Origin: Omnitrophica bacterium GWA2_41_15 | Lineage (GTDB): Bacteria; Omnitrophota; Gorgyraeia; Gygaellales; UBA12090 | DNA: 35,861 bases | Assembly: GCA_919901925.1 (NCBI GenBank) | Contig: CAKKQA010000100.1 | Span: forward strand, 1-35,861 | Direction of reading: 5' to 3' | Shown: positions 1-35,861 of the stretch, piece after piece | Layout of the letters: each line of letters opens with the position of its first letter | How positions within the stretch are numbered: the stretch's first letter is position 1 | The notes under the pieces: generated by a model | The model's database searches: none | What the model saw: the letters and a program-made list of their open reading frames with translations, nothing else | Told to the model about the DNA's origin: nothing | Made by a program: the position numbers and the translations under genes

Positions 1-224
1 AATAGCTTGTCTATCTTGTCCTTATCAAACCCCACCACAATCTGCCCGTCAATATCAATGACCGGAACACCCATCTGACCGGAGATATTAACCATTTTCT
101 CCAAGCCATCCTTGTCGGCTGAAACATCGATATTGGCATAAGCTATGCCTATCTGGCTTAAGTAACCTTTCACACGGATGCAATAAGGGCACGTTGGAGT
201 GGAGTAAACTGTGACATTGTGCAT
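1..224 (-). CDS. Glutaredoxin-like / thioredoxin-fold redox protein, truncated by the window start (C-terminus missing)
   Basis: Manual reverse translation from the ATG at 224: MHNVTVYSTPTCPYCIRVKGYLSQIGIAYANIDVSADKDGLEKMVNISGQMGVPVIDIDGQIVVGFDKDKIDKL; has the CPYC redox motif and GVPVIDIDG. Confidence 0.85.
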   Translation of the reverse strand, partial: MHNVTVYSTPTCPYCIRVKGYLSQIGIAYANIDVSADKDGLEKMVNISGQMGVPVIDIDGQIVVGFDKDKIDKL

Positions 225-239
225 AGCCACCTCTGTTTT

Positions 240-323
240 AGGTTTTAGGTCATAGCTGATAGCTCATAGGAAAAGAAAAAAGACTGTTTTTTGTTTTTCC
301 TATGACCTATGAGCTGCTACCTA
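240..323. repeat. Family A hairpin: arms of 7-bp words (AGGTCAT/AGCTCAT), A/T-rich loop
   Basis: AGGTCAT AGCTGAT AGCTCAT AGGAAAA...TTTTTCC TATGACC TATGAGC. Confidence 0.85.
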
Positions 324-795
324 ACTCTATTTTCTTTACGAGCGCTGCTATCCTCTGGCCATATTTAAGGCATTGTTTTTTCGCCCGCTCGTCTGGCTGG
401 CCTATTGCCACAGGGCCGTAATGATCGCCACCATGATCTCCTTGAATAATCATACCATGAATGAGCATGGCGTTCAAGATTTCTAAAATCGTGGTTTCGT
501 TACCGCCGCCGATATTGGCGCTGGAGGCAAACGCCCCGCCAACCTTACCGTCTAATTTACCGTGAAATTTTACTGACTCGTCAAAAAGCTTCTTTATCTG
601 ATAAGCCATTGAACCGTAATAAACCGGCGAGCCGATTATAATCCCCTGATAATTCAACAGTTCATCTACTTTAACATCTTCCGAGCTTTTTAAAACAACC
701 TCCGCCTTTTCTTCTTTCAAGCCCTCAACTATAAATTCAGCCATTTGCTTAGTGTGGCCGCTTTGCGAATAGTAGATGACGATTATTTTAGACAT
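307..795 (-). CDS. Flavodoxin-fold NAD(P)H:quinone oxidoreductase / FMN reductase (WrbA-like)
   Basis: N-terminal YYSQSGHTKQMAEFI FMN loop, GIIIGSPVYYGSM and GGGNETTILEILNAMLIHGM. Stop codon lies in a flanking repeat. Confidence 0.85.
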   Translation of the reverse strand: MSKIIVIYYSQSGHTKQMAEFIVEGLKEEKAEVVLKSSEDVKVDELLNYQGIIIGSPVYYGSMAYQIKKLFDESVKFHGKLDGKVGGAFASSANIGGGNETTILEILNAMLIHGMIIQGDHGGDHYGPVAIGQPDERAKKQCLKYGQRIAALVKKIELGSSS

Positions 796-808
796 AAAAA
801 CCTCCGCA

Positions 809-904
809 TTAGCTCATAGGTCATAGCTCTTAGATCATAGGAAAAACAAAAAATAGTTTTTTCTGCTTTTCCTATCAGCTATGACCTATGAGCTATTACC
901 TACA
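809..904. repeat. Family A hairpin, copy 2
   Basis: AGCTCAT AGGTCAT AGCTCTT AGATCAT AGG...CCTATCAGCTATGACCTATGAGCT. Confidence 0.88.
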
Positions 905-908
905 CCAT

Positions 909-1634
909 TTATTCTATCAAAATTACCGACATCAACCTGCCCGCGCCCTTGCCTTCTTTGCGATATGAAAAGAAATCTTCGTTTTCACAAGACGTGCATA
1001 TTCCAGAATCCACGATATTTTCTTTTAGCAGGCCGGCTTTTATCAACTGCTTATAATTGGCGCCGATATTATCCAAGAATATTTTTCCTTTTCTATCTGT
1101 AACGTTTTGGGATAAATAATCCTTAAATTCTTTTCCGACCTCGTAACAACAAGAGCGTAAAGCCGGCCCTAAAGCGCAGATTAAGTCTTGCGGCAAAGTG
1201 GAAAAAACCCTCCTCATTGCAGAAATAGCCTCTAAAACAATATTCTCTTTAGTCCCGCGCCAACCAGCATGGACGACGCCCGCGGCTTTGCTTATAGGGT
1301 CATATAGGAAAACGGAAAGGCAATCCGCGGTCAACACAGCTAACGGCAATCCTTTTTCGCGCGTAATTATCGCGTCGTATCCTGCGATAGCGCTATCATA
1401 ACTAAAACTCCCCTTACCTTTATCTTCCAGAGAAGCTACAAATACCCTATTGCCGTGGGCCTGCTGTAAACAAACTAAATGTTCAAAATTTATGTTTAAC
1501 TTTTCAAGGAACAGTTTACGGTTTTCCTTAAACCCTGTATTATCCTGCGCTGATAAATTTAACCTACCGCGGCTAAAGGCGGCAAGACAGCCGTGTTTTT
1601 TGAAACTTTCAAAGACGTAACTGGTTTGCATCAA
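909..1634 (-). CDS. pgeF: Multicopper polyphenol oxidase / laccase-domain (YfiH/PgeF/LACC1 family) protein
   Basis: QQAHGNRV, LAVLTADCLSVFLYDP, GVVHAGWRGT and LGPALRSCCYEVG family motifs. Confidence 0.88.
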   Translation of the reverse strand: MMQTSYVFESFKKHGCLAAFSRGRLNLSAQDNTGFKENRKLFLEKLNINFEHLVCLQQAHGNRVFVASLEDKGKGSFSYDSAIAGYDAIITREKGLPLAVLTADCLSVFLYDPISKAAGVVHAGWRGTKENIVLEAISAMRRVFSTLPQDLICALGPALRSCCYEVGKEFKDYLSQNVTDRKGKIFLDNIGANYKQLIKAGLLKENIVDSGICTSCENEDFFSYRKEGKGAGRLMSVILIE

Positions 1635-1636
1635 TA

Positions 1637-1703
1637 GTTAGCCAGTTTACCAGTTAGCCAGTTTACCAGTTTTTAACTGGTTAACCGGCCAACTGGCCAA
1701 CAA
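1637..1703. repeat. Family B hairpin: 8-bp words (GTTNNCCN)
   Basis: GTTAGCCA GTTTACCA GTTAGCCA GTTTACCA GTTTTTAACTGGTTAACCGGCCAACTGGCCAAC. Confidence 0.9.
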
Positions 1704-1711
1704 GCAATATT

Positions 1712-2263
1712 TTACTTTTGTAAATACGCCTTGACTATTTTCTGCTCTAAAACAGGCCTATCCTGTCCACCGGTCTGACAGGCTTCTATCTTTTTCACCA
1801 CATCATAACCTTCCACGACTTCACCGAATATCGTATGCTTCATATTTAACCAGGGTGTAGGAATTGTGGTAATAAAAAACTGGCTGCCGTTGGTGCTTGG
1901 GCCCGCGTTAGCCATAGCCAATATCCCCGGCTTATTAAAGGTTACGCTTGTTGAAACCTCGTCTTCAAACGGTGCCCCCCATATAGACTCGCCTCCACTG
2001 CCTGTCCCTGTGGGATCTCCGCCCTGGATCATGAAATTCTTAATTACCCTGTGAAAAATCAACCCGTCGTAATAACCTTTTTCCGCCAATTTTGTAAAGT
2101 TTTCCACTGCTTTCGGCGCGGCATCCGGATACAATTTTAAGACGATCTTTCCCTGATTTGTCTCTAAAACCACTCTCTTTTCTTGTTGTGCCACGACAGC
2201 TCCTATAGACAAAAATGTTAATAAAAACATCACCCCTGACAATGATACAAACAGCTTTTTCAT
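1712..2263 (-). CDS. Peptidyl-prolyl cis-trans isomerase, cyclophilin type, with N-terminal signal peptide/anchor
   Basis: [57 protein letters not shown]; hydrophobic N-terminus [22 protein letters not shown]. Confidence 0.93.
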
Positions 2264-2275
2264 TTCTGGCCTCCC

Positions 2276-2494
2276 TTACACTTTGATTTCAATTAGTTTA
2301 TTGCGCGACTTTTCTCCCTTAATTATCGATACCTGGTTTTTCCTGACGCCAAAATGTTCAGCCAACATTTCAACAACTGCCTCATTTGCCCTGTTATCTT
2401 CCGCGGGTTTAGTTACATGCACCCTTAACCCCGCTTCTGTTTCCTGTATGCGGTTTACCTTAGCCCGCGGTATAACCCTGACGTTTATTACCAT
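2276..2494 (-). CDS. DUF167 / YggU family protein
   Basis: Short protein with RVIPRAKVNRI, GLRVHVTKPAEDNRANEAVVEMLAEHF, VSIIKGEKSRNKLIEI typical of DUF167. Confidence 0.85.
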   Translation of the reverse strand: MVINVRVIPRAKVNRIQETEAGLRVHVTKPAEDNRANEAVVEMLAEHFGVRKNQVSIIKGEKSRNKLIEIKV

Positions 2495-2499
2495 TTTTT

Positions 2500-2613
2500 T
2501 AGGGACAGGCCCTAAATACGGTTGGGACCAGGTCCAAAACGCGGTTGATCCCGCCTTTGGCGGGGCGACGGTTAAATTGGACCTGTCCCCACGGTTAAAT
2601 TGGACCTGTCCCC
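2500..2613. repeat. REP-like inverted/direct repeat cluster with a perfect 23-bp tandem duplication
   Basis: ACGGTTAAATTGGACCTGTCCCC at 2568-2590 and 2591-2613; partial inverted copy AGGGACAGGCCCTAAATACGGT upstream; small hairpin CCCGCCTTTGGCGGG. Confidence 0.85.
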
Positions 2614-3567
2614 GATTTGTCCGGCAGAGCTGGAATTAGTTAATTTATCCTGGAACTTTTCCAGGCGCCTCTCGGCATCCTTGTATTTTTGGCCGGCGTT
2701 ATTGATGTGCGCTCCGACAAGGCGGAAATCCTCGGAAAACTTAGCTAAATCCTGCTGCAAACGGTTTAAATTCGCCAAGATTTCCTTGGCATTGCGTTCA
2801 ACCTCCATGCCTTTTAAACCCAGGCATATGACTTGCAAATAAGAATAGAAAGTATTCGGCGAAACAGGGACAACCCTTTTGCTAAGAGCATACGAAAGCA
2901 ATTCCTGTTTTATGGTTGCTTCATAATAGACATTTTCAGCCGGAATATACATAAGGGCAAAATCAAAAGTGCCTTCATCCGGAAGGATATATTTGTTGGA
3001 GATTTCGTTTATCCTATTCTTTACGTCGGAAATAAACCTTTTAGCATACGCGCTTTTTTCCTCGTCGGTAGATGCCGTTTGGAAAGCCTTAAAATTTTCC
3101 AGGGGAAACTTGGCATCCACAGGGACAATGTTTTTGCCAAGACGGATAATCGCGTCTACCGCGTCGCCTGATTTAAACTGATACTGAACCTGATAATGCT
3201 CTTTAGGCAGGACTTGCGCCAGCAGGTTTTCCAGCATTGTCTCGCCGATTTCACCCCGGAATTTCGGGGCGCGCAGAAGGTTCTGCAAGCCTGAAATATC
3301 CTTACTTATTTCTAAAATTTGGGTGTTGGTTGTTTCGAGTTTGCCGAGGGCATTCTGAACTGAACCGATTATATTAACTGTAGTGTCTAAGCGCGCGCCT
3401 ACGCCTCTGTGAGTCTCAGAAATAGCTTCAGACATCTCTTTGAGCCGCTCATTAAGCTGTCCGGTCACAGCATTCAGCTGCGAGTTAGTCTGAGAGGAAA
3501 TCTTAAAAAGCAGTACTGCCACTATCCCTATCCCGATTAAAAACAATAACGCTATTATCCAGATCAT
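2572..3567 (-). CDS. rmuC: RmuC-family DNA recombination protein (N-terminal TM plus coiled coil)
   Basis: LRAPKFRGEIGETMLENLLAQVLPKEHYQVQYQF, VDAKFPLENFKAF, VVPVSPNTFYSYLQVI. Start set at the internal ATG 3567 (MIWIIALLFLIGIGI) because the upstream extension is repeat-derived. Confidence 0.88.
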   Translation of the reverse strand: MIWIIALLFLIGIGIVAVLLFKISSQTNSQLNAVTGQLNERLKEMSEAISETHRGVGARLDTTVNIIGSVQNALGKLETTNTQILEISKDISGLQNLLRAPKFRGEIGETMLENLLAQVLPKEHYQVQYQFKSGDAVDAIIRLGKNIVPVDAKFPLENFKAFQTASTDEEKSAYAKRFISDVKNRINEISNKYILPDEGTFDFALMYIPAENVYYEATIKQELLSYALSKRVVPVSPNTFYSYLQVICLGLKGMEVERNAKEILANLNRLQQDLAKFSEDFRLVGAHINNAGQKYKDAERRLEKFQDKLTNSSSAGQIGDRSNLTVGTGPI

Positions 3568-3600
3568 ATTAATGAATTTTAAATAAACAATAGATATCCC

Positions 3601-3659
3601 TGTAGGGGCGGACCTATGTGTCCGCCCTATGAGGGCAAACACATAGGTTTGCCCCTACC
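3601..3659. repeat. Family C double-hairpin element (TGTAGGGGC...GCCCCTACA)
   Basis: TGTAGGGGCGGACctatgtGTCCGCCCtatgaGGGCAAACacataGGTTTGCCCCTACC. Confidence 0.85.
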
Positions 3660-3706
3660 AATCGTATACACGGTATCATATTTATTATATCACCGTTAAA
3701 ACAATT

Positions 3707-4447
3707 TCAAAGCGTATAATCGGTTTTAACCCGTTTGATTGAACGACAGATGTTCGTCCGGACATTAGGGCAGAATTTCTCCAAACGTTTGATGATTTTT
3801 GTTACCTCTTGACGCTTAGTCTTATCGGCATTCGGGCATTTACACATATGCGCCGGAAAATCTTGATGTTTGGCAAAGGCAATAATTTCTTTTTCTTCAA
3901 CATAAGCCAGCGGCCGGATAATCGTAAGCGCTCCTTTAAACAAAACCTGCTTCGGGTTCATCCCTGAAATCTCACCGTTAAAAAACATATTAAGCAGGAT
4001 AGTCTCGGCAATATCGTCTTTATGGTGGCCGAAAGCGACCTTGGTGCATTTTAACCTTGCCGCTGCCTCAAAAAGCGCTTTTCTCCTATTCCACGAACAC
4101 CAAAAACAGGTAATATCTTTGCGGGATTTACAATCTTTCAATATATTTATGCTGACGGCCTCATAATCAACGCCGCATTGTTTAAAATAATTCCCTAGTA
4201 TTTTTGGATGCACGCATTTATACCCCAAATCCACATGCACGGCTGTCAGGCTGTATTTGAGGGGGCTGAATTTCTGGCGGTACTGCAGGATTTTAAGCAG
4301 GCTTAATGAATCTTTCCCTCCGGAGACAGCAACGAGTATCTTGTCGCCATCCTCGAGCATTTGGTAATCAAAGAGCGCTTTTCCCACTTTCTTGGAAAAG
4401 AAAAATTCCTGGCGCTGGTTATTTTTTTCATCAATCTTCTTGGCCAT
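3707..4447 (-). CDS. ttcA: PP-loop ATPase, TtcA-type tRNA 2-thiocytidine synthesis family
   Basis: ILVAVSGGKDSLSLL PP-loop, CFWCSWNRRKALFEAA, VAFGHHKDDIAETILLNMFFNGE. Confidence 0.85.
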   Translation of the reverse strand: MAKKIDEKNNQRQEFFFSKKVGKALFDYQMLEDGDKILVAVSGGKDSLSLLKILQYRQKFSPLKYSLTAVHVDLGYKCVHPKILGNYFKQCGVDYEAVSINILKDCKSRKDITCFWCSWNRRKALFEAAARLKCTKVAFGHHKDDIAETILLNMFFNGEISGMNPKQVLFKGALTIIRPLAYVEEKEIIAFAKHQDFPAHMCKCPNADKTKRQEVTKIIKRLEKFCPNVRTNICRSIKRVKTDYTL

Positions 4448-4450
4448 TTT

Positions 4451-5269
4451 TTACCGGATGAGAAGTAAACGTATAATGGTGTCGCCGTAAATGAGCGCTA
4501 AAAGTGCGGCTATCGATAAGAATGGGCCATAAGGAATGAGGTGGCTCTTTTTCCGAAGCAGGACGTAAACCCCCACAGCCGCCCCTAAAAACGGGGCAAT
4601 GAAAAAGGTTAATATTGCCAATTTCCAACCAATGAAACTGCCGATCATTGCCAAAAGCTTAACATCCCCTCCGCCGATAGATTCAGTTTCTCCCTCAATG
4701 GATTCTTTCTTCATCAGCTTAAAAAACAAAAAATTACCCAACTGCCCGCTGGCATAAACCAAAAATCCTCCGATGATAACTCCGAAGAAAGAATCCACAA
4801 GCGGTATGCGGGGAAATTCTTTAATGATCGGCAAACTCTTTAACAGGGCGAAAATCAATCCTACGGCTATGCCGCCTAAAGAAATCTCATCCGGAATAAT
4901 CCGCCATTTGATATCTATAAAAGTCGAGACAATCAAGCCACAGATAAAGACATCAAGTATCAACGCGTCTAAACTAATGCCCCATCCGATATAAACAGCT
5001 AAGAAAGCCAATCCGGCCAATATTTCCACTAACGGATATTGAAAAGATATCTTGGCCTTACAAAAACGGCAGCGGCCGCCTAAAAACAAAAAAGCCAACA
5101 CAGGAATATTATCGTACCAAAAGATACTTTTCTTGCATGACGGGCAATATGAAGACGGGCTGATTATAGAATATTTTTCCTGCGGCATACGGAATATGCA
5201 GACATTGAGGAAGCTTCCGATGCATGAGCCAAAAATGAATATAAATATTTTAGTTATGACTTCTTGCAT
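4451..5269 (-). CDS. pilD: Type IV prepilin peptidase / leader peptidase (A24)
   Basis: SCIGSFLNVCIFRMP, two CxxC pairs (SYCPSCKKS, GGRCRFCKAK), SFQYPLVEILAG, DIKWRIIPDEI and GGGDVKLLAMIG catalytic motifs. Confidence 0.95.
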   Translation of the reverse strand: MQEVITKIFIFIFGSCIGSFLNVCIFRMPQEKYSIISPSSYCPSCKKSIFWYDNIPVLAFLFLGGRCRFCKAKISFQYPLVEILAGLAFLAVYIGWGISLDALILDVFICGLIVSTFIDIKWRIIPDEISLGGIAVGLIFALLKSLPIIKEFPRIPLVDSFFGVIIGGFLVYASGQLGNFLFFKLMKKESIEGETESIGGGDVKLLAMIGSFIGWKLAILTFFIAPFLGAAVGVYVLLRKKSHLIPYGPFLSIAALLALIYGDTIIRLLLIR

Positions 5270-6186
5270 TATTTTAAACCCCTTTCAAGCGCCTGGCGCA
5301 TAACTTCTACCGGCGCCCGCGCTCCAGTCCAAAGTTCAAACGCGTTCGCGCCTTGGAATAAGAGCATCCCCCTGCCGTCTTTAGCGGGGATACCTTTAAC
5401 TCGCGCATCTTTGATAAGCTGCGTCAAGCGGTTATATACCACATCGTAAACAGACAAACCGCCATGCAACAGGTTCTTATCAATAATTGCGCCGTCGGAT
5501 TCTTTCATCCCAACAGGCGAGGCATTAACCAACAAGTGGCATTCTTTTATTATTTGCGGAATATCTTTATCTAAAATAAATTCAAGTTTGCCGTCTACTT
5601 GAGGAAACTTTAAAAAATGCTCTTTTGCGGCTCCTGCTGCGCTTTCATTAGCATCGTAAACATATATTTTATCAACTTTAATGTTTCTCCAGCTTAAAGC
5701 CGCGATAACCGCCCTGCCGGCGCCGCCGCAGCCGATAACAAGAATACTCTTACCTTGAGCCTTGAAAACCAAATCCTCTTCCAAAGACCGGAGAAAACCG
5801 CTTGAGTCTGTATTCCAATACAAAAGCCGATTTCCTTCTCTCTTAACTGTGTTTACAGCACCGCTTAATTTCACATAGTATGCATCTTGTTGAATCAGCT
5901 CTCCTTGGACATAAGGAAACTTCTTCTCTAATATTTCTTTTGCATTAACTTTGTGAGGAATAGTGATATTAAAACCGGAAATATCTTTTGAACGCGCGGG
6001 ATTCCCTTGAGTATCCTTTACTACAATATCCTTAAGTAAAAAATTCTCCAGGTTATCTGGGGCTATCTCAAACAATCGATATTCGGCGTTGATATTGAGC
6101 TCGGCGAACGCCGCATTGTGCATTAACGGGGATAAACTATGTTTGACAGGATAACCAATGAGGCCATAGATTTGCGGATTTGGCAT
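5269..6186 (-). CDS. aroE: Shikimate dehydrogenase
   Basis: YGLIGYPVKHSLSPLMHNAAF, GFNITIPHKV, GAVNTVKREG, NTDSSGFLRSL, LVIGCGGAGRAV. Stop overlaps the pilD start (TAATG). Confidence 0.93.
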   Translation of the reverse strand: MPNPQIYGLIGYPVKHSLSPLMHNAAFAELNINAEYRLFEIAPDNLENFLLKDIVVKDTQGNPARSKDISGFNITIPHKVNAKEILEKKFPYVQGELIQQDAYYVKLSGAVNTVKREGNRLLYWNTDSSGFLRSLEEDLVFKAQGKSILVIGCGGAGRAVIAALSWRNIKVDKIYVYDANESAAGAAKEHFLKFPQVDGKLEFILDKDIPQIIKECHLLVNASPVGMKESDGAIIDKNLLHGGLSVYDVVYNRLTQLIKDARVKGIPAKDGRGMLLFQGANAFELWTGARAPVEVMRQALERGLK

Positions 6187-6199
6187 CTTTTGTTATTAC

Positions 6200-7702
6200 T
6201 TAAGATACAGCCTTATTCAATGCTTGTAAATACGCTTTTATAGAAGCCTCTACAATATCCGTCGAGGTAGCCCGGCCGGAGAAATCCTTGCCTTTAGCCT
6301 TTATACGCACGCTTACTTCGCCAAGCGCGTCTTCTCCCCGGGTCACTGACTGTATGCTGTAATCAAGAAGCTGGCATTTAATATGGATGATGTTTTCTAT
6401 CGCCTTGTAACAGGCATCGACCGGGCCATCGCCTGACGAAACCTTCCGGAAAACCTTGCCCTTCGCTTTCAGCGCTATCATTGCCTGTGGCGCGATAGAG
6501 CTTCCGGAAGATATTTCAAAGCCGTCAAGCGACCATACTTGCTGTACTGCCGCCTTGGATTTCTCCTCGATAATCGCCAAAAGATCATCGTCAAATATCT
6601 CTTTCTTTTTATCCGCGAGTATTTTAAATTCTGTAAAGGCCTTATCGATCCCGGCCTGGTTAAATTTATATCCTAGGTTTGCCAGCCTCTGGCTAAAAGC
6701 ATGCCTTCCTGAATGTTTGCCTAACACCAAACTTTCAGTTTTAAAGCCAACGTCTTCGGCACTGATGACTTCGTAAGTAGAGCGTTTCTTCAGGACCCCA
6801 TCCTGATGTATGCCTGACTCATGCCTGAAAGCATTCAAGCCCACAACCGCTTTGTTCGGCGGGACGAGGAAACCGGTATATTTACTTACCATCCGCGAGG
6901 CCTTATAAATTTCCCTGGTATTTATATTTGTGTTTAAGCCGAATATATCGGCGCGCACCTTCATTGCCATGACGATTTCTTCCATTGAGGCATTGCCCGC
7001 GCGCTCGCCTATGCCGTTAATAGTGCATTCTGCCTGGCGGGCTCCGTTTTTAATCGCGCTTAAAGAATTAGCCACAGCCAGCCCAAGGTCATTATGGCAA
7101 TGCACTGAAATAACCGCCTTATTGATATTCGGAACGTTTTCAATAATCGATTTTATCAGATCACCGTATTCTTTTGGTTCTGTCCAACCAACGGTATCCG
7201 GAATATTCACCGTTGTTGCCCCGGAATTTATTACCTCTTCCACCACACGGTAGAGGAATTCCCTTTCAGTGCGCGTGGCATCTTCCGGAGAAAATTCAAT
7301 ATCATCACAGAGATTACGGGCGTACTTAACCGATCGGACAGCCAAACGCAGGATTTCCTCTTCGGCTTTTTGAAGTTTATACTTCATATGAATCTTTGAA
7401 GTTGCCAAAAACACATGTATGCGCGGATGCTTTGCCGGTTTTGTGGCTTCATAGGCAGCGTCGATATCTTTAGGGATGGCGCGGGCAAGGCCACAGACGC
7501 AGGGCCGCTTAATCTTACGCGCCACCATTTCCACCGATTTAAAATCTCCGGGGCTTGATATAGGAAAGCCCGCTTCAATAACATCAACCCCGAGAGTCTC
7601 CAGCTCTCGAGCGATCTCCAGTTTCTGGTTTTGGTCCAAAGAAGCTCCGGGCGCCTGTTCTCCGTCGCGCAGTGTTGTGTCGAATATAATTATTTTATCC
7701 AT
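6200..7702 (-). CDS. leuA: 2-isopropylmalate synthase
   Basis: IIIFDTTLRDGEQAPGASL, HCHNDLGLAVANSLSAIKNGARQAECTINGIGERAGN, C-terminal LeuA dimer/regulatory domain. Start at the ATG at 7702, since the longer ORF start lies in a repeat. Confidence 0.94.
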   Translation of the reverse strand: MDKIIIFDTTLRDGEQAPGASLDQNQKLEIARELETLGVDVIEAGFPISSPGDFKSVEMVARKIKRPCVCGLARAIPKDIDAAYEATKPAKHPRIHVFLATSKIHMKYKLQKAEEEILRLAVRSVKYARNLCDDIEFSPEDATRTEREFLYRVVEEVINSGATTVNIPDTVGWTEPKEYGDLIKSIIENVPNINKAVISVHCHNDLGLAVANSLSAIKNGARQAECTINGIGERAGNASMEEIVMAMKVRADIFGLNTNINTREIYKASRMVSKYTGFLVPPNKAVVGLNAFRHESGIHQDGVLKKRSTYEVISAEDVGFKTESLVLGKHSGRHAFSQRLANLGYKFNQAGIDKAFTEFKILADKKKEIFDDDLLAIIEEKSKAAVQQVWSLDGFEISSGSSIAPQAMIALKAKGKVFRKVSSGDGPVDACYKAIENIIHIKCQLLDYSIQSVTRGEDALGEVSVRIKAKGKDFSGRATSTDIVEASIKAYLQALNKAVS

Positions 7703-7726
7703 GGTTGAAATTATAATTACATGCCT

Positions 7727-7787
7727 TGTAGGGGCGCGATTTATCGCGCCCGCCAAACGAACGGGCTTGATAAATCAAGCCCCTACA
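7727..7787. repeat. Family C double-hairpin element, copy 2
   Basis: TGTAGGGGCGCGATttATCGCGCCCgccaaacgaacGGGCTTGATaaATCAAGCCCCTACA. Confidence 0.92.
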
Positions 7788-7832
7788 CTAAAAATCTGCT
7801 CAATATTTTTCTTGTAACAAGCGCCTTGTGGC

Positions 7833-8822
7833 TTACTTCCTCATCCAAGGCATCATTTCCCGCAACTCTTTCCCCACCTTTTCAATCAAATGCTCGTCGC
7901 CTGCCTTAATCAATTTATTGAAATTCGGCCGGCCGTTTTCATTCTCTCTTATCCATTCGCGCGCGAATTTTCCGCTCTTTATCTCTTTTAACATCTTTTT
8001 CATTATCTTGCGGGTCTTTTCATTGATAATTCTCGGCCCCCTGGTAAGGTCACCGTAACAGGCGGTATTAGAAACTCTTCTTCTCATCCCGGAAATACCA
8101 TACTCCTGAACTAAATCAGTGATAAGTTTTAACTCATGTAGAACTTCAAAATAAGCGATCTCCGGTTGATAACCGGCCTCGATCAATGTATCAAACCCTG
8201 CCTTGATCAATTCAGTTACCCCGCCGCAAAGCACTGCCTGCTCGCCAAAGAGGTCTGTTTCAGTTTCTTCTTCAAATGTCGTCTCAATCACGCCTGCCCT
8301 TGTTCCGCCGATTCCTTTAGCAAAGGCAAGGCCTAATTGCTTGGCTTTACCGGTTGCGTCCTGAAACACTGCCAATAAACAAGGCACGCCCTTACCTTCT
8401 TCATACATCCTTCTTACCAAAGCCCCTGGCCCTTTGGGCGCGACCATAAAAACATCGATATTCTTTGGCGGCTTTATCTGTTTAAACCTTATGTTAAAAC
8501 CATGAGAAAAAACAATGGCCTTTCCTTTTTTGAGGTTTGGCTTAACAGCGTCTTTGTAAACTTTAGCCTGGACATGATCCTGTGTTAAGATCTGAATAAT
8601 ATCCGCCTGTTTGCAGGCTTCCTCTGCCGGCAAGGGATTAAACCCGTCTTTTTTTGCCTGTTCGTAATTCGCTGTTCCGGCTATTTCTGATACAATAACC
8701 TTACATCCGGAATCACGAAGGCATAGTGACTGGCCACGCCCCTGAATACCGTAACCGATAATGGCTATCGTTTTGTCTTTTAATAAATTCAAATCCGCGT
8801 CATTGTCATAGTAGAGCTTCAT
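7833..8822 (-). CDS. ilvC: Ketol-acid reductoisomerase
   Basis: [67 protein letters not shown]. Confidence 0.96.
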
Positions 8823-8845
8823 CTTTTTCTCCTTCTAAAAATTAT

Positions 8846-8952
8846 CGTCATTGCGAGGAGCTATCGCTGGCATGAGGCGACGAAGCAATCTCGTTTGTAA
8901 AAACGAGATTGCTTCGTCACAGGCAAGTCAAACAAGGGTTCCTCGCAATGAC
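8846..8952. repeat. Family E MITE-like palindromic element (CGTCATTGCGAGG...CCTCGCAATGAC)
   Basis: Terminal inverted repeats plus inner GACGAAGCAATCTCGTTTgtAAAAACGAGATTGCTTCGTC. Confidence 0.93.
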
Positions 8953-8989
8953 AACTTTATTTTTCTTTTATCTGGTTTCTGGTTACCGG

Positions 8990-9463
8990 TTACTTAACCA
9001 TCGCTATTTTACCTGTCCTAACCAACTCACTTATCTTGAAACCTTTTAACGCGTTCAGAAAAGCGTCTATCCTACCCTGCTCGGCGGTGATATCTAAAAT
9101 AATACAATCATTCTTTGTCCCACTTATTACAGCATTAAACTTCCTGGCAAGCTGTTTTACCTTTGGCTTGTCTTTTGCTTTCACGGCAACCTTAACCAGC
9201 ATCAGCTCTCTTTCAACATGCTCTTTCTTGGTAAGGTCACTGACGGTGATAACATCAATCAACCTGTTAAGCTGCTTCTTTATCTGCTCAAGTATCCTCT
9301 CGTCTGCCGCATCGATAACAATCGTCATGCAAGACATAGTAGGATCATGCGTCTCGCTTACAGACAAAGAATTGATATTATATCCGCGGGCGCTGAATAA
9401 TCCGGATATTCGCGCGAGCACCCCGAACTTATTTTCTACTAGGACAGAAATTGTATGCTTCAT
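8990..9463 (-). CDS. ilvN: Acetolactate synthase small (regulatory) subunit
   Basis: MKHTISVLVENKFGVLARISGLFSARGYNINSLSVSETHDPTMSCMTIVI ACT domain. Confidence 0.94.
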   Translation of the reverse strand: MKHTISVLVENKFGVLARISGLFSARGYNINSLSVSETHDPTMSCMTIVIDAADERILEQIKKQLNRLIDVITVSDLTKKEHVERELMLVKVAVKAKDKPKVKQLARKFNAVISGTKNDCIILDITAEQGRIDAFLNALKGFKISELVRTGKIAMVK

Positions 9464-9481
9464 ATTCGTTAATAAAACTAT

Positions 9482-9575
9482 GTTTTAGGTCTTAGCTCAT
9501 AGGTCATAGTAAAAAAAGCTGTTTTAAGATTTTTTATCTTTTCCTATGAGCTACGAGCTATGACCTATGAGCTAA
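9482..9575. repeat. Family A hairpin, copy 3
   Basis: AGGTCTTAGCTCATAGGTCATAGT...TTCCTATGAGCTACGAGCTATGACCTATGAGCTAA. Confidence 0.85.
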
Positions 9576-11243
9576 CTACGCTAACCCGCTTATCATCTGA
9601 TTTATCGCGCTACCCGCGGGAACCATCGGATACACATTCTCTTCGGGCTCTACGATAAAATCCATCAAAACAGTATTATCTATTCTTAACGCCTTTTCTA
9701 TTGCCTTTCGGACATCAGGCTTCTTTGTAATCTGCATGCCTATAGCGCCAAAGCTTTCGGCTAATTTCACGAAATCAGGGCTTGAGATTTTTACCGACGA
9801 ATAGCGTTTCTTATAAAAAAGCTCCTGCCACTGGCGGACCATCCCCAGGAAACCATTGTTTAAAATAGCGACCTTTACCGGGATCTTATTGCAAACAGCA
9901 GTCATAAGCTCCTGAATATTCATTTGTATTGAGCCGTCGCCGGCGATATCAAATACTTCTTTTTCCGGGCAGCCAAGCTTTACCCCCAGTGCCGCCGGAA
10001 AGCCAAAACCCATCGTGCCTAAACCGCCGCTTGAAATAAAAGTGCGAGGCTCATCGTATTTATACCACTGACAGCTCCACATCTGATTCTGTCCGACTTC
10101 GGTAACGATTATCGCTTTTCCTTTTGTGGCTTCATAAATTTGTTCTATGACAAACTGCGGCTTAATTTTCTCGCCGTCGTGAATATACCTTAAAGGATGC
10201 CTGGACTTCCATTCACGGATCTGATTCAACCATTTTTCAGTATCAGGTTTTTTCTTAATCTCCTCGAGAATCTGGCCTAAAATATTCTTGGCGTCGCCGA
10301 CTATCGGAATATCCACCCGGATATTTTTACTTATTGAAGTAGGGTCAATATCAATATGGATTACTTTAGCATTAGGCGCGAAGGCATCGATCCTGCCGGT
10401 CACCCGGTCATCAAAACGCGCTCCTATAGCTATGATTAAATCTGATTCTGTGACAGCGTGATTAGCATAAGCTGTTCCGTGCATACCCAACATTCCCAAT
10501 GACATCTGGTGTGTTCCGGGAAACGCGCCTAACCCCATCATTGTCATTGCTACCGGCGCCTTAATGCCTTCGGCTAACCGCAGCACTTCCTGATGCGCGC
10601 CGGAAGTTATTACCCCGCCTCCTATATACAGGACAGGCCGTTTGGATCGCGCGATTAAACGGGCTGCTTTTTTGATTTGTCCGGCATGGCCAAAGTATGT
10701 AGGCTTGTAGCCTCGGATACTTACCTCCTGCGGCCAAAAAAAATCACAATCCGCCTGCTGAACATCTACAGGGATATCAATAACCACAGGGCCCGGCCTT
10801 CCGGTAGAGGCAATATGAAACGCCTCCCGGATAGTCCGCGCCAGATCATTAACGTCTTTAACCAGGAAATTATGTTTAGAAATCGACCGGGTCACGCCGG
10901 TGACGTCCGCTTCCTGAAAAGCGTCATTGCCGATTAAGAATGTTTTAACCTGGCCGGTTATCGCCACCATGGGTACCGAATCCATATAAGCATTGGCAAT
11001 ACCGGTAGTTAAATTAGTCGCGCCGGGGCCTGAAGTAGCAAGACAGACTCCGACCTTTCCCGTTGCCCGGGCATATCCGTCAGCGGCATGGGCAGCGCCC
11101 TGTTCATGGCGGGTGAGGATAAACCGTATTTTGGAATCGTAGAGCTTATCGAAGATGGGCAAGACCTGCCCCCCCGGATATCCAAACATAATCTCGACGC
11201 CTTCTCGCTCCAAACACTCTATTAATATTTGCGCCCCTATCAT
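9576..11243 (-). CDS. ilvB: Acetolactate synthase large subunit
   Basis: MIGAQILIECLEREGVEIMFGYPGGQVLPIFD, HEQGAAHAADGYARATGKVGVCLATSGPGATNL, TPP motif FDIAGDGSIQMNIQELMTA. Confidence 0.96.
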   Translation of the reverse strand: MIGAQILIECLEREGVEIMFGYPGGQVLPIFDKLYDSKIRFILTRHEQGAAHAADGYARATGKVGVCLATSGPGATNLTTGIANAYMDSVPMVAITGQVKTFLIGNDAFQEADVTGVTRSISKHNFLVKDVNDLARTIREAFHIASTGRPGPVVIDIPVDVQQADCDFFWPQEVSIRGYKPTYFGHAGQIKKAARLIARSKRPVLYIGGGVITSGAHQEVLRLAEGIKAPVAMTMMGLGAFPGTHQMSLGMLGMHGTAYANHAVTESDLIIAIGARFDDRVTGRIDAFAPNAKVIHIDIDPTSISKNIRVDIPIVGDAKNILGQILEEIKKKPDTEKWLNQIREWKSRHPLRYIHDGEKIKPQFVIEQIYEATKGKAIIVTEVGQNQMWSCQWYKYDEPRTFISSGGLGTMGFGFPAALGVKLGCPEKEVFDIAGDGSIQMNIQELMTAVCNKIPVKVAILNNGFLGMVRQWQELFYKKRYSSVKISSPDFVKLAESFGAIGMQITKKPDVRKAIEKALRIDNTVLMDFIVEPEENVYPMVPAGSAINQMISGLA

Positions 11244-11284
11244 AAATGCGGCCCTATTATGTTAAAATTAATTACTTGCTAAAA

Positions 11285-11593
11285 TTATTGTTTTATCTTC
11301 CAAACCAACGAGAATATAACGATAGCTAACAATATATACGAAACACTTAAAACCATTCTTGCCTTAGTTTTAATTACTATGGCGTCAAAGTCAAAATATT
11401 TATCGACTTTATCGCGCAAAGCATTAAACCATTTGATTGCTATACTGTCAAAATTATATGTCTTATCCAATTTCTTCTTGCTTTTAATTATAAACTTAGC
11501 GCCTAACAATAAATCTAACCCTACAATAATACCCAACACAGCAGCCACAAGAGAGATGTTCTTAAGAATCATTAATACCGTTATTTCATCCAT
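11285..11593 (-). CDS. Uncharacterised small membrane protein (two predicted TM helices) between ilvD and ilvB
   Basis: 102 aa ORF co-oriented with flanking ilv genes, hydrophobic segments near both termini and an internal near-duplication (DKTYNFDSIAIK / DKYFDFDAIVIK). Confidence 0.65.
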   Translation of the reverse strand: MDEITVLMILKNISLVAAVLGIIVGLDLLLGAKFIIKSKKKLDKTYNFDSIAIKWFNALRDKVDKYFDFDAIVIKTKARMVLSVSYILLAIVIFSLVWKIKQ

Positions 11594-11636
11594 CTACTCC
11601 TCCTATGTTTGACTTCCTCTTGCGTTTTGGGGTTAA

Positions 11637-13289
11637 TTAATTTAATACAGCCCCTTTATCGGCGGACGAAACCATCCTGGCATACCGGGCCAAATATCCC
11701 GTGGTAACTTTAGGCTTATGCGCGTTCCATTTAGCCATTCTTACTTTTAACTCTTTATCGCTTACCTTAAGCTCCAGCTTCCTTTTTGGTATATCTATTG
11801 CTATAGCATCTCCGTCATGAATAAGGGCTATCGTGCCGCCTGCGTTTGCTTCCGGGGAGATATGGCCGATGCAAGGTCCGCGTGTGCCGCCGGAGAAACG
11901 GCCGTCGGTAATCAATGCCACGCCCTCTGCCAGGCCCATCCCCACAATCGCCGAAGTCGGCGAAAGCATCTCGCGCATGCCCGGGCCTCCTGCCGGGCCT
12001 TCGTACCTGATAACTACGACATGGCCTTTTTTGATCTTTCCGTCGAGAATTGCCTTCATCGCCGCTTCTTCGGAATCGAAACAAATAGCCTTGCCGCAAA
12101 ATTCTTTCATCTTATCCGAAACAGCTGTTTGCTTAACCACGGCGCCGCCAGAAGCAAGGTTGCCATATAAAACCGCGATCCCGCCTTCTTTATTATAAGG
12201 CTTGTTTAAGGGGCGGATAACCTCATCGTCTAGAATTTCGGCGAGGTCCGCGATGGCGTAAATATGCCTGCCGCCAACTGTCGGATTATCTTTTATTCTT
12301 TCCTTTAACCGCTTTAATACCGCCGGTATCCCTCCCGCGTATTCGATATCCTCCATATAATAATTTCCCGCGGGCTCAATCCAGCAGATATTCGGGGTGG
12401 CTTTAGCTATTTCGTCAAATGTCTTAAGCGGCAAATCAACTTTTGCTTCATTGGCAATGGCTAAAAGATGTAGAACGGTATTTGAAGACCCGCCTAATGC
12501 CATATCCACAGTTATCGCGTTCTCAAACGCTTTTTTATTTAAAATAGAGAGAGGAAGAATATTCTTCTTCACCAACTCTACTATTCTTTCGCCGGATTCA
12601 AAAGCGATCCTTTCTTTTTTTGCCGAAAAAGGAAAACTGGTAGCGCATCCGGGCAGGCTCATCCCTAAAGTTTCGGTTAAACAAGACATTGTATTCGCGG
12701 TGTATAATCCCTGGCAGGAACCTGTGCCGGGGCAGGCGCAGATTTCTATATTTTGGATTTCTTGGGCGGAAATTTCTCCTTTTCTTGCCTTGCCTACGGC
12801 TTCAAAAGTGTCGCGGACCAAAGACACGCGCTTGCCTTTATACCTGCCGGTTATCATCGGCCCGGCGGTTACGACTATCGACGGAATATTAAGGCGCGCC
12901 GCGGCCATAATCATCCCGGGGGTAATCTTATCACAGTTAGTAAGCAAAACTAATCCGTCCAGACAATGCGCTCCTGCGATAGACTCGACCATATCCGCGA
13001 TCAATTCCCTCGATGCAAGCGAATAACGCATTCCGTTATGGCCCATAGCAATGCCATCGCATATGCCGGGAATGCCGAATACAAACGGTTTTCCGCCTGC
13101 GGCGTAAACCCCGTTTTCAATGGTACTCTCTAACGAGCGCATCTGGGTATGCCCCGGAATCAAATCCGTAAAACTTGAGGCAATGCCGATAAAAGGCTTG
13201 CCTAAATCCTTGCGGGTCAGGCCCGTAGCAAACAACAAAGCCCGATGAGGAATTCGTTCTATCCCCTTTTTAATCGTGTCAGAACGCAT
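11637..13289 (-). CDS. ilvD: Dihydroxy-acid dehydratase
   Basis: [95 protein letters not shown]. Confidence 0.97.
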
Positions 13290-13302
13290 ATTTTACCTCT
13301 TT

Positions 13303-13359
13303 TGTAGGGGCGCCATTTATGGCGCCCGCAAAACGGGCTCAATAAATTGAGCCCCTACA
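13303..13359. repeat. Family C double-hairpin element, copy 3
   Basis: TGTAGGGGCGCCATttATGGCGCCCgcaaaacGGGCTCAATaaATTGAGCCCCTACA. Confidence 0.92.
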
Positions 13360-13361
13360 CT

Positions 13362-14690
13362 CTAGTCTGCGCCTTCCGTATCCCTTTCAACAACAACCGG
13401 GCCGGCTTTTCTTTTACGAGAAATCACTCTGATTAATTTTATATATTTATCAATCAAATCTTTGGTATTGCTTATGGCAAGCTGTTTAAACAAAAATTCG
13501 AATTTCGCTTCCAGTTCCGCGGCAATCGCGTCCCTTACGGAGTCGGATAAACCCATTATATCACGTTTAAACGGTCCCAGCGCTTTTTTACGCGTTTTGT
13601 AGTAAAACTGCTCTTCGGTTTCGCCTTCTTTTCTCTCCGAAACAGCATTAACTTTAAGCCATTCATAAATCCTCATCTTTAATTCTTGAGGGAAATGCTT
13701 CGACTCATAAATCATATTCTGGAATTCGGTTGCCAGGTGCACCTCGGCAGCGTCGCATTCAACAAACTTATGGAATGCCTCAGGCGGCAAAGTAGAAGCC
13801 CCATGCTGAACAGCGCCGCCTAAACAAAATTCACCGCGGGCAATCCGCGAAAGGCTCTTTAAAGTTTCAAAATCAAGCTTAACCTGCGCGATCGAACCAT
13901 CTGGCAAAACAACTCCGCCGTGAGATGTCCCGGTCTGGACAGAAATTTTGCTTATTCCGATCAGGCCTTTGCGCAGCCTTCCCTTGTAAACATCCATGAA
14001 CGCGCGAAGTTCTTCGGGCGTGGAATTTTTATGCCCAACCTCGCCGATCTCTCCGCCTACGGAAACAATGACCCCTTTCGGCTCTATGCGCCGGATAAAT
14101 TGAGTAAGCTTCGCGCAAACATCAGAATTAAAATACTGCTGTTTTTTTACCGTTGATTGTTCCAGGTCTACTAACGTTGAAGAATCAATGTCTATGTTAT
14201 AAAAACCTGCTTCAATCGCTTCTTCTATTAAATCCTGCAGCGCCTTTAATTCTTTTTCGGGATTTTCCTTAAACTTCTTTATATTGACCTGTGTATGGTC
14301 AGCCTGAATAAATACCGGGCCTTTATACCCCTCTTTTATCGCCGCTGCCAGAATCACGCTTGAAAATTCACAAGGCGGCTGATTGGTATAACCCATTTCA
14401 GACTTAGCGATCTCAAAAATAAACGCCCCGGCGTTATTACGTTTGGCCACCCTAAATAACGCCCGCGCCAAATCGTAAGTCATTGTCCTTAAGTTTATGG
14501 CGGGAACAGTAAACCCGTTAAATTCGCTCTTCCCTCTTGCCACATAAAAATCATGGATCGAAGAAGGATATATGCCGTTTTTGTAAGCTATCCCCAAAAC
14601 CTTTTTGTAAATCCTTTTCTTAGTCTCCAGATCCTCGATCGCGATTAAATCTTTGACAAAATCATCGATTGTTTTGCCACGTCTTCCCAT
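13362..14690 (-). CDS. Class II fructose/tagatose-bisphosphate aldolase family protein
   Basis: TVPAINLRTMTYDLARALFRVAKRNNAGAFIFEIAKSE, PVFIQADHTQVN, VSVGGEIGEVGHKN, GTSHGGVVLPDGS. Start at ATG 14690 (MGRRGKTIDD). Confidence 0.75.
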   Translation of the reverse strand: MGRRGKTIDDFVKDLIAIEDLETKKRIYKKVLGIAYKNGIYPSSIHDFYVARGKSEFNGFTVPAINLRTMTYDLARALFRVAKRNNAGAFIFEIAKSEMGYTNQPPCEFSSVILAAAIKEGYKGPVFIQADHTQVNIKKFKENPEKELKALQDLIEEAIEAGFYNIDIDSSTLVDLEQSTVKKQQYFNSDVCAKLTQFIRRIEPKGVIVSVGGEIGEVGHKNSTPEELRAFMDVYKGRLRKGLIGISKISVQTGTSHGGVVLPDGSIAQVKLDFETLKSLSRIARGEFCLGGAVQHGASTLPPEAFHKFVECDAAEVHLATEFQNMIYESKHFPQELKMRIYEWLKVNAVSERKEGETEEQFYYKTRKKALGPFKRDIMGLSDSVRDAIAAELEAKFEFLFKQLAISNTKDLIDKYIKLIRVISRKRKAGPVVVERDTEGAD

Positions 14691-14761
14691 GTTAAAAACC
14701 CCTTTCATATAAATTTGTTAAACTAACCTATAACAAGAAAATCAAAAGAACGTAAAATTAT

Positions 14762-14867
14762 CGTCATTGCGAGGAGCTATCGTTGACATATGGCGACGAA
14801 GCAATCCCTTTTTTAAAAACGAGATTGCTTCGTCACGGATAGCCGAACGAGGGTTCCTCGCAATGAC
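14762..14867. repeat. Family E element, copy 2
   Basis: CGTCATTGCGAGGAGC...GACGAAGCAATCCCTTTTTTAAAAACGAGATTGCTTCGTC...GGTTCCTCGCAATGAC. Confidence 0.93.
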
Positions 14868-14880
14868 AAACTTATTTTCT

Positions 14881-15004
14881 TTATCTGTGCTAATCTGTGT
14901 CTATGCTGCTTACTCGCGTTTAGAGATTGCTTCGTCGCATCGTGCTAACAAAGGCTCCTCGCAACGGCAGCTTCGCTGCCGTCTGTGCCTATCTGTGTTC
15001 TATG
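14881..15004. repeat. Family F direct repeats (TCTGTGCTAATCTGTGTCTATG-like) flanking a family E fragment
   Basis: TTATCTGTGCTAATCTGTGTCTATG (14881-14905) and GTCTGTGCCTATCTGTGTTCTATG (14981-15004). Confidence 0.75.
14921..14966. repeat. Family E right-half fragment
   Basis: TAGAGATTGCTTCGTCGCATCGTGCTAACAAAGGCTCCTCGCAACG without the matching left half. Confidence 0.8.
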
Positions 15005-16256
15005 TGCCCTCTTCCCAACTCGATAGATATTTTTCCTGCTTCGCGGTAAGTTTATCAATTTTTACGCCCATCGAATCTAATTTCAAACGCGCTATATTCT
15101 CGTCAATATTCTTTGGCACTGAATAAACTTTATGCTCCAGGCCGCCGTGGTGTTTTACGATATATTCCGCCGACAATGCCTGATTGGCAAAAGACATATC
15201 CATAACATTCGCCGGATGGCCTTCGGCAGCAGCCAGGTTTATCAGCCGGCCCTCGCCTAACAAATAAATCTTACGGCCGTCTTTTAAGGTATATTCATCC
15301 ACAAAATCACGGATCGTCCTCTTTTTCTTGCTTAAAGTTTCTAATGCCGGAATATCTATCTCGACGTTGAAATGCCCGGAATTAGCCACAATCGCGCCAT
15401 TTTTCATAACCTCGAAATGTTCTTTGCGGATTACGCTGATATCTCCGGTAGTGGTCAAAAATATATCTCCAACCTTTGCGGCATCATGTATAGGCATAAC
15501 ATCATACCCATCCATAATTGCTTCTAACGCGCGCAAAGCATCTACTTCAACCACGATACCCCTGGCGCCCATTCCTCTTGCCCGCATAGCCACGCCTTTT
15601 CCGCAGTATCCGTACCCGCAAACCACAAAATTAACTCCGGCTATAAGCCGGTTCGTCGCCCTGATTATCCCGTCGATAGTCGACTGCCCGGTGCCGTATC
15701 GGTTATCAAAGAGGTGTTTAGTCAGAGCGTCGTTTACCGCGATTATCGGATAAAGGAGCTTTTTATCGAGCTCCATTGCCCGCAGTCTTATCACGCCTGT
15801 AGTGGTTTCCTCTGTCCCGCCGATAATATCATTAATCAATTCTTTGCTATTCTTATGGATAGTTGAAACTAAATCAGCGCCGTCGTCCATGGTGATCCGC
15901 GGTTTAATGGCTAAAGCGGAATTTATATGGCGGTAATATGTTTTTGTGTCTTCGCCTTTGATAGAAAAAGTCTCGATCCCGAAATCTTTGACCAGAGAGG
16001 CCGCGACATCATCTTGCGTTGATAAAGGATTGGACGCGCAAAGGCGGACTTCGGCCCCGGCAGTTTTTAAAACATCCATCAGGACCCCGGTTTCTGTCGT
16101 AACATGCAGGCAGGCGGCAATTTTAATTCCTTCTAGCGGCCGCTCCTTCTGGAACCTTTTCTTAATCAGGTTTAACACCGGCATATTATTCGACGCCCAT
16201 TCAATCCTTAGCTTGCCCTTAGGCGAAAGCTTTATATCCTTAATATCATAGTCCAT
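15000..16256 (-). CDS. ahcY: Adenosylhomocysteinase (S-adenosyl-L-homocysteine hydrolase)
   Basis: [97 protein letters not shown]. Confidence 0.96.
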
Positions 16257-16258
16257 AT

Positions 16259-17428
16259 TTACAGCCTCCCCGCTTGTTTTTTCAAATCCTGCGCCTTATC
16301 GGTTGCTTCCCAGCTAAATTCAGGCTCTGTCCTGCCAAAATGGCCATAGCAGGCTGTCTTCCTATATATAGGCCGAAGTAGGTTCAACGACTTGATCATC
16401 CCTTGAGGAGTCAGGTCAAAATTTTCCTTGATCAATTTTTCTATTTGCGTTTCTGAAATTTTCCCTGTCCCGAATGCCTCTACCATGACCGCAAGCGGAT
16501 CCTTTACGCCGATACAATACGCGATATGGATCAAACACTTATCGGCAATACCGGCGGCTACAATATTCTTAGCGATATACCTGCCCATATAAGCAGCCGA
16601 ACGGTCAACTTTAGTCGGGTCCTTGCCGGAAAAAGCACCGCCGCCCGGAGGAGCTACTCCGCCATAAGTATCAACGACTATTTTACGGCCGGTCATGCCT
16701 GTGTCCGACTGCGGGCCGCCGATTAAGAACTTGCCTGTTTCATTGATGTAGAATTTCGTATCTTTATCCGCGTATTCCTTGATTATCGGCATGGCAATCG
16801 CCTCAATCATTTCCTGGCGCGCCTTTTTAGTAATGTGCATGCCCGAAGCATCCAATATATCTTCAGTATGCTGGCAGGCCAAAACAACCGAGTCAACCCT
16901 CTTAGGGTGGCCGTCAAAATATTCCACCGAGACCTGGCTTTTACAATCAGGCCCTAAATATTTTAAAATCTTTTGGCGCCGGACATCCGCGGTTTTCTTG
17001 ACTAATTTATGCGAAAGCATGATCGGAAGCGGCATAAGCTCCGGCGTCTCTTTACAGGCATAACCCACCATAAACCCCTGGTCTCCTGCTCCGCCCTTAT
17101 CAACGCCTTGCGCTATATCCGGTGACTGCCTGTTGATAACATTTAATATGGCGCAGGTGTGATAATCAAATCCATATTTAGGATGGTCATACCCGATCTC
17201 TTTCAGGATATTACGGGTAAGCTCATGCACATCCACAAAGCCGGTGGTAGTAATTTCTCCGCCGACAACCAAAAGGCCCATTGTGACATAAGTTTCGCAA
17301 CCGACTCTTCCGTACGCGTCTTGTTTTAATACCTCATCGAGAACACCATCCGATATTTGATCGCACACCTTGTCAGGATGGCCTTCACCGACCGATTCTG
17401 AAGTAAAAAGATATTTACGCTTACTCAT
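16259..17428 (-). CDS. metK: S-adenosylmethionine synthetase
   Basis: [64 protein letters not shown]. Confidence 0.98.
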
Positions 17429-17450
17429 CTATTCTCCTCTCCTCATCTTA

Positions 17451-18209
17451 TTAGGTTATTTTGTCCTCGCCAAACACCCTATCAGCTTCCTGATAACTTA
17501 CAGGATCCCCGATATCATACCACCGCTTACTAAAAACAAAACCAAAAACTGCTTCTTTTTTGCTTAACCAGCCGATAAAACTTCCCGCGGCATCATGCTC
17601 ATTGCTTGAATCCGCCAAATAATCCCTGAAAAACTTGAGGGCGCCCGCGGGAATATAATAAAGGCACGTAGCCACCAAAGAAGATTGCGGCTTTTGCGGC
17701 TTTTCCGCGAAATCAGTTATTTTGTTTTCCTCATCAAGCTTTATAACGCCGTATTTTGACGCTTTTTCTTTTTCTTTTATATCGTAAACGCCTATGGTTA
17801 TCCGCGGCGACTTGTTTAAAGAAAACCCGAGAAAACCCGACAGATCATCTTCAAACAAATTATCGCCCGCGATGACAATGATATCTTCGTTTACCGAGGC
17901 TTCCGTAAGGGCAAAGTTTATATCGCCTATAGCGCCGAGGCGGTCTCCTTCGGTTTTAGTGCCGTCACTTAAGACTTTTACCGGCAGGTTTATCTTTTTA
18001 CAAATATCAGAAGACCAAATAGTAAAATCTTTGTAAAAACGTTCGTTAGTAACTACTATGATTTCTTTTATCTTTTTTGTTTTATATATTTTCTCCGCGA
18101 TATAATCAGCGATAGGCCTTTGCCCTACCGGCAAAAGCGGTTTTGGGTATTCTTTGGTCAAAGGGTATAACCGCGTAGCATAACCTGCGGCTAAAATTAA
18201 CGCTTTCAT
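17451..18209 (-). CDS. Sugar nucleotidyltransferase (glucose-1-phosphate thymidylyltransferase-like)
   Basis: MKALILAAGYATRLYPLTKEYPKPLLPVGQRPI signature; IAGDNLF; KYGVIKLDEENKITDFAEKPQKP. Confidence 0.88.
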   Translation of the reverse strand: MKALILAAGYATRLYPLTKEYPKPLLPVGQRPIADYIAEKIYKTKKIKEIIVVTNERFYKDFTIWSSDICKKINLPVKVLSDGTKTEGDRLGAIGDINFALTEASVNEDIIVIAGDNLFEDDLSGFLGFSLNKSPRITIGVYDIKEKEKASKYGVIKLDEENKITDFAEKPQKPQSSLVATCLYYIPAGALKFFRDYLADSSNEHDAAGSFIGWLSKKEAVFGFVFSKRWYDIGDPVSYQEADRVFGEDKIT

Positions 18210-18288
18210 AGTTTCGTTATTAGGTTGTTACGGTAATACGTCAGTGAACGGTTACGTTTATCGCGCCAAGCGAAATCGCAAGCTTTTC

Positions 18289-19065
18289 TCAAAACTCGAA
18301 TACCTCTGAATAATCATATTTCAAAGGGCTATTCAGAAAATCAAGCTTCTTGACATCATTGTATAAAAGAGGGTACATCGGCTCTCCTGCTTTTAAGCCG
18401 AAATTATTTACTTCCTTCGCGGGATAACCCACGCGCATCTTAGAAACTTGGGCATAATAAGGATTAACCTCAAAACGCTCTCCCGCGTTATCTTCAAACA
18501 CAAAATAGGCAGCCCCGCCGGATTTTTTATACAAATCATATTCGGAAGAAAACTCGGATGACACCCAATTCGAAGTCACCAGCGGCACATTTCCCACATT
18601 AATCAAAATATGGCCGTATCGCGGCGGGATAACAATCTTATCGCCGGTTTTTGCCTTTATCAATATCACATCCTCGATAACCCGATGGTCTTTTTTATTA
18701 GCTTTCTGCATCATACACCAGCCGCTGCCGTATAAAACTTCATAAAGTTCGCCAAAATCGCCCGGGTGATAATGGCCGGCGGTCTTCATATATTCCGCGC
18801 CTAAACGGCCGGAGCGTATAATAGTCACGTCATACCTTAATTTATTTTTACGGATATCCGTTTCATCCTTAACTTTATGCAGGTCTCTATACATATAATA
18901 AAGTTCTTTGGGCGAAGTCAAATCTTTTTGGGCCAATACTTCCTGCATATCCTTCAAACACCTTACCGCCGGAGTTACTTTAGTAATGCCCTCCCCTAAA
19001 GCCAAAGAATATTTCTTTCCGTCTAATTTCAAGCCTAGCCCCGATGTTTTTTTAAGGTCTTCCAT
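18289..19065 (-). CDS. Cupin-type (archaeal-type, PgiA) glucose-6-phosphate isomerase
   Basis: TAGHYHPGDFGELYEVLYGSGWCMMQ metal-binding cupin motif, IIRSGRLGAEYMKT, VIPPRYGHILINVG. Confidence 0.8.
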   Translation of the reverse strand: MEDLKKTSGLGLKLDGKKYSLALGEGITKVTPAVRCLKDMQEVLAQKDLTSPKELYYMYRDLHKVKDETDIRKNKLRYDVTIIRSGRLGAEYMKTAGHYHPGDFGELYEVLYGSGWCMMQKANKKDHRVIEDVILIKAKTGDKIVIPPRYGHILINVGNVPLVTSNWVSSEFSSEYDLYKKSGGAAYFVFEDNAGERFEVNPYYAQVSKMRVGYPAKEVNNFGLKAGEPMYPLLYNDVKKLDFLNSPLKYDYSEVFEF

Positions 19066-19095
19066 ATTATTCCCTTCCCTCCCCGAGAAAGTTTT

Positions 19096-20841
19096 CTACA
19101 AAAGGTTCAATTCCAGTAATTTGCTATTAGCAAAATCCTCCACCTCTTTAGCGGTAGACAAAGACAATGCCTGGTCAGCGATTTCTTTTGCCTGCTTGGT
19201 GGTCACGGAACGTATTATATGCTTTATCTCCGGAATTACCGCGGAAGGCATGCTGAATTCATCCAACCCTAAACCAAGAAGTATAATACAAAAAGTCGCG
19301 TCGCCTGCCATTTCTCCGCACATACCGACCCAGATATTCGCGTTATGTCCAGCCTCAATGATGTTTCTAATAAGCCGTAAAACCCCTAAATGCGCCGGCT
19401 CATAAAGGTAAGCTACTTTTTCATTGGTCCTATCGACAGCGATAGAATATTGAATAAGGTCATTAGTCCCTATGCTAAAAAAGTCGGCTTCCTTACCCAA
19501 TATATCCGCGGTCATTGCCGCTGAAGGGACTTCAATCATTACCCCGACCTCAATATTCTCGTCAAATTTGAGGCCTTTTTCTCTCAATTCCTTCTTCGCC
19601 TCTTCAAGTATTTGATTCGCCTGGCGCAATTCCTCAATCCCTGAGATCATCGGATACATCAGCCTTAACCTTCCAAAAACCGAAGCCCGAAGTATAGCCC
19701 TTAACTGCATCTTGAATATATCCGGCCGGGCAAGGCAAAACCTGATTGCCCTCCATCCTAAGAATGGAACCATATCATGAGGTATTTTTAACTGCGAAGC
19801 AAATTTGTCCCCGCCTAAATCCATAGTCCTGATTATTACAGAATTATCTCCTACCGCTTTAGCGACAAATTTGTATGCCTCGTAATGCTCCTCTTCAGAC
19901 GGCAAATCCGAGCGGTTCATATAGAAAAATTCACTGCGGTAAAGGCCTATGCCTTCGGCGCCGTGTTCTAAAACCGAAGGTATCTCGTCAGGAAGTTCAA
20001 TATTAGCCGCTATATGTACCCTCTTGCCATCGAGTGTAATCGCGGGCAAATCCTTAAGCTGGACAAATCTTTGAGACAAATTCCGGAAAAGGGTTTCTTC
20101 CTTCTTGTATTTTTCTAGAATCTCCAGCGTAGGATTTATAAAAACATAACCGGCGGTGCCGTCGACAATCAACATGTCGCCCGACTTTATCGTTGAGGTA
20201 CCGACTTCAAGGCCTAAAACAGCGGGTATTGCCATGGACTTGGCCATAATAGCCGTATGGGAAGTTTTGCCTCCGATATCCGTAACAAAAGAAAGGATGT
20301 TCTTCTTTGGCATTGCCGCGGTATCAGAAGGAGAAAAATCATGTGAAACCAAGATTACTTTTTCCTTGAGGTCATCGAAACGCCGGGGAACCCGACCCAG
20401 AAGATTACGCAGAACTCTCCTGCCGACGTCGTTAATATCGCTTACCTTTTCCTTCAAGTATTCGTCTTCTATTTTCAAAAATACCTGGATGTATCTCTTC
20501 AAAACATCCTGAAAAATATATGCCACGGTCAGTTTTTCTTTTTTTAAGCGCGCGATCACCTCTTCGATAAGCATGCGGTCTTCAAGGACTAACAAATGGG
20601 CGTCAAGGATTTGCGCTTCGCCCTGGCCCATTTCCGAGCTGATCTTCTTTTGCAGGTCCAATATTTCCCGGCGGGTCCTGATCAAGGCCTCTTCAAAAAG
20701 CTGAATTTGAGTAGGAATTTCTTCGTCTGTTATGCTTTCTTTAGGGACAATAAATTCCTCTTTGGCCCAGATGTAAGCCTTGCCTATCGCTATGCCGCTC
20801 GATGCCGGTATGCCTTTTAATTTAATGACTTCTTCTGTCAT
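19096..20841 (-). CDS. ptsI: Phosphoenolpyruvate-protein phosphotransferase (PTS Enzyme I)
   Basis: GIPASSGIAIGKAYIW, GGKTSHTAIMAKSMAIPAVLG (phospho-His site), GIGLYRSEFFYMNR, EVGVMIEVPSAAMTAD, FFSIGTNDLIQYSIAVDR, GMCGEMAGD. Confidence 0.96.
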   Translation of the reverse strand: MTEEVIKLKGIPASSGIAIGKAYIWAKEEFIVPKESITDEEIPTQIQLFEEALIRTRREILDLQKKISSEMGQGEAQILDAHLLVLEDRMLIEEVIARLKKEKLTVAYIFQDVLKRYIQVFLKIEDEYLKEKVSDINDVGRRVLRNLLGRVPRRFDDLKEKVILVSHDFSPSDTAAMPKKNILSFVTDIGGKTSHTAIMAKSMAIPAVLGLEVGTSTIKSGDMLIVDGTAGYVFINPTLEILEKYKKEETLFRNLSQRFVQLKDLPAITLDGKRVHIAANIELPDEIPSVLEHGAEGIGLYRSEFFYMNRSDLPSEEEHYEAYKFVAKAVGDNSVIIRTMDLGGDKFASQLKIPHDMVPFLGWRAIRFCLARPDIFKMQLRAILRASVFGRLRLMYPMISGIEELRQANQILEEAKKELREKGLKFDENIEVGVMIEVPSAAMTADILGKEADFFSIGTNDLIQYSIAVDRTNEKVAYLYEPAHLGVLRLIRNIIEAGHNANIWVGMCGEMAGDATFCIILLGLGLDEFSMPSAVIPEIKHIIRSVTTKQAKEIADQALSLSTAKEVEDFANSKLLELNLL

Positions 20842-20876
20842 GTTTCGCCTCTTATCTAGCTTTACAGGAAAATCTT

Positions 20877-21164
20877 CTAACTAGCCTTAAACGGGCTATC
20901 CAATTCTTCGATAGAAATAATCTTCTCTAATTCCTCTATTGCTTCCTCGGCGTCGCGGCCGTAAGCAGTAATCAAAATAACGCTGTCTTTTTCCGCTGCC
21001 AACATTAATATGCCCATAATAGACTTGCCATTTACCTCCTGATCGTCTTTAGTAATGGTGATTTTAGAATCAAATTTATTGGCTATTTGGACAAAAAGCG
21101 CGGCCGGCCGCGCGTGCAGGCCCATTTTATTCTTGATTACTAATTTCTTTTCTACGGTTTTCAT
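20877..21164 (-). CDS. ptsH: Phosphocarrier protein HPr
   Basis: NKMGLHARPAALFVQIAN (His site), EVNGKSIMGILMLAA (Ser site). Confidence 0.95.
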   Translation of the reverse strand: MKTVEKKLVIKNKMGLHARPAALFVQIANKFDSKITITKDDQEVNGKSIMGILMLAAEKDSVILITAYGRDAEEAIEELEKIISIEELDSPFKAS

Positions 21165-21172
21165 CGTTTTTT

Positions 21173-21255
21173 AGTTAGCCTGTTGGCCGGTTTGCCTGTT
21201 AAACATTTTTTTAGTTTTTAACTGGCTAACCGGTAAACCGGCCAACCGGCTAACA
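21173..21255. repeat. Family B hairpin, copy 2
   Basis: GTTAGCCT GTTGGCCG GTTTGCCT GTTAAACA ... TTTTTAACTGGCTAACCGGTAAACCGGCCAACCGGCTAAC. Confidence 0.9.
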
Positions 21256-21258
21256 AAA

Positions 21259-22506
21259 TTAATAATTCTCCTGTATCAACCCAACAATAATCCGCGCTAA
21301 TTTTTCCGGGTCATGCCGGACATAGTCTTGAGAATTTGCCACTTCATTTTCAATGACCTTGCATCCGGCGGATTTTATATTTTGCAGGTTAACATCCACA
21401 GGAAAAGAATTATCTTGTTTATATTTTTCTAATAAATCCTTGGAAATAACCGCGGTATTGACAATACAATAATCTATCACTTTCGCGGAGCTATGCTCCA
21501 AAATCGCCTTTATATGATCATCCGCGGAATACCCATCAGTCTCTCCCGGCTGGGTCATCACGTTACATATGTATATTTTCACTGCCGGGCTTCGGACAAT
21601 CGCGTCTGTTATCTCTCTAATCAAAAGGTTCGGAATAACGCTGGTATACAAACTCCCGGGCCCCAGCACAATCGCCTGCGCCTCTGAAATCGCTTTAATA
21701 GCGTCAGGCGTAGCTTGAGGGAAATCCGGCTTAAGATAAACCCTGCTTATCGGCACCCCTTTTTTAGGTATTGCCGCTTCTCCTTCGACAATGCTGCCGT
21801 CTTTATATGTTGCCACAAGCGATACCTTATTGAGCGTCGAAGGGATGACCTGTCCGCGGATAGCTAAAACTTTACTGGACTCTTTAATCGCTTTCTCGAA
21901 ATCTCCGGTAAGTTTAGTCATTACGGTAATGAAGAGATTTCCGAAACTGTGACCCTTAAGTTCGCTGGGCGATTCAAACCTGAACTGAAATAAATTCTGC
22001 ATAAGGCTTGAGGTATCAGCCAGCGCCACAAGGCAGTTACGGATATCGCCCGGCGGCAATATGTCAAACTCCTGGCGGATCCTCCCCGAAGAGCCTCCGT
22101 CGTCGGCAACAGTAACGACAGCTGTAAGGTTCGAAGTATATTCCTTTAACCCCTGCAACAACACCGCCAAACCCGTGCCTCCGCCGATTGTCACAATCTT
22201 CGGCCCTTTTTCGAGGTAACGCTTACGATAAATTATATCGACTAATTCTTTTTCTCTCTGCGGCAAAAATATGGTTATGAAAGACCCGAGCGTATTGCGC
22301 AGGCCCACAACCGAAAGAAACAAGCCTAATAATATCGAAAGTATATCAATCGCGCGGTAAAAAAAACTGCCTTCGCTGACAAAACGGGCAGTGCCAAAAC
22401 TAATCAGTATAACGCCCAGCATTAAAAGAGCTATCCAGCGCTTTACCTGCATCCCCGGATAGAGCCATTTAATCAACCGCAGGGCAATGTTAGAGTTTCT
22501 TTTCAT
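21259..22506 (-). CDS. yvcK: YvcK/CofD-like gluconeogenesis factor family protein with N-terminal TM segments
   Basis: GPKIVTIGGGTGLAVLLQGLKEYTSNLTAVVTVADDGGSSGRIRQEFDILPPGDIRNCLVALAD, NVMTQPGETDGYSADDHI. Confidence 0.93.
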   Translation of the reverse strand: MKRNSNIALRLIKWLYPGMQVKRWIALLMLGVILISFGTARFVSEGSFFYRAIDILSILLGLFLSVVGLRNTLGSFITIFLPQREKELVDIIYRKRYLEKGPKIVTIGGGTGLAVLLQGLKEYTSNLTAVVTVADDGGSSGRIRQEFDILPPGDIRNCLVALADTSSLMQNLFQFRFESPSELKGHSFGNLFITVMTKLTGDFEKAIKESSKVLAIRGQVIPSTLNKVSLVATYKDGSIVEGEAAIPKKGVPISRVYLKPDFPQATPDAIKAISEAQAIVLGPGSLYTSVIPNLLIREITDAIVRSPAVKIYICNVMTQPGETDGYSADDHIKAILEHSSAKVIDYCIVNTAVISKDLLEKYKQDNSFPVDVNLQNIKSAGCKVIENEVANSQDYVRHDPEKLARIIVGLIQENY

Positions 22507-22960
22507 CTTCCTGAAAGATAGTTTTTAGTATTGTCTTTTCGTCTTTACATTCCTTTAGGGTTTCCCTAAAGTATTTATCTTTAAGAAGGCGGGAAATTCT
22601 GGCCAGTGCCTTAAGATGAGGCCCTGCTGAATCTTGAGGAGCGACAAGAAGGAAAAATACATATACCTTCTCTCCGTCGAGAGAGTCGAAATCAACGCCT
22701 TTTTGCGACAGGCCGAAACTGGCGACAAGCTTAGTGACACAGCCGCTTTTGGTGTGCGGTATGCCTACTCCCTGGCCTATGGCCGTTGACCCAAGGGCTT
22801 CCCGCGCCATTAACTGTTCTATAAGCTTACCTTTATCCTTTTTATCTATTTCGCCTGCCTCAACCAGCAGGTCGACAAGTTCTTTTAATATATCTTCTTT
22901 TTCAGTAGATTTTAAATCCGCGGTGATTGCTTTTTCCGACAAGAACTCCATTATCCTCAT
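22490..22960 (-). CDS. PTS EIIA domain protein (PtsN / fructose-type EIIA)
   Basis: LMAREALGSTAIGQGVGIPHTKSG (active-site His), VYVFFLLVAPQDSAGPHLKALARISRLLKD. Start at ATG 22960 with a GGAGG-like RBS; the longer ORF runs through a tRNA. Confidence 0.9.
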   Translation of the reverse strand: MRIMEFLSEKAITADLKSTEKEDILKELVDLLVEAGEIDKKDKGKLIEQLMAREALGSTAIGQGVGIPHTKSGCVTKLVASFGLSQKGVDFDSLDGEKVYVFFLLVAPQDSAGPHLKALARISRLLKDKYFRETLKECKDEKTILKTIFQEDEKKL

Positions 22961-23055
22961 ATCGTTGTTCCTCCTCAAATTTGCGAAGTAAATTTGATCC
23001 TGAGCCCCGCCGAAAAGGCGGGGCGAAGGATCTGTATATCGATTTTGGGTTAAAA

Positions 23056-23130
23056 TGGAGCGGCGGACGGGACTTGAACCCGTGACATCCTGCTTGGCAA
23101 GCAGGCATTCTACCACTGAATTACCGCCGC
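23056..23130 (-). tRNA. tRNA-Gly (anticodon GCC), 3' CCA encoded
   Basis: Minus strand GCGGCGGTAATTCAGTGGTAGAATGCCTGCTTGCCAAGCAGGATGTCACGGGTTCAAGTCCCGTCCGCCGCTCCA folds as a cloverleaf. Confidence 0.95.
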
Positions 23131-23170
23131 ATAATTATTCATGCCATAAAAATAATCCGCACATAAATAA

Positions 23171-23252
23171 TGCGGACGGAGGGAATTGAACCCCCATAGG
23201 TTGCCCCATATGATCCTAAGTCATACGCGTCTGCCAGTTCCGCCACGTCCGC
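23171..23252 (-). tRNA. tRNA-Leu (anticodon UAG), class II with variable arm
   Basis: Minus strand GCGGACGTGGCGGAACTGGCAGACGCGTATGACTTAGGATCATATGGGGCAACCTATGGGGGTTCAATTCCCTCCGTCCGCA. Confidence 0.94.
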
Positions 23253-23307
23253 TCTACTTAGGGCACTGCTCTCACAGTTATTTCTGCTACGCTCTTCAAC
23301 ATCCAAA

Positions 23308-23365
23308 CAATGGTAGAGCTTCGCAGCAACTTCAAAGGATTCATTGCTTCGAAGCCCTACCATTG
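23308..23365. repeat. Inverted repeat between tRNA-Leu and tRNA-Lys
   Basis: CAATGGTAGAGCTTCGCAGCAA / TTGCTTCGAAGCCCTACCATTG: 20 of 22 positions pair, short loop. Confidence 0.82.
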
Positions 23366-23391
23366 TCAGCTCCTCGAAGGGCGAAGAAGAA

Positions 23392-23464
23392 TGAGCCGCC
23401 CGTGACTCGAACACGGCACACTCGGCTTAAAAAGCCGATGCTCTACCAGATGAGCTAGCGGCCC
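23392..23464 (-). tRNA. tRNA-Lys (anticodon UUU)
   Basis: Minus strand GGGCCGCTAGCTCATCTGGTAGAGCATCGGCTTTTTAAGCCGAGTGTGCCGTGTTCGAGTCACGGGCGGCTCA cloverleaf; no CCA encoded. Confidence 0.94.
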
Positions 23465-23472
23465 AGATTTTT

Positions 23473-24033
23473 TCAGAACTCTGCTAATTCCTTTTCCTTA
23501 GTTTCTAAAACCTGGTCTACTTTTACTATATATGAATCTACGACTTTTTGTAAGGCATCATGGCCCCTGAACTTTTCGTCTTCGGGTATCTGCTTATCTT
23601 TCTCTAATTTATCTATCGCCTCTTTGGCGTCGCGGCGGATTGTCCTAAGCGATATCTTCCCCTCCTCAGCCATCTTCTTGACTATTTTTGATAACTCCTG
23701 GCGCCTATCCTTGGAAAGTTGAGGCAAAGAAACGCGGATCATTTTTCCGTCGTTAGCGGGGTTGACTCCTAAATTAGATTTTAGTATCGCCTTTTCTATA
23801 TCCGGGATTACGGATGGATCCCACGGTTGTATATGAATCATATGCGCGTCAGGAACGGAAATCGAAGCTAACTGTTTTAACACCATAAACGAATCATAAC
23901 ACTCAACCCTTAATCCCTCAACAAGATTCGGGTTTGCCCTGCCGGTGTTAATCTCTGTAAACTCTCTATGCATCGCCTCGAGAGCCTTTTTCATTTTTTC
24001 TTCCGCTTCTCTGTTTATCTCTTTCACTAGCAT
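23473..24033 (-). CDS. frr: Ribosome recycling factor
   Basis: FTEINTGRANPNLVEGLRVECYDS, PWDPSVIPDIEKAILKSNLGVNPANDGKMIRVSLPQLSKDRRQEL. Confidence 0.97.
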   Translation of the reverse strand: MLVKEINREAEEKMKKALEAMHREFTEINTGRANPNLVEGLRVECYDSFMVLKQLASISVPDAHMIHIQPWDPSVIPDIEKAILKSNLGVNPANDGKMIRVSLPQLSKDRRQELSKIVKKMAEEGKISLRTIRRDAKEAIDKLEKDKQIPEDEKFRGHDALQKVVDSYIVKVDQVLETKEKELAEF

Positions 24034-24045
24034 AATACACCTCGT

Positions 24046-24771
24046 TCATTTGACAATCGTCCCGATTTTCTCCCCCATTAGGACTCGCTTAATATTCCCT
24101 TCTTTAGTTAAATCAAAAATAATAATAGGCAGCCTGTTTTCCATGCAGAGAGTGACCGCGGTAGAATCCATCACCTTAAGCCCTTTTCTCACCACATCAA
24201 TATGTTTTACGGTTGTAAACCTTTTCGCGCCCTTAAACTTAAGCGGGTCAGCCGTGTATACGCCATCCACCTTTGTCGCCTTAAGGACCACCTGCGCGTT
24301 TATCTCTTTTGCCCGAAGCGCGGCAGCGGTGTCTGTCGTAAAATAAGGATTGCCTGTGCCGGCGACAAAAATAACCACCCTGCCTTTTTCCAAATGGCGC
24401 ATCGCCCGGCGGCGGATATAGGCCTCGGCTACCTGGCGCATCTCAATCGCTGTCACCAGCCTCGTCGGCACCCCTGTTTTCTCCAAGGCATCCTGCAGGG
24501 CCATGCCGTTTATTACCGTAGCCAACATTCCCATATAATCCGCCACGGAACGGTCCATATCAAGGCCGTGCGCCTCGACATTTTCAGAACCGCGGAATAT
24601 ATTGCCTCCGCCAAGGACTATCGCGACCTCAACACCCAATTCCCTGATTTCTTTTAACTGACGGGCTATAGAAAAAAGCGTCTTCTGGTCTATGCCATGC
24701 CTGGCGGCTCCTTGAAGCGCCTCGCCGCTTAGTTTTAAAACTATGCGCTTGTATATTGGTTTCTTATCCAT
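24046..24771 (-). CDS. pyrH: UMP kinase
   Basis: [69 protein letters not shown]. Confidence 0.97.
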
Positions 24772-24777
24772 ATTTGT

Positions 24778-24850
24778 TTGCCAGTTAGCCTGTTGGCCAG
24801 TTTGCCAGTTTTTAACTGGCTAACCGGTTAACTGGTAAACCGGCTAACTA
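24778..24850. repeat. Family B hairpin, copy 3
   Basis: TTGCCA GTTAGCCT GTTGGCCA GTTTGCCA GTTTTTAACTGGCTAACCGGTTAACTGGTAAACCGGCTAAC. Confidence 0.9.
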
Positions 24851-25372
24851 ATTACCGACCTGAAACCTTACAAACCTGCGGATGACTATATTCTCGCCGA
24901 ACTTAGCAGTTATCGTATTAAGGTAATCCTTGATTGTCTTTGAAGGATCCTTTACAAACGGCTGTTCTAAAAGGCAGGCCTCTTTGTAAAAGCTATTCAA
25001 GTCAACCTGATCCTTAGCCACATCCTGCGGCACGTCTTCTGTTTTTATGTATTTAGGATTTATCGCCGCTATATGCAGTGCCACATCTGAAGCGAATTTC
25101 ACGAATTCTTCGTTAGAGGCGGTAAAATCCGTCTCAGAGTTTATCTCGACCATCGCGCCCATTTTGCTGTCAAAATGCACATATGAACCGACCCGCCCGG
25201 ACTTGACTGCGCGGTCGGCCTTTTTAGCGGCTATCTCTAATCCTCTTTTTTTCAAAATCTCCGTTGCCTTACTTAAATCGCCTTTCGCTTCTTCAAGGGC
25301 CTTACGGCAATCACCCACCCCCATCGAAGTGGCTTCTCTTAATTTCTTAATTAAATCCAGCGATACGATCAT
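24848..25372 (-). CDS. tsf: Elongation factor Ts (short form)
   Basis: IKKLREATSMGVGDCRKALEEAKGDLSKATEILKKRG, GAMVEINSETDFTASNEEF. ATGA overlap with the rpsB stop. Confidence 0.96.
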   Translation of the reverse strand: MIVSLDLIKKLREATSMGVGDCRKALEEAKGDLSKATEILKKRGLEIAAKKADRAVKSGRVGSYVHFDSKMGAMVEINSETDFTASNEEFVKFASDVALHIAAINPKYIKTEDVPQDVAKDQVDLNSFYKEACLLEQPFVKDPSKTIKDYLNTITAKFGENIVIRRFVRFQVGN

Positions 25373-26277
25373 TTCTTAGGCCTCCTCTTTGCCTTAAGAT
25401 CCGCGGCGGTATCAACTACCTTGGCCTTCAGCAATTTTTTGGAAGCCTTATCATCTGTCCCCGCATCTTTTTCAACCAATTCAATTATTTTCTCTCCGAC
25501 CTTCTCAACTTCCTGCTCTGTTACCACTATCTCCCGCGTTTCTTCAACTTGCGGCTTAATGGGTTTAACATTAGCCTGGGCTAAATAATCAAGGAAACCC
25601 TTCCTGCCTTCGGCTACCGATTCCGCCACAAGCGAGGTGATCATTTTTATCGACTTTATAGCGTCGTCGTTTCCGGGAATAGGATACGTGATCATATCCG
25701 GGTCACAATTGGTATCAATAAGCGCGACGATGGGCATCTTAAGCTTTCTAGCCTCGGCGATAGCAGTACTTTCTTTTTTGGAGTCGATGATAAACAGCGC
25801 TCCGGGAAGCCGCTCCATATTCTTGATGCCGCCGAAATTCCTCTCCAGCTTATCGTGCTCTTTCATCATAAGCGAGATTTCCTTTTTGGAAAACCCCTGC
25901 ATGCGGCCGTCTTCCTTCATCTTCTCTATATCCTTAAGCCGCGTTATTGACTTTTTGATAGTAGCGAAATTAGTCATCAGCCCGCCCGGCCAGCGGTGGT
26001 CAACAAAATACATCCCGCAAGCCAGCGCCTGTTCTTTTACTGTTTCCTGCGCCTGCTTCTTTGTGCCGACAAAAAGGACCACCTCGCCTTTACGGGCCAG
26101 GTCTTTTAAGAAATCACGCGCCTTTTGAAGGAAATCCGCAGTCTTTTCCAGATCTATAATATAGATGGAACTGCGTTTCCCAAAGATATACGGAGCCATC
26201 TTTGGATTCCATCGTTTAGTCTGATGGCCAAAATGCACGCCTGCTTCCAATAATTGTTTAATCAATTCTTCTGCCAA
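25369..26277 (-). CDS. rpsB: 30S ribosomal protein S2, probable TTG start
   Basis: LLEAGVHFGHQTKRWNPKMAPYIFGKRSSIYIIDLEKT. GGAGGG RBS precedes TTG at 26277; the longer ORF start lies in a repeat. Confidence 0.95.
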   Translation of the reverse strand: MAEELIKQLLEAGVHFGHQTKRWNPKMAPYIFGKRSSIYIIDLEKTADFLQKARDFLKDLARKGEVVLFVGTKKQAQETVKEQALACGMYFVDHRWPGGLMTNFATIKKSITRLKDIEKMKEDGRMQGFSKKEISLMMKEHDKLERNFGGIKNMERLPGALFIIDSKKESTAIAEARKLKMPIVALIDTNCDPDMITYPIPGNDDAIKSIKMITSLVAESVAEGRKGFLDYLAQANVKPIKPQVEETREIVVTEQEVEKVGEKIIELVEKDAGTDDKASKKLLKAKVVDTAADLKAKRRPKK

Positions 26278-26313
26278 TGTAAGTCCCTCCTTAATAAAAT
26301 TGTCATTGCGAGC

Positions 26314-26344
26314 TGTAGTGACAGCACAATATGCTGTCACTACA
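26314..26344. repeat. Family D hairpin, nested in a family E element
   Basis: TGTAGTGACAGCA-caata-TGCTGTCACTACA. Confidence 0.9.
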
Positions 26345-26494
26345 ATAATTGGTGACGAAGCATCAATCTCTTAACGACTCTGATTTAAATAACAAAAGCC
26401 GTATTTTCAAAAAGAAAATACCCCTTTTCACATAAAGTTTAAACACAAATTATAACACAAAAACAACAACTATCAAATAAATTTTTCTTTTTTT

Positions 26495-26601
26495 CGTCAT
26501 TGCGAGGAACCCTCGCTTGACATACCAGTGACGAAGCAATCTCGTATTTAAGAACGTGATTGCTTCGTCGCCAGTACAAAACGACAGCTCCTCGCAATGA
26601 C
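26495..26601. repeat. Family E element, copy 3
   Basis: CGTCATTGCGAGGAACCC...GACGAAGCAATCTCGTATTTAAGAACGTGATTGCTTCGTC...CTCCTCGCAATGAC. Confidence 0.93.
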
Positions 26602-26642
26602 AAAAACGTTTATTTAGCCCAACCCGCAATATTGAGCATCCT

Positions 26643-28436
26643 TCACTCCACCCCTAGATTCTGCAGGTTATACAGCCGTTGATATAAGCCGTCTTGCGCG
26701 ATAAGTTCCTGATGAGTGCCTGACTGAACTATCCTGCCTTTATCAAGGGCGATAATTTTCGTGGCGTTCTTAACCGTAGATAAACGATGGGCGATAACAA
26801 ATACCGTCCTTCCCTGCATAACTCTATCAAGGGCATCCTGCACCAGGCGCTCTGATTCCGTATCAAGCTGGCTGGTTGCCTCGTCTAAAATAAGTATCGG
26901 CGGATTTTTTAACAGCGCCCGGGCGATTGCCAGCCTCTGCCTTTCCCCGCCGGAAAGTTTTGCCCCTCTGTCTCCGATAAAGGTATTATATCCGTCGGGA
27001 AGCTTGCTGATAAAATCATGCGCATTAGCCAGCCTTGCGGCATTTTCAACCTTTTCTATTCCCCCGTCTAAATGGCCATAGCTTATGTTTGCCAGTATCG
27101 TATCATTAAATAAAACCGTTTCTTGAGTAACTATCCCTATTTTAGACCTTAACGATTGAAAAGAAAAATTCCGGATATCTATTCCGTCGATAAGCACAAA
27201 ACCCTCTTGTGGGTCGTAAAACCTCGGGATAAGGTCAACCAAAGTGCTCTTACCTCCGCCGCTTGGGCCCACGACAGCAACTACTTCGCCGACATTAACA
27301 ATCAAGTTTATATCTTTTAAAACCTGATTTTCCTCATATTTGAAAGAAATTTTTTTAAATTCAATGATTTTCTTTATTTGCCCAAGTTCCACAGGCACAG
27401 CCGGCTCTCTGACAATAACAGGGGTCTCTAAAATCTCATAAATGCGCACATTAGCGGCCAACGCCTGCTGATTTATGGAATTAACTTGGGATAGCCTTTT
27501 TAGCGGACGAATCAAGGAAAACAGCGAACCCAGAAACAACCCCAGCACGCCGAATGAAATCTTGCCGCTGATTACATCCTTGCCTGCCCAGGCAAGGATA
27601 AATACGCCGAAAAGCACGCCGATAAATTCTGTCAGAGGATTTAAAAGAAGCGTGCGCTTGATCGCCTTCATTGCCAGCTTGTAATAATTGTAATTCTGTT
27701 TCCTGAATTTTTCTATCTCATACCCTTCCATTCCAAAGGCCTTGACAATCCTCACCCCGCTGATTGTCTCGACGAGAAGCGAGTTGATGTCCGCCATGCG
27801 TTCTTGAGAATTTTTGGAAATCCCGCGTAAAACCTTGCCTACTTTTATGATAGGAAAGGCAATCAAAGGGCCAAACAATAATGACAAAAGCGCCAGCTTC
27901 CAGTGGATATAAAATATAGTAATGGTAAAAATACCCACAAGAAAAGACTGGTAAACCAAGTCTGTAGTCCCGTATGAAAGGGCGTTCTCAACCAATTTCA
28001 CATCATTGGTAATCCTTGAAATAAGTTCGCCGGCGCGTTTGCGGGAGAAATACTCCAAAGACAGGTTTTGCATTTTCTGATAAAGCTGATCGCGGATATC
28101 CCGCACGCAAAGCTGGCCGATTTGTGACATATAATAGGAATAAAAGTAGTTAAATATCCCCTTAAGGAGGAATAAAAGAGGCAAAAATAACACCACTATG
28201 CCCAAAAGCTTCATTTGCGGTATAGAATTCAGGACGGAAACCATTACAGCAACTTTGGGAGGCAGGCTTACAGGAAAAATAATCTTGCCGTTGTTAAAGA
28301 CTTTATCGGTTACAGGCACAATCATAGCTATAGAAACCCAGTCAAAAACGCTGGATATAGCCATATACATGACCGCTAAACCCAAAATGCCCTTATGCGG
28401 CTTCAAAAACCTTATAAATCGAATATAATCTTTCAT
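26643..28436 (-). CDS. msbA: ABC transporter permease/ATPase, MsbA-like lipid exporter
   Basis: Six-TM exporter N-terminus, Walker A VGPSGGGKSTLVDLIPRFYDPQEG, signature KLSGGERQRLAIARALLKNPPILILDEATSQLD. Confidence 0.88.
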   Translation of the reverse strand: MKDYIRFIRFLKPHKGILGLAVMYMAISSVFDWVSIAMIVPVTDKVFNNGKIIFPVSLPPKVAVMVSVLNSIPQMKLLGIVVLFLPLLFLLKGIFNYFYSYYMSQIGQLCVRDIRDQLYQKMQNLSLEYFSRKRAGELISRITNDVKLVENALSYGTTDLVYQSFLVGIFTITIFYIHWKLALLSLLFGPLIAFPIIKVGKVLRGISKNSQERMADINSLLVETISGVRIVKAFGMEGYEIEKFRKQNYNYYKLAMKAIKRTLLLNPLTEFIGVLFGVFILAWAGKDVISGKISFGVLGLFLGSLFSLIRPLKRLSQVNSINQQALAANVRIYEILETPVIVREPAVPVELGQIKKIIEFKKISFKYEENQVLKDINLIVNVGEVVAVVGPSGGGKSTLVDLIPRFYDPQEGFVLIDGIDIRNFSFQSLRSKIGIVTQETVLFNDTILANISYGHLDGGIEKVENAARLANAHDFISKLPDGYNTFIGDRGAKLSGGERQRLAIARALLKNPPILILDEATSQLDTESERLVQDALDRVMQGRTVFVIAHRLSTVKNATKIIALDKGRIVQSGTHQELIAQDGLYQRLYNLQNLGVE

Positions 28437-28490
28437 AGCTTTGAAATTATAACAGACTTCTCTATGCACCACAAGCAATTTATTGTCTGA

Positions 28491-28537
28491 AACCTCGGGG
28501 GTTGGATGTTGCTTGACTAGTTGAAACCCCCGAGGTT
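28491..28537. repeat. Hairpin with perfect 13-bp arms upstream of msbA
   Basis: AACCTCGGGGGTT (28491-28503) / AACCCCCGAGGTT (28525-28537). Confidence 0.88.
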
Positions 28538-28566
28538 GGGTGTCACCATCATTAGAAATTCCTCAT

Positions 28567-28674
28567 CGTCATTGCGAGGAGCTTTCTCTTGGCTAAGGCG
28601 ACGAAGCAATCTCTTTTTTAAAAACGCGATTGCTTCGTCACTTATATGCCAAACGACGGTTCCTCGCAATGACG
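28567..28674. repeat. Family E element, copy 4
   Basis: CGTCATTGCGAGGAGC...GACGAAGCAATCTCTTTTTTAAAAACGCGATTGCTTCGTC...GGTTCCTCGCAATGACG. Confidence 0.93.
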
Positions 28675-28765
28675 ATGTAGGGATTTTCCCCGTTCACTAA
28701 CCAGTCACTCTGGCTTTAATGCTTTTTTCTTGCCTTCTTCCTTCCTATATGTTATCTTATTACCT

Positions 28766-29680
28766 ATGCCCAAAATCAACGTAGCCGTCATCGGCGCAGG
28801 CCGGCTTGGCTCTGCCCACGCCCGTGTATATAGCGAGTTACCCCATGCTAACCTTATTGGCATATGCGATGTCGAACACTCCAAAGCCGAAAGCATTGCC
28901 GCCTCATCTCAAACAAAAGCCTTTTTCTCTTATAACGAGCTTCTCGATAAAGTCCAGGCAGTCAGCATCGCCACCCCGACCAAAGCCCATTTCCAGATTA
29001 CCAAGGATTTTCTTTTGGCAGGAGTAAATGTCCTTGTTGAGAAGCCATTTACAACAACTTTGCCGGAAGCGGATGAATTGTTAAAAATCGCCAAAAAGAA
29101 GAAACTCATTGTTCAGGTCGGCCATATTGAAAGGTTCAATTCCGCTTTTCAGGCAATTAAAGATATCTGCAAAGAGCCTAAGTTTATCGAGGTCCACCGC
29201 CTAAGCGGCTTTCCCGGCCGCTCCCTTGACGTGGGCGTTGTCCTTGACCTGATGATCCACGACATTGACATTATCCTCGGCCTGGTAAATTCTCCGGTAA
29301 AACGCGTTGAGGCTGTAGGCATAAATGTTTTAACTGAATCTGAAGATATTGCCAATGCCCGCGTAACTTTCAAGAATGGCTGTGTCTGCAATTTAACTGC
29401 CAGCCGCATCTCCGACGAGTCAATGCGTAAAATCCGCGTATTTTTGAAAAATACTTATATTTCTCTGGACTATAAAAACGAAGAAGCGGATATTTACCGC
29501 AAAGACGGCGATAAAATCAACAAAGAATCCGTCTGGGTCAAAAAAGAAGAACCCTTAAAAAAAGAAATCGCCTCTTTCCTTGAATGCGTCTCCTCTAATA
29601 AAAGGCCGCTGGTCTCCGGCAAAGAAGGCCGCGAGGCCTTGCGAATAGCCCTAAAAATCCAAAGTCTTATATGGAAATGA
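28766..29680 (+). CDS. Gfo/Idh/MocA family NAD(P)-dependent oxidoreductase
   Basis: INVAVIGAGRLGSAHARVYSEL, VSIATPTKAHFQITKDFLLAGVNVLVEKPFTTTLPEAD, DLMIHDIDIIL. Adjacent to lpxB. Confidence 0.9.
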   Translation: MPKINVAVIGAGRLGSAHARVYSELPHANLIGICDVEHSKAESIAASSQTKAFFSYNELLDKVQAVSIATPTKAHFQITKDFLLAGVNVLVEKPFTTTLPEADELLKIAKKKKLIVQVGHIERFNSAFQAIKDICKEPKFIEVHRLSGFPGRSLDVGVVLDLMIHDIDIILGLVNSPVKRVEAVGINVLTESEDIANARVTFKNGCVCNLTASRISDESMRKIRVFLKNTYISLDYKNEEADIYRKDGDKINKESVWVKKEEPLKKEIASFLECVSSNKRPLVSGKEGREALRIALKIQSLIWK

Positions 29681-29695
29681 TTGCAAAGATAAAAC

Positions 29696-29802
29696 GGATA
29701 AGGGGTAAGTGGTAAGCGATAAGGGTTAAGTAAAAAAGAAAAAAGAAATTAGGTTTTGTTTTTGGTTTTTCCTTATCACTTAACCCTTCCCCCTTAACCC
29801 TC
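29696..29802. repeat. Family A-prime hairpin: 7-bp words (GGGTAAG/GATAAGG), A/T-rich loop
   Basis: GGATAAG GGGTAAG TGGTAAG CGATAAG GGTTAAG TAAAAAA...TTTTTCCTTATCACTTAACCCTTCCCCCTTAACCCT. Confidence 0.82.
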
Positions 29803-29815
29803 AAAGTAACCCTAC

Positions 29816-31174
29816 ATGATATCAAAGCGAATCCTCATCATCTCCGGCGAACCTTCGGGAGACCTGCAAGCCAGCCTGCTTGCCGCTAATCTAAAGCAAC
29901 TCGATAACCAAATAGAAATCTACGCCGTCGGTGGAGAGCATTTAAAGAAAACCGGCGCGCAAATTATCCACGACATAAAAGATTTAAGCGTCCTCGGACT
30001 TTTTGATGTCCTGCGTAAGCTGGATAAATTCAAAGCCTTAATGCGCTTCATCCTGGAAGAAATCGAACGCTTAAAACCCGAAGCGATAATCTTTGTGGAT
30101 TTCTCCGGCTTTAACCTGCGCTTAGCTAAAAAAATAAACAACAAAATCAAAACGATTTACTACATCTCTCCTCAAGTCTGGGCATCCCGTCAAGGAAGAG
30201 TCGCAACCATCAAAAAATATATTCAAAAGTTGATTGTCATCTTTAGGTTTGAACATGATTTCTACAAAAAATTCGGCATTGAGGCAGAATTCGTCGGCCA
30301 CCCAATGTTGGACGTCGGACGTCCAACATTGGAAAAACAGAAAGCACTCGCGGAATTCGGCTTAACAGAAACCGCGCCGATCTTCGCTCTTCTTCCCGGC
30401 TCAAGAGTCTCCGAAGTAAAAAAGATACTTCCGATAATGGCCAAAAGCGCGTCAATAATCAGAGAAACCATCCCTGAAGCGCAATTTGTAGTGGCAAAAG
30501 TCGCGCACATCGACGCAAAAATCTACGAAAAAATATTAGCCAAACAAACGGGTTTGATAAATCAAACCCGTACAGGCATACCGCAACACACCTGTAGGGG
30601 CGCCATTTATGGCGCCCGCAATAATACAACAACACACGATGTAGAGGCGCCATTTATCCCGCCCGAAGGCACACGACGACCACCCTGTAGGGGCGTCATT
30701 TATGACGCCCGCAATAATGCGACAGCACGCACTGTAGGGGCGCGATTTATCGCGCCCGAAGATAAGCAACTTTCCTATTGCTTTAAACTCATCGAATCCC
30801 AACCCTACGACTGCATCAACGTAGCGGACTTCGTCCTGGTCGCCTCCGGCACCGCGACTTTAGAAACTGCCATTATGGCCAAACCAAATGTGATTATCTA
30901 CAAAATGGGCCTGCTTAATTATATGCTTTATCGGCCGATGATAAAAGTGCCTTATATAGGAATGGAAAATATTGTGGCAGGAAAAATGCTAGCTCCGGAG
31001 TTTATCCAGTTTAAAGCCAAGCCCAAAGTAATTGCCTCAACTGTCCTGAATATTTTTATGAATAAAGAAAGGCTGGATGAATTACAGAAGGATTTTAGAG
31101 AATTAAAAGAAAGGCTGGGCCCACCCAACGCCCCTCTTCGCGCCGCAGAATCAATCTTATCATTCCTGAAATAA
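29816..31174 (+). CDS. lpxB: Lipid-A-disaccharide synthase carrying a repeat-derived in-frame insertion
   Basis: ILIISGEPSGDLQASLLAANL, GGEHLKKTGA, IFVDFSGFNLRLAKKI, YYISPQVWASRQGR, LLPGSRVSEVKKILPIM, LVASGTATLETAIMAKPNVIIYKM. Confidence 0.94.
   Translation: MISKRILIISGEPSGDLQASLLAANLKQLDNQIEIYAVGGEHLKKTGAQIIHDIKDLSVLGLFDVLRKLDKFKALMRFILEEIERLKPEAIIFVDFSGFNLRLAKKINNKIKTIYYISPQVWASRQGRVATIKKYIQKLIVIFRFEHDFYKKFGIEAEFVGHPMLDVGRPTLEKQKALAEFGLTETAPIFALLPGSRVSEVKKILPIMAKSASIIRETIPEAQFVVAKVAHIDAKIYEKILAKQTGLINQTRTGIPQHTCRGAIYGARNNTTTHDVEAPFIPPEGTRRPPCRGVIYDARNNATARTVGARFIAPEDKQLSYCFKLIESQPYDCINVADFVLVASGTATLETAIMAKPNVIIYKMGLLNYMLYRPMIKVPYIGMENIVAGKMLAPEFIQFKAKPKVIASTVLNIFMNKERLDELQKDFRELKERLGPPNAPLRAAESILSFLK
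30302..30332. repeat. Perfect palindrome (15-bp arms, 1-nt spacer) inside lpxB
   Basis: CCAATGTTGGACGTC-g-GACGTCCAACATTGG; encodes MLDVGRPTLE. Confidence 0.92.
30548..30759. repeat. Cluster of five family C half-elements inside lpxB, four of them as a duplicated unit of about 93 bp
   Basis: ACGGGTTTGATaaATCAAACCCGT (30548-30571); TGTAGGGGCGCCATttATGGCGCCC; TGTAGAGGCGCCATTTATCCCGCCC; TGTAGGGGCGTCATttATGACGCCC; TGTAGGGGCGCGATttATCGCGCCC. Encodes CRGAIYGARNNTTTHDVEAPFIPPEGTRRP / CRGVIYDARNNATARTVGARFIAPEDKQ. Confidence 0.92.
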
Positions 31175-31196
31175 CCTCTTCCCGCGGCCCCGCTAT

Positions 31197-31225
31197 TGTA
31201 GTGGCGGCACAGTGTGCCGCCACTA
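31197..31225. repeat. Family D hairpin, copy 2
   Basis: TGTAGTGGCGGCACAgTGTGCCGCCACTA; stem substitutions relative to copy 1 are compensatory. Confidence 0.85.
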
Positions 31226-31280
31226 AAGAAAAACCCTCCCTATCTTGACTTTTAGGCGCAAAAGTAGTATATTGGCAATT

Positions 31281-32123
31281 ATGAGAAAAGAGATTAAGCT
31301 TTTGGAAAAATACTTTTCTGGCCTGCAGGATGTTAACGCGGCTTTTTTGTTTGGCTCCCATGCCAAAAAAACAGCAGGAAAGATTTCAGACTGGGATATC
31401 GGAGTTTATTTTAAACCCCGTACCCCGGGCAATACGGAATACGAAGAAACAAACAAACGCTATCCTTTAGAAAATAAAATCTGGAATAAACTGGTTGATA
31501 TATTAAAAACCGATAATGTTGACCTTGTTGTTTTAAACCGCGCCCCTTCAAATATCGCGGCTAGCGTCTTAAGCAGCGGCATCCCGCTATCTATCAAAAA
31601 TAGAAAGCTTCTATGGGACTTTATCATCTTGACAATGCGCCAAGCAGAAGACTATAGAGATTTCGTAGATAGCTATTACGCGATTTCCCAGCGTTCGTCT
31701 TCCTTGAACCCCGCGGATAGGGAAAGATTAAAGAAAATCGTAGATTTTATAGAACAGGAAATGACGTCATGCGGATATTTTTCTAAATTTGCTTTTTCTG
31801 ACTATCAGGATGCCCACAAACGCAGGGACATAGAACGATGGGTGGAAAATCTAATCAATTCGGCAATTGACGCGGGAGAAATCATTTTAGCTTCGGAAAA
31901 GAAAAAAATCCCCGATTATTATAAAGATGTTTTTATCCAGTTGGGATTACTGCCTCAATTTAAAGGTATGGATGTTGAGAAGTTTACCGGCTGGGTAAAA
32001 TTGCGCAATATACTCGCTCACGAATATCTGGATATAAAATGGCAGCGTATAAGTGATTTCATCAAAAGCTGTCTGCCTCATTTTACCGCCTTTTTGGCAA
32101 ATACCAAAAAATTCCTTAGGTAA
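31281..32123 (+). CDS. Single-chain nucleotidyltransferase (MNT) + HEPN-domain protein; MntA-HepT-like toxin-antitoxin candidate
   Basis: N-terminal GSHAKKTAGKISDWD = GSX10DXD minimal nucleotidyltransferase motif; C-terminal LRNILAHEYLDI = RX4HXY HepT/HEPN motif. Confidence 0.8.
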   Translation: MRKEIKLLEKYFSGLQDVNAAFLFGSHAKKTAGKISDWDIGVYFKPRTPGNTEYEETNKRYPLENKIWNKLVDILKTDNVDLVVLNRAPSNIAASVLSSGIPLSIKNRKLLWDFIILTMRQAEDYRDFVDSYYAISQRSSSLNPADRERLKKIVDFIEQEMTSCGYFSKFAFSDYQDAHKRRDIERWVENLINSAIDAGEIILASEKKKIPDYYKDVFIQLGLLPQFKGMDVEKFTGWVKLRNILAHEYLDIKWQRISDFIKSCLPHFTAFLANTKKFLR

Positions 32124-32141
32124 TTTGTAAAATCCTCACAT

Positions 32142-32199
32142 CGTCATTGCGAGGAACCCTTAATTGACATGTCTGTGACGAAGCAAACCCACTTTTAAA
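32142..32199. repeat. Family E left-half fragment
   Basis: CGTCATTGCGAGGAACCCTTAATTGACATGTCTGTGACGAAGCAAACCCACTTTTAAAG; right half absent. Confidence 0.82.
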
Positions 32200-32226
32200 G
32201 CATATACGATACCGCTAATCCACCGT

Positions 32227-35200
32227 CTACGACGCCGCCGGACGGCTCTTCTCAATCACGCACAAGAAGGCCTTAAACTCCTGCGGCGTTTCTTCAACGA
32301 ACTCCTCTTGAAGCCTGAAGAAATTCACCTCACAGATTACCGCCTCATCCGCGATTTTTCCGCTGTTGCCCATCAAATAACACGCGGACATAAACTCAAT
32401 CATCCGCTGGCTTGACGGCAAAATCCCGGCTATCATCATCTTCTGCAATTCTGATGCTTCATCAGTAACGTTAATTCCCCTTAACACATTCAAATCCGGC
32501 ATCTTAAAATTGAGAAGCGGACTGCTCGCCTGTATCTGCGTAGCCATATTGATGTAGCGAAAGTCAATGCCGCCGGGCGCCACTGATGAAGAGGCGTTTT
32601 GGTTTGCCTGTTCTGAACCGGCTAACTGGTTAACCGGCGAACTGGCTAACTGCCCTGCCGGCGAAGAGGCGGCGGGATTAGTTTTACTTAGCCGCACCAG
32701 AACAGGGCGATTTATAGAAATAATTATTGTGGTTACCTGTTCAGGACTATCATACCTGGAAATATATAATTTATCCTGTTGTTGTATTAAACCTTCGAGT
32801 GTGCCTAATTTTATCTGTCTCTTGCTATCTTCATCTAAACCTTCCCGATTGAAATATATTGATAAATCCTTCTCGGGTTTAGACAAGACTAATCGTATAC
32901 TCACTTGTCTGCCACTTCCAACTATAGGAGTTACATACGCCATAATTTCTTGCGCAGTCCTCGCAACCGGCGAAGAGGCCAAGACTTGTTTGCCGGCGGC
33001 AAAGGGAGATAATCTAATATGTGGATATACTCCTATCGCCCTTTTTGTACCGTCTGGGGCATCAGTTGTTTCCACTCTGCAAGACAGCTTACCGTCTTGG
33101 CTCTTTGCGGCAATTTTCCTAAGATTATCTTTCACCCGCTCCTCATTGGCGATATTAACATCTACCGGAACTCCGACAGTAGGTTCAACCCAAAGTATTA
33201 ATAAAGCAGGAACACTGCCCGCATTAATCATTTCAATTATATATTTAGCCACTTCGTCCACATCACCGATTATCTCTTGAACTGCAGTTACCGGAGAAGA
33301 GGCGGCTGGCGCAGGCAATTTTTTCATTGCATCCTGCCATGAAATATTGGTCTGGCCGCGGACAATTTTATGTGCAGATTCTCCACTATCGCTGTCTCCA
33401 GGATACCAAGTAATACGGATGTTATCGGCATCATGCCTCACAACGTACAGTATACCTGCACGTAAATTTGTAGCTCGGTCATTCAATATATATTTATCCC
33501 CGATTAAACCATCTCGACTTGTATACGGACCAGATTCTACCAAAGAATAATTATTCGGATTTACCGGCGAAGAGGCGGGTTGTTGGTTTGCCGGTTTGCC
33601 TGTTTCTCTGTTGGCCTGTTCTGAACCGGCTAACCGGTTAACCGGCGAACTGGCTAACTGCCCTGCCGGCGAAGAAGCGAAGCCCCTCTCCAAAATGCCC
33701 GCAACCTTTTCAAAGAATTCCCTTATATCGCCTTGCGCGTTTTCAGCTGTATCCTCGCTGGCTATTAACACGACTTTACGCCTATCGGATACTAAAGACT
33801 GCGCTGTTCCAATGGCCTGTGCCTTCAATAGATTGCTATCATAACCCACAGGTTTTGGCTGGCTGTATTCGCCTGCCATTAGGTAAGTTGAAAACCACAT
33901 ATCCCTGCCTGCGGAGATATTCTGGTGATAAGAATGATTCTTATCCGGGCCTTCACCTAATTTAGAAGGCATCTTAAGCATATCGGTAAAAATTCTAAAC
34001 CTCATGCCCTCAAGAATACTCCTTAAACCGGGGCTCATCCTGCCATAAGAAGTAACCTCCGCGGCCTCGAAACCCTGGCGGTTTAACAATATCTCCATTA
34101 TTGCCGCGTAAACCGCGGGCGCGTCATTCATAGTAAAGCCCATTTCCCTGACTTCTTCCGCGACCTCTCGCGCGGTAATAATCCCAGCTTGAATTAGTGG
34201 CCCGTAATACAGCTTTAACGATTTGAAATCAGCGCTTTTCCAATCAGCCGGCACTTGAACATCTTCTCCCGACGGCAAAGCTTGCATTACTTCTCTTGTA
34301 GCCTTCTTATATCCTTCTACCGCAGGCTGGTCCACAAAACAAATATCCCAAAGATACCCTACCACCCCAACCGCCCTTTGTAACCCAAGCATCAGCCCGC
34401 CTATGGAAGCGGCGTCATCAACATCTATCTCAAATACAGGATAACCTTCAGCCAACAGATAATCCCACAACTCTTGATTAACCTTTCTTCCTGCCAAATT
34501 AATCCTGATGAAAACCCTGTCATTTCTATCCACAGGTTTTAATTCACCGGGTGAAAACCTCTCGCCATAAAATAGGCTAATGCCCTTGCCGTCTTTACCT
34601 AAGGATTCTTCGACTAACTGTTCTGTCCAAAGCGGTATATCTCTTAACGCCTCATCCACAAACATTGTAACTTTGTCTTTCTTCCCTTTAGACGCCATAT
34701 TATACAAGAAGGCGCCAAGTTTAAGAAAAACATCATCTTCCATCTTTTTTTCATTCATTGCCTTAGCTTTTGTAAGTGTATCAACTAATATTTCCGGCGC
34801 TGTAATTGCCAAAGGTAAAAGGAAAATATTAGTAGTGGGAGAGGTAAACCTTCCTCCTATATCTCCTTTTCCGTTAAGCTGTATCTCTCTTTGTTTATAA
34901 TCCCCGGTATCCATAGGCGAACCTTTATCCGTCACCACCCACATATGCTCTTTGACATCCATTGAAAAATGAGCAAATAGGCCTTCAAAATATTTTTTAT
35001 GCGAAACTGTCTCCTGCGTTGTGCCGGATTTACTGATAGGTATCACTAAAGTTTTCTCCAGCGCCGCTTCCCGCGAACCGGCATCTGCAGTTATTTCATC
35101 AAGGATTTCTTTTATTGCCGCGGGGTCCGTGGTCCTCAAACTGTAAATTTTAGTTTTCGCGTCCGGGCTCTCAAAAGTGCTCTTAACTACCTGCACGCTT

Positions 35201-35861
35201 AAGCCCGAACCGCCCATACCGCAGAAAATCACATACTTATATCTATCCCTGATAATCCTGCCATCAGCTAAAACATTATCAAGAATTTGACGATGAGTTA
35301 ATATCCAATCTAAATTAGGCATAGTCCAACCAAGTCGATTTTCCACAATGCCGCGTTTTTCATCAACCTCAAAACCAACCCTCGCCATTCTTGGGTTTGC
35401 CGCTTTTGCGTCAGCTATGTTCAGGCCATACATAGCCCTCACTTGATTCTCAAACTCTCTCAATCTCGCGAATCCCTCCGCCCCAAGAAAAGATTCAATT
35501 TGCCGTATCGTTACCGGCGAAGAGGCGGGTTGTTGGTTTGCCAGTTGGCCAGTTGACCTGTTGGCCTGTTCCAAACCGGCTAACTGGTTAACCGGCGAAC
35601 TGGTTAACTGTTCCACCGGCGAAGAAACTACGCCGGCTTCCTTCTCAATAACCTCTTCTTTGCCCCTGCCTAAAGCCGCATAGACATCATCAGGAATCGC
35701 CTCCAGCAAGTCAACAACTTCTGCCTGCGGCATTGCCTGCGGCTTGGATAAATCAACACCTATTGGCGGAAGGCCATGATCCATCAGCCATTTATTTATT
35801 AAGGCGATTTGATTTGCAGGCGGCGTGAAACTGCGTAATTTAGCGATATCATTCTTCTCCA
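32227..35861 (-). CDS. Giant multidomain protein with phosphoglucose isomerase (SIS) domain and SSPV-type repeat linkers; 5' end beyond the window
   Basis: Frame stays open to the window edge (upstream of the listed Met: EKNDIAKLRSFTPPANQIALINKWL-MDHGLPP). PGI-like YVIFCGMGGSGLSVQV and TLVIPISKSGTTQETVSHKKYFEGLF. Three repeat linkers plus single SSPV units. Confidence 0.85.
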   Translation of the reverse strand, partial: EKNDIAKLRSFTPPANQIALINKWLMDHGLPPIGVDLSKPQAMPQAEVVDLLEAIPDDVYAALGRGKEEVIEKEAGVVSSPVEQLTSSPVNQLAGLEQANRSTGQLANQQPASSPVTIRQIESFLGAEGFARLREFENQVRAMYGLNIADAKAANPRMARVGFEVDEKRGIVENRLGWTMPNLDWILTHRQILDNVLADGRIIRDRYKYVIFCGMGGSGLSVQVVKSTFESPDAKTKIYSLRTTDPAAIKEILDEITADAGSREAALEKTLVIPISKSGTTQETVSHKKYFEGLFAHFSMDVKEHMWVVTDKGSPMDTGDYKQREIQLNGKGDIGGRFTSPTTNIFLLPLAITAPEILVDTLTKAKAMNEKKMEDDVFLKLGAFLYNMASKGKKDKVTMFVDEALRDIPLWTEQLVEESLGKDGKGISLFYGERFSPGELKPVDRNDRVFIRINLAGRKVNQELWDYLLAEGYPVFEIDVDDAASIGGLMLGLQRAVGVVGYLWDICFVDQPAVEGYKKATREVMQALPSGEDVQVPADWKSADFKSLKLYYGPLIQAGIITAREVAEEVREMGFTMNDAPAVYAAIMEILLNRQGFEAAEVTSYGRMSPGLRSILEGMRFRIFTDMLKMPSKLGEGPDKNHSYHQNISAGRDMWFSTYLMAGEYSQPKPVGYDSNLLKAQAIGTAQSLVSDRRKVVLIASEDTAENAQGDIREFFEKVAGILERGFASSPAGQLASSPVNRLAGSEQANRETGKPANQQPASSPVNPNNYSLVESGPYTSRDGLIGDKYILNDRATNLRAGILYVVRHDADNIRITWYPGDSDSGESAHKIVRGQTNISWQDAMKKLPAPAASSPVTAVQEIIGDVDEVAKYIIEMINAGSVPALLILWVEPTVGVPVDVNIANEERVKDNLRKIAAKSQDGKLSCRVETTDAPDGTKRAIGVYPHIRLSPFAAGKQVLASSPVARTAQEIMAYVTPIVGSGRQVSIRLVLSKPEKDLSIYFNREGLDEDSKRQIKLGTLEGLIQQQDKLYISRYDSPEQVTTIIISINRPVLVRLSKTNPAASSPAGQLASSPVNQLAGSEQANQNASSSVAPGGIDFRYINMATQIQASSPLLNFKMPDLNVLRGINVTDEASELQKMMIAGILPSSQRMIEFMSACYLMGNSGKIADEAVICEVNFFRLQEEFVEETPQEFKAFLCVIEKSRPAAS
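32588..32672. repeat. Family B element in-frame within the giant CDS, copy 1
   Basis: GTTTGCCTGTTCTGAACCGGCTAACTGGTTAACCGGCGAACTGGCTAACTG; encodes SSPAGQLASSPVNQLAGSEQANQNASSSV on minus. Confidence 0.88.
33561..33683. repeat. Family B element in-frame within the giant CDS, copy 2
   Basis: GTTTGCCG GTTTGCCT GTTTCTCT GTTGGCCT GTTCTGAACCGGCTAACCGGTTAACCGGCGAACTGGCTAACTG; encodes ASSPAGQLASSPVNRLAGSEQANRETGKPANQQPASSPV. Confidence 0.9.
35511..35627. repeat. Family B element in-frame within the giant CDS, copy 3
   Basis: GTTTGCCA GTTGGCCA GTTGACCT GTTGGCCT GTTCCAAACCGGCTAACTGGTTAACCGGCGAACTGGTTAACTG; encodes VSSPVEQLTSSPVNQLAGLEQANRSTGQLANQQPASSPV. Confidence 0.9.

Follow-up and report, generated by a model that had tools for sequence, protein, structure and literature searches.

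An inverted octamer-array repeat dispersed between genes and in frame within proteins of an Omnitrophota genome

Three intergenic hairpins and three in-frame linkers of a giant gene in the window, that is, the whole stretch of DNA analysed (complete contig C100, 35,861 bp), were built of the same octamer words, and such arrays also lay in frame in five housekeeping genes of the same genome. We assign a probability of about 0.7 to the reading that these are copies of a dispersed lineage repeat, copied to new sites and surviving in gaps between genes and in tolerant protein loops. The earlier note had claimed that the linkers and the hairpins share their octamer DNA; words were found at all six places, and a covariance model trained on 13 elements, with the window's own intergenic hairpins, all three, included and the giant-gene linkers excluded, recovered all three linkers. 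The features of the window were as follows.

1637-1701: octamer hairpin, four words, loop and three words; intergenic, after a peptidyl-prolyl-isomerase-like gene, next gene on the same strand
21174-21254: octamer hairpin with A/T-rich loop; intergenic, 4 nt past the stop of the gene at 21259-22506 (minus strand)
24776-24848: octamer hairpin; intergenic, between a tsf-like gene (24848-25372, minus strand) and a pyrH-like gene (24046-24771, minus strand)
32227-35859, minus strand: open frame hosting the linkers, 1210 aa visible, reaching the contig end
32602-32650, minus strand: in-frame octamer copy 1, shorter, with a single outer word on one side; model match 32596-32640, E 9.7e-7
33586-33658, minus strand: in-frame octamer copy 2, linker following the isomerase-like domain; model match 33586-33656, E 2.2e-16
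35536-35608, minus strand: in-frame octamer copy 3, linker preceding the isomerase-like domain; model match 35536-35606, E 1.6e-17

The element comprised two inverted arrays, each of about four words GTTNRCCN, flanking an A/T-rich loop. Copies usually measured 65-90 bp, with about four GTTNRCCN words, a centre of the type GTTAAAA...TTTTAAC and again about four words, NGGYNAAC; the loop between the arms was 0-25 nt in most copies, and longer or compound in a few. Within the word, positions 1-3 and 6-7 were almost invariant, whereas position 4 took A, T or G, position 8 took A, G or T, and position 5 was mostly G or A. The arms, previously described as microsatellite-type, are thus tandem in their words but not a pure microsatellite. 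Variation at positions 4, 5 and 8 alone is something that plain copying and neutral decay leave unexplained, and it was counted against the preferred reading. An Rfam search of the window returned tRNAs alone, the element matching no known family.

The genome of the window (1.79 Mb in 201 contigs, 90.5% complete, 3.3% contamination) was read over about 0.86 Mb, with open reading frames called mechanically; among named genomes, its proteins matched Candidatus Omnitrophota best. The two-word pattern GTTNRCCNGTTNRCCNGTT gave 245 matches in the genome versus 1 for the reversed control; 238 of the 245 matches lay within the first 0.56 Mb read, where they grouped into 56 clusters. Elements were present on about 26 contigs, and none was found in about 300 kb of other contigs of similar composition. 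A foreign organism behind the element-poor contigs was considered and rejected, since neither composition nor other repeats separate them; the confinement of the elements to about 26 contigs is a further observation counted against the preferred reading. No excess of direct repeats, as expected of a target-site duplication, was seen at the ends of 29 elements, which run from GTT to AAC, and no GTAG/CGTC tag stood out in their end flanks. Y1 transposases were matched in 50 of 58 genomes, both with and without the octamer (compared at the level of presence and absence); the absence of target-site duplications and of a tie between Y1 transposases and the element were likewise counted against the preferred reading.

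Predicted RNA folds of ten copies ranged from -23 to -46 kcal/mol (z -2.8 to -9.5), and the hairpins at 1637-1701 and 21174-21254 gave -36.9 kcal/mol (z -8.6) and -39.2 kcal/mol (z -6.6), respectively. Between words paired in the hairpins, position 4 was matched in 31% versus 38% for shuffled words and position 8 in 35% versus 42%; since both pair below the shuffled level, the variation of the words is not covariation of a stem. Intergenic clusters lay 44 times between co-directional genes and twice between divergent genes, but the genome-wide share of co-directional pairs among close neighbouring genes is 94%, so that this placement shows no preference and an enrichment between co-directional genes was rejected. 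The distinctive trait of the intergenic copies is how near they lie to the upstream stop: of the 44 co-directional clusters, 16 overlapped the upstream stop codon and 37 lay no more than 25 nt from it. At the tsf-pyrH gap, one end base of the element finishes the TAG that ends the upstream gene; the corresponding gap in the related Omnitrophota genome DeMMO5_9 (G058) is just 3 nt.

Such folding, together with the location of copies between co-transcribed genes, would also suit a putative functional site in which GTT and CC are kept constant by a protein (one like HU/IHF, for instance) or by an RNA process, the coding copies being by-products. The near-constancy of positions 1-3 and 6-7, next to positions 4 and 8 that vary without pairing above chance, accords with such a site, as do similar paired octanucleotides predicted to bind global regulators in Geobacter metallireducens according to the available excerpts of PMC2700814. 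We regard this explanation as unlikely because high copy numbers were found in few of 58 related genomes and because co-directional gene pairs prevail in the genome regardless of the element.

The giant gene possessed one recognisable domain, phosphoglucose-isomerase-like, at residues ~121-726 (Pfam PF00342, E 3e-7). In each of its linkers, two of the three coding-strand frames were closed and the third was open, and the opposite strand likewise had a single open frame, in agreement with the initial observation. The linkers at 33561-33684 and 35511-35634 shared 86% identity across 124 nt, including the flanks outside the octamers. Likeness extending into the flanks points to duplication of copies 2 and 3 inside the giant gene; judged from this alignment, the three linkers are in part internal duplications, not three separate arrivals. 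Their peptide had been attributed as a whole to the repeat. This applies to the octamer part, but the SSPV part is an ordinary Ser/Pro linker, general in proteins of this type: the open frames read contained 37 SSP[VLI] motifs with many codon spellings, the spelling AGTTCGCCGGTT being found within octamer arrays, and SSPV as a component of the DNA repeat was rejected because the codons are too diverse.

The widespread occurrence of SSPV-type linkers with varied codons in giant proteins of the group raises the alternative that the linkers are Ser/Pro/Gln-rich conserved protein sequence, with a DNA likeness that merely reflects codon or composition bias. This is very improbable, as the octamer part was recognised at the DNA level by the linker-blind model, the same DNA is also present in unrelated enzymes, and no such linker was present in the orthologues read for the isomerase-like domain (standalone in G002, G004 and G005, fused in others). 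The linkers of the giant gene are genuine members of the family yet poor exemplars of it, owing to their internal duplication and to the share of the peptide that is ordinary SSPV linker.

Better exemplars of coding copies were provided by five housekeeping genes, identified through Pfam and PDB matches.

C10:5493-5570: KdtA, in-frame array
C24:5883-5914: PyrK, in-frame array, one arm
C186:9425-9495: Asd (aspartate-semialdehyde dehydrogenase), in-frame array
C186:24893-24924: DapF, in-frame array, one arm
C186:44698-44768: UvrA, in-frame array

By alignment to relatives, all five arrays fell in length-variable segments, presumably surface loops, and the corresponding octamer array was mostly missing from the relatives, same-family genomes included. 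The gain in residues was at least 18 in UvrA versus most relatives and ~14 in KdtA; the Asd loop had 29 residues versus 22 or 23 in most of 60 Omnitrophota, while PyrK gained little and DapF had zero net gain. Entry of the element would thus have been an insertion in some genes and a loop replacement in others (DapF and, largely, Asd). The claim that the repeat can enter coding sequence holds in that the same DNA is both intergenic and protein-coding, but entry was not always a clean insertion, and replacement of a loop in place of its enlargement was counted against the preferred reading. The absence of the A/T-rich loop from coding copies was confirmed in the window copies, Asd and UvrA but not in KdtA, which kept a short A-rich loop. 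Peptides that the arrays of UvrA and Asd would give include VSQLASLPVSQSNR and QTGKPANR. An AlphaFold2 model of Asd, built on a shallow alignment, had a mean pLDDT of 70 and values below 50 at residues 184-216, which hold most of the element; on this model the segment may be called "not confidently folded", and little more.

All eight coding copies were open in the frame of their own gene, the full-length ones in one coding-strand frame of three, whereas 31 of 40 intergenic copies were closed in all six frames and 9 were open in some frame. Coding copies were thus open more often than intergenic ones (8/8 versus 9/40, Fisher p = 6e-5), with the contrast being partly inherent in the definition of a copy as coding. 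It is read as probable survivorship of frame-compatible copies, and its partly definitional nature was entered among the points against the preferred reading. As 8 is not divisible by 3, each frame of one strand gives the same repeating octapeptide, rotated, and a stop-bearing word therefore shuts just one of the three frames.

A search of 58 genomes, as suggested at the outset, showed the octamer to be abundant in the window genome, G010 and G047, with fewer copies in G039 and G021; the same-family genomes G001-G008 had none or one each. The related record DeMMO5_9 gave 38 pattern matches. Many octamer arrays lay within open frames in G010, G047 and DeMMO5_9, where genes were named by reading motifs, not by domain searches. 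At least eight loops held octamer arrays in more than one genome.

Loops sharing octamer arrays: Asd, PyrK, PheS, IspG, TsaD, HisF, a fumarate-hydratase-like protein and the start of PyrF

The same loops were occupied in relatives by other short-unit arrays of 7, 8 or 10 bp, the units found across species being CTATCCG, CCTCCGG, GGCCGGG, CGACCAT and AACTCAAAGN.

G005: CTATCCG arrays in DapF and PyrK
G001: CCTCCGG array in DapF, GGCCGGG array in PyrK
G002 and G004: CGACCAT-type heptamers in KdtA
G006: array of a 10-bp unit in DapF

CTATCCG arrays were found at several places in some of these relatives. Exact tandem runs of at least 11 were found in 5 of 60 Asd loops versus 0 of 1721 control windows of equal length from the same genes.

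The Asd element was identical at 70 of 71 positions between the window genome and DeMMO5_9, with 150-nt flanks at 77% and 76%, whereas random pairs of elements within the window genome shared 78% identity (SD 5, maximum 93%). Exceeding that maximum, the Asd pair shares more than common words; the element was probably either recently shared between the lineages or held constant in its DNA. In the other shared loops, element identities were 58-88%, mostly near the random-pair level, so that descent and independent arrival are not separable there and common descent of these loops was unsupported.

Birth in place is suggested by the same loops holding different units in different species: arrays would have grown by replication slippage, and a shared position would reflect tolerance, not movement. 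One arm consisting of four identical words, as in many coding copies, and loops being replaced rather than simply enlarged would both fit. Even so, we consider this quite unlikely, given that dozens of sites in one genome have the octamer unit and most relatives lack it, that inverted arms are not a product of slippage, and that the Asd element is nearly identical in two genomes despite diverged flanks. As a tentative and on balance doubtful proposal, a fixed set of protein loops in Omnitrophota (Asd, PyrK, DapF, KdtA, TsaD, IspG, HisF, PheS, PyrF and others) may be recurrent landing pads, where the short-unit repeats of each species overwrite loop DNA and unrelated 7-, 8- and 10-bp families replace one another. 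The degenerate arrays would be written in place by a copying process that possibly acts across species.

The preferred reading, a dispersed repeat of the Omnitrophota lineage, may be laid out in steps. Inverted arrays of GTTNRCCN octamers with an A/T-rich centre, capable of forming a hairpin, would reach new sites through a copying process; active movement of the element is what we infer, with target-site duplications absent in 29 elements. Copies would survive where they are harmless: right after stop codons between co-transcribed genes, their first base often finishing the stop, and in flexible protein loops or interdomain linkers, in which only frame-open copies would persist. Copy locations and open frames are observed, and selection would be their cause. 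The linkers of the giant gene would then be three coding copies, partly multiplied by duplication within the gene and fused with ordinary SSPV linkers.

These results add paired short-unit arrays of an uncultured phylum to the protein-coding palindromes of the Rickettsia type, and join two literatures, on intergenic hepta- and octanucleotide arrays and on in-frame palindromes, which are apparently separate in the available excerpts of the papers cited here. Loops of essential proteins in which different repeat families recur constitute a natural experiment on loop tolerance, and this recurrence also informs how non-coding repeats yield new protein segments. Given the 70/71 identity of the Asd element amid diverged genes, its mode of spread can be tested.

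Paired octanucleotide arrays, in Geobacter metallireducens, and in-frame palindromes, in the Rickettsia palindromic elements and REPs, are already known. Rickettsia palindromic elements are described as unit-length palindromes and not as short degenerate words in inverted arrays; the octamer element differs from them in its inverted short-word arrays, its host and, presumably, its sequence. The analogy with them drawn in the earlier note was apt, and is stronger than first thought since five housekeeping genes hold arrays that relatives mostly lack. The Rickettsia elements (Ogata, Claverie; cited in PMC3733652 and PMC2996958) are described in the available excerpts as both intergenic and in frame in loops of housekeeping proteins; the octamer element likewise is palindromic and lies in frame inside conserved proteins. 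The GTAG/CGTC REPs lie near gene 3' ends, supply TAG stops and occur in some ORFs including uvrA, as far as PMC3733652 was available; the octamer element shares the position near 3' ends, the finishing of stops and the presence in UvrA, but has no GTAG/CGTC tag at the palindrome end, and genomes matched Y1 transposases both with and without it. The target-site duplication used as a criterion for MITEs was absent from the 29 elements.

The TAACTGA heptamer arrays of Beggiatoaceae (PMC4679880, in part) are mostly intergenic, overlap upstream stops and are in frame in a few cases; the octamer element is also short-unit, mostly intergenic and overlapping upstream stop codons, but the TAACTGA arrays are direct, without inverted arms, and their in-frame cases are mostly at protein ends. 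PARCEL repeats (PMC2996958, in part) resemble the element in being palindromic, protein-coding and patchily distributed, but form a defined protein domain, largely of membrane or surface proteins, instead of a hairpin scattered between genes. In a non-exhaustive search of partly available papers, no report was found of one loop hosting different repeat families recurrently, with the exception of REPs at about the same recB site in two Xanthomonas species (PMC3733652).

The closest match in construction was class 1 of G. metallireducens (Gmet_I1), which, in the available excerpts of PMC2700814, is a family of one genome with ~48 sequences: four tandem octanucleotides GTTGCTYN per site with a degenerate last base, the sites being paired on opposite strands at variable distance and interpreted as predicted binding sites of HU/IHF, global regulators. 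These excerpts also describe arrays of a heptamer, GGACCGG, inside genes as well as between them, and no reading-frame analysis was found in them. The octamer element similarly has about four tandem degenerate words per arm and arrays on opposite strands at variable distance, but its word is GTTNRCCN, not GTTGCTYN, and its host belongs to a distant phylum; thus, it is of the same kind as Gmet_I1 and of a different family. In its behaviour the octamer element resembles the Rickettsia palindromic elements, and in its build the paired short-unit arrays of G. metallireducens.

The in-frame octamer copy of the window's genome at C186:9425-9495, referred to as the Asd element, was identical at 70 of 71 positions to its counterpart at L397 in the compared genome, DeMMO5_9, and the flanks of the element were 76-77% identical between the same two genomes. 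In the housekeeping proteins DapF, PyrK, and KdtA, the loops that carry in-frame octamer arrays in the window's genome were found to hold differing tandem units of 7, 8, and 10 bp in relatives (loci L253, L252, L255, L262, L260, L234, L236, and L238).

Octamer elements were present in about 26 contigs of the window's genome, and the rest of those read, C102 (45 kb) among them, had none; composition and other repeats were similar in the octamer-bearing and octamer-free contigs.

The isomerase-like domain of the giant open frame, which hosts three octamer linkers, was also observed in open frames of two related genomes, with reported lengths of 17,444 residues (L048, G045) and 27,888 residues (L049, G056). 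A C-terminal domain roughly 120 residues long (window 32227-32560; L052-L071) was recurrent among many long proteins of relatives, often with GGIDFR N-terminal to it.

Other repeats of the window were as follows:

222-323, 793-908, and 9480-9575, intergenic: heptamer-word hairpins
8844-8952, 14760-14868, 26494-26604, 28565-28673, and 32141-32198: third dispersed repeat, CATTGCGAGG...GACGAAGCAATCTC
29816-31174, + strand: LpxB-like gene, with a repeat stretch at 30574-30766

The hairpins, built of the 7-bp word TAGNTCA (TAGCTCATAGGTCATAG...), correspond, with heptamers as units, to the octamer element, and the third repeat was common across many contigs of the genome. The predicted LpxB possessed about 82 extra residues (243-324) that were missing from the matched solved LpxB structures, and the stretch encoding them was composed of tandem TGTAGGGGCGCC...GGCGCCCG palindromes. 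Besides the octamer, these palindromes constitute a second in-frame repeat family in the same window, which is REP-like and contains GTAG.
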